Source: Spirochaetales bacterium
Lineage (GTDB): Bacteria; Spirochaetota; Spirochaetia; DSM-2461
DNA length: 64,000 nucleotides
Assembly (NCBI GenBank): GCA_003247135.1
Contig: QKAW01000026.1
Span: 1-64,000 of the forward strand
Reading direction: 5' to 3'
Shown: in pieces, positions 1 through 64,000 of the stretch
How the letters are laid out: every line of letters begins with the position of its first letter
Position numbering within the stretch: the first letter of the stretch is position 1
The notes under the pieces: model-generated
Database searches by the model: none
The model's input: only the letters and a program-made list of their open reading frames with translations
What the model was told of the DNA's origin: nothing
Made by a program: the position numbers and the translations under genes

Positions 1-636
1 AAAATCTAGAAGAAAGGGAAAGCCTGTTTTTCCAATTTTTATACTGTTTAGTGAGTTATTTAATTCATACAGATCAACGGCTTCCAAAAAGTCTTTTGTT
101 GAGGCAGAAATACATATATTAAGATCAAAATTTTCATCATAAACCCTGTAAACTATTTTATTCTGCCCATCTTCCTCATACTCTTTAAATGTTTTGTCAC
201 TATTGCTTTGCCTTATTATCCAGGCCTGCATTGGAGATATTGTTCCTACTTTATTTTCTGATGGATGTGAAACAATTCTTCCATTGTTATCCGTAGTAAA
301 TATGTAGCCTGAATTTAAAAAATACTGTTTGTTTAATGATGATATAAAAAAACTTCTAGACTGTTCTTTTGTAATTTCACCTCTTAAATATAACTCATTA
401 AGAGTTATAGAGTTTTTAAGTACACTCTCACCCATTGAGATAAGATAACTTTTGGCAGATGTAGTTATTAAGTCCGATACCTGGGTTGTAATAATCTCTG
501 TTTGACTCTCAAGCTGACCATCCAGCTCTTTTGATACTTCTGTAGTTACAAGTTTTATTAATGCTCCAAAACCCAGAATTAGTAATATTACAAGTGTTCC
601 ACCAATAAAAAGTAGCAGTTTAGTCTTTATTTTCAC
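1..636 (-). CDS. Cache-domain sensory/MCP-like protein, N-terminal part only (truncated by window edge)
   Basis: Not in ORF track (GTG start at 636, no stop in window). Minus-strand translation begins VKIKTKLLLFIGGTLVILL... and contains ISPMQAWI, NKIVYRVYDENFDLNICISASTKDFLEAVDLYELN, closely matching the next gene. Confidence 0.75.
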   Translation of the reverse strand, partial: MKIKTKLLLFIGGTLVILLILGFGALIKLVTTEVSKELDGQLESQTEIITTQVSDLITTSAKSYLISMGESVLKNSITLNELYLRGEITKEQSRSFFISSLNKQYFLNSGYIFTTDNNGRIVSHPSENKVGTISPMQAWIIRQSNSDKTFKEYEEDGQNKIVYRVYDENFDLNICISASTKDFLEAVDLYELNNSLNSIKIGKTGFPFLLDF

Positions 637-649
637 CTAAAACTCCTAT

Positions 650-2464
650 TTATGTCTTAAACCTGTTAACACTTGAACTCAGATTCTCCCCAGAGGTTTC
701 AAGCCTTGCTGAAGTCTGTTTTAAATTAGACATTGATTCTGAAATTTTCTGTGAACCTGCAATAATAACCTGTAGAGATTCTACAACATAGGATGTAATT
801 TTCTTTGTATTAAGAAGAGATTCCTTAACCCCTTCTGATTCATTCTGGATTTGTGTACTTCTGTCTTTTACTATATTGGCAGCATATTTTAAACTTTGTA
901 TGTTATTTATTACTTCATCACCATTTGAGTGTAATACAGCAGCTTTAGAGTCTATCTGTTCAAGACTTTTTGTAATAATTTCAAGCATTTTAACATCTGC
1001 TTCATCATTCATTTTAGCTGATATTTTTATAGAATTATCTCTTGCGGAACTAACAAGAGCCTGTATATTAGTAAAGTCCTCAATCATTGATGTTACAGAG
1101 TCTGTTGTTGTTTTCATTATTTTTAACTCTTTAATAAAGGCTCTATTAAGATTCTCGATATTTCTAGCAATATTTTCAGATGACAAATATGATAGTTCAA
1201 CGGTTCTGTCTAACTGACTAGACTGATTTTTTATGCTGGTTATATTTGAAGAAATCTTCTTTAGGGTTGCAAAAGTATTATCAACACCGTAAACAACTTC
1301 ACTTTTAAGGTTTAACAGTGAGCCTGAAGTATTCTTTATATCTACAACCATTCCTCTTAATGTTTCAAGAAACTCATTAAAGTGTTTAACCATAACTCCT
1401 ATTTCATCTGAACTTGCAAGATCAATCTTTTTGGTAAGATCTCCCTCTCCATGGGTAACATCCGCCAGACTTTTTGTGAAAATTGATAATGGAGTAGTCA
1501 CTGTTGACAAAATTATTAAAACAAAGACCATTAAAATTAATAAAACAACTAAACCTAATATAATTATTACGTTTTTCATTTTACCAACAACACCATACAT
1601 CTCATTTACATCCCCAGTTAAGCAGACAATCAACTCTGAGTTTGGTTCAACTTCATGGCTGACAAATTTTTCAATTATTTCTCCATTTTTACCAGTTTTT
1701 TTAAATCTGAAAAAACCATTCTCACTATTTAAAACCGGATCATAAACCCGACTTCCTAAAACATCCGTTTCTACTAAAATATTTGTATTAATTCTAAAGG
1801 TGTCTTTATCTGTAACAATTTGACCTGATTTATTTAAGAGATATGGATAACCGGTTTTACCAATTACAATATTGTTCATAGTTTTGTTTAGCTCTTTAAG
1901 ATCTACAGTTTGTAAAAAATCCGAAGTATTGGCCGACACACAGATATTAAAATCAAAAGAGCTGTTATATATTCTATATACCAGTTTATTCTTCCCCTGG
2001 TACTCATATGCTTTAAAACCTTTTTCGTCCTTTTTTAATCTTTGTATCCAGGCCTGCATAGGAGATATTGTTCTTATCAGATTTTCCTGTGGATGAGAAA
2101 TTATTATTCCCTGGTTATCTGTTATAAAAATTGTACCTGATTTAAGGAATATAAAATTAATAAGAGAGTCCTGAAGGAGTTTTTCTGCTCTTTCTTTGGT
2201 GATTTCATCATTTATATACAACTTATAGTAAGTATCAGCTATAGAGTTAGATTCCTCACCAATTGCTGAAAGATAGGATCTTGCTGAATTTGTTATTAAA
2301 TCCGAAACCTGCTTAGTAATATTTTCTCTTTGAGTTGTAATCTCACTTGTTAATGTTTTTGTTATTTCCTTCGATGCCAAAGCTACTAAAATTGAAAAAG
2401 ATAATGTTAACAGCAGGACCAATGTGACACTCAAAGATAACAGCATTTTTGTTCTTATTTTCAA
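650..2464 (-). CDS. Cache + HAMP receptor with MCP-like coiled coil
   Basis: N-terminal TM, dCache-like region (ISPMQAWIQRL, IGKTGYPYLLN), second TM, HAMP (TTPLSIFTKSLADVTHGEGDLTKKI). No NAAIEAARAGE-type hairpin tip. Confidence 0.75.
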   Translation of the reverse strand: MKIRTKMLLSLSVTLVLLLTLSFSILVALASKEITKTLTSEITTQRENITKQVSDLITNSARSYLSAIGEESNSIADTYYKLYINDEITKERAEKLLQDSLINFIFLKSGTIFITDNQGIIISHPQENLIRTISPMQAWIQRLKKDEKGFKAYEYQGKNKLVYRIYNSSFDFNICVSANTSDFLQTVDLKELNKTMNNIVIGKTGYPYLLNKSGQIVTDKDTFRINTNILVETDVLGSRVYDPVLNSENGFFRFKKTGKNGEIIEKFVSHEVEPNSELIVCLTGDVNEMYGVVGKMKNVIIILGLVVLLILMVFVLIILSTVTTPLSIFTKSLADVTHGEGDLTKKIDLASSDEIGVMVKHFNEFLETLRGMVVDIKNTSGSLLNLKSEVVYGVDNTFATLKKISSNITSIKNQSSQLDRTVELSYLSSENIARNIENLNRAFIKELKIMKTTTDSVTSMIEDFTNIQALVSSARDNSIKISAKMNDEADVKMLEIITKSLEQIDSKAAVLHSNGDEVINNIQSLKYAANIVKDRSTQIQNESEGVKESLLNTKKITSYVVESLQVIIAGSQKISESMSNLKQTSARLETSGENLSSSVNRFKT

Positions 2465-2587
2465 AATTTTTCTCCGTAATTTCTCTTTGCTTATATATAT
2501 TAGGAAAAAAATATTTTGTATATGATGAAAATGTCTCTAAAGTTTTTTTAACTTAATTCTAATAATTCCCAAACAGGAACCAAACAA

Positions 2588-5500
2588 TTAAAGCCTTCTG
2601 CAGCCCGGACCCTTTATTTTCCCTCTGCCTCCAGGTTCTTTTACTATACTGATCTGAGTAGAGATCCTCTGTTTTAGACTTGGGATATGGGATATAACAC
2701 CTATAAGTTTACCTTCCTGTTTAAGGCCGGATAGAGTCTCGAGAGCTATATCCAGAGTGTCTTCATCCAGAGTCCCAAAACCTTCATCCAAAAATAGAGA
2801 ATCTATTCTTACATTTTTACTGGACATTTTTGAGAGTCCCAGAGCAAGAGCAAGGGATATTATAAAACTCTCCCCACCTGAAAGATTTTTTGTTGAACGA
2901 ATCTCTCCTGTGTGATAGTTATCAATAACATTTAATTGTAATGATGCTTCCGAGTCCCTTATAAGTAAATAACGGTCACTCATTTTTACAAGTTCCCTGT
3001 TTGAAAGAGCTATCATCTTGTCAAAGGTTAGACTTTGTGCAAAAACCCTGAATTTTTTTCCATCTGCAGAGCCAATAAGGTTATGAAGTCTTTGCCACCT
3101 GTTACAAATCCTTTTTTGTATCTCAATGTTCTCAAGTTTCTCCTGGTATAGTTTCATGGAATCTTCGCTGTCTGTAAGGCGTTGTTTTATACCACCTTTT
3201 TCTTCACTTAATTTCTTAAGTTCCAAACGTATACCTTCAATTCTCTCTTCAAGTTCTTGTAACTGGGAATATTCTGAACACAGTGCTGTAAGTTCAGATA
3301 TTTTTCTCTGTTTACTATTTATATTATTTTCAGATAAGGTTAGCTCTTTCTGTATCTCCTTATCTTTATTTATCAGAATTTCCAGTTCTTCTCTGGTTTT
3401 AATACTTTTACTAAGGTCATCCAGATTACTAAAACCTGCTCTTTCTATTTTTTCAAAAAGTGATTTCTCTGCTAAATTCAACTCACTCTCACTTTTTAAT
3501 ATTTTCTCTTCCAGATTATCTACACTTCCCTGAAGTTGAACTAATTGAGTTTTTACTAAGTCTTTAGAGTTTATAAGTCCTGAAAGCTCTGCCATACTGT
3601 TTTTAATCTTGCTCTCCAGTTTAACCTCTTCCGTATCAGCCTCTTTATCACCAAAAAGTTCATACCTTTTCTTACTTTTTTCTTCTATGTTTTTATTAAT
3701 TTCAGCAAGTTTATCATTTAGCTCCGTTGATTGATCTATTTCACTTTTAATTGAATCCTCTATACGAGTAAGTCTGTTTTCCAAATCCTTTAATTGATCC
3801 CTAATACTCTCTCTTTTGCTACTATTTCTCTCCCAGGTTAGAACTCTTGATTCTAGTGAATCTACAATTTCCATAGTATTATCCAGAGAGTTAAATTTGT
3901 AATCCCCTACAATTTTTAATAGAGAATCTTTTTTATCTTTTAAAGAATTTTCTAGTTCATTTAACTCTTCATAGTACTTTTCCCCTGAACTTTTTCCATG
4001 AGCATAATCTGATTCCATTATAGATAAGCTTTTCTCAAAAAATATAATCTCATTAGCAACTTCTTTAATAGAATTACTCAGATCTTCGATGTCTTTCTCT
4101 TTACTCTCTATTAAATTTATTAATTTCTCCAGATCAATAGTTTTTTTCTTATTTTCATCTATATCACCTTTATGCAGTTGAGAAACTGGATGCATTAATG
4201 AACCACATAATGGACAGGGTTCTCCTTCAATGAGATTTTTTCTCTCCTCTTCTAAAGAATAAATTCTATTTAGAAGACTAATCTCCCTGTAAAGGGAATT
4301 AAGCTCGGCTCTGACTTCTCTTAAAAGAAGTCCATTAAGTAGATTATTAATACTATCTTTAACAACAATAAGTTTTTTATCCAGATTTGTTTTACGATTC
4401 TTTGCCTCATCCAGTTTCTTATACTCCTTATCTATATCTACTCGCTTTCTATCAATTTCTTCACTCAAATTATTAAATTTTTCTCTTTTGGATTTTAGAA
4501 CATCGGATAACTCTTCATACTCATTAATTTTTAACTTAATTCCACTAAGATTATATATTAAGGTCTCATCTCCCTTGTTCTCTTCAAAAAATTGATGGAT
4601 TTTTATGTTTTCAAGGTTTAGAGATTTTACAATATCTGCATAACCAGTTCTTTCATTCTTATACTCATTAAGCTTTTTGTTAATTAAAGACATTTTTAAC
4701 TCTATTTCATTTGCAGTTTTACTATTTTGCTCAATATCATAATCTAAAACTCTTATCTCTTTAGTAATAAGCTGTAGAATTGACTTCTCTTCTTTTAAAG
4801 TGTTTAAATAATCCTCTTTCTCTTTTAATATTTTTTGACTTAATGAATACCTGGATTCCAATGTAAAAATTTTTTCCTTAGCTGTTTTTAATGAGGTAGT
4901 ATCACTATTCTGCTCAAAGATTATTTTTTTATATAAAGCAAAATCAGCTTCTAGGTCTCGGGCTCTTACAGCTTTTTCTATTGACTCTTTCTCAAGCTTG
5001 AAATCATCAACAATTTTTAATACTTCTTCCTTATGGTGATAATCAATTACTAATTCATTTTTCAGTTTTTCCAGCTCATTATAAACTAATAATTTTCCGC
5101 TAATATCCAGCTCTTCTTTCTGATTATCATATATCTTTCTGTCGATCTCCTCAATTTTATCCTGTAACGTCTCAATTTCAGACTCTGAAAGCATTGGGAT
5201 ACCCTCTGCTTCCCTATGCATTAAATCTTTTTTATCACTTTCTATCTTTAGACATTCATGGACCTTCTGAGATATTCTAGTGTATATCTCTGTACCTGTA
5301 ATCTGCTCCAATATTGGAGCTCTTTCATCCGGGGTTGCTTTTAAAAAAGCAGAAAAACTCCCTTGGGCCAGAAGTATTGATCTTGTAAATCTGTCTAAAT
5401 CGAGTCCTGTTATATCAGTAATAAAATTACTTACATCTCTTTTTTTATTTTCGAATACCTGACCTGTCACGCCATTACTTACTTCATGCCTGGCATCCAT

Positions 5501-5827
5501 TAAATTACCATCTGGAGATCTTTTTCCTCGGTGCTGTCCCCAGAAGACTTTATAAATTCCACTTTGAACCTGGAATAACAGCTCTGAATAACACTCTCCT
5601 GTATGCCTGGACATAATGTCGTTAGAACTTTTACTAATATTTTTTAATCTGGGTGTTGAACCGTAAAGAGCAAGGCAAATTGCATCAAGAATTGTTGTTT
5701 TTCCGGAACCGGTAGCTCCTGTTATAGCAAAAATACCATTATTTGCAAAATCCTGGTTTGTAAAATCTATCTCCCACTCACCATAAAGGGAGTTCAGATT
5801 TTTAAATCTTAAATTTAATATTTTCAT
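2588..5827 (-). CDS. sbcC: Exonuclease subunit SbcC
   Basis: Walker A GATGSGKTTILDAI, long coiled coil, zinc-hook EGEPCPLCGSLMHP, C-terminal LSGGESFIISLALALGLS and LFLDEGFGTLDE; overlaps sbcD. Confidence 0.95.
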   Translation of the reverse strand: MKILNLRFKNLNSLYGEWEIDFTNQDFANNGIFAITGATGSGKTTILDAICLALYGSTPRLKNISKSSNDIMSRHTGECYSELLFQVQSGIYKVFWGQHRGKRSPDGNLMDARHEVSNGVTGQVFENKKRDVSNFITDITGLDLDRFTRSILLAQGSFSAFLKATPDERAPILEQITGTEIYTRISQKVHECLKIESDKKDLMHREAEGIPMLSESEIETLQDKIEEIDRKIYDNQKEELDISGKLLVYNELEKLKNELVIDYHHKEEVLKIVDDFKLEKESIEKAVRARDLEADFALYKKIIFEQNSDTTSLKTAKEKIFTLESRYSLSQKILKEKEDYLNTLKEEKSILQLITKEIRVLDYDIEQNSKTANEIELKMSLINKKLNEYKNERTGYADIVKSLNLENIKIHQFFEENKGDETLIYNLSGIKLKINEYEELSDVLKSKREKFNNLSEEIDRKRVDIDKEYKKLDEAKNRKTNLDKKLIVVKDSINNLLNGLLLREVRAELNSLYREISLLNRIYSLEEERKNLIEGEPCPLCGSLMHPVSQLHKGDIDENKKKTIDLEKLINLIESKEKDIEDLSNSIKEVANEIIFFEKSLSIMESDYAHGKSSGEKYYEELNELENSLKDKKDSLLKIVGDYKFNSLDNTMEIVDSLESRVLTWERNSSKRESIRDQLKDLENRLTRIEDSIKSEIDQSTELNDKLAEINKNIEEKSKKRYELFGDKEADTEEVKLESKIKNSMAELSGLINSKDLVKTQLVQLQGSVDNLEEKILKSESELNLAEKSLFEKIERAGFSNLDDLSKSIKTREELEILINKDKEIQKELTLSENNINSKQRKISELTALCSEYSQLQELEERIEGIRLELKKLSEEKGGIKQRLTDSEDSMKLYQEKLENIEIQKRICNRWQRLHNLIGSADGKKFRVFAQSLTFDKMIALSNRELVKMSDRYLLIRDSEASLQLNVIDNYHTGEIRSTKNLSGGESFIISLALALGLSKMSSKNVRIDSLFLDEGFGTLDEDTLDIALETLSGLKQEGKLIGVISHIPSLKQRISTQISIVKEPGGRGKIKGPGCRRL

Positions 5828-7020
5828 AAATTAATATCCGCTTCTTCAACTTTCTTAACAACGTCTCTGTAAAGAGTCTTTAACTCTTCGTCATCCTGTA
5901 AATCTGCACTTTCCAGGCATTTTTCAAATACATCAAAATAAGATAGTTCAGTTAAATCCCTGGATACAAAGTTTTCATCCAGAACAAGTTGGGTTAAATA
6001 TCTGTTCTTTATAACCCGAACTTCAATATTACTCTCTTTAATTCTGTCTTCTATCTCTTCCTGTAGAGTTCCCGGTGGTTGAGAGCCACTATACTCAATC
6101 TCAACCCAGGTATTGATACCCTCTTTTTTTATTAAATCTAATTGATTAAGAATATCTGGTTTATCCCCTGTAATTCTGGATAATTTCTGAAAACATGGAA
6201 CAGTTATTCTACTAATATCAATTTCACTCTTTTTTAAATCTATAATAACCACCTCTTTTTTTTGAATTGACTCATCAAATCCCATAGGAATTGGTGATCC
6301 AGAATATCTAATGTGGTTACTTTTATTAATTTCCTGGGGGACATGCAAATGCCCAAGTGCTGCATATCTTATATATGAAGGAATTATATCACTACCAACC
6401 TGTGCAAGGGTTCCAACATACAACTCTCTCTCTCCGTCTCCTGTGCTACAACCGGCAACAAAGAGATGCCCCATTAAAATCATTGGTGAGTCTGATATAT
6501 TTTTTGATTTTCCATAATCACAAATTTCATGAAATTTATCTTTTATTCCGGTTACTACTTTTAAGTTTTTGTCAGCCAGGGATTCTCCATCTTCAACAAC
6601 TCTTAAATCTTTATCCCTTAAGTATGGTATTGCAACAACTTTAACCTCTTCCTCTCCATTTCTAACAGGAATTATAAGATCATCCATATTATCTATATCT
6701 GTAACAATAGATATATTTAAATCTTTTAAAATTCCTTTTGGAGCACTTAGAAAACTGGGGGAATCATGATTCCCTGCTATGATAATAGTCTGTATACATC
6801 TTGATCTGGATATTTTAGAAAGAAAACTGTAATAGATCTCCTGTGCACGATTCCCCGGGGTAGTTGTATCAAATATATCACCTGAGATTAATAAAACATC
6901 AATACCCTCTAAATCTATAAGTTTAAGTAACCATTTAAAGAAACTTTCAAACTCTTCATAACGTTGTTTACCATACAGACTTTTCCCTATATGCCAGTCA
7001 GATGTGTGTAATATTTTCAA
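5824..7020 (-). CDS. sbcD: Exonuclease subunit SbcD
   Basis: MKILHTSDWHIGKSLYG, ISGDIFDTTTPGNRA, IAGNHDSPSFL, ALGHLHVPQ metallophosphoesterase motifs; TTG start. Confidence 0.95.
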   Translation of the reverse strand: MKILHTSDWHIGKSLYGKQRYEEFESFFKWLLKLIDLEGIDVLLISGDIFDTTTPGNRAQEIYYSFLSKISRSRCIQTIIIAGNHDSPSFLSAPKGILKDLNISIVTDIDNMDDLIIPVRNGEEEVKVVAIPYLRDKDLRVVEDGESLADKNLKVVTGIKDKFHEICDYGKSKNISDSPMILMGHLFVAGCSTGDGERELYVGTLAQVGSDIIPSYIRYAALGHLHVPQEINKSNHIRYSGSPIPMGFDESIQKKEVVIIDLKKSEIDISRITVPCFQKLSRITGDKPDILNQLDLIKKEGINTWVEIEYSGSQPPGTLQEEIEDRIKESNIEVRVIKNRYLTQLVLDENFVSRDLTELSYFDVFEKCLESADLQDDEELKTLYRDVVKKVEEADINL

Positions 7021-9311
7021 TTGATATACCTTTTAATAATTTCCATTAAAGTATCAGGCTCAACAGGTTTCGGAATAAAATCATTCATTCCGCAGGAGTA
7101 GCACTTTTCTCTATCTTCAATTGTAACATTTGCTGTCATTGCCAAAATTGGAACATTTTTATTAAGAGAATTATCTTTATTATTTCTAACAGCTTTTGTT
7201 GCACTATAGCCGTCAAGTTCGGGCATATTACAATCCATTAAAACAACATCATACTTTTTTCTCATTAAAAGCTCCAGGCAATCTATCCCATCAGATGCTA
7301 TATCCACAATACATCCATGTTTTTCCAGAATTCCCTTTGCCACTTTCTGGTTAATAATATTATCATCAGCAACTAAAACGATAGGACTTACATTAGACTT
7401 ATCCAATAAGTTTAATTCACTATCAAATTCTGTAACAACTTTAGTTTCATCTCCCTTTAGCATACGTACAGTAAATGTGAATGTGGAACCAACACCAATC
7501 TTTGATTCGACACTTATAGAACCACCCATAGCTTCAACAAGCTCTCTGGTAATAGCAAGACCAAGACCTGTACCTCCAAATCGTCTTGTAGTTGAAATAT
7601 CTGCCTGGGTGAATTTCTCAAATATATAATCAAATTTTTCCTGCTCAATCCCAATTCCACTATCTGCAATTTCGAATTTAAGTTCTATTGATTTTTCATC
7701 CTGGGTCAGAGAGTAAAGAAGAACTTTTACAAAACCCCTTTCAGTAAACTTTAGGGCATTTCCAATTAGATTAAGGAGTATTTGTCTCAATCTAATAGGG
7801 TCTCCAATTATCAAATCTGGTAAGTTGCAACGAACATCCAGAGTCAGATCCAGATCTTTACCTCGAGTCTTATATTTTTGAGATTCAATAAAATCTGTTA
7901 AAAGATTGTATAAATTAAATGATATAGCCTCAAGTTTTAGCATATTAGCTTCAATTTTTGAAATATCCAGCAAATCGTTCACCAGTCCAAGAAGAATATT
8001 ACCACTAATTTTAATTGAATCTGAGTACTTTTTCTGTTCAGAGGTCAAGCCTGTATCCTGCAATAACTCATTCATTCCCAAGACTCCATTAATTGGAGTT
8101 CGAATTTCATGACTTACAGTGGAAAGAAAGTTACTTTTAGCCTCACTTAGCTCTTCTGCTTCCTCTTTTGCACTAATAAGTTGCTTTTCAAGTTTTTTCT
8201 GCTCTGTTATATCATTAAAAACAACAAATGAAGTTCCCATAGTTACTACTATATAGACTTCGCAAATCTTTACATCTCCTGACTTTGTAGTAATTGACCA
8301 TACAGACTTTGGCAGTTTTTTCTTTCTGTTAACAAATCTTTCCAAGGATATTAGCCATGCTGATCTGGCTCTGGTTCGGTAGTTTCTGTCAGGGAAAAAT
8401 TTATCCCAAATATATGATTCATTAATAAAATCATCCTTGGAATAACCAAAAACTTCTGTAAATTTATCATTATAAAAATCTATATGCTGATCCACACTTG
8501 TTATTACCATTGGAATTGGAGACTGTTTAATAACTTCTCTTAATTTTGCTGTAGTCTCCTTCAACTTTATTTCTGTTTCGTGATGTTCCAGAATTTCATA
8601 CTTTAATTTCTTGTTTGCTTTAAATATTTCTCTGTTCTGTATCTTAATAGAGTCAAGAATTCCTATTCTGATTCTATTAAATATCATGGCACTAAAAAAA
8701 ATGATGAACATGGAGATAACAGAGACTATTTTTATTGCATCTGCAAAGGGTTTATTAATCTCTTCAATATTAATTTTTGCAACAACTCCAATATCAATAT
8801 TTGGTATATATTCATAAGCCGCAAGCACTGTAACACCTTTATAATCCTTACCAATAATTACACCGGACTGACCACTTACAGCCCTCTCCATAGGTTCTGC
8901 CAAGTCAGAATTAATTGGGATTATCAGCTGCCCCCCCTGATTGTGAACAGTTAATAGGAATTCAATGCTATTACCAACTTTTCGTCCAAAGATAAACTCT
9001 CCACTCTTTTTAAACCCAAAATAGTGGCTATAAGCGTCATTTAACTGTAGCAGGATTGAATCATAAACCTCATCTTTTGTTTTTTTTTCTATTGATAACT
9101 GATACTTGGCAAATGAATCTATAAAAATAGATTGACTTTGTGCTAACTCCTGGAGTCTCTCTTCATTTTCATTAAAGGCAACAGAATAGAGTATAGTCAG
9201 TGTAACTGTTAATATAAAAACAATAGAGATAACCATTATAATAATTAATGAGATAAGACCATTCTGTGTATTATCTTTAAATCCGGGAATTTGCATACTT
9301 AATAATAGCAT
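7017..9311 (-). CDS. Hybrid sensor histidine kinase (TM, PAS, HisKA, HATPase, REC)
   Basis: STVSHEIRTPINGVLG H-box, DSGIGIEQEKFDYIFEKF, GGTGLGLAITRELVEAMGG, receiver VADDNIINQKVAKG...VLMDCNMPELDGY. Confidence 0.92.
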   Translation of the reverse strand: MLLLSMQIPGFKDNTQNGLISLIIIMVISIVFILTVTLTILYSVAFNENEERLQELAQSQSIFIDSFAKYQLSIEKKTKDEVYDSILLQLNDAYSHYFGFKKSGEFIFGRKVGNSIEFLLTVHNQGGQLIIPINSDLAEPMERAVSGQSGVIIGKDYKGVTVLAAYEYIPNIDIGVVAKINIEEINKPFADAIKIVSVISMFIIFFSAMIFNRIRIGILDSIKIQNREIFKANKKLKYEILEHHETEIKLKETTAKLREVIKQSPIPMVITSVDQHIDFYNDKFTEVFGYSKDDFINESYIWDKFFPDRNYRTRARSAWLISLERFVNRKKKLPKSVWSITTKSGDVKICEVYIVVTMGTSFVVFNDITEQKKLEKQLISAKEEAEELSEAKSNFLSTVSHEIRTPINGVLGMNELLQDTGLTSEQKKYSDSIKISGNILLGLVNDLLDISKIEANMLKLEAISFNLYNLLTDFIESQKYKTRGKDLDLTLDVRCNLPDLIIGDPIRLRQILLNLIGNALKFTERGFVKVLLYSLTQDEKSIELKFEIADSGIGIEQEKFDYIFEKFTQADISTTRRFGGTGLGLAITRELVEAMGGSISVESKIGVGSTFTFTVRMLKGDETKVVTEFDSELNLLDKSNVSPIVLVADDNIINQKVAKGILEKHGCIVDIASDGIDCLELLMRKKYDVVLMDCNMPELDGYSATKAVRNNKDNSLNKNVPILAMTANVTIEDREKCYSCGMNDFIPKPVEPDTLMEIIKRYIN

Positions 9312-9332
9312 AATATAAATTTAAAAAAAATG

Positions 9333-9366
9333 AAAAAAAAAGCCTGAATTTTAACATCCAGGCTTT
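9333..9366 (-). terminator. Rho-independent terminator after rubrerythrin gene
   Basis: Minus strand AAGCCTGGATGTTAAAATTCAGGCTTTTTTTT hairpin plus T-run. Confidence 0.8.
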
Positions 9367-9388
9367 TAAAAAATATTTAAATTAATTC

Positions 9389-9967
9389 TTAGTAATTTTC
9401 ACACAATAATTCAAAATATGCTTGCTCATGAAGACATGCAGGACAAGCTTTTGGAGCTTCTGCTGACTCATGTAAGTAACCACATTTAATACATCTCCAA
9501 ACAACAGAACCATTTCTTTTGAAAACTTTACCACTTTCCAGGTTTTCTGCTAGGGTTTTATACCGTTTTCCATGCTGTTTTTCAGCAACAGATATTGCAT
9601 CAAAGGCAGCTGCAACTGCAGGATAACCCTCTTCTCGTGCGGTAGCTGCAAATTCCGGATATAACTCAGTCCATTCCTCTTCTTCACCAGCTGCTGCAGC
9701 TTTTAAATTTTCTAAAGTTGTAGAAATTTTACCTGCTGGGTATGTAGCTGTTATTTCAAGACCATCACCCTCTAAAAATTTAAAAAATCTTTTTGCATGA
9801 ACCTTTTCCTGGTCAGCTGTCTCTTCAAAAATTTGGGCAATTTGAACAAGACCCTCTTTTCTGGCTGTACTAGCAAAATATGTGTATCTGTTTCTAGCCT
9901 GAGACTCACCAGCAAATGCTTTTAATAAATTCTGTTCTGTTTTTGAACCTTTTAGACTTTTACTCAT
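9389..9967 (-). CDS. rbr: Rubrerythrin
   Basis: KAFAGESQARNRYTYFAS, EETADQEKVHAKRFF, VAEKQHGKRYKTL diiron motifs; rubredoxin-like WRCIKCGYLHESAEAPKACPAC. Confidence 0.95.
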   Translation of the reverse strand: MSKSLKGSKTEQNLLKAFAGESQARNRYTYFASTARKEGLVQIAQIFEETADQEKVHAKRFFKFLEGDGLEITATYPAGKISTTLENLKAAAAGEEEEWTELYPEFAATAREEGYPAVAAAFDAISVAEKQHGKRYKTLAENLESGKVFKRNGSVVWRCIKCGYLHESAEAPKACPACLHEQAYFELLCENY

Positions 9968-9991
9968 TAAATCCTCCTGATAATAAATACA

Positions 9992-10020
9992 ATTTTATTA
10001 TTGCACCGGGACAATTGCAA
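9992..10020 (-). promoter_or_regulatory. Candidate sigma-70 type promoter for rubrerythrin
   Basis: Minus strand TTGCAA (10020-10015), 17 bp, TAAAAT (9997-9992). Confidence 0.45.
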
Positions 10021-10035
10021 CCCTATTATAAATTT

Positions 10036-10692
10036 TTAGAAAAGTATATTTCTAAGCTCTTTTATATCTGTTAAATAGTAACGGCAATTTTTTTTCATAT
10101 AGTCTGTAATTTCAGCGATTTGATGTCCCCACCCCGCAGCTGCAACATCTACACCACTATTCTTTCCCATAATAACAGCAGGTTTTAAATCATCTATTAT
10201 TATTGCTTCACTTCTGTCCATATTAAACTCTTTAAGAATCTCTTCAACCGGATAAACTGAGGGTTTTCTTTTACTCTCATCAATATCCCATCCAAAAATA
10301 ATTTCAGGAATATCTTCTGCTCCTGCCCTGGTATAATCTCTTAAAATAATATCTTTATTAGAGTGGGAAACAATAGCAACCCTACCTCCATTTTCCTTAA
10401 ATTCCCGAACAGTGTCCAAAAAACCAGGATAGAATTCCGGGAATTTACCTTCTACATAATCCTGCCAGATCTGATACTCTATTAAAATCTCCTCCTCAGT
10501 AAAACAGAGTTCATCCTTCATATACTCCATTATCCCTGGGTGAAAATTTTTCAGGAACCATCCTTCCAGACTTATCTTTTTTTGCCCTGGTCTTAACTTA
10601 TCCAAAGTCTCCAGGTGTGCCGGATAGTGTAAAGTTGCTGTACTATGTACAGCTGTATCATCATGATCCAGTATTAAACATTTATATTTCAT
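10036..10692 (-). CDS. HAD-superfamily hydrolase
   Basis: LDHDDTAVHS motif I, VAIVSHSNKD motif II, RKPSVYPVEEIL and IIDDLKPAVIMGKNSGVDVAAAGWG motifs III/IV. Confidence 0.85.
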   Translation of the reverse strand: MKYKCLILDHDDTAVHSTATLHYPAHLETLDKLRPGQKKISLEGWFLKNFHPGIMEYMKDELCFTEEEILIEYQIWQDYVEGKFPEFYPGFLDTVREFKENGGRVAIVSHSNKDIILRDYTRAGAEDIPEIIFGWDIDESKRKPSVYPVEEILKEFNMDRSEAIIIDDLKPAVIMGKNSGVDVAAAGWGHQIAEITDYMKKNCRYYLTDIKELRNILF

Positions 10693-11192
10693 TTATTCTC
10701 CAGTAATTTATACTTGTATTTTGCCATTTTGGCCTCGCGTTTCATTCCCAACTCCATGAAAGTATCTGACAAATTAAACCAGGCATCCCTGTTCCAGGGG
10801 TCAAGCTTTACAGCTTTTTCAAAATGAATCCTTGCTTCTGTATATTGAGCGCTTAAAAACAGACAGACACCCATAACATTTTCAGACTCGGATGATGAGA
10901 ATCTATCTAAGCATACCTCTAAATATTTTCTTGCTTCCGAATATTTTTTCAATTTAATATAGCATACACCAATCTCTCTAAGATTTTCATCACACTCTTT
11001 CATCTCAACTGTTTTAAGTAGATACTCTAGGGCTCTTTGATAATCACATTTTTTTATATAGACCAGGGATATATTAAATAAAAGATTAAAATCAGAGGGA
11101 GAACTTATTAAAGCCTGGGTAAAAACCTCAATTGCCTCATCAAGTTTCCCTATAATAGAGAGTTCAACACCCCTATTATTTAATTCATACAT
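10689..11192 (-). CDS. TPR-repeat protein
   Basis: Repeated 34-residue helical units (NNRGVELSIIGKLDEAIEVFTQAL, AVKLDPWNRDAWFNLSDTFMELG). Confidence 0.75.
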   Translation of the reverse strand: MYELNNRGVELSIIGKLDEAIEVFTQALISSPSDFNLLFNISLVYIKKCDYQRALEYLLKTVEMKECDENLREIGVCYIKLKKYSEARKYLEVCLDRFSSSESENVMGVCLFLSAQYTEARIHFEKAVKLDPWNRDAWFNLSDTFMELGMKREAKMAKYKYKLLENK

Positions 11193-11635
11193 GACATCTC
11201 TTCAATAGTTAAAAATTTTAATAACTCTTTACTATCTAAATCAATTTCTGCAAAACTACAGTGTCCCATTATCTTATTCTGCCCTGTTAGATACAAAATT
11301 AACTCTGATAATTGGGGGTTGTGGCCAACAATTAAAACTGATTCTTCCTTGTATTGATTAACTTCAAACATCAGATCATCCAAAGAGGCATCTGGAGCAA
11401 CATCCATACTTACAAATTCTCTTAAAGCACAGTATCCCCCCTCTTTATTAACAATCTCCAATGTCTGTTTAGCCCTTGCATATGTTGATAATAAAACAAC
11501 ATCAGGGTGTACGTCCTTTAAATAACGACCTGCTATTCTGGACTGCTTCATTCCGACTTCAGTTAAGACTCTGGCCCTATCTCCCAGCTCGGAAAATAGT
11601 TCAGAATCACCATGTCTTAATAAATAGAGTTTCAT
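11180..11635 (-). CDS. Histidine phosphatase family protein (SixA-like)
   Basis: MKLYLLRHGDSE RHG motif, LLSTYARAKQTLEI, VLIVGHNPQLSELI. Confidence 0.85.
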   Translation of the reverse strand: MKLYLLRHGDSELFSELGDRARVLTEVGMKQSRIAGRYLKDVHPDVVLLSTYARAKQTLEIVNKEGGYCALREFVSMDVAPDASLDDLMFEVNQYKEESVLIVGHNPQLSELILYLTGQNKIMGHCSFAEIDLDSKELLKFLTIEEMSCMN

Positions 11636-11655
11636 GATTTTATTATATTGTTATA

Positions 11656-11692
11656 TAAAAAAAAAAGCCACTTGGAAAGTGACTTTTTTAGT
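11656..11692 (-). terminator. Rho-independent terminator
   Basis: Minus strand AAAAAAGTCACTTTCCAAGTGGCTTTTTTTTTT hairpin just downstream of the YchJ-like gene. Confidence 0.75.
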
Positions 11693-11699
11693 GTATTTA

Positions 11700-12182
11700 T
11701 CAACCACAACATTTCTTATATTTTTTACCACTTCCGCAGGGACAAGGATCATTACGTCCAATTTTTTCACCCTCTCGAACAATAGGTTTATTAATTATTT
11801 TACAGTCTTCAAAATACCATGAACCTCTTTTTTTCACAAAAGATGCCTCTTCATGATGTGTATATTTTATTCCATTCTGCTTATAGTTAGCCTTAAATTC
11901 AACCATACCGGCGTCATCATTCTCGCTACCCTTTACTACTCTTACAATATCAAGACCTAGCCACTCGGAACTCTCTGCCCAACTCTTGGTTTCATCTCTT
12001 GAGATTTCATCCCTGGTTTTTGAGTCATGACTTTTTAAAATAAAGTCCACTTCAGCCTGAGTATATGCAGTATATCTGGCTCGCATTAACGCCTCTGCTG
12101 TAGGAGCCTTAACCTTTCCTGATATATATTGCTGACAGCACATCTCTAACTCTTTACCACTTCCGCATGGACAATTACTCAT
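11700..12182 (-). CDS. YchJ-family protein with two SEC-C metal-binding motifs
   Basis: N-terminal [37 protein letters not shown]-terminal [20 protein letters not shown]. Confidence 0.9.
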
Positions 12183-12207
12183 TATAAACTCCTTAATTTG
12201 TTATAAA

Positions 12208-13341
12208 TTAGTTATTAACTGAAAAAAACTCAAGTATCCTTTTTATATCTGCAAGAAATTTTACAAGAGATCTTTTTGAAACATGGGGCATTACTGCTAT
12301 TCTTATGTAATCCGGCCACTCAGATACTGCCCACCCACACTTTCTAATCTCTCTTATCAGATCCTTAAGATTTATATCACCAGTTGTACATACCCCTACA
12401 ATATTACACTCTGGTTGAACTTTTACACCTAAGCCTTTAATGCTCCTAACCTCATTAACAAACCAATCTGTAAGCTTCATAACATTCTGAACATTTTTTC
12501 TGTAACCATCATATCCTAAATAGTTTAAAACCATCCAGGATGCAGCAATTGATGCTCCACTTCTGGTTCCAAGAATTGACCTATTTATAGCCCGTCCACC
12601 GCTTAAATAAGACACATCAATTTTTAGAGATTCCTCTATCTCTTTTTCTCTAAAGATAATACAGCCGGATTGAATAACAGCTCGTCCCATTTTATGAGGA
12701 TCAACTGTAATTGACATAACTCCTGGTAGTGAAAAGTCAAATTTTGAACTTCCGTTAATAAAAGGAAAAACAAAACCACCAAAAGCAGCGTCTACATGTA
12801 GGTAGATATTATGCTCAACAGCTATTTCAGATAGTTCACTTATTGGATCACAAACTCCTAATCCAGTTGTTCCTGCGATCCCCACTATTGCCATTGTATT
12901 TTCACCAACAGCCTTTCTGGCAAGGTCAGTTCTGATTTTATAATCAGAACCTACTGGAATTTTAACAAGGGTCAAACCCAGTAAATCAGCCGCTTTATCA
13001 AAGGAAAAGTGACAAAATTCGGAGATAATAACTTCCCTTTTATGTTTTTGTGCTCTGTTTCTTGCTGTCCACATAGCAAGAATATTAGCTTCTGAGCCAC
13101 CGGAAACAACACTACCTCCAGGTGCTTCGCAGGATAATAGTTGCCCTAAGCTTTTAATATAATCCTTTTCCAGCTCAATTAATTTTGGGAATAATCCAGG
13201 ATCTCCAACATTTGTAGAAAGAAATCTTTTAAAGGTTTTTACTGCAATTTTATGTGGTTCAGTACACATTGAACCAAGAATTGTATGACCTTTAAAGTTA
13301 TGATCCCCGGATAATCTTTTTCGTAATTGCGAAAGCTTCAT
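12208..13341 (-). CDS. PLP-dependent group II decarboxylase, MfnA-like (tyrosine/aspartate decarboxylase type)
   Basis: VSGGSEANILAMWTARN, VDAAFGGFVFPF, SITVDPHKMGRAVIQSGCIIFR PLP-Lys motif. Confidence 0.8.
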   Translation of the reverse strand: MKLSQLRKRLSGDHNFKGHTILGSMCTEPHKIAVKTFKRFLSTNVGDPGLFPKLIELEKDYIKSLGQLLSCEAPGGSVVSGGSEANILAMWTARNRAQKHKREVIISEFCHFSFDKAADLLGLTLVKIPVGSDYKIRTDLARKAVGENTMAIVGIAGTTGLGVCDPISELSEIAVEHNIYLHVDAAFGGFVFPFINGSSKFDFSLPGVMSITVDPHKMGRAVIQSGCIIFREKEIEESLKIDVSYLSGGRAINRSILGTRSGASIAASWMVLNYLGYDGYRKNVQNVMKLTDWFVNEVRSIKGLGVKVQPECNIVGVCTTGDINLKDLIREIRKCGWAVSEWPDYIRIAVMPHVSKRSLVKFLADIKRILEFFSVNN

Positions 13342-13365
13342 AAAATGTATAATATCATTTTAAAA

Positions 13366-14829
13366 TCAGATTAAGCTATAATTTGGTAAACATTCCTTAA
13401 CAAAAATATACCCAAGTTTTGGATCAAACTGTCTTCCCAGATTTTCTAATATCTCATTTGTTGCTTCTTCAATAGTGTAACTTGGACTATAGGGTCTCTC
13501 GGATCTCATTGCATCAAATGAGTCGGCGATACAGATAATACGTGCAAAAAGAGGTATTTGTTCTCCAACAAGCCCATTTGGATATCCCGCTCCATTATAA
13601 AATTCATGGTGAGACTCAACTGCATCGAGTAAATTTTCAAAACCATTTAAAGGTTCAAGAATTCTCCTACTATCTTCAGAATGTCTTCTAATAGCTGAAA
13701 ATTCATCCTCAGATAACGGACTTCTTTTATTTAAAATCTCCAAAGGTATATTTATTTTTCCAACATCATGGAGCAGTGCCGCTATTTCAAGAATATTTAA
13801 CATATTATTATCCAAACCGATTTTTTTTCCGATTAAAAGTGAATATCTTGCAACCCTCTCTGAATGACCATAGGTATAAAAATCTTTTGAAGTAAGTGTC
13901 CACAATATAACCTTAAGTGACTCCATAAAATGATCTGAACTACCTAACATACTCTTTTTTACATGTAAGAAAATATCAAAAAATACCTGTGATTGGTTTC
14001 GGCCACTCTGTTTAGCGTTGTAATGAGCAGAACTGGCCTGAACTACCAGATGATCACTATTCTCTGCCATCTCAGGATAACTTGAATAACCTATAGAAAA
14101 TGAAACAGCTACATTATTTTTTTTAATAAACACGAGGCTGTTTAACTGATAAAGATTTTCCTTAATCCTCTGTACAATATCTTCACACTTTTGACTATTT
14201 GTATCAGGTAGCAGCAGACAGAATGTGTTTCCTTCATATCTGTATACCTGGTCGTACTCTCTTAACTGATTTTTAATATATTTTATAGACTCTCTTAAAA
14301 TTTCATCACCATATTTAAATCCGAAAAGGTCATTTATATTTTTTATACCGTCAACTGAAAATATTACTAAAGAGAGGCACTCATTACTACGAGTTACCCT
14401 GGAAATCTCGATTGATAGATTATCAATAAAACTGTGGTAATTATTTGCTCCTGTTGCAAGATCAATTATCGAAAGACTTTTTAGAATTTTTTCATTTTTC
14501 CAGAAACGTTCCACTGACCAGGCAACAATTATACAGGTTAATACACTGGAATACAAAAACAGAACAACCCCAAGACTCAATCTGTCTCTACTAATTAAAT
14601 AGTCGTTTATAACAAAATAACTCCCTATCCCATTATAAACTATGGAGATTATGGCTCCTAAAAATCCAAAGTGTATTGATAACAGTGTTAACAGGATAAA
14701 TAGAATTACCCCTGCACCTAGTCTAAAATAATCATTTGCCATGGATTCTTCCATGAACACACTCATTATATTTAAAAGTATAAAATATATAATAAAAGTT
14801 CTATTTTTAACTTTATTTAAAACAGTCAT
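13366..14829 (-). CDS. Membrane protein with degenerate GGDEF domain and HD-GYP domain
   Basis: DLATGANNYHSFIDNL...YRYEGNTFCLLLP (GGDEF position = EGNTF); HD-GYP ALLHDVGKINIPLEIL...HHEFYNGAGYPNGL. Confidence 0.9.
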   Translation of the reverse strand: MTVLNKVKNRTFIIYFILLNIMSVFMEESMANDYFRLGAGVILFILLTLLSIHFGFLGAIISIVYNGIGSYFVINDYLISRDRLSLGVVLFLYSSVLTCIIVAWSVERFWKNEKILKSLSIIDLATGANNYHSFIDNLSIEISRVTRSNECLSLVIFSVDGIKNINDLFGFKYGDEILRESIKYIKNQLREYDQVYRYEGNTFCLLLPDTNSQKCEDIVQRIKENLYQLNSLVFIKKNNVAVSFSIGYSSYPEMAENSDHLVVQASSAHYNAKQSGRNQSQVFFDIFLHVKKSMLGSSDHFMESLKVILWTLTSKDFYTYGHSERVARYSLLIGKKIGLDNNMLNILEIAALLHDVGKINIPLEILNKRSPLSEDEFSAIRRHSEDSRRILEPLNGFENLLDAVESHHEFYNGAGYPNGLVGEQIPLFARIICIADSFDAMRSERPYSPSYTIEEATNEILENLGRQFDPKLGYIFVKECLPNYSLI

Positions 14830-14872
14830 ATATTCATTTTAAAATATTTTTAATCTAATTGCTAAGAAAAAA

Positions 14873-15631
14873 TTATTCAGAAACGCAAAAATTGACCACA
14901 TCCCTATAGGATAAATTCCCACCAAAAATATCAAGTGCTGAACCAACAGTTATATTAACCCTGTTAGAACCCCACTCTTTTATCTTCTGTAAATCATCTA
15001 ATGTAGTAATTCCCCCTGCATAGGTTACCGGTATTTTACTGAATGAACCAAGAATTTTTACCAGTTCCAAGTCTGGGCCCTGCATCTTACCCTCTACTGA
15101 TGCAGCATGAACCAGCAGTTCATCGCAATACTGGCTAAAAAGCTCAAGACTCTCCCGGTCAATTTTTACATCAGTTCTCTTTTGCCATCTATCAGTAACA
15201 ATATAGTATTCACCCATCTCATATTTGCAGCTTAAATCCAGTACAAGATGTTTCTTTCCTACTGCCATAACAAGCTTGTCCAGATTTTCAAAGTCTATTT
15301 TTCCATTACTAAAAACATAGGACGTAACAATAACATGACTGGCTCCTTTATCCAGATAGAACATAGCATTGTCAGGGTTAATGCCTCCACCAATCTGCAT
15401 ACCACCTGGCCATGCGTCTAAAGCATTAAGAGCGGCATTATCATTATTTGGACCTAATTTAATTATATGTCCACCGGTAAGTTTATCTCTTTTATACATC
15501 CGTGAGTAATAACTCGGCTCATAGCTACTCTCAAAATTAACTAAAGTATCCTTATTTGCATCATTTAAACTACTGCCTACTATCTGCTTAACTTTTCCTT
15601 CGTGAATATCAATACATGGTCTAAATTCCAA
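14873..15631 (-). CDS. hisA: HisA, eukaryotic (HIS6) type phosphoribosylformimino-AICAR ribotide isomerase
   Basis: [94 protein letters not shown] resemble yeast/plant HIS6 rather than typical bacterial HisA. Confidence 0.85.
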
Positions 15632-15690
15632 AATTTACCTCTTATTACCTCAATTATATAGAGTGGTAAAAAAATCATCAATCAACTTAT

Positions 15691-17187
15691 TCAGCTCTTA
15701 AGGTAGGAAAGTTTTTTCGGTAGAGAGATGTTATTTCCAAATTTATCCTCTCCATAACCCGATTCTGATAATAGTTTTATATCGTCAAGGGATCTTTTAT
15801 CTCCTATAAATTTTACTGTAATATTCATCTTGATATCAATCTTTCCTGATGCCAGCAAGTAAGCGAATGCACCTTTCAAATACTCCTGATGTGTTTCACC
15901 TGCTGAAATGGCCCTATATTCAGGATCAGAATTGTATATAACAACTTCATCCTTCTTTTCCAAAACCTTTAATAGTTCACACAACTCCATCTGATCAAGT
16001 TTATCTTTATGAACCATTTCAAAAAGTTTTACTCTTTTTATAGCGTTTATCTCTTCGTTAACCCTGAATAATTCCAAAGGTGTAGATGGATTATACTCAA
16101 CACCATTCATAACCATCTTTACCTGTCCACCATAGTAATTAATTATTTTAGAAACAAGGGTTGATGGTCTTACATGAAAACCTCTGTAGGCCGGAATAGG
16201 TACATCCATCTCTCCAATTTCAGCATAGCTGTTTATTACATCCTTACAAAGTTCTGTAGCGCCATTAAAATATTCCAGAAAGTAATTCATAAAAAAACCA
16301 ATTGTTATTTCTAAAAACCTATCCTCTTTAACAGGTAGCAAAGATTTAAAAAATATTGATGTTTTTCTAGGAAGAATATGCCGTTCATAATAGTGAGAGA
16401 AATCTGTTGCAGATTTAAGCATATGGTAGATAAAACTAATATGTCCTCTAAGAATCTTTAACCTTTTATCAACACTCTCAATATCTGACTCTGAGAGATA
16501 GGTATCATAAAGAGATTGTAAATTGTGAAATCTTACAAGAACAAGCCTTAACGTCTCTTCACTAACACAATCCGGTATATAGTTTTTATACTCATCCTTT
16601 TCCAAGGTTGTAAGTTTATTAAATATAGTTATTTCTGACTTAAGATTCATAAACTCAGTTGAAAGGTAAATCAAACTTTTACCCGGGTTCTCAATATGCC
16701 TAAGTTTTCGATCCTCATCTAAAACAGCAGATACAACTATATCTGAAAACTCACTTCCATCGATTAGCATTCCATCTCTGTGTAGACCACAGTTTTTTGC
16801 CCTTTTAATTACATAGTCTGTTGCTTTTTTTAGTCCGGCATATAGTTCATCCAAAACAATTTCAACATCATCCTCAAAATTATTCTCTCTTTTTATTAAA
16901 TTGTAATATGGAAAACTGTTTTTTACATGTAAAACATCATAAGCTACAGATGAGAAAAGTTTAATCGCAGAGACTCCTTCTCTGAAAGGAAACCATCTCT
17001 CATTCTTTCTTGCTCCTGCAGCATCCAGAGTCTCTTCCATCCATGTTGCTTCAAGATTCAATTTACCCAGAAATCTACGGTTTAGAACTATACCCTTATT
17101 ACAATCATCTATTGTAAAAACCGATAAACTATATAGTCTTATACAATGTTCAGAAATTATTCTATCGAAATCAGACACAAATATCAC
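15691..17187 (-). CDS. Large protein with C-terminal HPr-like domain
   Basis: VPIPAYRGFHVRPSTLVSKIINYYGGQVKMVMNGVEYNPSTPLELFRVN resembles the HPr phospho-His site (GLHARPA); N-terminal ~330 aa not assigned. Confidence 0.65.
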   Translation of the reverse strand: MIFVSDFDRIISEHCIRLYSLSVFTIDDCNKGIVLNRRFLGKLNLEATWMEETLDAAGARKNERWFPFREGVSAIKLFSSVAYDVLHVKNSFPYYNLIKRENNFEDDVEIVLDELYAGLKKATDYVIKRAKNCGLHRDGMLIDGSEFSDIVVSAVLDEDRKLRHIENPGKSLIYLSTEFMNLKSEITIFNKLTTLEKDEYKNYIPDCVSEETLRLVLVRFHNLQSLYDTYLSESDIESVDKRLKILRGHISFIYHMLKSATDFSHYYERHILPRKTSIFFKSLLPVKEDRFLEITIGFFMNYFLEYFNGATELCKDVINSYAEIGEMDVPIPAYRGFHVRPSTLVSKIINYYGGQVKMVMNGVEYNPSTPLELFRVNEEINAIKRVKLFEMVHKDKLDQMELCELLKVLEKKDEVVIYNSDPEYRAISAGETHQEYLKGAFAYLLASGKIDIKMNITVKFIGDKRSLDDIKLLSESGYGEDKFGNNISLPKKLSYLKS

Positions 17188-18709
17188 CCTTTAAATACTT
17201 TTGAATACACTCTATAAATGAACTCTTTTTAATCGGTTTTAAAAGAATATCATTCATCCCTACTGACATGCACCTCTCTCCAACTACCTGTATTCCGTTA
17301 GCAGTCATTGCAATAATTGGAGTCCCTCTATTTAAACCTTCTGCTCTTATTTTTAGGGTAGAGTCGTATCCGTTTAAAACAGGCATTTGAATATCCATCA
17401 GTATTATATCATATTTCTCTCTATTTGCCATATCCACAGCTTCCTGACCGTTTACTGCTTCAGTTACATGGTATCCAACAGATTCCAGATGCCTTTTAAC
17501 AATCATTCTATTTGTAGAATAATCCTCAACAACAAGAATTTTTATCTCTTCCTGTTTATCTGCACTGTAAATTTCATCAACAGGAATTGTTACAGAAAAA
17601 CAACTTCCATTCCCAGGTTCACTTAACACATTTATACTGCCATTCATTAACTCAACCAGATTTTTTGTTATATATAGACCTAATCCGGCACCACGATACT
17701 CTATTGTCAGATTACTGTCCAACTGTTTGTACTTTTCAAAAATATAATCTATACGGTCTATGGGGATACCAATGCCAGTATCAACTATATTGAATTCCAG
17801 AACTGGTTTTGTATAACTTACATAGATTGTGACACTTCCACTAAGGGTAAACTTTAATGCATTAAAAAAAATATTCGATACTATCTGATAGAGTTTTACC
17901 TCATCGGTATAAATTTTATCCGGAATATCAGTCTCCAATATATAATCTATATTTAAATTATGCCTGTTATTGTTAATACCTAAGGTAATAACCCTTTTAA
18001 CAAATTCCTCTACATTAATACTGGTTTTATCCAGAATAACTCTCTCTGAATCACTTTTAGCCTGAGAAAGCAGGTTATTGGTTATTTTTATTAAAGACTC
18101 AGACTCCTTAATGATATTTTTTGCATAATTTTCAGCAGTCACAGGAATACTTTCATTTATTAAAAGCTCGCACATTCCAATTATTGAACTCATAGGGGAT
18201 CTTATTTCATGGGAAACATAGGCAAGCATAGCATCTTTACTTTTTGCAACACTTTTTGCCTCTTCAATAGAGTTGGAAAGATCCTTTGTCTTTTCCACAA
18301 CCCTATTCTCCATATCATCAACCATTAAAACCAGTTCATTCTCGAGATCTTCCTTTTTTCTGAGAATAAATGAAAAAGCCTTAATAATATCTGAAAACTC
18401 AGCAAAGTTATAATACTCTCTACCTTTTAAGGTTCCTATACCATTAAATGCAAGTTTCTGTATATCTTTAACAAGGTTTCCTAAAAAATTCTTAACTTTA
18501 TTTATATAAAAATTTGCAAATACAATCGAAATGATGAATTTTACACAAAGTATAATCCCTAGCCTTAAACTAAAAACAACTAAATCACCATTACTCATCT
18601 TACTTTTAATATTAATATATATTAAAAGATAGCAGAGAATAAGGGTCAATAATTCAAATGCCAGATATACAAATCTTAATTTACCAATCAGATACTTTTT
18701 TTTATCCAT
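17171..18709 (-). CDS. Hybrid sensor histidine kinase (two TM, HisKA, HATPase, REC)
   Basis: AYVSHEIRSPMSSIIGM, DTGIGIPIDRIDYIFEKY, GAGLGLYITKNLVELMNG, LVVEDYSTNRMIVKRHL...LMDIQMPVLNGYDS. Confidence 0.92.
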   Translation of the reverse strand: MDKKKYLIGKLRFVYLAFELLTLILCYLLIYINIKSKMSNGDLVVFSLRLGIILCVKFIISIVFANFYINKVKNFLGNLVKDIQKLAFNGIGTLKGREYYNFAEFSDIIKAFSFILRKKEDLENELVLMVDDMENRVVEKTKDLSNSIEEAKSVAKSKDAMLAYVSHEIRSPMSSIIGMCELLINESIPVTAENYAKNIIKESESLIKITNNLLSQAKSDSERVILDKTSINVEEFVKRVITLGINNNRHNLNIDYILETDIPDKIYTDEVKLYQIVSNIFFNALKFTLSGSVTIYVSYTKPVLEFNIVDTGIGIPIDRIDYIFEKYKQLDSNLTIEYRGAGLGLYITKNLVELMNGSINVLSEPGNGSCFSVTIPVDEIYSADKQEEIKILVVEDYSTNRMIVKRHLESVGYHVTEAVNGQEAVDMANREKYDIILMDIQMPVLNGYDSTLKIRAEGLNRGTPIIAMTANGIQVVGERCMSVGMNDILLKPIKKSSFIECIQKYLKGDICV

Positions 18710-18756
18710 TTACTTCATTATAGAAGAATTAATTACTGCTTGTAAAATACTTTATT

Positions 18757-20478
18757 GTGAACAATCCTATATATAGGAGAGTTTGTGTGACAAGTTATAG
18801 AAATAAATTTGTAATTCTTAATCTATTTGTTTTAATAAGCTTTCTGTTAACTTCTATCAGTTTAATAAAAAATATTTATACATTAATTGCTGTTATTGCT
18901 ATTTATATTATTATCTATATATTAATTTTCAAGCTTTTTAACCATGATAGAAGTAAACATATAATTACAAATATTTCCCATGAAATAAAAACTCCATTAA
19001 ACGGAATTATTGGAATGAACAGACTACTTCTGGAAACAGATTTAACCCAGGAACAGCAGGAGTACTCTAAAACAATTAGAAGCTGTGGAGAAGCTCTCTT
19101 AACTACTATTAACGATATATTCGATTACTCTAAACTGGAAAATGGTTCAATAAACATTGAGAATATTCATTTTGACCTAAGAAAATTTATTTTTGAATTT
19201 TACCAAATGAATCTTTTTTCTGCACAGATGAAAAATCTGGATTTTAACTACTTTATTGATTCAGAGACAACAAACTATTTTATTGGTGATCCAGGTAGAA
19301 TTAGGCAGGTTCTATCAAATTTATATAATAATGCAGTAAAATTCACAACTAAAGGAAGCATTACACTTTCATGTAGCGTTAAAGAAGAATCTGATGATTA
19401 TTCAACTCTGCTTTTTTCAGTTAAAGATACAGGATTAGGGATTGAAAAAAAGAAACACCATCTGCTATTTAAAAAATTCTCCCAAATAGACAGTAGTCTA
19501 ACACGAAAATTTGGTGGAACTGGATTGGGACTTGCCATATCTAAAGAGTTGGTTAGCAGAATGTCTGGAGAAATAGGTTTTAACAGTTATCCAGGTAAAG
19601 GATCAGATTTTTGGTTCTCACTTACTCTTAAAAAAGGTGAAATACTCCTTCAGCCTAAAAATATGGCAGATATTAACCATTCAAACTGTCTTATTTTTAA
19701 CTCAGGTGTTATTAAAGAGAGCAACATTGTTAACTGTTTTGAAAAGACTTCATTAAAGTACTCTTTAATTGAAAATCCACTTAATCAAATTCCTATTCAA
19801 GATTGTGAAAATTACAATCTTATAATTCTGGATTTGGATTTTTTTCTGAATAATGATTTTAAACCGGTTGCCAACCATATTCTTTATTTAAAATCGATGT
19901 ATAAAACCAATATCTTAGCTTTAACATCTGAAGGTAGAAGGGGTGATGGAGAATTATGCAGAAAACTTACTATTGATGGTTATTTTGTAAAACCTTTTAA
20001 TATAGATATTTTAATGGAATCTATATCAATGATCTTAGGTAAAAAGAGTGATATCTACGATTTAGTTACAATTCACACTATAAATGAAAATAAAAAATCC
20101 AACATAAATATTTTAATAGTAGATGATAACAACGTTAATCTGATTATTGCTGAAAAACTTATACAAAAAATGGGTTTTCATACTGGAACGGCCATAAACG
20201 GAGAAGTAGCGATTGATGAGCTAAAAAGTAAAAACTATGACATTGTTTTTATGGATTTACAAATGCCGGTTTTAAACGGTTTCCAGGCTGCATATGCAAT
20301 TAGAAATGAAGAAGCCGGTTTTAACAATAAAGATATTCCAATAATTGCCTTAACCGCAAATTTTAGGGATAACGAAAGGGAGAGTTGCAGCAAGGTAGGT
20401 ATGAATGAGTTTTTAGAAAAACCATTTAACCCTCAAAAAATTGAACAGATGATAAATAAGTATATAAAATTCTACTGA
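18757..20478 (+). CDS. Hybrid sensor histidine kinase with a degenerate and an intact receiver domain
   Basis: ITNISHEIKTPLNGIIGMNRLL, GGTGLGLAISKELVSRMSG, degenerate receiver (CLIFNSG...NLIILDLDFF), intact receiver ILIVDDNNVNL...VFMDLQMPVLNGF. Confidence 0.9.
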   Translation: MNNPIYRRVCVTSYRNKFVILNLFVLISFLLTSISLIKNIYTLIAVIAIYIIIYILIFKLFNHDRSKHIITNISHEIKTPLNGIIGMNRLLLETDLTQEQQEYSKTIRSCGEALLTTINDIFDYSKLENGSINIENIHFDLRKFIFEFYQMNLFSAQMKNLDFNYFIDSETTNYFIGDPGRIRQVLSNLYNNAVKFTTKGSITLSCSVKEESDDYSTLLFSVKDTGLGIEKKKHHLLFKKFSQIDSSLTRKFGGTGLGLAISKELVSRMSGEIGFNSYPGKGSDFWFSLTLKKGEILLQPKNMADINHSNCLIFNSGVIKESNIVNCFEKTSLKYSLIENPLNQIPIQDCENYNLIILDLDFFLNNDFKPVANHILYLKSMYKTNILALTSEGRRGDGELCRKLTIDGYFVKPFNIDILMESISMILGKKSDIYDLVTIHTINENKKSNINILIVDDNNVNLIIAEKLIQKMGFHTGTAINGEVAIDELKSKNYDIVFMDLQMPVLNGFQAAYAIRNEEAGFNNKDIPIIALTANFRDNERESCSKVGMNEFLEKPFNPQKIEQMINKYIKFY

Positions 20479-20613
20479 ATAAAAAAAATGATTGATTCGA
20501 TATATATATATATAATAATTGTATTAAAAATAATGATTAAAAAATGAAAGAATCTGCAGAAAAATTTTATTACCAAATTTTATTTTTAAAATCTAATTGA
20601 AAAGTGAGAAATT

Positions 20614-21792
20614 ATGAAAAAAAGCCTTATTGTTTTTGCTATCGCTATATTTTTAGCATCGTGTAGTATTGCAGGAAATGATTCAACAAAAAATGAACTT
20701 GACCTGAATGAAATTGGAGAGAGTATATCTGAATCCAAAAGATATACTAAAAATATGGTAGAACTTTTGAAAAAAGTAGAAAATACCCAAAGAAGTTTAG
20801 AAAATGTAGAGTCTATTCCGGAAAAATATTTTAACTCTCTAAAAATTCAAGATATAAATGGAAATAAAATTCTTTTTACTAATTTTTCTGACAAGGAAAG
20901 AGAAATTTTTCTTGAACTTTGGGAAGAAAAACAGGCTGAAATACTTGCAAATAAAATGGGAGATGATCCTATAAGTATTTTATCCATGAAAGGTAAGAAT
21001 GATGCCATGGAAGCCGGTATGAACAGTCAAAATAGAGATTCATTCTCTTATGAAAAATTTGCAAGTAAATACAATGAAGTAATTAAAGACTCTAATAAAA
21101 GGTTGGAAGACTTTATTAGAAAACAAAGAGAAAACAAAGACCCATCATCCCGTGATATATATGATTTAAATCCAGACTCAATAACTACTTTAAAAAATAA
21201 TTTTGAAAAAGGATATGTGCTTGTTGGAAATGATATTGATTCTTTAGGATACTCAACTATTGGTCATGCAGCAATAATTACAGAAAATGGAGCAAACATT
21301 GATTGGAGTAATGCAATGGCACTCATTACCACTTCATCTTGGGCTGGATTTGGAGCCAGCGATGGAGCTAGTAGTTCAAATGGAGCTTATTGGCCCGGAT
21401 CAACAAGTGGTGTACAAAGAGAGCCTTTATCAGTTTGGACATCCACAGATACGAGATCCCCAACCATTGTTCAAATTGGTAAGGCAGGAAATTTAACTTG
21501 GGTTTTTAGCTGGTTTAACTTATACCCCGTTTTTAACGCTGCTAGTGCATCAGAAAGGGAGTCTGCAGCTAGTAACGCTATTAGTTACATTGGTAAGCCT
21601 TATAATTATTTTTTAGCAAATAAATGGTGGATTGACGCATTTTATTGTTCATCTCTGGTTTGGAGATCCTGGTACAATGTATCAACAGATTACGACTTGG
21701 ATGATGGAATATTTGATGTTTGGGTTGCTCCTTTAGACATTATTATTGCTGATGATGTTAATAAAATAACATCCTATCAAAACCATAACTAA
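20614..21792 (+). CDS. Lipoprotein with permuted papain-like (NlpC/P60, YiiX-type) amidase domain
   Basis: Lipobox FLASC; STIGHAAIITENG (His first) then YIGKPYNYFLANKWWIDAFYCSSLVWRSW (Cys later), the permuted H...C order. Confidence 0.7.
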   Translation: MKKSLIVFAIAIFLASCSIAGNDSTKNELDLNEIGESISESKRYTKNMVELLKKVENTQRSLENVESIPEKYFNSLKIQDINGNKILFTNFSDKEREIFLELWEEKQAEILANKMGDDPISILSMKGKNDAMEAGMNSQNRDSFSYEKFASKYNEVIKDSNKRLEDFIRKQRENKDPSSRDIYDLNPDSITTLKNNFEKGYVLVGNDIDSLGYSTIGHAAIITENGANIDWSNAMALITTSSWAGFGASDGASSSNGAYWPGSTSGVQREPLSVWTSTDTRSPTIVQIGKAGNLTWVFSWFNLYPVFNAASASERESAASNAISYIGKPYNYFLANKWWIDAFYCSSLVWRSWYNVSTDYDLDDGIFDVWVAPLDIIIADDVNKITSYQNHN

Positions 21793-21802
21793 GGAAATAT
21801 AA

Positions 21803-23014
21803 ATGAAACTATTAAAGAGTATAATAGTTTCATTATTTATAGCAGGAGTGTATAGTTGCAGCTATGTCTATACACCCTCTGTAATTAATGAAACAGAGCC
21901 AACCCCATTTGACTATATAAAAGACCCCATTGTAGTAAACGCTACTGTATTTGGTTATCCTGAAGCCAGATTTGGTTTTGGTTTTAAAACAAATATTGAT
22001 CAAAGGGTTGAGGATTTGGGATTAAGAATGAATGTTCTTGACTGGGAAAAAGGGGAATTTAGTCATAGCTCATTTTTTTATGATCCCGGCACTGACTATA
22101 ATTTAAATGTAGGAGTCTACTGTAAAGCAACTAACTCATACTATGCCAGTTGGAGAGGAAAAATTGTATCACTGGATCCTTCAACAGGAAAAATAAATGT
22201 CGACTACAACGCACAACAACTCGGCCTTATTAGACTTAGATATGACACGATAACAGATAATGGATATAGCCTTTTAGCTGATTATTTGGCATACAATAAG
22301 GATAATAAAATCTATTTACGGTACTATATATATAATTTTAAAGAAAAAAAACTTAACGAAGTTCCTCTCGAAATGGAAAACAATGGAAGGCGTTCGGAAA
22401 TAGGCAATTTGGTTAAAGATTCTCAAAACAAGTTATGGTTTAGCAGTTGCACAGATGGAATCTGGTCAGGTTACAGACTTGACCCAGAAACTGCTACTTT
22501 GGAAAAAATCTTTGACTATCCTTCAGATAATGAATTTGCAACTTGTTTGGGAGAATTTAATGGAAAAATAATTTTCTCAATAAATGAGAATAAATTCATT
22601 GAAAGTGAAGAGGGAAAGACTGCAACAAGTCCGGAAATAACAACATGTAGGCTATTCATATACAATGAAAATTCTATGCAACTGGAAAGAGTCGTTGAAG
22701 ATAAGCGCTTTCCTTCTTACTACATGAGGCATATGTATATATATAATAATGAGCTTTATATTTTCTACCGCACTGACGATATAAAAAGGACTAATAACTA
22801 CTTATTTCGATTTAACCCAGAGACTGGGGAGCTAACTGACATGAATAAAAACATAGATTTTTATTTTACCGGAAAACCTAAAGTTATTGGTGATAACATG
22901 TTTCTTTTTAACGCATTTGCAGCACGATCAGCGTTTATAGGAGTTAGAGTTAATATACCAACGATGGAAATCGTACAGGAGTATAAGATACCAAATGAAG
23001 ATTATTCCAAATAG
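21803..23014 (+). CDS. Putative lipoprotein of unknown function, possible beta-propeller
   Basis: Lipobox GVYSC; repeated NKLWFSS/GYRLDPETATLEKI/LFRFNPETGELTDM segments typical of propeller blades. Confidence 0.55.
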   Translation: MKLLKSIIVSLFIAGVYSCSYVYTPSVINETEPTPFDYIKDPIVVNATVFGYPEARFGFGFKTNIDQRVEDLGLRMNVLDWEKGEFSHSSFFYDPGTDYNLNVGVYCKATNSYYASWRGKIVSLDPSTGKINVDYNAQQLGLIRLRYDTITDNGYSLLADYLAYNKDNKIYLRYYIYNFKEKKLNEVPLEMENNGRRSEIGNLVKDSQNKLWFSSCTDGIWSGYRLDPETATLEKIFDYPSDNEFATCLGEFNGKIIFSINENKFIESEEGKTATSPEITTCRLFIYNENSMQLERVVEDKRFPSYYMRHMYIYNNELYIFYRTDDIKRTNNYLFRFNPETGELTDMNKNIDFYFTGKPKVIGDNMFLFNAFAARSAFIGVRVNIPTMEIVQEYKIPNEDYSK

Positions 23015-23582
23015 AAGATTTTTTATTTACATACTTTTTATTATTTTTACTCAATCAGGTTTTTTATTTTCGCAAGATACAGAAAAAGATATCAGTATTA
23101 AAATTAATAAAAATTATTTAGAAGTTATGGCCGGCATTTATGCAGAGATAAGCTTAACTGAAACTGTAAGTCAAAGAAAAATATATGTTATTGATCCTTT
23201 TTTTGGTGAATTAGGATTTAATTTAATTGCAGGATATAATAGTAATATAGGGAAGTTTCAAATTTTGTATTCCAGTTCATTTATTACAGATACAATAGGT
23301 TTAGGCTTTGGGAAAGAGTGGTTTCTTACTGATTGGTTCAGTCTTGAAGCAACACCATTTTTAAAATTAACACTATATCATCAAAAAATTATTGCAATTG
23401 GTAACCCATTTAATGTTAATTTCCTTTACACTGGAATTGAAGGTTTATTTAAGGCAAATCTTCTTTTATTTAATAATCACCTTGCTCTATCTCTCTACTC
23501 AGGAATACATTTAAGATATCTGGAAGATACAATTATTATGCTTGGTGGCCCTGTGGGTCTGAGTTTGGCTCTAAGAATTTAA
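22995..23582 (+). CDS. Hypothetical exported protein
   Basis: Signal-like N-terminus IYILFIIFTQSGFLFSQ; overlaps previous gene by 20 bp. Confidence 0.5.
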   Translation: MKIIPNRRFFIYILFIIFTQSGFLFSQDTEKDISIKINKNYLEVMAGIYAEISLTETVSQRKIYVIDPFFGELGFNLIAGYNSNIGKFQILYSSSFITDTIGLGFGKEWFLTDWFSLEATPFLKLTLYHQKIIAIGNPFNVNFLYTGIEGLFKANLLLFNNHLALSLYSGIHLRYLEDTIIMLGGPVGLSLALRI

Positions 23583-23633
23583 TTTACACAAAAAACACTT
23601 TATATTACTATACTGTTTTATAAGGAGAAGTTT

Positions 23634-24158
23634 ATGCCTAAAAAACTGCTGTTTTTAATTTTTTTAACAACTATGATATTCTCGGGGTTTACACAATCGA
23701 ATTCATCATTTTTAGTAACAATTAATTCCAATGTTGAGCCATTTACTGTTTATGTTGATGGTAGAGCAATCAGAGGAAACAGAGCAATGTTACCTGTTGG
23801 AAGACATAATATTTTAGTAACATCCAATGGATTTACAGACTATGAAACTCAAATTAATCTTAATAGAGATATAGTAATTAATGCAACACTAAGTCCTATA
23901 ACACAAAGAGTTGCACCTACAGCATACATAAGAATTGTTATTCCTGAAAACCAGTTAAACAGAGCTATACCAAACAGTTACGACTATATTAAAATTTATG
24001 ACAATGGAAGGCTTCTTAGAGGTTTAAACCATGAACTACCAATTGGAGACCACTATATAAGGTTTGAAAGTGGTGGTTTAGCAATAGAGCAATATTTACG
24101 ACTTGAACCAGGAAAGCTTTATACTATTGAGCCGGCTATCTATTTAAACATTAGATAA
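23634..24158 (+). CDS. PEGA-domain exported protein
   Basis: FTVYVDGRAIRGNRAMLPVGRHNILVTSNGFTDYETQINLNRD PEGA-like repeat; signal peptide; RBS AAGGAGAA. Confidence 0.65.
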   Translation: MPKKLLFLIFLTTMIFSGFTQSNSSFLVTINSNVEPFTVYVDGRAIRGNRAMLPVGRHNILVTSNGFTDYETQINLNRDIVINATLSPITQRVAPTAYIRIVIPENQLNRAIPNSYDYIKIYDNGRLLRGLNHELPIGDHYIRFESGGLAIEQYLRLEPGKLYTIEPAIYLNIR

Positions 24159-24205
24159 TCTGTGTTATCTTAAAATTTATATAATTAGTTATATAAGGAG
24201 AAAGA

Positions 24206-25246
24206 ATGAAATACTCCAAAATAATTGGTATAATCCTTTTTTTTATATCAATTGGAACAATATCTTGTACTCAAAATAAGGAGAAGAATGTGAGTGATTT
24301 AAATTTACCAGATGGTTTATATGCACAAATTCAAACAAACAAGGGAAATATTACACTATTTCTAGAATTCGAAAAAACACCACTAACTGTAACTAACTTT
24401 GTAGCTTTAGCCGAAGGAAACATGACTAAAGCAACAAGAAAAGGTAACTATTACGATGGTTTAACATTTCATAGAGTTATTGCAGACTTTATGATTCAGG
24501 GAGGTTGCCCTCTGGGAACTGGAACAGGTAACCCCGGTTATAAATTTGAAGATGAATTTGACCCTTCATTAAAACATGATAGACCTGGAATACTTTCCAT
24601 GGCTAACGCTGGGCCTGGTACAAATGGAAGTCAATTTTTTATTACTCATGTTCCAACACCACATTTAGATGGCAAACACACTGTTTTTGGTCATGTAGTT
24701 GATGGCCAGGATGTTGTTGATTCAATTAAAAATGGCGATGTTATGAATAAAATAGAAATAATCCGGGTTGGAGAAAAAGCTAAAAACTTTGTAGCAAGCC
24801 AGGAAAATTTTGATAAGTTAAAAGGTACTTTAGCAGAAAGAGCTGCTGAAGCTTTTAAAAAAGCAAATGAAGAGACTATCAAAAAAATAAAAGCTGACTA
24901 TCCAGATTCTGAAGTATCTGAGTCAGGTATTTACTATACAATAAATGAGAAAGGTAATGGTAAAAAACCTTCTGCAGGAGACCAGGTTTCTGTTCATTAT
25001 ACGGGAAAATTTATGAATGGACAGGTTTTCGATTCATCAGTATCCCGAGGAGAACCTATAGAATTTGCTGTTGGGATGGGACAGGTAATCTCTGGATGGG
25101 ATGAAACAATTCTTGACATGAATGTTGGAGAAAAAAGAGTTGTTGTTATACCACCAAATCTTGCCTATGGAGAAAGAGGTTATCCAGGAGCTATTCCACC
25201 AAACTCATGGCTAATTTTTGATGTTGAATTAGTTGCTGTAAAATAA
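24206..25246 (+). CDS. Dual-family peptidyl-prolyl isomerase lipoprotein (cyclophilin N-terminal, FKBP C-terminal)
   Basis: Lipobox TISC; cyclophilin [31 protein letters not shown]...[56 protein letters not shown]...[23 protein letters not shown]. Confidence 0.95.
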
Positions 25247-25250
25247 TTCA

Positions 25251-25275
25251 AGCCTCTAATATAGAGGCTTTTTTT
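25251..25275 (+). terminator. Rho-independent terminator after PPIase gene
   Basis: AGCCTCTAATATAGAGGCTTTTTTT. Confidence 0.85.
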
Positions 25276-25288
25276 ATAAAGGTTTTTA

Positions 25289-27463
25289 ATGCAAAAGTTA
25301 TTTAATTTTCTATCTGTTCTGCTAATTTCTATTATATCTATTTACGCTAATCATGATGATAGATTTGAACTTCTAAACCTTGATTCAAGAACAATAGAAT
25401 TTCTAAACACCCATCCGGTAATTAAAATTGCTAATAATATTGAATGTGCTCCCTACGATTACCAGGACGAGAACAGAGATCCCTCAGGAATTTCAATTGA
25501 GATAATAAGAATAATCTCTGATATTCTAGGTTTTAGAATTGAGTGGGTTAATGGTTATACCTGGAACAAACTTCTGGATATGGGAAAAAATGGGCTTGTT
25601 GATATCTATCCTGATATTTCCAAAACAGATGAAAGAGAAAAATATATAACATATAGTAAACCTATTATAAAAGTTAACTTCGGAATTTTGACACTTAAAA
25701 ATAGATATCATGATGGCAATTTTTTTAATTTAGATAATCTGAATGTCGGATATATAAATGGAAAAACATATATAAATGAGATTTTACAAAGTTTTAATAA
25801 TGTTACTGAAATAGAACTGGATAATATAGCAGAAGTTACAAGAGCATTAACCAACAAAACTATAGATGTCTACATAGACGATATAACAGTTTTAGCGGAG
25901 AATTTCAGTACAGATACAGACTCTTACATGACTATAAAACCAATTTTTAAGAATTCACAGGAAGTATATTCAGACCACCTCTATATCGGTGTCAGTAAAG
26001 AGATGGATTTTCTTGTTGAAGCTATAAATCAATCAATAAAATTTATATATGAAGAGGAATTTCAGAGTATTTTAAATAAATATTACCTTTATAATGCAAA
26101 TAAACCTCAGATAAATCTGGCTTTAAACTCTCCACCATTTTCCAGAGAAGAGATCCATTGGCTTTTAAACCATAAAGTAGTAGAAATTTATATACCTTCA
26201 AACCTTCCACCAATATCATATTTTGAAAATGGTAAACCTATGGGTATAACAAGCAGTTATATTTCAGAGTTGGAATATATTTTAGGAATAAAATTTGTTT
26301 ATAACACAACAAAAGAGTCCATGCCTGATGGTCTTTCCCTGCTTTCCAGAAATATTGTCAGCATAATACCTGGAATTTCTTCAAGTAATGAACGAAAAAA
26401 AATGGGGATTGTATTTGGTAAAGAATTTATCGAATTACCAATATCAATCTACGGAAATATTAATAATGGATATGTAAAAAATATAAACCTGCTAAATAGT
26501 GAATCTACAATACTGACAATTGAAGGTCATGCAATTAATGAGTGGTTAAGAAATGATTATCCTGATATAAAAATAATTCAGGTAAAAAATTCAGAGGAAG
26601 CTCTAAAAACTGTTAATACAAATAAAGAGATGCTCTTTATAGGGGATAACTCTACAACAAATAGAGAGTTAGCCAGAAATTTCTTTTCCAATGTACTGCT
26701 GGTCGGCTCTACACCATACTCATATAAACTTGGAATGGCCTATAGCAATAAAGAAAAGACACTTCAAAATATTGTTGAAAAAGTAGTACCGGAAATAAAA
26801 AACAGCAGAGGAAACTTTATTGAATCATACTGGGCTGGACAAAAAGTGAGTACAAAGCTAAGCCCTACCCTATTCTGGATTATTGTTATATTAGTTTTAA
26901 TAGCTGCATTTATTATTTTTCTCCAGGCATACATTTTTAGAGTTAAACACAAATTACTGGAACAACACGCAATAACTGACCCTTTAACAGGATTAAACAA
27001 CAGGCGATTACTGGAGCAAATTTATCAGAGTGAAAAAAGAAGAGCACAAAGAGAGAACCTCTACTTTGTTTTTATGATGTTTGATATTGATCATTTTAAA
27101 AAGTTTAATGACACCTATGGCCATGGAACTGGGGATACAGCATTAATTGAAGCAGCAAAAAGTTTTAAACTAATATTTAAACGTGGTGGGGATCATGTTT
27201 TCAGAATTGGGGGTGAAGAGTTTGGAGTACTTACCACTGTAAATGATAGAGATTCAGCCTTCAATTTAGCGAACAAGTTGAGAAAATATATTTACAACCT
27301 GAGAATTCCCCACATTAAGAACTATCCCTTCAAGATTTTAACTATATCCGGTGGAATATCTGTAATAAAGGGCGATGACCCGATGAGTTTTGAGCAACAT
27401 TTTAACAATGCTGATGTTCAATTATATAAAGCAAAAAAATCAGGAAGGAACATTATTCTATGA
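25289..27463 (+). CDS. Diguanylate cyclase with two periplasmic SBP_bac_3-like sensor domains
   Basis: Tandem family-3 solute-binding-like modules, TM (PTLFWIIVILVLIAAFIIFLQAYIF), GGDEF RIGGEEFGVLT with DPLTGLNNRR. Confidence 0.9.
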   Translation: MQKLFNFLSVLLISIISIYANHDDRFELLNLDSRTIEFLNTHPVIKIANNIECAPYDYQDENRDPSGISIEIIRIISDILGFRIEWVNGYTWNKLLDMGKNGLVDIYPDISKTDEREKYITYSKPIIKVNFGILTLKNRYHDGNFFNLDNLNVGYINGKTYINEILQSFNNVTEIELDNIAEVTRALTNKTIDVYIDDITVLAENFSTDTDSYMTIKPIFKNSQEVYSDHLYIGVSKEMDFLVEAINQSIKFIYEEEFQSILNKYYLYNANKPQINLALNSPPFSREEIHWLLNHKVVEIYIPSNLPPISYFENGKPMGITSSYISELEYILGIKFVYNTTKESMPDGLSLLSRNIVSIIPGISSSNERKKMGIVFGKEFIELPISIYGNINNGYVKNINLLNSESTILTIEGHAINEWLRNDYPDIKIIQVKNSEEALKTVNTNKEMLFIGDNSTTNRELARNFFSNVLLVGSTPYSYKLGMAYSNKEKTLQNIVEKVVPEIKNSRGNFIESYWAGQKVSTKLSPTLFWIIVILVLIAAFIIFLQAYIFRVKHKLLEQHAITDPLTGLNNRRLLEQIYQSEKRRAQRENLYFVFMMFDIDHFKKFNDTYGHGTGDTALIEAAKSFKLIFKRGGDHVFRIGGEEFGVLTTVNDRDSAFNLANKLRKYIYNLRIPHIKNYPFKILTISGGISVIKGDDPMSFEQHFNNADVQLYKAKKSGRNIIL

Positions 27464-27978
27464 GTTATATAGAAACCTCGATTTACAAATCCAGATTTGG
27501 AGAGTTAATAATTGGTACTTACAATAACAAACTTTGTCTTTGTGACTGGTATTACAGAACGATGAGGGACAGAATAGATAACAGAATAAAAACAGGCTTA
27601 AAAGCTGATTACATAAATAAGAGTAACTCTTTAATAGACAGAACTATAACTGAACTTGAGGAGTATTTTGACTATCAGAGAAAATCTTTTAATGTTCCCC
27701 TGTTATTAGTAGGAAGCAATTTCCAAAAATCTGTATGGGAGTCTCTTCTTTCCATTCCCTTTGGAATTACACAGAGTTATAAAACCCAGGCTCAGAATTT
27801 AGGAATGGAATCATCCATAAGAGCTATAGCCAGTGCCAATGGAGCAAACTCAATATCAATTATTGTGCCCTGTCACAGAGTAATTGGATCAGATGGGAAC
27901 CTTACAGGCTATGCCGGAGGATTAGCTGTAAAAAAAAGATTACTGGAACTTGAACAGGATATGTTTATTAAGGAATAG
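27460..27978 (+). CDS. ogt: Methylated-DNA--protein-cysteine methyltransferase
   Basis: SIIVPCHRVIGSDGNLTGYAGGLAVKKRLLELE active-site motif. Confidence 0.93.
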   Translation: MSYIETSIYKSRFGELIIGTYNNKLCLCDWYYRTMRDRIDNRIKTGLKADYINKSNSLIDRTITELEEYFDYQRKSFNVPLLLVGSNFQKSVWESLLSIPFGITQSYKTQAQNLGMESSIRAIASANGANSISIIVPCHRVIGSDGNLTGYAGGLAVKKRLLELEQDMFIKE

Positions 27979-27979
27979 A

Positions 27980-29317
27980 ATGGCTAAAGAAAAAATACAC
28001 TATTTTTGCACAAATTGTGGTCACGAAGAGAGTAAATGGCAGGGGAAATGCCCTAATTGCGGAGAGTGGAACTCTTTTGCTGAACAAAAAATATCAAAAA
28101 CTTCCAAGGGTAACAAAATTAAGGCTAAAAACAGTATTTCCCTTGAAGAGATAGTTGTAGAAGAGAATTACAGATACAACACCGGTTTAAAAGAGGTAGA
28201 TCAGGTTTTAGGTGGAGGACTAATGAAAGGCTCATCAGTTCTAATTGGAGGAGAGCCTGGAATTGGAAAATCTACCCTATTGTTGCAAATAGCCAATTCA
28301 ATTAACAGCAGACACAGGGTTCTATATGTGTCAGGAGAGGAATCAGCAAGCCAGATAAAACATAGGGCAAACAGGTTAGGGATTAGAGGTGAAGGTATAC
28401 ATATTGTTGTAGATACTCACTTTGAATCTGTAATAGAGTGTATTAAGGAACAAAAACCAGAGTTAATTATTGTGGACTCTATACAAACTCTCCAAAGTGA
28501 CGAAGCAGGAAATATCCCGGGTAGTGTTAATCAGTTAAAATATTGCTGTAATGCGCTTATTCAAGAGACAAAAGAGATAAATGCATCAATATTTTTTATT
28601 GCTCATGTAACAAAGGAAGGAATAATCGCCGGACCTAAAGTTGTAGAGCACATGGTAGATACTGTATTATATTTTGATCACTCTGCATCCCAGATTAGAA
28701 TTCTGAGATCCGCCAAAAACAGATTTGGTTCTGTTGATGAAGTTGGGCTTTTCTCTATGGAAGAGAATGGTCTTATTGAGTTAAAGGATCCATCAGGTGT
28801 TTTTCTGACAAAAAGAGATAATGGACTCCCTCCAGGGATATCAATAGGTGCAATTCTTGAAGGAACAAGGGTTATTTTAACTGAAATTCAGGTTTTAACT
28901 GTTCCTGCCAAGGGTGCAACATCCCGAATTTTTAGCGATAGAGTAGATGTAAACAGAGTTTCAAGAGTAGCTGCCATTCTTGAAAAACATGGTGGTGTTA
29001 AGTTTTCTGATAGGGATATATACATAAATATAGCCGGTGGAATAAAAATTAATGAGACCGGAATAGATCTTCCATTGGCCTTAGCCCTATACTCATCCAG
29101 AATAGATATGCCAATAAAGGAAGATTTAATATCATCTGGTGAGTTATCCCTGGCCGGAGAAATAAGAGTTGTCCCTCATCTGGAAAGAAGGGTTAAAACA
29201 GCAGAGGAGATGGGGTTTAAAACATTTATACTTCCGGAAAAGGTAAAAAAAACCTCTCTTGATATAAGAGAGGTTCAAAATATTAAAGCTGCAATTAGCC
29301 AAATAGTGCAGCAATAA
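27980..29317 (+). CDS. radA: DNA repair protein RadA
   Basis: FCTNCGHEESKWQGKCPNCGEWNSF zinc finger, GGEPGIGKSTLLLQ, KNRFGS motif (SAKNRFGSVDEVG), Lon-like C-terminal domain. Start set to internal ATG at 27980. Confidence 0.95.
   Translation: MAKEKIHYFCTNCGHEESKWQGKCPNCGEWNSFAEQKISKTSKGNKIKAKNSISLEEIVVEENYRYNTGLKEVDQVLGGGLMKGSSVLIGGEPGIGKSTLLLQIANSINSRHRVLYVSGEESASQIKHRANRLGIRGEGIHIVVDTHFESVIECIKEQKPELIIVDSIQTLQSDEAGNIPGSVNQLKYCCNALIQETKEINASIFFIAHVTKEGIIAGPKVVEHMVDTVLYFDHSASQIRILRSAKNRFGSVDEVGLFSMEENGLIELKDPSGVFLTKRDNGLPPGISIGAILEGTRVILTEIQVLTVPAKGATSRIFSDRVDVNRVSRVAAILEKHGGVKFSDRDIYINIAGGIKINETGIDLPLALALYSSRIDMPIKEDLISSGELSLAGEIRVVPHLERRVKTAEEMGFKTFILPEKVKKTSLDIREVQNIKAAISQIVQQ
29244..29275 (-). 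terminator. Rho-independent terminator of the TraB-family gene, lying inside the radA 3' coding end
   Basis: Perfect 10-bp stem AACCTCTCTT(29251-29260)/AAGAGAGGTT(29266-29275) followed on the minus strand by a T-run. Confidence 0.8.
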
Positions 29318-30497
29318 ATGCTCCACCTATCCAGGTTCCTGCAACACTTCCAATAGTAGAAAGGGCTAAAACCAGAAGAATTCTTAAAACTCTGTTCTTA
29401 TACCACATTTTAATACTTGATGCACTTTCTACCAGTGTTTCAAAATCCTCTACTCTAGGCTTTCTTAATGCTGTTTCAACAATCCCGGTAACAATACCAA
29501 CACCGATTAATGGATTTAAAGAAGTTATAGGAGCGGATATAAATGCCGCAAGAATTGTTACCGGATGTCCAAGTGCTATTAAAGCACCAAGGCCTGAGAG
29601 TATTCCATTAGTCAGGAACCACTTTTTGATCATATCCAATCCTACTTCTTTCCCATTGAAAATAAATCCCAGGGTAATTAAAGCAACAATAACAATAGGG
29701 ATAATAAATGGTAGAGCTTTACTAATTACTGATTTAGGAGGAATCGATGATATTTCTGAAAGATCACCAGATTGTGAACCACTTTCAAGGGCTTCAAACC
29801 ATTTAATCATACCTGGTACATGTCCTGCACCAACAACTGAAACTACTCTCTTTTCCGGTCTTTTATATGTAGAAACAGCCAGGTACTGATCCCTTTCATC
29901 AATTAGAACCTCTTTAACTTTTGGGAGTTCTTTGGACAATTCATCCATCATCCCTTCAAGTTCATTCCTGTCTTTAAGTTCTTCAATCTCCTCGGGGCTT
30001 GCTTTTTCAGAAGAGAAAGCTGAAGAAAGCAGCACAGCCAGGACCTTGTTTTTATCCCAAAAATTACTTTTTGCCCAGGCTCTTTTCAGTGTAACCTGAA
30101 CCTCTCTATCTATAAAAGAGTAATCTATTCCCTCTGAAATCGAAGTATCGATAGCAACCTTCATATCTTCTCCAGGTTTCATACCAACAGAAGAACCCAT
30201 TCTTTTCTGAAAAGATGAGAGCATAAGGTTAGCAATTACAAGGAAACTCTTCTTTTCCTTAATAATTTTTACTATATCCATATCTTTCCAGCTCTGTTTC
30301 TGAGTCATGGACTTGTATCTTCCATTATCAATTTCAACACAAACATGATCAGGTTTTTCCCTGGTTATAATGTTTTTAACTTCATCGACACTATCCGGAG
30401 AGACATGAGCCGTTCCAATTAGACAGATCTCTCTGTCGCCAATATATACTCGGGTTACAGTATCACCCTCTTTTTTAACAATTACCTGATTACTCAT
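29295..30497 (-). CDS. TraB/PrgY family membrane protein
   Basis: ICLIGTAHVSPDSVDEVKNIITREKPDHVCVEID, VVGAGHVPGM, C-terminal TM helices. Confidence 0.88.
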   Translation of the reverse strand: MSNQVIVKKEGDTVTRVYIGDREICLIGTAHVSPDSVDEVKNIITREKPDHVCVEIDNGRYKSMTQKQSWKDMDIVKIIKEKKSFLVIANLMLSSFQKRMGSSVGMKPGEDMKVAIDTSISEGIDYSFIDREVQVTLKRAWAKSNFWDKNKVLAVLLSSAFSSEKASPEEIEELKDRNELEGMMDELSKELPKVKEVLIDERDQYLAVSTYKRPEKRVVSVVGAGHVPGMIKWFEALESGSQSGDLSEISSIPPKSVISKALPFIIPIVIVALITLGFIFNGKEVGLDMIKKWFLTNGILSGLGALIALGHPVTILAAFISAPITSLNPLIGVGIVTGIVETALRKPRVEDFETLVESASSIKMWYKNRVLRILLVLALSTIGSVAGTWIGGAFIAALFG

Positions 30498-31902
30498 TAC
30501 TAACTCCTATTTTATTAATGGCAAGCTTTGACTCAAAATCAACACCAGACTCTTTAACCTCTTCAAATAGTATTGATGATAAACTTTTTATACCCTCCCT
30601 CTCAAGTGAACAGGCTATATAAAAAGAAAGTCTCGATTTTATATACAGATCATCCATAGTCAGTGCATCATTAATAGCTGAATCACCGGCAGCTTTTGGA
30701 TTTAATAAGTAACTATAAACCTCTTTCATTTTACTGTTTTTTTCAAATTTGACAAGATTTTCTAAAATTTTATTAGCATCTGCCCCTCTTCCTCCTTCAA
30801 TTAATGAATTTACAAGAAAAATTGGTAACATTGGATCGAAATCACTTTTACTCTTGTATAAGCATATAAGATAATCCAGGGACAGTTCTTTTCTGCCTAA
30901 TGCATAATTCATAACACTGATATCTTTATAAGCCGGGGTGTAATTGGGATTAATTTTAAGAGCTGTATTATAATGGAACAGGGATTCTTTAAATTTATTC
31001 TCTTGATAGTAAATTCTTCCCAGAAAAACATTTGTAAAGAAGTGGTCTGGATCAATAGAGTAAGCCTTTACAAAATCTTCCAGTGCAAGCTCCTGGGACT
31101 TTGAGTAATAGTATAATTTTCCTCTATCGTAATAATTCCAGCTATTACCAGAATCCAATTTTATTGCTTTTGTTAACGCCTTAATTGCATTCAAATTGTC
31201 TCCAAGCTTTTTATAAACACCTGCAAGTTTTGAATAATAATCACCATCCTCAACTTCTCCAGCTAGTAGATAGGAGTTAAGAGAAGCTTTATAAAAACCT
31301 GTAACAACCCTTTCTTCCTTTTCAGATAAGACTTTTTTTGTTTTTAAATTAAGTTTTTCAACTCGTTTTAGACCAAGATCCCCTAATAATATATGAGCTT
31401 TAGAATCTTTATTATCAATTTTAAGGACTCTTTTCAGGTAGATCTCTGCAGAATCCAAATCCCCACTTTTTAAATTCTCTTCCGCTATACGGTTTAAGGC
31501 AAAAATATTGTCTGGATCAATGTTTTCTATTTTTTTTAGTATAGACATGTACTCAGATTTGGTTGCCATTTTTATAATAACAAGAAGTTTTAACAGTTCT
31601 GGGTTATTATATAGATTCGTTAATGGAATTAGCATTTTTTCAGCATTGCTATAATTCCCGATTTTTATATAGAGTCTGCAGAGGATCTCATTATTTGATA
31701 AATCACCCTCTGGAGTTATCTGAATAATCTTATCTATTAGAATCTCTGGTGAATTGATGTACTTTTCTATAAGCTGATCAATTATGCTTTCTTTCTCTTC
31801 CGGAATACTTTCTTTTACTTCCTCTTTGTTATCTACTATTGTTGTACATCCGAAAAAAAAAAGAATAGAAAGTAGACCCAGAGCTATATATCTTGATATC
31901 AT
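30490..31902 (-). CDS. TPR-repeat lipoprotein
   Basis: Lipobox FFGC; multiple TPR units (AIKLDSGNSWNYYDRGKLYYYSKSQELALEDFVKAYSIDPD). Confidence 0.8.
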   Translation of the reverse strand: MISRYIALGLLSILFFFGCTTIVDNKEEVKESIPEEKESIIDQLIEKYINSPEILIDKIIQITPEGDLSNNEILCRLYIKIGNYSNAEKMLIPLTNLYNNPELLKLLVIIKMATKSEYMSILKKIENIDPDNIFALNRIAEENLKSGDLDSAEIYLKRVLKIDNKDSKAHILLGDLGLKRVEKLNLKTKKVLSEKEERVVTGFYKASLNSYLLAGEVEDGDYYSKLAGVYKKLGDNLNAIKALTKAIKLDSGNSWNYYDRGKLYYYSKSQELALEDFVKAYSIDPDHFFTNVFLGRIYYQENKFKESLFHYNTALKINPNYTPAYKDISVMNYALGRKELSLDYLICLYKSKSDFDPMLPIFLVNSLIEGGRGADANKILENLVKFEKNSKMKEVYSYLLNPKAAGDSAINDALTMDDLYIKSRLSFYIACSLEREGIKSLSSILFEEVKESGVDFESKLAINKIGVSNE

Positions 31903-31935
31903 ATAGTAATTTTCGGTTAATAAGGAAAACTCTGT

Positions 31936-33762
31936 ATGAAAATATTTAAAGTATCAACATTATTTAGCATTATTTATCTTGGAGTTATTTTTTCCTTCTT
32001 TTATAACTTTTTCACAAACGATGAAACTAAGGTGTACAATTTAAACGGTTTGGTTATGACAGAGGTTTCTTCAATTGAATATCCCTTGATTCCAAAAAGA
32101 ATAAGATCCTTCGAACTCAAATATAAAGGTATAGATTTTGAAATCTCCTCAAAAACTCCAATAAAAATTGTAAGCGATGATAATATAAAACGAAGCTCAA
32201 AAGTTATTAGTGTAGGTTTTTCCGGTAATAATGTTGAGTTGAAACTGGAAAACAGTATAGACCTGGTTTTTAGGGTTGATAATTATGGAGATAGACTTAC
32301 AGTTATTAGTAACATCCCAAAGGTATTCCCAACAATAAAAGAGATAGTTTTCAACTTTCACTTAACTCCAGGATATCAACTTGAGGAAGGAGATTTATCA
32401 TATAAAATTTCTAACAGTGTTGAAGAGTTTCATCTTAAATTAAATGATAAATACTATATAAAAAATAGTTCAAACAGCAGAGAGATACATGTTGTTGCCC
32501 AAGAGGATAAAGTATCAACCTTGACATTCAGTCCTTTAAGTGCAAGCGATCTTCCTCTCGCTGAACAGTGGTATACAAGAAACAGGGTAGAATATAATCA
32601 GTCAGTGGATAGTTCAATTAGTACATATCTGGATAATACTGAACTAAAAATAAATCAAATATATAATAGAATTTCTTTTAACACGGATACAGAAGAGTGG
32701 AGAAATATTCCAAAACTTTCTGATATTAGTGAAAATGCTATAATTGTCTACCTTGCAGCTGCAATGAAAAATGGCAGATATAGTGAAAATATACTAAAGA
32801 TTAAAGAGATTAAACGAAGATATCCTAATATATTTACCTACGCATCAACACCTTTTACAGGAAATATTGTTTTAAATGGAAAATCCGGTGAAATTAAAGA
32901 GACAGAGAGAATAAATGAGATTAATCAGCTAATAATAAATTCTGATAAATCTCTTTCCAGCACATGGATTCCTGAATACTATTTTGATGGAGAATCAATA
33001 AATATTTCCAGTCTTGAAAATTTTATCAACAACATGGATAAGAAAAACCAGAACCTTGAATCTTTAATTATTAGTTTGCAGAATCTTGTAAAGATACTTG
33101 AAAAAGGAACAACTATAAGTAGAACTACAGACAGTTTAAAAGAGATAACTGACTTAATTCTACAAAAAATTAAATGGGACAAAACAGGTCTCTATCTGGT
33201 GGATAATTCTTTAGTTACACAACAGGAACTTAACTATAAAGCCGGAAAACTTTTAATAGATGCATCACAATATGCAACAAGTGAATACTCAAAACCTGTT
33301 GGTGAAGGATTAATACAGACATTTTTAAGTAATAGCAACCAAAATGGAGAGATAAGCGAATTATATAATATAGAGTCTGGAGAATTCTCGGATAAGAAAC
33401 TACGGCCGGAAAATTTATACTTACTACTTTCGGATAACCCATACATTCCACACTATTTCCAAAGTATGGGGATAAAAATATGGACAATATCAGACTCTAT
33501 TGTTGTAAGCAAAAGCAAGAAAGATATAAGAATTACTATTACATATCCTGTAGATTCTGATTCAGAAGTAAATTCTCACTTTCTAACAATATCAGGTATT
33601 CCTGCATATTCAAACCTGTATTTTAAAGGGAAGTTGTGGAGACCAGATATCAATTTTGAAAGATGGGGTGTTGGCTATTATTACGATGATTTGGCAAAGA
33701 TACTATTCTTTGAACCAAATCATACTAAACCTAGAGAGGAAATTGTAATTACTTATGAATAG
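31936..33762 (+). CDS. Hypothetical protein, membrane-anchored, 608 aa
   Basis: Long ORF with N-terminal TM; no family recognised. Confidence 0.65.
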   Translation: MKIFKVSTLFSIIYLGVIFSFFYNFFTNDETKVYNLNGLVMTEVSSIEYPLIPKRIRSFELKYKGIDFEISSKTPIKIVSDDNIKRSSKVISVGFSGNNVELKLENSIDLVFRVDNYGDRLTVISNIPKVFPTIKEIVFNFHLTPGYQLEEGDLSYKISNSVEEFHLKLNDKYYIKNSSNSREIHVVAQEDKVSTLTFSPLSASDLPLAEQWYTRNRVEYNQSVDSSISTYLDNTELKINQIYNRISFNTDTEEWRNIPKLSDISENAIIVYLAAAMKNGRYSENILKIKEIKRRYPNIFTYASTPFTGNIVLNGKSGEIKETERINEINQLIINSDKSLSSTWIPEYYFDGESINISSLENFINNMDKKNQNLESLIISLQNLVKILEKGTTISRTTDSLKEITDLILQKIKWDKTGLYLVDNSLVTQQELNYKAGKLLIDASQYATSEYSKPVGEGLIQTFLSNSNQNGEISELYNIESGEFSDKKLRPENLYLLLSDNPYIPHYFQSMGIKIWTISDSIVVSKSKKDIRITITYPVDSDSEVNSHFLTISGIPAYSNLYFKGKLWRPDINFERWGVGYYYDDLAKILFFEPNHTKPREEIVITYE

Positions 33763-34922
33763 AGACACTGTCTGTTTAAAAGTATTTTTTTTACAACCTC
33801 ACCTGAAATATCCTGATTTTCACCTAAAAAAGAGTCTCTTTTGATAAAAATATTACCAATAGCTTCTGCAGCTTCTTCAGGATCTATTTTATAATCAACA
33901 AAACGTCCCGAGATACCTACAGATTGAAAAAACAGTGATGTTCTTGTAATTGCTTCATCTATTACAACATTACTGTCTCCCATTGTTATTCCCCAAACAT
34001 TTCGAGCATAAGCCAGTAATTTTTTCTGTTTACTTTTACGTTGAAGACTTAATAACCCTGGTAAAACAATGGCAAGACTCTGTGCATGGTCAACACCATA
34101 CATAGCAGTTATTTCATGACCGATCTTGTGGGTTGCCCAATCCTGATCTACTCCCAAACCAATAAAACCATTATTACCAAAAAGTGCCGCAAACATTAAA
34201 TTTGCTCTGCTGTCATAATCATTAGGTTCTCTCATAACTTTATCTGCAAGCTCTATTAAAGTTGTTAAAAGACTTTCTGACCACCTATCTTGAACCGCAG
34301 TATTAAGATCTGTTGTTAAATATTGCTCTAATACATGAACATAGGTATCTACTACCCCGTTTGCAACCTGTTTTAAAGGAAGAGAGTAAGTAGTTTCAGG
34401 ATCCAGAATTGAGAAAACAGGGTATAAAAGAGGATTGTTTATTGGTAGTTTTTCATGGGTTTCCAGATTTGAAATTACAGCTTTACAGTTCATCTCACTA
34501 CTTGTTGCAGGTAGAGTTAGTACTGTTCCAAAATCAATAACCTTCTCAATAATACCTTTCTTTACAATTAGTTCCCAGTAGTCATTAGATTCTACAGCTC
34601 CAGCCGCTGCAATAAATTTAACAGCATCCAGAACGGATCCTCCACCGACTGCCAGAATAAAATCTATATTCTCTTTTTTTACCAATTCAACAGCTTTTAT
34701 ACAAGTAGAGTATGAAGGATTACACTCTATGCCGGAAAATTCAAATACGGTCTTCCCTTTTGTGCTGTTAATAACCTGATCATATACACCATTCTTTTTT
34801 ATGGATCCACCGCCATAAACAATAAGAATTCTTCTCTCATCTGGTAGTAATTCCTCCAGACTCTTAATTGTATCTTTACCAAAAACAATTTTTGTTGGAT
34901 TATAATGAGTAAAATTTTTCAT
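33753..34922 (-). CDS. Iron-containing alcohol dehydrogenase
   Basis: NPTKIVFGKDTI, AVGGGSVLDAVKFIA, TLPATSSEMN, AMYGVDHAQSLAIVLPGLL metal-binding motif. Confidence 0.92.
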   Translation of the reverse strand: MKNFTHYNPTKIVFGKDTIKSLEELLPDERRILIVYGGGSIKKNGVYDQVINSTKGKTVFEFSGIECNPSYSTCIKAVELVKKENIDFILAVGGGSVLDAVKFIAAAGAVESNDYWELIVKKGIIEKVIDFGTVLTLPATSSEMNCKAVISNLETHEKLPINNPLLYPVFSILDPETTYSLPLKQVANGVVDTYVHVLEQYLTTDLNTAVQDRWSESLLTTLIELADKVMREPNDYDSRANLMFAALFGNNGFIGLGVDQDWATHKIGHEITAMYGVDHAQSLAIVLPGLLSLQRKSKQKKLLAYARNVWGITMGDSNVVIDEAITRTSLFFQSVGISGRFVDYKIDPEEAAEAIGNIFIKRDSFLGENQDISGEVVKKILLNRQCLYS

Positions 34923-34994
34923 TTTTTAATTTTATCAGTTTATTAGAATTTATTAAATCAATAATTATAGATTCAATAAATAAAAGGGAAATTA

Positions 34995-36152
34995 GTGCCA
35001 ATAATTATATACATATCAGGGTTTAGACAACACGCCGGTAAAACATTTACCAGTTTAGGAATTATTTCCCGTTTACTGGAAATCTATAACCCTGAAGATA
35101 TTGGATATATAAAACCTGTTGGCCAGGAACTTTTTATACTAGAAGATGGCAGCAAGATAGACAGAGATGCTATGATTATTAAGGATTTCATCCTTCCTAC
35201 CCTAAATGAAAAGGTAGTATCACCTGTTCGATTAGGTACCGGAGTTACAAAAAGTTTTTTAAGCTCTGAAGATAAAAAATCAAAAATAACCGAATACCAC
35301 AACTCTCTTGATGAAGCTATAAAAACCTTAAGCAGCAAAAAAATTATCATTGCCGAAGGCACTGGACATCCCGGGGTTGGAGGAATAATAAATCTTTCAA
35401 ACTGCGATGTAAGTAAAAAACTGAACGCAGATGTTATTTATTTAGCCGGTGGGGGAATTGGAAAAACCCTGGACATGTTGGAAGTAGACCTAACATATTT
35501 CAAATTTAAAGGTGTTAAAGTAAAAGGGATTATATTTAATAAACTTATTCCGGAAAAAATTGATGAGATGAAAAAATACATAACTGAGGATTATATTACA
35601 GAAAAATTCAGCTTTGATGGGTCAAAAATAAATATTCTTGGCTGGATGCCGGAAATAATTGGTTTAAACAAACCATCAATGAGGCTAATAAAAGAGAGTT
35701 TTCTCGATGCAGTTATTGCAGGAGACCCAAAGGAACCTGAATGGAGCAGACCATGTACAGGTGTAACAATAGTATCCCAGTCCCATAGAAATTTCATACC
35801 AAGTGAGAATATTGACCCGGGTAATATAATTATTCTATCATCCTACTCAATACGTCGATTAAAAAAGATTCTACACTACAACAGAACTTTAAGCAGTGAT
35901 AGAAAACTCTCTGGAATTATCTTTACTTGTACAAAAACCGGTGAAGATATTCGGAAAAGTAAAAGAATGGTTATTGAGAACAAGGTTCCTGCAATTTATG
36001 TTCTAGAGGATACATCATCAGCAGACGAAAAACTCTATAACTGTATAAAAAACACGAAATTACAATCCTGGGACAAGGAAAAAAACAGTTTAATAATTAA
36101 CGCATTTAAAAACAATTTCGATCTTGAAAAGTTTAAAGCCTGTTTCTTATAG
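34995..36152 (+). CDS. BioD-like/phosphotransacetylase-N-terminal-like P-loop protein
   Basis: ISGFRQHAGKTFTSLGI P-loop, IIAEGTGHPGVGGIINLSN, IKGIIFNKL-like segment (VKGIIFNKLIPEK), DRTGG-like C-terminal region. Confidence 0.65.
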   Translation: MPIIIYISGFRQHAGKTFTSLGIISRLLEIYNPEDIGYIKPVGQELFILEDGSKIDRDAMIIKDFILPTLNEKVVSPVRLGTGVTKSFLSSEDKKSKITEYHNSLDEAIKTLSSKKIIIAEGTGHPGVGGIINLSNCDVSKKLNADVIYLAGGGIGKTLDMLEVDLTYFKFKGVKVKGIIFNKLIPEKIDEMKKYITEDYITEKFSFDGSKINILGWMPEIIGLNKPSMRLIKESFLDAVIAGDPKEPEWSRPCTGVTIVSQSHRNFIPSENIDPGNIIILSSYSIRRLKKILHYNRTLSSDRKLSGIIFTCTKTGEDIRKSKRMVIENKVPAIYVLEDTSSADEKLYNCIKNTKLQSWDKEKNSLIINAFKNNFDLEKFKACFL

Positions 36153-36248
36153 TATACAAAATTACAAATTCATTACAAAGAAAAAAAAATGTTGATACTG
36201 TAAATCCTTATTGATATCTTATCTATATATAAAAATAGAGGAGGTATC

Positions 36249-37187
36249 ATGATAGAAATTAAAGATCTTAAAAAAAATTATGGCACGACAGAAGCTGTAA
36301 AAGGGATCAACTTAACTATCAATTCAGGTCAGATAATAGGTCTTTTAGGGCCTAATGGTGCTGGAAAAAGTTCAACCTTAAGAATATTAACCGGTTATCT
36401 CAAACCAACGTCTGGAACAATTATTGTTCAAGATCTGGATGTTCAGGAAAATGAGCTTGAAATTAAAAAAAAGATCGGGTATCTACCTGAATCTGCACCT
36501 TTATACTCTGACATGCTTGTTTTTGATTATCTTATTTATATTGCCGAATTAAGGGAAATACCAAAAGAAAATATTACAAATAGGCTAAAAGAACTCTCTT
36601 TACTTTGTGGAATTAATAATGTTATGCACAAAAGCATTAACTCCCTATCTAAAGGGTATAAACAGAGGGTTGGTTTGGCGCAGGCAATGATGAGCGATCC
36701 GGAAATTCTAGTTCTGGATGAACCAACAACCGGTCTGGATCCTAATCAGATAGTAGAGATTAGAAATATTATAAAAGAGATCGGAAAAAAGAAAACTGTT
36801 ATATTTTCCACCCACATATTAAGCGAAGCAGAAGCTACTTGTGACAGAATAGTAATTATAAACAATGGGAATGTAGTAGCTGATGGTACTCCTGAAGAGT
36901 TGAAAAAAGTAATGGCGGGTGATGTAAAAATCAGACTTACTGTAAAAAATGCAGATGAAGAGACTCTTGATGGGTTTTTCAAAAACTTTCCCAATATTGA
37001 TTCCTACACAATAGAACCTGAATCCGATCTATTTAATGTAACAATATACTCTGTTGAAGATGTCAGAGAAACTATTTATCTGGAAATAAAAAAGAGGGAG
37101 TGGATCCTGATTAATTTTTCACTGGAAGTAAAATCTTTGGAAAACATCTTTAGAAAACTAACCAAGGAGCAAGATAATGAAAATTAA
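36249..37187 (+). CDS. ABC transporter ATP-binding protein (GldA-like)
   Basis: GLLGPNGAGKSSTLRILTG, LSKGYKQRVGLAQAMM, ILVLDEPTTGLDP. Confidence 0.95.
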   Translation: MIEIKDLKKNYGTTEAVKGINLTINSGQIIGLLGPNGAGKSSTLRILTGYLKPTSGTIIVQDLDVQENELEIKKKIGYLPESAPLYSDMLVFDYLIYIAELREIPKENITNRLKELSLLCGINNVMHKSINSLSKGYKQRVGLAQAMMSDPEILVLDEPTTGLDPNQIVEIRNIIKEIGKKKTVIFSTHILSEAEATCDRIVIINNGNVVADGTPEELKKVMAGDVKIRLTVKNADEETLDGFFKNFPNIDSYTIEPESDLFNVTIYSVEDVRETIYLEIKKREWILINFSLEVKSLENIFRKLTKEQDNEN

Positions 37188-37881
37188 TTCTATTATTAGT
37201 ATTGGTAAAAAGGAGTTTAAATCCTATTTTGTATCTCCAGTTGGATTTATTGTCATAGGAATCTATCTTGTTATATCTGGATGGTTTCTATTTTCAACTC
37301 TTTTTTTATCAAAATCAGTTACTCTTAGAGACTTTTTCTCCCTTATGCCATATATAATGTCATTTATTATACCAGCTTTAACCATGAAAAGTTTTGCAGA
37401 GGAGTATAAAACAGGATCCTATGAGATGCTGGGGACTCTGCCAATAACGACTATGGAAATTGCACTTGGAAAGATGGTGGCAACATGGCTTTTTGTTCTG
37501 GTAATGTTAATTCCAACTCTATCTTACCCAATAGCTCTATCTACTCTGGGAGATCTGGATTCGGGACTTGTTTTTAGCGGTTATATAGGTGCCCTTTTAT
37601 TAACAGGTGCTTTTACTGCAGTTGGAACATTAGCTTCGACACTAACAAAAAACCAGATTGTTGCTTTTCTAATAGGAGCTGCTATCTGTTTTTTTATTAC
37701 AATAATTGATGGAATGGTAATTCTTTTACCCAAAATGATTGCAAGTGTAATCCAATATATCTCTGTAGGATATCACTTTACCAACATATCAAAGGGAATC
37801 TTGGATTCAAGAGATATAATTTACTTTCTATCTATAATTTTTCTATCAATCATGGCTACAGGAAGGAGGGTTAATAAATAA
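37177..37881 (+). CDS. ABC-2 type permease (GldF-like)
   Basis: KKEFKSYFVSPVGFIVIGIYLVISGWF, six TM helices, SFAEEYKTGSYEMLGTLPITTMEIALGK. Confidence 0.88.
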   Translation: MKINSIISIGKKEFKSYFVSPVGFIVIGIYLVISGWFLFSTLFLSKSVTLRDFFSLMPYIMSFIIPALTMKSFAEEYKTGSYEMLGTLPITTMEIALGKMVATWLFVLVMLIPTLSYPIALSTLGDLDSGLVFSGYIGALLLTGAFTAVGTLASTLTKNQIVAFLIGAAICFFITIIDGMVILLPKMIASVIQYISVGYHFTNISKGILDSRDIIYFLSIIFLSIMATGRRVNK

Positions 37882-39956
37882 TGAAACTTAAAACTGCACT
37901 CTATATATTAGTTATTATTCTGCTAAACATAGCATCAACAACACTCTTTTTTCGAATAGACTTAACTGAGAACAAATCCTACTCTCTATCCCAGGGTAGT
38001 AAGAATCTGGTTGCTAACCTGGAAGAGCCATTAACAATAAAAGTTTTCTTATCTCAGAATCTGCCAGTACCTTATAACACTCTGGAAAGAGATATAAGAG
38101 ATATTTTAATGGAGTATAAGTTAAAAGCAAACAGACATTTTAACTATACAATTGATTTAATTGATAAGGAGAAAGAGAATTCTGTAAAACCAGAGACCTA
38201 CAATATCTATCCTGTAAATATCCAGAATATTGAACAGGATGAGGTAAAAGTTGTATCTGCATATATTGGTATGGCATTTATACACGGAGATTTAATAGAA
38301 ACAATTCCTGCAATACAGTATAACGAGAATCTTGAACTTATTATTACAAAAAACATTAGAAAACTGACAGAAAAAACAACTTCACTTTTAAGCATGAAAA
38401 ACAATATAAAAACAACCCTTTATATATCTCCAATAATGTATAAAGTCAGCAGTAATATTAAAAATTACAACAACTCAGTTAGTAATTTTATAGATTCAGT
38501 TGGAAGTGAGTATTTTAACAGACTGGATTATGACTTTGTTGAAGTAAATGAACGAGATATTCCAAAACTTGAAAAAGATTACGGAATAACCACATTAAAT
38601 CTTACAGATCAGAATGATAATACAACAAAAGCTGTTGCATCTGTTATAATTACTTCTGATCAGGGAAGCTCAAACATTGATCTTATTGTAAATGATATTT
38701 TTGGAAGAACAACACTTCTGGATGATGAACAACTGTCAAATGAAATTTCTTCAAGAATAGACAAGATGATTGGAGTAAAAACTAAAATTGGATACCTGAC
38801 ATCAAACGGAACAATTCCAATGAATCAGAACCAGATGCTGGCATTTAGCGGACAGCAAGAACCAACAATTAATAATCTTACTTCAATAATAAATGAAAAC
38901 TACAGTTTCGCTGCAGTAGATTTAAAAGAAGGGTTTATTAATAATGATATTAAAACATTAATCATTGCTAAACCAACAGAAAAATTTAGTGAGAGAGAGT
39001 TATATTTACTGGATCAGTATCTGTTAAAAGGAAATTCTCTTCTACTGGCATTGGATCAGGTTACAATGGATATGGAAAATAGCAATCCTAATTATGGAAT
39101 AGAGAAGTATATGCCTCTAGACCATGGATTGTATGAATTGCTTAAAAATTACGGTATCAGTTTAAATCAGAACATGGTTATGGACATGAATTCATTTAAA
39201 CAAATACAACGGGACCAGAAAGGAAGTATTCAGGAAACTCAAATCTATTTTGCTCCTATGGTTCAACACCAAAACATTAATCAGGATCTTGATGTTTTAA
39301 AAGGTTCTTCAGAATTAATAACCTTTAGAATGACAGAAGTTAAAGCATTAGACAGGGAAGATTCTACAGTTAAGACTCTTTTTACAACTTCTGATAAAGG
39401 GTGGACTGTAGAACCGGATAAACTCACATTAATTCCGGCGATGATCTCACCATCCGGGGAAATGTCAAAAATAAGTCTTGGAGTTCTTAAAGATGGAAAT
39501 TTTACAAGTTTCTTTAAAGGGAAGGAGATTCCGGCAAAAGAGTTAAAAGAAAAAGAGGAGGAAGATGAGGGAACCGAATCCAATTTAATATCCGGAGTTA
39601 CAGAGGACGAAGCACTAATAGAGTCTTCTGAAAAAGGTAAATTAATGGTTCTTGGCTCCTCAGATATGATAACAGACTCAATTCTAAGTCAAAATTATCA
39701 ATCCAATGTACTTTTTATGCAAAATTCCATCGATTATCTATCCGGTAGAGAGGACTACACACAGATGAGAAGTAAAGGTGTTCTTAATCGTCCAATGGTA
39801 GAAGTATCCACAATAAAAAGAAATTTTATTAAATACTTTAATATTATCGGTCTACCAATTATTGTTGCACTATGCGGTTTACTCTCCTACCTTATATGGC
39901 TAAATAAAAAGAACAGAATTAAACAGTTGTTTATGGAGAGCACAAATGAAAAATAG
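37881..39956 (+). CDS. GldG-like ABC auxiliary protein
   Basis: FRIDLTENKSYSLSQGSKNLVANLEEPLTIKVFLSQNLP; position in operon. Confidence 0.85.
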   Translation: MKLKTALYILVIILLNIASTTLFFRIDLTENKSYSLSQGSKNLVANLEEPLTIKVFLSQNLPVPYNTLERDIRDILMEYKLKANRHFNYTIDLIDKEKENSVKPETYNIYPVNIQNIEQDEVKVVSAYIGMAFIHGDLIETIPAIQYNENLELIITKNIRKLTEKTTSLLSMKNNIKTTLYISPIMYKVSSNIKNYNNSVSNFIDSVGSEYFNRLDYDFVEVNERDIPKLEKDYGITTLNLTDQNDNTTKAVASVIITSDQGSSNIDLIVNDIFGRTTLLDDEQLSNEISSRIDKMIGVKTKIGYLTSNGTIPMNQNQMLAFSGQQEPTINNLTSIINENYSFAAVDLKEGFINNDIKTLIIAKPTEKFSERELYLLDQYLLKGNSLLLALDQVTMDMENSNPNYGIEKYMPLDHGLYELLKNYGISLNQNMVMDMNSFKQIQRDQKGSIQETQIYFAPMVQHQNINQDLDVLKGSSELITFRMTEVKALDREDSTVKTLFTTSDKGWTVEPDKLTLIPAMISPSGEMSKISLGVLKDGNFTSFFKGKEIPAKELKEKEEEDEGTESNLISGVTEDEALIESSEKGKLMVLGSSDMITDSILSQNYQSNVLFMQNSIDYLSGREDYTQMRSKGVLNRPMVEVSTIKRNFIKYFNIIGLPIIVALCGLLSYLIWLNKKNRIKQLFMESTNEK

Positions 39957-40731
39957 AGTTGAATACGGAATTTTAATAGGATTAATAGTAGTTCTAACTG
40001 CATATATATTTTTAAGAAAAGATCAGGAAATAAACTACACTCTTCCTAAGATGACAAAATTTGTTAAAGATGATCTTACAAAAGTTACTTATGGAGATTT
40101 TAATATTACAAAGTCAGATGGAATCTGGTATCTTCCATCAGGTTTTGAATTATCAGATTCTATGGGTTCAAGAATTTTAAATGAATTATCCAATATTAAA
40201 TTAATAGACAAAATATCAGAAACAGATAATTATAAAAAATTTGGAATTGAGGACTCGAATAAGTTAAATCTGTATAAAAACGATAGAACACTAGTTGAAC
40301 TCTATATTGGAAAAACATCATCTACCGGAAATTATACCTATGTTAGATTCCCGGGTGTTAAGGGAGTTTTTTCAATAAGAGGTAATTTCTCAGAACTTTT
40401 AGATAAAAGTGAGGATGAGTTAAGAAGTAAGCTGGTGCTTTCTCTGGATAATGTTACTGAAATTACTATAAATCAGGATGGTAATGATGTAATAAAAACC
40501 GGAGAAGAAGTTGAAGAGATTGTTTCATATTTAGATAATCTTCAGGCTACAGGCTTCGAGGAGTTAGAAAGAGGTAACATTCTTCTCTCTGTAGCAATTA
40601 AAGGCCAGGAAGACAAAACTCTTATAATTTATGAAGGTGTTGATGGTAAATATCCTGCAACATCCTCTCAAGTAGAATTTCATTTTACACTTTCAGAGTG
40701 GGTTGTTAACAAGCTTAAGGAAGTTAAATAA
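39946..40731 (+). CDS. DUF4340-like protein of Gld-type ABC operon
   Basis: Single N-terminal TM, repeated VELYIGKTSSTGNYTYVRFPGVKGVFSIRG segment; overlaps GldG-like gene. Confidence 0.75.
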   Translation: MKNRVEYGILIGLIVVLTAYIFLRKDQEINYTLPKMTKFVKDDLTKVTYGDFNITKSDGIWYLPSGFELSDSMGSRILNELSNIKLIDKISETDNYKKFGIEDSNKLNLYKNDRTLVELYIGKTSSTGNYTYVRFPGVKGVFSIRGNFSELLDKSEDELRSKLVLSLDNVTEITINQDGNDVIKTGEEVEEIVSYLDNLQATGFEELERGNILLSVAIKGQEDKTLIIYEGVDGKYPATSSQVEFHFTLSEWVVNKLKEVK

Positions 40732-40733
40732 CA

Positions 40734-40760
40734 AAAAGGGGGGTAAATCAACCCCCTTTA
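40734..40760. terminator. Bidirectional terminator between convergent genes
   Basis: AAAGGGGGGTAAATCAACCCCCTTT hairpin with A/T flanks. Confidence 0.75.
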
Positions 40761-40762
40761 TT

Positions 40763-41602
40763 CTAATACCTGTCTAAACCGATATCAAAGTTTTTAATTG
40801 AATGTGTTAAAGCTCCGCTGGAGATAATATCAACTCCACTTAACGCAACACTTTTAATTGTCTCTATAGAAATATTACCGGATGCTTCAGTTATCATTTT
40901 CCCATTAACAAGGGTTACTGCCTCTTTTAAAACTTCTGGTGTCATATTATCTAGTAAAACAATATCTACCGGATTTTCCAAAAGTTCCTTAAGCTGATCC
41001 AGAGTATCAACTTCAACTTCAATTTTAACAGTATGGCCTACATAATCTTTGACTTTTTGTACAGCTTCAGTCAATGAATTACTAAATGCCAGATGGTTAT
41101 CTTTAATCATAACAGCATCATCCAGACCAAACCGATGATTAAAACCACCACCGACTTTAACTGCGTATTTTTCTAAAACCCTGAACCCTGGAGTTGTTTT
41201 TCTTGTATCAACGACCTTAGCCTTTGTCCCCTCCACTTCTTTAACTAGCCTGTTTGTAAAGGATGCAATACCACAGAGACGCCCTAACAAATTCAGACAT
41301 GTTCTCTCTGCCGACAACATGGCTCTTATGTTTCCTGATACTTTAACTATTTTATCACCAACCTTAACAAGGTCTCCATCTTTTTTATAGAATTCAAATT
41401 TAACATTTGGATCCAATACCTCAAATGCATAGAGGGATGCATTTAATCCTGCTACTATCCCCTCTTCTCTTGCTCTTAAAACCGTTTCGCCCATTGCATC
41501 TTCAGGAATTAAGGCATCGGTAGTTAAATCTCCTCCCTTGCTAAAATCTTCCAGCAGAGCATTTTCTATAATATGTTTATACTGTATCTTGTGTAGTGTC
41601 AT
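40763..41602 (-). CDS. nadC: Quinolinate phosphoribosyltransferase NadC
   Basis: EDFSKGGDLTTDALIP, ERTCLNLLGRLCGIASFT, VVDTRKTTPGFRVLEKYAVKVGGGFNHRFGLDDAVMIKDNH, IEVEVDTLDQ, TEASGNIS. Confidence 0.96.
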   Translation of the reverse strand: MTLHKIQYKHIIENALLEDFSKGGDLTTDALIPEDAMGETVLRAREEGIVAGLNASLYAFEVLDPNVKFEFYKKDGDLVKVGDKIVKVSGNIRAMLSAERTCLNLLGRLCGIASFTNRLVKEVEGTKAKVVDTRKTTPGFRVLEKYAVKVGGGFNHRFGLDDAVMIKDNHLAFSNSLTEAVQKVKDYVGHTVKIEVEVDTLDQLKELLENPVDIVLLDNMTPEVLKEAVTLVNGKMITEASGNISIETIKSVALSGVDIISSGALTHSIKNFDIGLDRY

Positions 41603-43145
41603 CTTTCCCTCTCTTAATTTTTATTCTGTCCCATTTTATTGATGTCTCGGGATAATCAACTCTGAAGTGTGCTCCACGACTCTCGGTTCTGGCTAACGCA
41701 GCCATTGTAAGCTCTCGACCTAAAAGAATCATATTGTTTAATTCAAGCCAGGAAACAACTCTGGAGAAATCCACAGAACTTTCACCAGATAGTTTCTTTA
41801 CATTATCCTCAATTTTATTAATCTCTTCCAAAGCTCTGTTTAAACTAACTTCACTTCTAATAATACCGCAATATTTATACATAACGGATTGTAGCTCACT
41901 CTTTACTTTTTTTATATCCTCAGCATCCGGAATACTGTTCAGCAAAGGAAAATCTATATCTATTTCCAATACATCATGATATTCCATTAATAATTTCTCT
42001 ACCTCGGATTTTCCATAAACCAGACACTCTAAAAGGGAGTTGCTTGCCAATCTGTTTGCACCATGAACCCCTGTAAAAGCAGCTTCTCCAGCTACTCCCA
42101 ATCCTTTTGGTAGTTCAGAATTTATATCAATGCCACCCATTATATAGTGAACAGCAGGTGTTACAGGAATAAGATCCCTTCTGGGGTTTAGTCCGGCTTT
42201 TAGACAAAATGAAGTAACTGTCGGAAATTTTATATCAATATTCTCTATAGGTTTTAGATCCAGAAAAACATTATGTCCATTGGATATCTCCTTCCAAATG
42301 CTTCTGGAAACAACATCCCTTGGGGCTAACTCCTTTAAGGGTGAGTATTTTCCCATAAAAAGAGCACCATCATCTCTTACAAGCCTTGCCCCTGCTCCTC
42401 TTAAAGCCTCTGTAAGCAGCATTAATGAATCACCATTTTTTACATTAAGGGCAGTTGGATGAAATTGAACCATTTCAATATCCTTAAGAGCTAGGCCTGA
42501 TCTGATTGCAATTGCTATAGAATCGCCAGTAGATTCAGGAGGATTCGTTGTGTGGCCAAAAAGCTGCCCAACACCTCCTGTTGCCAATAAAACTCTTGGA
42601 GATTTTACAAAAACCCATCCATTTTCCTTTGAAAATCCAATTATCCCTTGTATCTTATTATCTGAAATAACTAAATTATATACAAAAAGATTGCACTCCC
42701 AATCGATATTCTCTCTTTTTAAAGCTTCATTATATAGTGTTTCTACCAGAATCTTTCCTGTTGCATCACCACCAGCCTTTAAAACCCTTCGCCTTGAGTG
42801 TGCCCCTTCATGATTTCTTTCCAGTAAGCCACTACTTGTTTTATCAAAAGCCATATTAATATTAACCAGCTTATCAATAGCTAAAGCACCATTTTTTGTT
42901 AAAAAAGATATCTGATCTAGTAAACCTGAGTATACACCAGCAACAACAGTATCCATTTTATGTAATTCCGGAGAATCATCATTTCCAACAGAGGCGGCGA
43001 TACCTCCCTGGGCAAGAGGTGAACTGCCACTACTGAATGAGCCTGTTTTGGTAACAACAAGAACCCTGTTATCTCCAGTTTCAAGAGCAGCTGTTAAACC
43101 TGCTGCCCCGGATCCTACAATAATAAGGTCATAAATTTGCCTCAC
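41577..43145 (-). CDS. nadB: L-aspartate oxidase NadB
   Basis: DLIIVGSGAAGLTAAL, SSPLAQGGIAASVGNDDSPELHK, MVQFHPTALN, PAVHYIMGGIDI, GVHGANRLASNSLLECLVYG. Confidence 0.96.
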   Translation of the reverse strand: MRQIYDLIIVGSGAAGLTAALETGDNRVLVVTKTGSFSSGSSPLAQGGIAASVGNDDSPELHKMDTVVAGVYSGLLDQISFLTKNGALAIDKLVNINMAFDKTSSGLLERNHEGAHSRRRVLKAGGDATGKILVETLYNEALKRENIDWECNLFVYNLVISDNKIQGIIGFSKENGWVFVKSPRVLLATGGVGQLFGHTTNPPESTGDSIAIAIRSGLALKDIEMVQFHPTALNVKNGDSLMLLTEALRGAGARLVRDDGALFMGKYSPLKELAPRDVVSRSIWKEISNGHNVFLDLKPIENIDIKFPTVTSFCLKAGLNPRRDLIPVTPAVHYIMGGIDINSELPKGLGVAGEAAFTGVHGANRLASNSLLECLVYGKSEVEKLLMEYHDVLEIDIDFPLLNSIPDAEDIKKVKSELQSVMYKYCGIIRSEVSLNRALEEINKIEDNVKKLSGESSVDFSRVVSWLELNNMILLGRELTMAALARTESRGAHFRVDYPETSIKWDRIKIKRGKDDTTQDTV

Positions 43146-44146
43146 TACTTAACCTCTAGCATTCTCTCTACAGATTTCTGAGCACCCTTAATTACTTCTG
43201 AGTCTACAAACACTTCAGGAGACATAGTTTCCAAAGTTTCCAGGACATTTTCAACTGTTATTTTTTTCATATGTGGACAAAGATTGCATGGTCTTACAAA
43301 TTCGACATCAGGGTACAAACCTGTAAGGTTATCACTCATTGAACACTCAGTTACCATTAGAACTTTTTTAGGTCTTCTTTCCTCAACAAATTTAATCATA
43401 TCTGCAGTAGAACCGGAAAAATCTGAAGCTTCAACAATCTCTCTTGGGCACTCAGGATGTGCAATTACAACAAGATCCTGGTGTGCAGCCCTAAATTCAT
43501 TAATACTATCAACAGTAAATAATTCATGTACTTCACAACTTCCTTTTGACCATTCAATAAGCTCTTTATCTGTCTGGGTTTGCATATTTCTGCACAAAAA
43601 TCTGTCGGGAACAAAGAGGATTCTATCGCTATCAATACTATCAATAATTTTTTTGGCATTTCCAGATGTACAACAGATATCTACCTCTGCCTTGGTTTCA
43701 GCAGTTGTATTAACATAAGTTACAATAGGAACTCCGGGATACTCTTTTCTTAACATTCTAATGTCGTTACCAGTTATTGAATCGGCTAAAGAGCAACCTG
43801 CTGATGGGTCTGAAATTAATACACGTTTTTCCGGGCTTAAAACCTTTGTAGTTTCAGCCATAAAATATACACCACAAACCAATATTGTATCGGCAGTAGT
43901 TTTAGCAGCTTCTCTGGCAAGCCCCAAAGAGTCACCTCTTATATCAGAAATACAATGAAAAATATCCGGTGTCATATAATTATGAGCCAGTATTACAACA
44001 TTCTTCTCTTTTTTTAGTTTATTAATTCTATATATATAGGGAGCCTTTACCTCCCATTCCATAGGTGGTATTACATCTTTTACCAATTTGTACAGATGAT
44101 CAGTAGCATCCTTAACTTCCTGGGTATACTCTGGAACAATACTCAT
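43145..44146 (-). CDS. nadA: Quinolinate synthase NadA
   Basis: NVVILAHNYMTPDI, GVYFMAETTKVLSPEKRVLISDPSAGCSLADS, VTYVNTTAETKAEVDICCTSGNA, HPECPREI. Confidence 0.96.
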   Translation of the reverse strand: MSIVPEYTQEVKDATDHLYKLVKDVIPPMEWEVKAPYIYRINKLKKEKNVVILAHNYMTPDIFHCISDIRGDSLGLAREAAKTTADTILVCGVYFMAETTKVLSPEKRVLISDPSAGCSLADSITGNDIRMLRKEYPGVPIVTYVNTTAETKAEVDICCTSGNAKKIIDSIDSDRILFVPDRFLCRNMQTQTDKELIEWSKGSCEVHELFTVDSINEFRAAHQDLVVIAHPECPREIVEASDFSGSTADMIKFVEERRPKKVLMVTECSMSDNLTGLYPDVEFVRPCNLCPHMKKITVENVLETLETMSPEVFVDSEVIKGAQKSVERMLEVK

Positions 44147-44162
44147 AATTTCTCCTAACTAA

Positions 44163-44204
44163 TACTCATATTGAGCATAAATCTTATACTCTTAATGAGC
44201 ATAA
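44163..44204 (-). promoter_or_regulatory. Tandem operator-like repeats upstream of nadA (candidate NadQ/NrtR-type site)
   Basis: TACTCATATTGAGCATAA (44163-44180) and TACTCTTAATGAGCATAA (44187-44204): imperfect dyads, 24-bp period. Confidence 0.65.
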
Positions 44205-44229
44205 TCCTCCTTGAGAAAAAAAAAGTCAA
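44201..44229 (-). promoter_or_regulatory. Candidate nadA promoter overlapping the operator
   Basis: Minus strand TTGACT (44229-44224), 17 bp, GATTAT (44206-44201). Confidence 0.4.
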
Positions 44230-44281
44230 GTCAATTGGATTAATATGAACAAGAATTCTATATTTATATAAAGAGGTAACT

Positions 44282-44953
44282 ATGATACTGCTAATAACTT
44301 TAATGCTTAATTTTTTTCAGATAGAGGAATGGTTAAACAACGAAAAACAGAGTACAGAGCTTATAGAAATATTAAATAAAAGTGATAAACAGATCGACAA
44401 CGAGATTAGTGGTTTTGAATACTACTACCGGAAAAGCCTGATAAATCTTTATAAAGGAAAAATCTATTTAGATAACAATCAAAAAAAGGAATCGATTAAA
44501 TCTTTGGAGCAATCTATGGACTTCGCCATGGAGGCATTAAAGTTAAGAGAGGATTCAGACTGCTGGAGAGTAATGGCAGATGCAGGTAGTGCATTAATGC
44601 TTCAGAAAGGTCTACCATACATAATACAGAATTCCGGAAAAATTAATGATTACGCCTTAAAATCCCTGGAAATTGACAGCATGAACAGCAAGGCACATAT
44701 CATAGTTGCTGCTGGACTAATAAATGCTCCTCCAATATTTGGCGGAGATATAAAAAAAGGAATATCTATTTTAAAAAATCTTATTATAGATGAGGATGAT
44801 AAAGAAGCATCTCTAACCAGATCCATTATACTTACAGAAGCTTATATAAAGATAAAAGATAGGGATTCAGCTAAAAAAAGCTTAAATGAAGGATTTATAA
44901 ATTTCCCCCAAAATAAAAAGTTGAATAAGTTAAAACTTTCCCTTGAAGGGTAA
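44282..44953 (+). CDS. TPR-like protein
   Basis: Helical repeats (KGKIYLDNNQKKESIKSLEQSMDFAMEALKL, YALKSLEIDSMNSKAHIIVAAGL). Confidence 0.65.
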   Translation: MILLITLMLNFFQIEEWLNNEKQSTELIEILNKSDKQIDNEISGFEYYYRKSLINLYKGKIYLDNNQKKESIKSLEQSMDFAMEALKLREDSDCWRVMADAGSALMLQKGLPYIIQNSGKINDYALKSLEIDSMNSKAHIIVAAGLINAPPIFGGDIKKGISILKNLIIDEDDKEASLTRSIILTEAYIKIKDRDSAKKSLNEGFINFPQNKKLNKLKLSLEG

Positions 44954-45928
44954 ATTAAGTCCTATATTAATTAGTTCAGCTTCAACATCTTTTCGAAACA
45001 TATAGGTTGCAGCAGGTCTACCTGGGCCGGAACAATCCTCATTCCCTGTTTCGATAACAAATTTCCCCTGTTTTATATAGCGTCTAAAATTCTGTTTATG
45101 CATAAGAATTCCTGTTAAACCTTCATATACCTTTTGTATGGTTAGCAATGTAAATTCATTTGGTAAAAGTTTAAAAACAATTGGTCTATAGGGTAATTTA
45201 CCACGTATTCTAGCAGTTGTTGATGCTAAAATTCTCCTGTGATCCCCTTCCATACTCATTCCCAAATTTTCAGAAAGTTTACGGTACTCAGGCTCCATTA
45301 TTTTTTTAGCTGTTATTGGCAGAATATAACCTGCATCTTTTGCCCAGTCATCCCAGTCCCTGTGGGATTCAGAAACAAGACCTGCTTCATAAAGAACTTC
45401 ATAACGAAACAGAACCTTACTCATATCCCAATTTGTAAAATCACCAAAATTTACCCTTAGACGCTCTAATCGTAATTTTCTCTCATCAGAATTATCTGAC
45501 TCCTGGGCCCATTCCAGTAAATTAGGTTTAATAATCCTTGATACAATTTCAGGTACACCCTGTCGGAAATCTTCCCAAGGAAAAAATGAGTATAAATTTA
45601 CCCATCTGCCGGGAAGTTTCATATCTGTCTTTACATAGGGTATTAGAGCATAGTAACCAACAGTAACATTCCTGCTCCCATGTCTGCTTACAGCATTCCT
45701 ATTCCAGTTACCGTAAGTATAAAGTTGTTCAACATAGTCAAGTTTTTGTCCTGTTTTTTCCTCAACCCAGGCTCTTAAACCCAGCTCCAGAGTTCTATGT
45801 TCATCAGGAGCAAATGCTCCACTTGGAAGGGATAGAGGAGACTGAAGTGTCATAACCTGAGGTTCACCATATTTTGTTCTTAAAATAACAGCTGTTAAAT
45901 CAACTGTTATTGCATTTTCTCTACTCAA
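44930..45928 (-). CDS. nadQ: NadQ/NrtR-like regulator: non-catalytic Nudix domain plus C-terminal winged helix
   Basis: MSRENAITVDLTAVILRTKYGEPQV, degenerate Nudix box LPSGAFAPDEHRTLELGLRAWVEEKTGQ, wHTH KLLPNEFTLLTIQKVYEGLTGILMHKQNFRRYIKQGKFVIETG; near nadABC. Confidence 0.75.
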   Translation of the reverse strand: MSRENAITVDLTAVILRTKYGEPQVMTLQSPLSLPSGAFAPDEHRTLELGLRAWVEEKTGQKLDYVEQLYTYGNWNRNAVSRHGSRNVTVGYYALIPYVKTDMKLPGRWVNLYSFFPWEDFRQGVPEIVSRIIKPNLLEWAQESDNSDERKLRLERLRVNFGDFTNWDMSKVLFRYEVLYEAGLVSESHRDWDDWAKDAGYILPITAKKIMEPEYRKLSENLGMSMEGDHRRILASTTARIRGKLPYRPIVFKLLPNEFTLLTIQKVYEGLTGILMHKQNFRRYIKQGKFVIETGNEDCSGPGRPAATYMFRKDVEAELINIGLNLPFKGKF

Positions 45929-46413
45929 GCTCTTTTTCTCTTATATATAATAAATATTAAAATAGCCAGCGCTATAGTTAGAGCCGAAAGCAGTATAATA
46001 ATTCCGGAAACATCTCTCTCTTGGGCAAGGATAAATTCTTCAGATATTTCAACAGGAATCTGCAAATTTCCATCTTTATCAGATATTTGAAACCCAACAA
46101 TAACATTAATAGAAGGTTTTTCCTGTTTAATGCCATCTATTTCATATATTGTTCCATTTAAAACAAGTTTATCCCTGTATATTATAATACCTTCACTATC
46201 TATATCACCATCAGGGTATCCGTTAAATTGATAATTAAAATCATTGGATTCAATCAACAAATAAAGAGTTTCCGGGTTTAGATTTATACTCTCCCCTTCA
46301 TTTAACTCTATTAAAGCGGTAACACTTTCTCTATCAGCTTTAATTGTAACTCTGTTTTCACTAAACAATGAGAAGCCCGCTAAAAAAATAATGCAAGAAA
46401 TTAACTTTTTCAT
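45925..46413 (-). CDS. Hypothetical exported protein with C-terminal TM
   Basis: Signal peptide MKKLISCIIFLAGFSLFS, C-terminal TM then KRKRA. Confidence 0.55.
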   Translation of the reverse strand: MKKLISCIIFLAGFSLFSENRVTIKADRESVTALIELNEGESINLNPETLYLLIESNDFNYQFNGYPDGDIDSEGIIIYRDKLVLNGTIYEIDGIKQEKPSINVIVGFQISDKDGNLQIPVEISEEFILAQERDVSGIIILLSALTIALAILIFIIYKRKRA

Positions 46414-46425
46414 AAATACACCCCA

Positions 46426-46989
46426 CTACATAATGCCTGAAAAAGCATAAATAAGCCACAAAAAAAATATGGTATACATAACTCTCTGATATAAACCCCT
46501 TGGGCCCTCTTTTCTTGCTGCATGAGCAGAAGTATATAAAATACCTACTAAAACTGTAATATTTAAAATTCTGTTAAAAACACCAATCACAACCACAAAT
46601 TTCATAACCACAAGTAAAGCCATGGAAAGACCAGACAATTGCAGTAACAGATTATGCAATCTACTCTCTTTAAGAGAGTAAAAAACCAGATGTTCAAAGG
46701 GTTTTGACGAGAAAACCCCACTTAAAAAGATAAATAGAGAAAATAACGATAATGGTATCATATAGTGAGCTTCAGTAATAAAGATCTCTCTGGAATTCAA
46801 AACTCCAGCCATAATAATTATACCAAGACCTTTAAATCCCCACTGCATCAAGCCTCGGTTCTCATAGGTTTGACAGCCTAATTCACTTAAAGTATTGTAT
46901 TTTCTACTATAAGTCTCTGGAGCTTTCTTCTGAGCTATAAAAGTTACAAATCCAAAGTAAATTGTGGCAGTAATAATAAAAAGTATCAT
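46426..46989 (-). CDS. DUF998-like integral membrane protein
   Basis: YSRKYNTLSELGCQTYENRGLMQWGFKGLGI motif and multiple TM helices. Confidence 0.6.
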   Translation of the reverse strand: MILFIITATIYFGFVTFIAQKKAPETYSRKYNTLSELGCQTYENRGLMQWGFKGLGIIIMAGVLNSREIFITEAHYMIPLSLFSLFIFLSGVFSSKPFEHLVFYSLKESRLHNLLLQLSGLSMALLVVMKFVVVIGVFNRILNITVLVGILYTSAHAARKEGPRGLYQRVMYTIFFLWLIYAFSGIM

Positions 46990-47116
46990 AGATTAACTTT
47001 ACTTCAAAATTTCTGAACTCTAAAGGTTTTTTTATATTTTTTTTGAAAAAATTCCCTTGCTAAATATTATTGTAAAGCATATTATTATTCATATATATGA
47101 AAAAGGGGAACTACTT

Positions 47117-47476
47117 ATGAATTTAAGCTTAATTTTATTATTGGCTGCAGGTTTTTTATTGATTAAATTCTTCCAGGCAAAATCCGGACTTAAACCACAG
47201 GATGCCAAGCGCATTGTTTCTGAAGGCGGTAGAGTTATAGATGTAAGATCAATAGGAGAATATAAAAGTGGTCACTTTAAATCTGCTATTAACATTCCCC
47301 ATACAGAGATATTAAAAGGGATAAAAAAAGCCAAATTAGGAAAGGATTCTCCCTTAATTCTTTACTGTGCAAGTGGAGCAAGATCAGCTGCTGCAATATC
47401 AACCCTTAAATCTGAAGGTTACACACAGGTTTACAATGGTGGAACCCTAAGAAGAATTACTAGTTTACTCTCCTAG
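47117..47476 (+). CDS. Membrane-anchored rhodanese-like protein
   Basis: RVIDVRSIGEYKSGHFKSAINIPHTEI, LILYCASGARSAAAISTLKSEGYTQVYNGGT; ATG at 47117 with RBS preferred over track start 47057. Confidence 0.9.
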   Translation: MNLSLILLLAAGFLLIKFFQAKSGLKPQDAKRIVSEGGRVIDVRSIGEYKSGHFKSAINIPHTEILKGIKKAKLGKDSPLILYCASGARSAAAISTLKSEGYTQVYNGGTLRRITSLLS

Positions 47477-48145
47477 TTTCTCATTTTTCAAAAATTCTTT
47501 TAAAGCACTTATCCCCTTCTCTGTAGCACCATATTTTCCTCGCTCTTCAGATTTATAAAACCATCCATAAAAATTTTTATAGAGAATGTTGTAGGTTTTT
47601 GGGGAAGAACCTTTTAATTTAAGCTCTTTAGCACTAAGAAAACCATGATTAACAAGAAGTTCAACAATCTCCAATGCACTTTCACGATAAGCTGTAAGTA
47701 GTTTTACCCCAACTGATCCACCCCTGTTATAATTAGATTTTCTGTTGTTAAATTCTGTTATAATAGATTCCCTAAGCTTTTTCTTAACTCTCTTTTTGTA
47801 ATTTTCCGGGTCTATAATTACTTCTACCTTTTCACTTTTTTTAAGAAAAGTAACGGTAATTAATCCAAGCTCCAGTCTTTTTAACAATTTTATAAACTGT
47901 TTTCTGTTAGGAATTGCTTTACCGGGTAAAACCGGGATGGCAACATAAACATTATCGCAAAACTCCTGTCTCTCTACACATTGATAGATTAACTTAAGAT
48001 TAACCGAACATTTACACTCCACGACAATAAGTTTATCATCCTTTATTGCAGTAATATCACAGTTTTTGACTTCACTTCGGACACGGAAACCGGAATCTTC
48101 TAAAAATTTTTCTATAGGTGCTGAGATCTCTACCTCTTTAATCAT
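47465..48145 (-). CDS. DUF2161-like putative PD-(D/E)XK phosphodiesterase
   Basis: FRVRSEVKNCDITAIKDDKLIVVECKCSVNLKLIYQ (D...ExK core). Confidence 0.7.
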   Translation of the reverse strand: MIKEVEISAPIEKFLEDSGFRVRSEVKNCDITAIKDDKLIVVECKCSVNLKLIYQCVERQEFCDNVYVAIPVLPGKAIPNRKQFIKLLKRLELGLITVTFLKKSEKVEVIIDPENYKKRVKKKLRESIITEFNNRKSNYNRGGSVGVKLLTAYRESALEIVELLVNHGFLSAKELKLKGSSPKTYNILYKNFYGWFYKSEERGKYGATEKGISALKEFLKNEKLGE

Positions 48146-48183
48146 AATTAATACTATAATATACTAAATAATAAGGTGGAATA

Positions 48184-48972
48184 GTGCTAGAATTACAGAA
48201 GATAAAACTACTAGAGAAATATAAAAACTATGTCTTAAAACTTGAACCATTTCTACTTAGTCTATCTGGATATAATCCCCAGGAAACAAGACTAAAGATT
48301 GACACTTTTTATCTTCACTGTACCCCTGCAACCTTTTCAATGACAAAATGCTCTCTCCTTCTTTATCTTGGGGAAAAAGAGGGAGCACTGTTTAGTAAAT
48401 ATACAAATAAACTTATATCCCTAAATATGGCTTTTGATGAAACATATTTTGGTCGGCCTGTTTCCTTTTATCTAAAGGGGAAACTGGATAATATAAAAAA
48501 AATAAGGGATAATGTATATTCTCTGGATTTTACACTGACTACAATTTCTGAAACCTATAAAGAGTTGTTTCTTTTTTTATCTGAAATCGCTTCTATTCAT
48601 AAAAAACTATACATGAATAAACTTAATCAGAGTCAGATAGATGGTCTTCACAGAGTACCCATTCGAAGGACTGAAGTTAGTTCAGAAGGTAAATTTATTG
48701 GTTTTGCAATGATTAATAACCTGTCAACAAGGCACCTTGAGTTACAGTTGGAACAAGGAAGACTGGAATCCAATAATAGATATAAATACTCTATTACATT
48801 TAATAACAGAGAGCTGAAACTATCTGGGAAAATTGTAAAAACCCTTGAAAATCAGTACATTTCCTCTCTGGATTTTAACCTTGAGTATGTGCATATTCTA
48901 TCCCGATATATGAATATGTATAACTCACCTTCTACATCCGGTCATGATACTGAAGAGCTTGAAGAGTTATAA
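48184..48972 (+). CDS. Hypothetical protein, possibly PilZ-like
   Basis: GTG start; RVPIRRTEVSSEGKFIGFAMINNLSTRHLELQLEQG loosely PilZ-like. Confidence 0.45.
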   Translation: MLELQKIKLLEKYKNYVLKLEPFLLSLSGYNPQETRLKIDTFYLHCTPATFSMTKCSLLLYLGEKEGALFSKYTNKLISLNMAFDETYFGRPVSFYLKGKLDNIKKIRDNVYSLDFTLTTISETYKELFLFLSEIASIHKKLYMNKLNQSQIDGLHRVPIRRTEVSSEGKFIGFAMINNLSTRHLELQLEQGRLESNNRYKYSITFNNRELKLSGKIVKTLENQYISSLDFNLEYVHILSRYMNMYNSPSTSGHDTEELEEL

Positions 48973-48994
48973 AAAAAGGGTGCATTTGCACCCT
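48971..48994 (-). terminator. Rho-independent terminator of hsp20
   Basis: Minus strand AGGGTGCAAATGCACCCTTTTTTT. Confidence 0.8.
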
Positions 48995-49001
48995 GGACAC
49001 A

Positions 49002-49415
49002 CTAATTAATGTTTACCTGAATCTTTTTAGGAAGAACTTCCTCTCTTTTACCTATGGTAATTGTTAAAATACCATTTTTCATTGCAGCAGTAACATCGTC
49101 AGTATTTATGTCATCAGGTAGTTTAAAAACTTTTTTAAAGTTTTTCGCTTTTCGATTTCTAATATGATATTTATCACTGTTTTCTTCTTCATTTTTGGTA
49201 TCCTGATCTTTTACCTCTAATGTTAACTCTCTATTGTTAACCTCAAGATTAATTTTTTCTTCATCTACTCCAGGTAATTCAAAGGTTAACTCATATATAT
49301 TCGCTTTTTCAACTACATCATATGCAGGTAAAAATTTCTCAACAACTCGATCTGTACCAAAAAAACTGTTCCACACATTATCCATTACATCATCTCTATA
49401 TCTTAGTGTCATCAT
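49002..49415 (-). CDS. Hsp20/alpha-crystallin family small heat-shock protein
   Basis: YDVVEKANIYELTFELPGVDEEKINLEVNNRELTLEVK, FKLPDDINTDDVTAAMKNGILTITIGK. Confidence 0.93.
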   Translation of the reverse strand: MMTLRYRDDVMDNVWNSFFGTDRVVEKFLPAYDVVEKANIYELTFELPGVDEEKINLEVNNRELTLEVKDQDTKNEEENSDKYHIRNRKAKNFKKVFKLPDDINTDDVTAAMKNGILTITIGKREEVLPKKIQVNIN

Positions 49416-49450
49416 TTTGACCCTCCTTTTTATCTTTCATCTATTACAAT

Positions 49451-49465
49451 GCAAACTGTGTGCCA
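49451..49465 (-). promoter_or_regulatory. Sigma-54 (-24/-12) promoter upstream of hsp20
   Basis: Minus strand CT-TGGCAC-ACAGT-TTGC-A; full match to TGGCAC-N5-TTGC, 36 bp upstream of the ATG with RBS AAGGAGGG between. Confidence 0.75.
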
Positions 49466-49600
49466 AGTTCTAAATGCAATAAAACAGAGTTTCAAGCGAA
49501 TTAAATTATAAAAAGTGTCAAAAATATACATTAAAAAAACAGCAATCTAAAATTCTGTGTTATTATGAGACATTCATAAATTATATAAGCAAAAAATGTG

Positions 49601-49629
49601 TTGATAATATACATATATGGTTTTATTAT
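49601..49629 (+). promoter_or_regulatory. Candidate sigma-70 type promoter for NYN-domain gene
   Basis: TTGATA, 17 bp, TATTAT; ATG at 49657. Confidence 0.5.
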
Positions 49630-49656
49630 AATTAAATTATTTAAATAAGGAATTAT

Positions 49657-50367
49657 ATGTCTGAAAATGAAACTCTACGCTTAGCGGTATTAATCGATGC
49701 TGATAACGCTCAGGCTTCTATTTGTGCAGAGTTACTTGGAGAAGTGGCAAAATTTGGTATTGCCAGTGTAAAAAGAGCTTACGGAGATTGGACAACAACA
49801 AATCTTAAAAGCTGGAAACCTTATCTATTAAAATATGCTATACAACCGGTTCAGCAATTTAGTTACACTCAAGGGAAGAACTCAACAGATTCATCTTTAA
49901 TAATTGATGCAATGGATCTGCTACATTCAGGAAATATGGATGGTTTCTGTCTGGTTTCATCAGACAGCGATTTTACAAGACTCGCAACAAGAATTAGAGA
50001 ATCAGGTTTAACTGTTTATGGTTTTGGAGAGGAAAAGACACCTGAACCATTTGTTTCAGCTTGTAATAAATTTGTATTTACAGAAATTCTTAAAAAAAGA
50101 GATGTTATAGATAAAAAAAATAAAGTGAACAGAGATATCATTGAGCATGCTGTTGAAGCTGTATCCAAAGAGGATGGATGGGCAACCCTTGCGGGAGTTG
50201 GTGGTTATATTAATAAAAACAATCCATCTTTTGATCCAAGAAATTATGGATACACAAAGCTAAGTAAATTGATAAAATCACTAAGTTATATAGAGATAAA
50301 AAGAGAGCAGTTTAATGATGGCTCCTCCAACTCTCACATCTACGTAAGAACCAGGAATTCCAAATGA
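49657..50367 (+). CDS. NYN-domain (LabA/DUF88-like) putative RNase with C-terminal OST-HTH/LOTUS domain
   Basis: LAVLIDADNAQAS, TDSSLIIDAMDLLHSGNMDGFCLVSSDSDFTRLATRIRESG; C-terminal DGWATLAGVGGYINKNNPSFDPRNYGYTKLSKLIKSL. Confidence 0.9.
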   Translation: MSENETLRLAVLIDADNAQASICAELLGEVAKFGIASVKRAYGDWTTTNLKSWKPYLLKYAIQPVQQFSYTQGKNSTDSSLIIDAMDLLHSGNMDGFCLVSSDSDFTRLATRIRESGLTVYGFGEEKTPEPFVSACNKFVFTEILKKRDVIDKKNKVNRDIIEHAVEAVSKEDGWATLAGVGGYINKNNPSFDPRNYGYTKLSKLIKSLSYIEIKREQFNDGSSNSHIYVRTRNSK

Positions 50368-50774
50368 TATATACAAAAGGAAAGATAATAAAACTCCTTA
50401 CGGATTACTTTGAAAATGATTATAGAAGGATAAATCACGGACTAAATGTTTTAATTGAGGCTGAAAAATTATTACTAGACTACAGTAATACAGACTATGA
50501 TATAGTTGTTGCTGTAGCACTTCTACACGATGTTGGGATAAAAAAATCTGAGGAGCTTTATGGATATAACAATGGAAAAACCCAGGAAGAACTGGGGCCT
50601 GATATTGCTAAGGGTCTTTTACAAAAAACAGATTTTCCCCAGGAAAAAATTCAGAAAGTATTAGAAATAATTGGAAATCATCACTCTCCATCCAAATATG
50701 ATTATTCAGAACTTGAATTACTAAAAAAAGCAGATAGAATTGTAAATTTATATGAAGAGAAATTAATCCATTAA
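50364..50774 (+). CDS. HD-domain phosphohydrolase
   Basis: RRINHGLNVLIEAEKLL, VAVALLHDVGIKK, IIGNHHSP, LLKKADRIVNL; overlaps NYN gene by 4 bp. Confidence 0.85.
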   Translation: MIYTKGKIIKLLTDYFENDYRRINHGLNVLIEAEKLLLDYSNTDYDIVVAVALLHDVGIKKSEELYGYNNGKTQEELGPDIAKGLLQKTDFPQEKIQKVLEIIGNHHSPSKYDYSELELLKKADRIVNLYEEKLIH

Positions 50775-51863
50775 CCTGTATTCTTTATTTTCTACAACAA
50801 AAAATGAGTTATATCTAAAAACATCTCCATATCTGTCAAACTGGAATTCATCGGAAACACCCTGAAATTTTTTCATTTCATAAATTGTAGATTTTAAAGA
50901 TTTCCCACTCTTATTTCTTGAATTTTCGTAGGCATTTTTAAATAGATAAACAGCCTCATAGGAGTATTTTGCTCCAAGTTCAGGTATAATGCCAAACTCA
51001 TCATTATAATCTTTATAGAATTTCAATTCTTTATCAGTTGGTTCAATATTTTGATAAGAATCGATTAAAACCATTCCCTCAATCTTCTCTGTGCCAAAAG
51101 TCAGAAACCCGGATGCTTTAGTCCAGTTACAACCATACAATTTAATTCCGGTCCTGTTATCCAGGGCATTAATTATCTCTGCACTTCTTTGACCACTGGT
51201 TATAAAAACCATTGAATCCGGTTTTGTTTTATCAACATAATCACTAATTAATTTTGTATTAACATTACCATAGAGAATAATTTCATCAACAGTAATACTC
51301 TGTTTATCAAGAGTTTGTTTTAAACCTTCAAAAACAGAAAAGGAGTACTCTTTGTTATTATTATCCAGTATTGCCAGTGTACTATTTCTACCATCTTTTT
51401 TCAGAAGTTTACCAAGTAAAGTTCCCTGTGTTGAAGCCTGAGGTATTAAACGTATAAAATTATCATCTATACCGGAGAGCTTTTCGCTACTGACTGTTGG
51501 ACTTATCATAAGTGTATTACTCTCAATACTTGCAACCTTTGCTGATTGTGCCATTGAGCTTAAGTAGGGGCCAATAATAACAGAAACCCCATTATTTACC
51601 AGTTCTTTTACAGCACTATAGCACCTGTCCTTACTACCTTCATGGTTTATCGATATTAGTTCCACTGGCCTGTTATTGATACCCCCAGCTTTATTAATCT
51701 CTTCAATAGCTAATTGAGCTCCATTCCTCCCGGATGTTCCAATAGTAAATTCCTTACTGGAAAAATCTCCTATTAATCCAATTTTCACAGAGCCGGAGTT
51801 ATTACATGAAAATATTATAAATAAAAGAGTTGAAAGAACTGTTTTCAATAACTTTATTTTCAT
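50763..51863 (-). CDS. Branched-chain amino-acid-type ABC substrate-binding lipoprotein
   Basis: Start set to ATG 51863 (MKIKLLKTVLSTLLFIIFSCNNSG, lipobox FSC); IGLIGDFSSKEFTIGTSGRNGAQLAIEEINKAGGINNRPVELI. Confidence 0.88.
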   Translation of the reverse strand: MKIKLLKTVLSTLLFIIFSCNNSGSVKIGLIGDFSSKEFTIGTSGRNGAQLAIEEINKAGGINNRPVELISINHEGSKDRCYSAVKELVNNGVSVIIGPYLSSMAQSAKVASIESNTLMISPTVSSEKLSGIDDNFIRLIPQASTQGTLLGKLLKKDGRNSTLAILDNNNKEYSFSVFEGLKQTLDKQSITVDEIILYGNVNTKLISDYVDKTKPDSMVFITSGQRSAEIINALDNRTGIKLYGCNWTKASGFLTFGTEKIEGMVLIDSYQNIEPTDKELKFYKDYNDEFGIIPELGAKYSYEAVYLFKNAYENSRNKSGKSLKSTIYEMKKFQGVSDEFQFDRYGDVFRYNSFFVVENKEYRLMD

Positions 51864-51916
51864 ATAACCTCCTCTGTTAAAAAAAATTATAATATATAAA
51901 AGATTTCCATACAAGT

Positions 51917-53269
51917 TTATTTTAAATTTAGAACCACACCCCACATTCCTGGAACCTCTATTTCAAGTTCAGAACCAGCAACTTTAATTTCTCTATTGTA
52001 ATTAAGTATATCTATAGCTGTTTTCTTGTTACCAACATTAATCTTGAAACTTTCACTACCTAAACCTGAATTTATTCCAATTATAACTTCCTCTCCATTA
52101 TACTCTCTCGAAAATATAAACTGCTCATTTTTAACTTGTATTTCTCTATAAGTCCCATATTTCAAAGCACTACTGTTTTTCCACATGTTAACAAGCCTTA
52201 CTATTACGTCTTTTAAATCATGGCTATATTTACTATCCATATCATGCAAATCAATACATGGCCTAAGAACTCTATCACTATTTGACTCTTTTTCCCCTGA
52301 GATACCCCACTCACTACCATAATATATAGATGGTATTCCCGGTATAGTAAAAAGCATAATATGGAGTGGAAACAGATATCCCCGATCCTTTAAAATCGAA
52401 GAAATTCTGTTAACATCATGATTATCCACAAAATTATACAGTTTCAAGTTTTTGTACAGTCCATTATCCCGATTAAATAATCTGTTTAGTGAGTATGCAA
52501 TCTCAAACATGTTGGAATCATTTAAGCTTGAATACATTCCTTTATAGCACTCATAATTAGTAGTTGAGTTAAGCATGGATGGATTTATCCAGTTATTATA
52601 ATCACCATGAATTACCTCACCCATCAGCCAGAATTCCTTTTTTACTGTTTTACAAAATGAAGAGAGCTCTTTCATAAAATCAAAATCAAGAACATCGGCA
52701 ACATCAAGCCTCAGTCCATCAATTTCAAACTCCTGAACCCACATTGTTACAGCATTTAAAATATGGCTTTCAACAAAACTGTTTCTTAAATTAAGGTTAG
52801 GTAGAGAGTAGCATCCTCTCCAGCACTCATAGGAAAAATTGTCCCCTAAAGGACTTTTATTTGTAAAATTTACGTTTTTAAACCACTCTTTAAAAAGTGA
52901 TGATTCTCCATTACACTGTAAATCTTTAAAACCAAAGAAATGTCTGCTAACATGGTTAAAAACTCCATCAAGAACAACTTTAATACCACTATTATGTAAC
53001 TCTTTTACAACTCTTTTAAGAGTCTCGTTTGTTCCAAGTCTTCTATCAACTCTGTAATAATCAACTGTATCATACCCATGACTTTCAGATTCAAAGAGAG
53101 GACCAAGATATATTGCATTTATACCCATACTGGAAAAATGGGGAATCCACTCAATAATTTTTAACAATCTCTCTTTTGGAGCACTTTCAAAATCATTGCA
53201 CTCCTCAGCACCACAAAAACCTAATGGATATATATGATAAAATACAGAACTATCATACCAATTACTCAT
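51917..53269 (-). CDS. Alpha-amylase family (GH13) glycoside hydrolase
   Basis: VVLDGVFNHVSR, DGLRLDVADVLD, WLMGEVIHGD, FVDNHDVNRI: GH13 conserved regions I-IV with catalytic residues. Confidence 0.93.
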   Translation of the reverse strand: MSNWYDSSVFYHIYPLGFCGAEECNDFESAPKERLLKIIEWIPHFSSMGINAIYLGPLFESESHGYDTVDYYRVDRRLGTNETLKRVVKELHNSGIKVVLDGVFNHVSRHFFGFKDLQCNGESSLFKEWFKNVNFTNKSPLGDNFSYECWRGCYSLPNLNLRNSFVESHILNAVTMWVQEFEIDGLRLDVADVLDFDFMKELSSFCKTVKKEFWLMGEVIHGDYNNWINPSMLNSTTNYECYKGMYSSLNDSNMFEIAYSLNRLFNRDNGLYKNLKLYNFVDNHDVNRISSILKDRGYLFPLHIMLFTIPGIPSIYYGSEWGISGEKESNSDRVLRPCIDLHDMDSKYSHDLKDVIVRLVNMWKNSSALKYGTYREIQVKNEQFIFSREYNGEEVIIGINSGLGSESFKINVGNKKTAIDILNYNREIKVAGSELEIEVPGMWGVVLNLK

Positions 53270-53285
53270 CTCTGCCTCCTTGTAT

Positions 53286-53303
53286 ACATACCGATAAGTA
53301 TAT
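53286..53303. promoter_or_regulatory. TetR-type operator between tetR and amylase gene
   Basis: ACATACCGATAAGTATAT, variant of the palindrome at 53893-53910. Confidence 0.6.
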
Positions 53304-53318
53304 AATAATCAAAAAAAA

Positions 53319-53885
53319 TTATGAGAATATACCATACATAAACTGTCTGCATGCTTCGTATACCTCTTTATCTGTTAAAGTTATCCGTTTATTAAGATAA
53401 CTGTTAATATAAACTGTTAACATACCAAGAAATGTTGTTGCAAAATTATAACTACGTCCCTTCATATTACCGTGATCCGATTCAGCCTTCTTAAATACTC
53501 CCTCAATAGCTGCAAACTGTCTTTCAAGATATGGTTCAGCTGTTATATTAGCTTCACTTTCAGCTGGGGAGTAAAAAAGATTTATCATAAATGTATAAAT
53601 TTGTGGATTATTTTTTGCATAGTTAAAACTGAACTTGGTCAATCTCTCAAGGGTTAAAACGATATCACCACTATATTCTGAATTAATTTCAAGTTCTACC
53701 AGATATGGTGTCAGATAAAAATCAAGAATTGAATCCAAAAGTCCGTTTTTACTTCCAAAATAGTGATAGAGTGTAGGTTTCTTAACATCGACAGATTCGA
53801 CTATTTTTTGAATACCGACATTTTCATAACCCTGTGTTGAAAAAAGTTCTAATGCCGATGCTAAAATTTCCTCTTTTTTACCCAT
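53319..53885 (-). CDS. TetR/AcrR family transcriptional regulator
   Basis: KKEEILASALELFSTQGYENVGIQKIVESVDVKKPTLYHYFGSKNGLL HTH. Confidence 0.93.
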   Translation of the reverse strand: MGKKEEILASALELFSTQGYENVGIQKIVESVDVKKPTLYHYFGSKNGLLDSILDFYLTPYLVELEINSEYSGDIVLTLERLTKFSFNYAKNNPQIYTFMINLFYSPAESEANITAEPYLERQFAAIEGVFKKAESDHGNMKGRSYNFATTFLGMLTVYINSYLNKRITLTDKEVYEACRQFMYGIFS

Positions 53886-53892
53886 ACAAACA

Positions 53893-53910
53893 ATATACCA
53901 ATCGGTATAT
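53893..53910. promoter_or_regulatory. TetR-type operator palindrome upstream of tetR
   Basis: ATATACCAATCGGTATAT, near-perfect inverted repeat 8 bp upstream of start codon. Confidence 0.7.
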
Positions 53911-53926
53911 AAATTGTCAAGTCACT

Positions 53927-54436
53927 TTATTTTGGATAACCAACACTAATAACATAATAGGGAGTATAATTTTCCGGAACACTCAACTCTTCAAGAATCT
54001 CATGATCTCCAGAGTCTTTAAAATGATATTTTACAAAACTGTTCCAGTGGGCTGCCAACCCCAATTCTTTTGCCTCTGTTACTATCTTATGTATAACTTC
54101 ACCAATAATATCTACAAATATTTTTGATTTATCTTTAATTGAAATCATAATAACTGTAGATGCTCCATTAAACATATCAAAGTCCGGAGTTTTTCCCAAT
54201 CTGGATATAATATCAACTGTGCTCTTCTCTACCATATCTTTTTTTGTTTTATTATTTAGGATTTCCAGTTTTTCCTTGTCTTGTATAACTGTAAAGGAAA
54301 TTAATTTATCACCAACTAAATCTATCTTTTCCTTACCAGCCTTTAATAAATCCCTAATTATATCGTCACAGACCTGTTTGTCCAGATACTTTCTGATAGA
54401 CTTCCAGGATTTCAAATTACTAAAATCAATTTTCAT
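53927..54436 (-). CDS. Nitroreductase-family protein
   Basis: KSIRKYLDKQVCDDIIRDLLKAG, FNGASTVIMISI, EAKELGLAAHWNSFVKYHF, VISVGYPK. Confidence 0.75.
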   Translation of the reverse strand: MKIDFSNLKSWKSIRKYLDKQVCDDIIRDLLKAGKEKIDLVGDKLISFTVIQDKEKLEILNNKTKKDMVEKSTVDIISRLGKTPDFDMFNGASTVIMISIKDKSKIFVDIIGEVIHKIVTEAKELGLAAHWNSFVKYHFKDSGDHEILEELSVPENYTPYYVISVGYPK

Positions 54437-54486
54437 GCCTCAATCTCCATTAGTTTTATTATATATTCAACTTTTTTAACCGTCAA

Positions 54487-56223
54487 TTAATCTATAAGAA
54501 ATTCTCTAATACCCGACTCTCGTTTAATTTTTCTCGAGATTGCCATTTCGATCTCTTTAATATCAGAATATATTGTGACATGCTTCTTTCCCCTGGTTAT
54601 AGCAGTGTAGAGAATCTCCCTTGTGAGTAGTTTCTCTGTTCCTTGGGGGATGACTATTGCAACTTTCTCAAATTCTGACCCCTGACTCTTATGAACTGTG
54701 CCTGCGTAGGAAGTTTCAAAATCACTTAACTTCGATATTGATATTATCTTAAATTCCTTCTGTTCCCTAAAAAAAGCGTACAACCCATTTAAAAATCCAA
54801 AAATGACTCCTCTATCCCCATTATAAAGTCCATTTATGTAGTCGTTTTTTGTAATCATTATTGGCTGACCATGATAAAAAAGTGTATTTTTTCTATTAAA
54901 AACCTTGGATATCTTGCTATTCAGAGAGTATGTTCCATATAATCCCTTTTTTGTTGGGGTCAAAAGAGTAAAACTACTAAATTGGTCAAAATATTCGTTA
55001 ATATCATTTAAACAGTTTTTATAATCCAAAACAGATAATTTAAAACTTTTTTTTATGCATCTGCTATACTCTTTAACAACTTCTTCCAAAACCTGATCAA
55101 TTCCCAGAATTTTTTTAAGTATAACTTCACTCCCTTCACTCATCAATTTTAAAGAGTTTTGAATGTCCCCATTAATAACACATTTAGCAACATCCAGTAT
55201 CCCCTTGGTTGACCTGTAGGATCTATTTAGTATTACAATTTTACCATTCATTTTATGATTGGACTCTTCACTGTTATATAGAAAATCACCTAAAAGTGCT
55301 CCAGCTTCTACAGATGGTAGCTGATCTTTATCTCCCACAAGTATTAGTTTTGTATTGGGGCTTAATGCATCAAATAACCTATACATCATGTGAATATCAA
55401 CCATTGAAGCTTCATCCACAACTACTGCATCTGCTGGTATTAATCTTTCTGAGTTATACCGTGGTTTGTCACTATTTGGGTTAATTCCTAAAAGTTTGTG
55501 AAGTGTAAAAGCTTCAACACCCATCTCCTCTGTAAAACTCTCCACCATACGTTTAGCAGCTCTTCCAGTTGGAGCAGCAAGCATAATATTTTTTATTCCT
55601 TTTGTTTGAAATGCTTTTATAATCGATAATATTGTTGTGGTTTTACCTGTTCCCGGTCCTCCTGAAATTATTAAAAAATTGCTGCTTAATGCTTTTGAAA
55701 TAGTGTCATCCCCGGTATTTTCAGACTCCACAAAATCTAATCTCCTGCTTAACAACTCCAGAAATCTGGTTTCATATTTTTTTATTCTATTAATGTATAT
55801 ATAATCATTAATTAATAGAAAAGGCTCATTTCCGTTACCAAAAAGAGTGGGATGATCTAAGATAAGAGTATCAATACTCATTAAAAAATCCTCAATCACG
55901 AAAGGGGGCTTCTCTGTATCAAACCACTCATAAATATCAATATGTATATCTTTTATACTAGTTCTTAGATTCCCTAGTTCATACTGATACATTACATGTA
56001 AAATTAGCCACTTTAAATTAGTATTTTCAGTTATGCTGTAAAGTTCAAAAATCTCTTTAACAAAATAGATCTGGCTCCATTTAAATCCTGCACTTTTAGC
56101 ATCAAAAATAAAGTTATCCCATTTTTTTGACTTGGAATATACTTTTTTTAAATCTGATGAGGCGCTAGTTATATCTCTATTTTTTAAAAAATCTCTTAAT
56201 GCTGTTCCAATGCCATCACTCAT
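54487..56223 (-). CDS. recD: Exodeoxyribonuclease V alpha subunit RecD
   Basis: LIISGGPGTGKTTTILSII, VVDEASMVDIHMMYRL, LVGDKDQLPSVEAGALLGDF, GTVHKSQGSEF, LYTAITRGKKHVTIYS. Confidence 0.95.
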   Translation of the reverse strand: MSDGIGTALRDFLKNRDITSASSDLKKVYSKSKKWDNFIFDAKSAGFKWSQIYFVKEIFELYSITENTNLKWLILHVMYQYELGNLRTSIKDIHIDIYEWFDTEKPPFVIEDFLMSIDTLILDHPTLFGNGNEPFLLINDYIYINRIKKYETRFLELLSRRLDFVESENTGDDTISKALSSNFLIISGGPGTGKTTTILSIIKAFQTKGIKNIMLAAPTGRAAKRMVESFTEEMGVEAFTLHKLLGINPNSDKPRYNSERLIPADAVVVDEASMVDIHMMYRLFDALSPNTKLILVGDKDQLPSVEAGALLGDFLYNSEESNHKMNGKIVILNRSYRSTKGILDVAKCVINGDIQNSLKLMSEGSEVILKKILGIDQVLEEVVKEYSRCIKKSFKLSVLDYKNCLNDINEYFDQFSSFTLLTPTKKGLYGTYSLNSKISKVFNRKNTLFYHGQPIMITKNDYINGLYNGDRGVIFGFLNGLYAFFREQKEFKIISISKLSDFETSYAGTVHKSQGSEFEKVAIVIPQGTEKLLTREILYTAITRGKKHVTIYSDIKEIEMAISRKIKRESGIREFLID

Positions 56224-59200
56224 AGCTCAATCCCCATTTTACCAATAAAACCTTTAACTTCACTCTCCAGAGGTTTATAGAAAGAGATTCCGTTTTGAGA
56301 GTCTGGTGACATACCCCTTACATAGAAGTAGAAGTACCCACCAATATCCTTGCTATAGTTAAAGTCAGGCTTGGTCTTATGAAGGTGTAAGTAGAGTGCA
56401 ACTGTGTAAATTAAACCCTGTAAATGGTAGTTATGCTCTATCATACTTGCCTCTACACGTTCACTGGAGTAGTTACTAAACTCCTCAGGCCCCTTTATTG
56501 TGGTACTCTTCCAGTCTGCAATAAACAGAGTCTCATTATAAATAAATATAAGGTCTATAAACCCCTTCAAAAAACCTTTTTCTACTTTTAATTCCAGATT
56601 ATTTATTTCAAAAACATTTTTTTTATCAATTCTAAAATAAAATTCACGTTCATGAATTCTCTCCTTATCATTAAATGCCCCTATTGGTATAGAGCTGCCC
56701 AATAAGTTCAGTTTAGTGTTTAATACACTCCATATAACTTTTTTAGCTACTTTATGGCTTTTGTTAAACCAATCCATATCAAAAAATTTCTTTGCTCCAG
56801 CAAGGCAAAGGTCATTTATCTCACTATCCAAAAGAAACTCTTCTAGAGTAAGCTCGTATTTGGAAAAGTCAATCTCTTCAAAAAATTCATGAATAAAATC
56901 TCCAAAAGTTGCCCCTCCAGGAATATTAAAATTGTTTAGTTCGTCAGATTTTTTATACTCGATAGCAACCTCTTCCTCGTCATCCTCCCTATCAGCATCC
57001 TGTTTGGAGGTTGAACCATGGCTATCTTTTGTTAAACCGGAGTAACTAGAAACCCATATATATCTATCTTTAAATCCAGTTTTACTCTCAATCTGTTTTA
57101 GAGTAAGTTGCTCCTCTGCATTATGTCCTTGGTAGTTTTCCTCTGCTTCCAATAGGTATATCTCTTCATCTATAAAAAAACCGGAACTCTTTATATCCTC
57201 ATAATTTTTTAATGGTAGAGCCAACTTTACTTTTTTTAATAACGAAGGATTATCAATAGTTAGATGCTTGTGAATTGGTTGCTCGCATTTTTTTACAGCT
57301 TCTCCAGCTATTTCATCTATTCGGCCTACTGTTTCACTCCAATTCAAAGAGCTGTAGAGACTATTAATCTCAAAAACCTCACTATTCTTGAATAGAGGAA
57401 GGTAGAGTTTAGAAACAGCTCTAGTAAAGGCTACATAGTAGAGACGTTTTCTCTCTTCCCACTCATCTTTTTGAGATAAAAACTTACTATTAGAGAGGGA
57501 TAAAAAATCAAATGTCCAGAGGCCTTCCTTCTGAGCATACTTTGTTCCATAGTCAGAACTTCTCTCCCGATTACCGGAAAAGCCTCCAGCAAAAAAAACT
57601 ATAGAGAATTCCAACCCCTTACTAGCATGTATGGTCATTATCTGAACAGCTTTTGAGTCTTTATCAAGTCTTACTGAATTCTCTTCATCATCCTCTGTGG
57701 TCTCTATTAACCTATGCAATCTTTGATATAGAGTTTGAACATTTAAACGCTCATTTTTCTGCATCACATTTAAATTTTCTATTAAATGTTTATAGTTTGT
57801 GTAAGCTCTCTCCCCATTAACACTCTCTAGCAATCTGGTCTGTAAATTTCCTTTTGGTGAGTAGTCCTCAACCTCTCTCCATATACTAATTAACCCCGAG
57901 TGCTGCATCTTGTTACTCCAGGCCATTAACTTTTCTGATATTAGTTCAAGTTCTCCCAAACTCTCCATATTGTGAATCTCTTTTAAACTGAATGCGAAAA
58001 GCGGGGAGAGTAGAACTCTCTTTACATCCCCTTGTGATCCTGGTCTTTGTATAGCTTTAAGTAGAGCTAGAATATCCTCGGCCTCATTTGATTTATAAAC
58101 ATTTTTCTGTTTTGAAATAACTACAGGTACAGATTTTTTTAAAAGTCTATCCCTAAGAATTACTGAATCGTTATGGTTATCTACCAGAATTGCAATCTCT
58201 CCCGGGTCTATATTGTTACTGTTTAAAAGATGCAGAATTTTCTTAACAATGGTTGAAAAATATCCCTTTTTACACTGGCTCATATTGATTATTTCATCTT
58301 TTTTTACATCTCTGTCATAAAGTAAAAATTCTATATTTCTTCCTGATTCCTGGGGGAATTTACTTGGTTTATTAGAACTTTTTACAGGAGAAAAATCAGT
58401 AGAAGCAGTATTTCCGCCAGATTTAACTCCAAAAACTGATGAAAACACTCTATTTACACCTTCAACAATCCCATTCTCGGATCTAAAGTTAGTTCCAAGA
58501 AAGTACCTGTTACACTCTAAAACACTCGCTTTAGCCTTATAATAGATCTCAAGATCAGCACCTCGAAACCCGTAAATCGACTGTTTTGGATCCCCAATAA
58601 GAATAAAATTATGGTTAGGGGTCTCACCAAAGAGTCTATTAAAAATCCCCCACTGCTTCTTATCTGTATCCTGAAATTCATCTATTAAGGCAATTTTATA
58701 CTTTTTCCTAAGGGCATAAACCAGGGATTGATCAGAACTCTCAACAACTCTTTTATAGAGATTATCTATTAAATCATTATAAGATAGGACACCTAAACTC
58801 TCCTGACTTTTCTTAAAACACCTGTCTATGCCATTTAAAGCCTTTTTAATAAACTCTCCCGATAAAAATTGTTCCATTGGATTTTTTTTCACGTTCTCTT
58901 TATCGAAAAGTAGTTCAAGGCAGGAAAATAGCATATCTGCATTATTAATAATCTCTCTGGATGTTGTATCAATATCATGAACTGTAAGACCTTTTTTATT
59001 CTTCTCTTGAAGGAATTCACTTGTCAATTTTATTAAATTTTTGCACAGGCCTGATGAGTAAAAATGCTCCATAAACTCTATAAAATCAAAACCCTCATCT
59101 ATCCCTGCAAAACCATTAACGATAGCATCAAATGATGACATCTTTGTTCTGCTCCCCATTGCTTTAGAGGCTGAAGCTAAAATTTCACTGCTATATATCT

Positions 59201-59882
59201 TAAAATTACTTACCTGCTTATATAGCTCTCCACTTTTACTGTTAAATTCACTAGCGATTTTGTATATAAAATCTCTATCCTCTTTTCCTGGAAAAAATTG
59301 ACACTCACCTTTAAATTCTTCACGGTTGTAAAGCTTTATTAACTCGGAAACAACACTCTTAAAACTCTTGTTTCCTCTAAAACAGAAAAATTCTTTTAAA
59401 GATAACTCATCTGCACTCTGTTCAAAATCTCTCAGAAAATTCCACACTGATGATTCTAAAATTGAAGAGTCACGATTTATCTCCTGGTTAAAAAGAGAGA
59501 AAGACTCAAAAGGATAGGCTTTTAATGTATTTTGGCAAAAACCGTGAATAGTATAAATTGATGCCTCGTCAAATTCCCCTATAGCCTTTTCCAGCTTTTT
59601 TCGAATAAGCAGATCTGACTCTTCTCTGTAATCTTTAATAAGAATTTTTCTAATTCTCTCCTTCATCTCTCTTGTTGCTTTATTTGTAAATGTAACAACC
59701 AGAATATCTTTAATTGATAGATTATAATTCTCGTCTTTTATTAAATTTAAAACAATTCTCTCAAGAGAGTAGGTTTTACCTGTTCCAGCTGATGCTTCCA
59801 AAAGCATATTTTCTCTCAAATTAACAGAAATTTCATTGTTGGAGCCTATAGTAAATTCATTACTCATTATCATTATCTCCAT
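56220..59882 (-). CDS. recB: Exodeoxyribonuclease V beta subunit RecB
   Basis: LLEASAGTGKTYSLERI, ALIDEFQDTDKKQWGIF, LIGDPKQSIYGFRGADL, IMTIHASKGLEFSIVF, nuclease FIADWKST. Confidence 0.95.
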   Translation of the reverse strand: MEIMIMSNEFTIGSNNEISVNLRENMLLEASAGTGKTYSLERIVLNLIKDENYNLSIKDILVVTFTNKATREMKERIRKILIKDYREESDLLIRKKLEKAIGEFDEASIYTIHGFCQNTLKAYPFESFSLFNQEINRDSSILESSVWNFLRDFEQSADELSLKEFFCFRGNKSFKSVVSELIKLYNREEFKGECQFFPGKEDRDFIYKIASEFNSKSGELYKQVSNFKIYSSEILASASKAMGSRTKMSSFDAIVNGFAGIDEGFDFIEFMEHFYSSGLCKNLIKLTSEFLQEKNKKGLTVHDIDTTSREIINNADMLFSCLELLFDKENVKKNPMEQFLSGEFIKKALNGIDRCFKKSQESLGVLSYNDLIDNLYKRVVESSDQSLVYALRKKYKIALIDEFQDTDKKQWGIFNRLFGETPNHNFILIGDPKQSIYGFRGADLEIYYKAKASVLECNRYFLGTNFRSENGIVEGVNRVFSSVFGVKSGGNTASTDFSPVKSSNKPSKFPQESGRNIEFLLYDRDVKKDEIINMSQCKKGYFSTIVKKILHLLNSNNIDPGEIAILVDNHNDSVILRDRLLKKSVPVVISKQKNVYKSNEAEDILALLKAIQRPGSQGDVKRVLLSPLFAFSLKEIHNMESLGELELISEKLMAWSNKMQHSGLISIWREVEDYSPKGNLQTRLLESVNGERAYTNYKHLIENLNVMQKNERLNVQTLYQRLHRLIETTEDDEENSVRLDKDSKAVQIMTIHASKGLEFSIVFFAGGFSGNRERSSDYGTKYAQKEGLWTFDFLSLSNSKFLSQKDEWEERKRLYYVAFTRAVSKLYLPLFKNSEVFEINSLYSSLNWSETVGRIDEIAGEAVKKCEQPIHKHLTIDNPSLLKKVKLALPLKNYEDIKSSGFFIDEEIYLLEAEENYQGHNAEEQLTLKQIESKTGFKDRYIWVSSYSGLTKDSHGSTSKQDADREDDEEEVAIEYKKSDELNNFNIPGGATFGDFIHEFFEEIDFSKYELTLEEFLLDSEINDLCLAGAKKFFDMDWFNKSHKVAKKVIWSVLNTKLNLLGSSIPIGAFNDKERIHEREFYFRIDKKNVFEINNLELKVEKGFLKGFIDLIFIYNETLFIADWKSTTIKGPEEFSNYSSERVEASMIEHNYHLQGLIYTVALYLHLHKTKPDFNYSKDIGGYFYFYVRGMSPDSQNGISFYKPLESEVKGFIGKMGIEL

Positions 59883-62800
59883 CTATTAGCCAGGTATAAA
59901 TTGTTCTATTAAATTTTTCTACAATCTCAGATTCAAAGAGAGGAGTCTTCTCTCCAAAAGCCACCTTTATATAAGGATCACTGCTTAATTGAGAGTAGAG
60001 ATCGTTCATAGATTTTTCCCATGCTGATTCTACATCCATTTTTTTTAGACTTTCCATTATTGTAGGATATAGTGGAATTGGGGATGTTAAATTCTGTATG
60101 TACAACTCCATAATATTTCCTAGTACCTTATCCGGCTCTTTAATGTTTCTGAATACAACCGGCTCCCTAGTTTTTCGACCAATACTATACAGAACTAGGG
60201 ACTCTTCTCTCATCGCTTTATGGGCTGATATAATTAAGGAGTAGATAAATGGAGTTATTTTATCTCTTGTGGAAACTTTATTTTCACCACTAAATGATGC
60301 ACTGGCAGTAAAACAGTTTTTATCACTAACCCAGAGATTCTCAAGTTCCCCAGATAGAGTTACCTCTACACCGTTTATATTAAATAGAAGAGGGCTATAC
60401 TCACCATTTAACTCTCTAGTCTCTCTTTTATAATCTGTATTTTTAAGATTCTCTTCCTGCAAAAAAGTATCTACACCTATTACGATACTCTCTAAATCCT
60501 CTCGTACATTACTGGTTAGAAGTGAGTCTTTATACTCCCCTTCAATCTCTGCTACTTTAAAAAAACTATCGGTTACAGGAGTTAAAGGTTCATCAGTTTT
60601 AAGACCGATATCTAAAACTGCATTTAAAAATTTCCATTTTACAAGAAATTCCAGCTCTCTATTCTCGTATATATCCTCTTCTATTGACTCATCTTGATCC
60701 AGATAAATTCCTTCACCTTTTGTAAAGAAATGTTTTACAGGATTTTTTATAAATTGAATCAAATCACTAACTGTTATCTCTAAACTATTATGCACGAGAG
60801 AATCCTCATCTAAAACAGTCCCTATAGGCGCTCTCTTTATAGAATTATAAGCCAGAGCTGCTTGATAGGCACTTTTATCATAACTAAAAATATTATCATC
60901 ATTTTTAAAATATCTAGAATCAAAACTGTGTAGTGGGTGTTCCTCAAAAAGTGACTCTATACCACCATCAATTTCAAAATTAAGCTCAATAGCCTCTATT
61001 AATTCGCTAATAACAACAGAGGGCTGAAACTCCTCTCCCGTGATCTGATTTTTTGAGTTAAAAAACATTGTTAATGAGCTCTCAGCAGACAGTATTAATT
61101 CCAAAAAGGCATACTTGTCATTCTGTCTTTTGGAAAGATCTATCTTCTGCTCATATATTCCTCTAATATCATAACCCGGTATACTCTCTCTGCCTGGAAA
61201 TTTATCTTCATTTAATCCAAGAACAAAAATATGTTTAAATGGTACAGCTCTAAGTGGCTTAAGAGAAGAGAAAGTAATTCCATTTGTCAAATACCTACCT
61301 TTACTACCAGAAGATTTAACAATAAACTCTTTTAGCAGAGATCTGAAAACAGAGAATGGAATATCTTTCTTTCTAAAATTTTCCAATTTTTTCAGATCGT
61401 CAAAAAGATTTAAAATATTCCTAAATTGATGTTTTACTCCTAATCGTTCCCTTTCATCCAGAAGGTCATCTTTAACAGGTTTCAAATATGTATCCATTAC
61501 TATTTCAATAAATATAACCCACTCATCAATATTCAGGTTTAAAGAGTTTATTGACCAGATATCGTTGTATAAAGATCTCACAATGTGTACTAGTTCTCCA
61601 AGAGAGTCTACAGCCTGACTATCAGAGAGGGAGTATGGAATTAAGGGGTGATCCTCTCTATTTAAAGCTATACCTAAAAAATATCTTTTAAAACCCCACT
61701 CCCAGGTATTGAAGTCATCCATATCAAAGCCTAGTCTCTTTCTATGATCTCGATCTATACCCCATTTAATATTTAATTTATCAATAGTATTTATAAAAAG
61801 ATCTCTACTATTTTTTGTAATTGAAAATTTCTCCATCACACATGGATTTGAGATAATATCGATTATTGATTTTCTATTGAAATCACTTCCTGGAAGATCA
61901 AGAATAGAGAGTAATCCCCTAATAAATGGGGAGTCATCACCACCTTTTAGTCCAACGATATTGTAGGGTAACTCCTTAACTCCTGAATAGATATTTCCAT
62001 CATCATCAACTTTTTGATCTTTAAATATCGCTTCAATATAGAAACTGTAGTCGCTTATATCTGGTGCAACAACTCCTATATCTGTTAACTTTAACCCTCT
62101 ATCCATATCAAGAAGATTAAGAATTTTATCCTTTAAAACCTCAATTTCCCGCCATTGACTTGTAGTTTTGCAAATCCTTATACTTTTATCACTGTTATCT
62201 ATAACTATTGAAGGGGTAACTTTTTCATCTTTTAAACTGTTATCTCTGATTCCCTGTTTTAATTTACCCAAAATGGAGTTATTGTAGTCTCTAAAAAAAC
62301 AGTCTCTCTCTTTTATAAAATCACTCTCACGGCTAATTGTTGTAAAACCGTTTATTAAACCACTAAATTTATTCAACAGGGAGTGTGGCTCACACTCTTC
62401 TTCCAAGGTATATATCTCTGATGGAGTTAAAATAAAGTGGTGAACTTCCAGGTTGCGACTTAAATAATTAAAAAACTTTATTGCCGATTCACCTAAAAAT
62501 GAAGATCCAAAGAGGATTATCCTGCATTTACCATAGGGAGAAAGTTCACTTTTATACTCTTCTCCACTCTCTATTATATTATTCAGGATTTTACTTATGT
62601 GTAGGTAGGGAGTATCGGTAAATATATAGTTCCATAACTCCATTTGCCATCTCTGTTCATCTTCCCTAAGGATTACATTATCACTATTTTTGTAAAGCTC
62701 TTTCTTATCCCAAGCGGCAACCATCATAGGACAATTCATCCCATAATGATAAAAAAGACCTGCAATACTGTCAGAGAGTTGGAAAAGACGCTGAGGAGAG

Positions 62801-63174
62801 TTATCAACATAGTCAAACAGTTGAGGGAATTTCTCTCTTGTAACAAGAAGCTCTTCCAGAACTTTATAAACTACAATTTTAAAGCTATCCATAAACAAGA
62901 GACTTTTTGTATCATCACTTTGGTACTTAAAAAGCTCCCTTCCAACTCTATAACCTAAAACAAGATTTTTAATTGCGTTTTCGGGGTATTCAACTTCAAG
63001 ATCCATAGAAATTCCATCATGTTTTGCTAATTCAAGCTTCAACCATGCTGCAATATTACTATTTTGGATAACTGTAATTACTCTTTCACCAAATAGGGAA
63101 TCAGAGTGAAAGAGTTCTGATTTTGTGCTGATAAACTCAAAAAGATTATTTGAGTGATATATATTATAGCTCAT
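59860..63174 (-). CDS. recC: Exodeoxyribonuclease V gamma subunit RecC
   Basis: NLFEFISTKSELF, VITVIQNSNIAAWLKLELAKHDGISMDLE, MNCPMMVAAW, PLRAVPFKHIFVLGLNEDKFPG; upstream of recB. Confidence 0.92.
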   Translation of the reverse strand: MSYNIYHSNNLFEFISTKSELFHSDSLFGERVITVIQNSNIAAWLKLELAKHDGISMDLEVEYPENAIKNLVLGYRVGRELFKYQSDDTKSLLFMDSFKIVVYKVLEELLVTREKFPQLFDYVDNSPQRLFQLSDSIAGLFYHYGMNCPMMVAAWDKKELYKNSDNVILREDEQRWQMELWNYIFTDTPYLHISKILNNIIESGEEYKSELSPYGKCRIILFGSSFLGESAIKFFNYLSRNLEVHHFILTPSEIYTLEEECEPHSLLNKFSGLINGFTTISRESDFIKERDCFFRDYNNSILGKLKQGIRDNSLKDEKVTPSIVIDNSDKSIRICKTTSQWREIEVLKDKILNLLDMDRGLKLTDIGVVAPDISDYSFYIEAIFKDQKVDDDGNIYSGVKELPYNIVGLKGGDDSPFIRGLLSILDLPGSDFNRKSIIDIISNPCVMEKFSITKNSRDLFINTIDKLNIKWGIDRDHRKRLGFDMDDFNTWEWGFKRYFLGIALNREDHPLIPYSLSDSQAVDSLGELVHIVRSLYNDIWSINSLNLNIDEWVIFIEIVMDTYLKPVKDDLLDERERLGVKHQFRNILNLFDDLKKLENFRKKDIPFSVFRSLLKEFIVKSSGSKGRYLTNGITFSSLKPLRAVPFKHIFVLGLNEDKFPGRESIPGYDIRGIYEQKIDLSKRQNDKYAFLELILSAESSLTMFFNSKNQITGEEFQPSVVISELIEAIELNFEIDGGIESLFEEHPLHSFDSRYFKNDDNIFSYDKSAYQAALAYNSIKRAPIGTVLDEDSLVHNSLEITVSDLIQFIKNPVKHFFTKGEGIYLDQDESIEEDIYENRELEFLVKWKFLNAVLDIGLKTDEPLTPVTDSFFKVAEIEGEYKDSLLTSNVREDLESIVIGVDTFLQEENLKNTDYKRETRELNGEYSPLLFNINGVEVTLSGELENLWVSDKNCFTASASFSGENKVSTRDKITPFIYSLIISAHKAMREESLVLYSIGRKTREPVVFRNIKEPDKVLGNIMELYIQNLTSPIPLYPTIMESLKKMDVESAWEKSMNDLYSQLSSDPYIKVAFGEKTPLFESEIVEKFNRTIYTWLIDGDNDNE

Positions 63175-63200
63175 AGAAAACTATACAATTTAATTAAATA

Positions 63201-63989
63201 TTAAACAAACTCTTTACTTGTAAGGGGTATTATTTTTACAAATTTGTATTTTCCAGAAATAACTGAAAGAGGTTTAAATGAGGCTCTCTGCCAATCCTCT
63301 CTATCATTATAGAGAAATGAGCTCTCTATTCCATTCTCTTCCAATGTTTTAATAAAAGTTAATATAGGTGGAACAGTTGATGAATTCATAGATTCAAGCT
63401 TGTCAAATCTAACCTCCAGTTTCTTGCCTTTTACAATATTTATAATCTGAATTAGGTAAGAATCCAATACTCTCTCAGGATTTAATGTTCGACATTTCCC
63501 AATCCAGTCAACAATAACAAGGTCTTCCTTTAATGCTACATCAATTTCTAAATCTTCATATACTAACGGTTTCATTACAACTCCTAATTCATTTTTACTT
63601 TTTACTGCACTTACAGTCATTCTATTTTTGACCAAACTACAACCCAATACAAACCCTCCATCACTTGCAACTCTTAAAAGACCAAGTTTACTCTCACCCT
63701 TTATTCTATTATCCAGAATTTCCTGAAGTCTACTTATAAATAAATTGTAAGGGTTTGAACTACTGTTTATTTTTTCTATAAAACTCGACAAATTGGTATA
63801 ATCTTCATCTTTTATAATTTGATTATTTATAGAAATTATTAAATCATCGTTATTATTAAAACAAAAATTAATTTTTTTCTTTATACCATTACTCATGTAG
63901 TATTTTACAGAATTTTCTAGTAACTCTCCGGATACCATTTTTACATTATCTATATATGTTTTGTCAAAACTTTTTAATTTTTTTTCCAA
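63201..63989 (-). CDS. SiaB/Slr1658-like (DUF6272) kinase-like domain fused to STAS-like (Slr1659-type) domain; may extend past window edge
   Basis: SGELLENSVKYYMSNG N-box-like, SKLGLLRVASDGGFVLGCS, then C-terminal RFDKLESMNSSTVPPILTFIKTLEENGIESSFLYNDREDWQRASFKPL; TTG start with frame open to the window edge. Confidence 0.55.
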   Translation of the reverse strand: MEKKLKSFDKTYIDNVKMVSGELLENSVKYYMSNGIKKKINFCFNNNDDLIISINNQIIKDEDYTNLSSFIEKINSSSNPYNLFISRLQEILDNRIKGESKLGLLRVASDGGFVLGCSLVKNRMTVSAVKSKNELGVVMKPLVYEDLEIDVALKEDLVIVDWIGKCRTLNPERVLDSYLIQIINIVKGKKLEVRFDKLESMNSSTVPPILTFIKTLEENGIESSFLYNDREDWQRASFKPLSVISGKYKFVKIIPLTSKEFV

Positions 63990-64000
63990 TTTATCCTGAA

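Follow-up and report, generated by a model that had tools for sequence, protein, structure and literature searches.

Does a spirochaete carry a complete NadQ circuit for the control of de novo NAD synthesis, and if so, how did it come by it? The question is raised by a 64,000-nucleotide stretch of a Spirochaetales bacterium contig (the window), in which a gene for a putative NAD regulator lies close to nadABC. NadQ and its regulon have been described from Proteobacteria, and the published range of the regulator comprises the Alpha-, Beta- and Gammaproteobacteria (PMC5343134). The original prediction, made from the letters of the window, read the locus as a NadQ/NrtR-like regulator with tandem operators at nadABC.

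Identity and predicted fold of the regulator

The regulator gene and the gene next to it are as follows.

44930..45928, minus strand: nadQ, NAD-biosynthesis transcriptional regulator, 332 aa, TTG start
45925..46413, minus strand: gene for a 162-aa predicted membrane protein, directly upstream of nadQ

The 332-aa open reading frame was found as predicted, its TTG start overlapping the stop of the upstream gene as TTGA. A phmmer search returned Agrobacterium tumefaciens NadQ as the best match in the PDB (7q91; E 9.6e-61), with homology spanning both domains (residues 9–188 and 220–327), and in the winged helix the two proteins share an identical recognition-helix segment, HKQNFRR. The winged helix itself, also claimed originally, scored 68 bits with Pfam NrtR_WHD (cut-off 27); Pfam AraR_C was matched as well. 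No NUDIX domain was found in the N-terminus with Pfam.

A structure model of the protein was built from 25 homologues (mean pLDDT 86.5) and compared with known structures using Foldseek (E 8.3e-31 to NadQ 7q92). The best fold matches were the four NadQ structures, namely the native form and the ATP, NAD and DNA complexes (TM-score 0.71–0.78 by query length), followed more weakly by AraR, NrtR and Nudix enzymes. Because the model matches NadQ and then Nudix folds, the N-terminus is Nudix-like in its predicted fold, which is consistent with the Nudix-like domain with a broken catalytic box that had been proposed. An alignment of 25 NadQs, the window's included, contains 46 invariant columns. The linker between the sensor and the winged helix is longer in the spirochaete NadQs than in most proteobacterial ones, and the response to effectors could therefore differ. 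Judged by its sequence and modelled fold, the product of 44930–45928 (minus strand) is a full-length NadQ and not an NrtR, so that only the first half of the NadQ/NrtR-like assignment is retained.

The TTGA overlap of the 162-aa gene with nadQ is conserved in three species, which suggests translational coupling of the two genes, and they are probably co-transcribed. No family above cut-off was found for the 162-aa protein in Pfam or NCBIfam. A DUF998 gene precedes its gene (45925–46989 region). The 226-aa ORF of the window at 47465–48145 corresponds to two ORF pieces in the congener G001 (L150 9029–9696), possibly a pseudogene or a sequencing error in that genome.

Predicted operators and candidate promoter of the nadABC operon

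The features of the operon are listed below; the operators are written on the nadA strand.

40763..41602, minus strand: nadC, quinolinate phosphoribosyltransferase, TIGR00078 above cut-off, overlaps nadB
41577..43145, minus strand: nadB, L-aspartate oxidase, TIGR00551 above cut-off
43145..44146, minus strand: nadA, quinolinate synthase, TIGR00550 and NF006878 above cut-off
44152–44156, minus strand: AGGAG ribosome site of nadA
44160..44180, minus strand: predicted NadQ operator, nadA-side, TTATGCTCAATATGAGTATTA, 12/12 of the core and 20/21 of the consensus
44184..44204, minus strand: predicted NadQ operator, promoter-side, TTATGCTCATTAAGAGTATAA, 12/12 of the core and 20/21 of the consensus
44201..44229, minus strand: candidate sigma-70 promoter of nadABC, from a pattern scan

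The three genes overlap or abut, their predicted identities were upheld by curated NCBIfam models, of which each gene passes a cut-off, and the order nadA-nadB-nadC is kept in the congeners. The consensus against which the repeats were scored, ttATRCTCannntGAGYATaa, was derived from seven proteobacterial lineages (PMC5343134). The two dyads of the original prediction were recovered at their place and with their start-to-start spacing of 24 bp, but as elements of 21 bp rather than 18 bp. Both predicted operators lie within 14–58 bp upstream of the nadA start, and nadQ is 0.8 kb off.

On the nadA strand, a −35 element TTGACT (44224–44229) is followed after a 17-bp spacer by the −10 element GATTAT (44201–44206), which runs into the promoter-side operator with an overlap of 4 bp, and then by the second operator, AGGAG and ATG. 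A dyad overlapping the candidate −10 had been predicted and is thus seen. Taken alone, the hexamer match of the promoter does not exceed the chance level, with 1 match found and 1.2 expected. When three congeners are aligned, TTGACTTTTTT, GA[T/A]TAT and the promoter-side operator are kept, while most of the flanks diverge. The nadA-side operator is present in G001 and absent in the congener G002, which has a single operator.

Besides these two operators there is no full-core (12/12) site in the 64 kb, for which a first-order Markov model gives a chance expectation of 0.013. A wider regulon was sought in the whole genome, where the two additional full-core matches fall inside ORFs, and in the genomes of three congeners, in which the other full-core sites are all inside ORFs. 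A similar pair of one-mismatch sites in G000 and G002 falls within orthologous-looking coding sequence. Autoregulation was also sought, and no strong site was detected near nadQ in the seven carriers scanned. The nadQ of the window has no site of its own and hence gives no sign of autoregulation, a trait that only some NadQ groups have (PMC5343134).

Co-occurrence of regulator and sites

At 43 spirochaete loci the scan covered 300 bp ahead of nadA, or a shorter stretch where a contig ended (two cases); the loci come from related genomes and do not represent 43 independent events. Sites matching the consensus at 19 or more of its 21 positions were present in all 14 NadQ-positive genomes with an examined nadA; conservation of the repeats upstream of nadA in relatives with the regulator, on which the original prediction had been staked, was therefore found throughout. 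The nadA loci of genomes without detected NadQ scored at most 15/21 in every case (29/29); some of these genomes are incomplete assemblies, and there NadQ may be absent only because of a gap. A fifteenth carrier (G469, 76% complete) lay outside the scan, with no nadA match listed for it. Eight of the NadQ-negative genomes have a NadA of the carriers' close type. As the sites are absent there despite this similarity, their presence goes with the regulator and is not simply tied to the type of NadA.

The operators upstream of nadA are mostly paired (loci L094–L100 and L123–L129), with one strong site only in two genomes. Their start-to-start spacing is 22 bp in six genomes and 24, 26, 32, 41, 111 or 118 bp in others. 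A search of 12 spirochaete genomes for NiaR (PF02829) gave no hit.

Distribution and origin

NadQ was found in 15/395 sampled genomes of the window's class, with six family codes, and in five of 393 genomes sampled from the phylum. Named records from other bacteria belong to the Alpha-, Beta- and Gammaproteobacteria, the Acidobacteriota and the Actinomycetota, although some of the non-spirochaete records are metagenome bins for which misbinning is possible; several of the named records have sites resembling the consensus no more than a few kilobases from nadQ. The claim that the regulator sits outside its usual lineage consequently holds against the published proteobacterial range, but the window is no isolated case.

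In the tree, 12 spirochaete NadQs including that of the window form one clade of four families (support 100/99), and the remaining three (families f36 and f82) fall elsewhere. A single clade for all fifteen was disfavoured (AU p 0.013), a result that is only suggestive because this post hoc test was chosen after the tree had been seen. The NadA tree gives no clear branching order for the NadQ carriers.

Regulator, sites and gene order are common to the genus, with NadQ identities of 74–84% across three species, and the nadQ neighbourhood is syntenic with that of G001 (two-contig assembly). In 13 other family members searched, NadA is only about 40% identical to that of the genus; a further member, G024, gave a split NadA match of 44–51%. 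None of the family members sampled from other genera yielded a full-length NadQ.

This difference between the genus and its own family, together with the somewhat higher G+C content of nadQ and nadABC (36–38%, window median 33%), would fit a recent transfer of regulator and nadABC as one block from a proteobacterium. We regard such an event as improbable. The window NadQ lies inside the well-supported spirochaete clade of 12 genomes, the G+C values fall on or close to the upper limit of the spread within the window, and a recent transfer judged by composition is not supported. Nor is a recent horizontal transfer of NadQ supported more generally, because even the nearest non-spirochaete NadQs do not exceed 45% identity to the window's and because the whole genus has kept regulator, sites and gene order. 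The horizontal transfer originally suggested is plausible only as an older event, which fits the trees and has no recognisable donor; either the module is an ancient gain of the genus, or it was lost and replaced in the relatives. More tentatively, and with somewhat less than an even chance of being right, NadQ, operator and nadABC may be viewed as one unit inherited or transferred across phyla, of which at least two lines entered or survived in spirochaetes, and which in this genus replaces the family's usual divergent NadA without NadQ. If this is true, NadQ extends across four or more phyla, and its operator has hardly changed among them.

Alternative target and alternative identities

One further ORF lies between nadA and nadQ.

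44282..44953, plus strand: TPR-like ORF, weak TPR_8 match

It is divergent from nadA and convergent with nadQ, and has orthologues of 45–46% identity in both congeners. The stretch that separates the two divergent genes holds the operators, and all three congeners retain the ORF, as would be expected if the sites also or mainly controlled it. This is very unlikely, however, as the sites are close to the nadA start and overlap the candidate nadA promoter, NadQ-positive genomes of other families also have sites upstream of nadA, and in G464 and G516 nadQ is the direct neighbour of nadA on the same strand, in a stretch without a match to the ORF. The TPR-like ORF is probably outside the circuit.

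It is scarcely credible that the protein is an NrtR (ADP-ribose-responsive, salvage/recycling) or an AraR-type Nudix sugar regulator, with which it has a winged-helix family (Pfam NrtR_WHD, AraR_C) and PDB matches (AraR 5bs6, NrtR 3gz5) in common; both identities were rejected on sequence (E 2.3e-12 and 1.9e-10 for these two, against 9.6e-61 for NadQ), on fold (5e-15 and 2e-13, against 8e-31) and on the sites, which have the NadQ consensus, and the curated NCBIfam model for NrtR (NF050029) gave 60 bits (cut-off 400), short of a full-length match. The spirochaete genome G043 does encode an NrtR-like protein (L010 1117–1803) whose Nudix box is intact; its gene precedes two salvage-like ORFs (1803–2987 and 2960–3295) that, judged by eye, resemble nicotinate phosphoribosyltransferase and nicotinamidase. 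G043 has the close type of NadA, without NadQ and without a NadQ site at nadA, and its gene context suggests control of salvage by NrtR instead of NadQ.

Proposed mechanism

A spirochaetal NadQ regulon repressing nadABC is very probably the best explanation of the locus. The computations show that the protein is NadQ, that the sites are of the NadQ type, that one of them overlaps the candidate promoter and that regulator and sites occur together; from there we infer binding, repression, dimer state and effector. In the proposed circuit, NadQ, consisting of a Nudix-like sensor domain with a degenerate catalytic box and a C-terminal winged helix, would bind the 21-bp palindromes on and just downstream of the nadABC −10, presumably as a dimer like the A. 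tumefaciens protein. Bound NadQ would block RNA polymerase, and de novo NAD synthesis would thereby be repressed. A transcription start about 7 bp past the −10 would lie within the promoter-side operator; this geometry speaks for simple steric repression. A. tumefaciens NadQ reportedly responds to ATP, as the titles of its structures also indicate, and ATP suppresses its binding to DNA. By analogy, ATP and perhaps also NAD in the Nudix-like domain may modulate DNA binding of the spirochaete protein. The repression circuit of the original prediction is thus supported, at the level of sequence and model, by NadQ identity, operators and co-occurrence.

Comparison with known systems

The circuit is ordinary in kind and lies outside the bacterial group in which NadQ was described. 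It widens the range of a NAD repressor known from experiments, and of its operator, beyond the Proteobacteria. With sites present exactly where the regulator is, it offers a clean natural experiment and makes NAD regulation annotatable in spirochaetes. The lineage boundaries published for such regulators may be an effect of genome sampling.

AraR of Bacteroides (5bs6) resembles the window protein in overall domain plan and winged-helix family, but is a sugar regulator with other targets and weak sequence similarity. NrtR (3gz5/3gz6) likewise combines a Nudix-like domain with a winged helix of the same Pfam family, whereas its match in sequence and fold is far weaker and the sites of the window have the NadQ consensus. 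Proteobacterial NadQ (COG4111; A. tumefaciens 7q91–7q94) has in common with the window's regulator the two-domain protein, the recognition-helix segment, the 21-bp consensus site and the target operon nadABC. The spirochaete version differs from it in its host, in an identity of about 40%, in a longer inter-domain linker, and in a circuit without sign of autoregulation that employs one or two sites at variable spacing.
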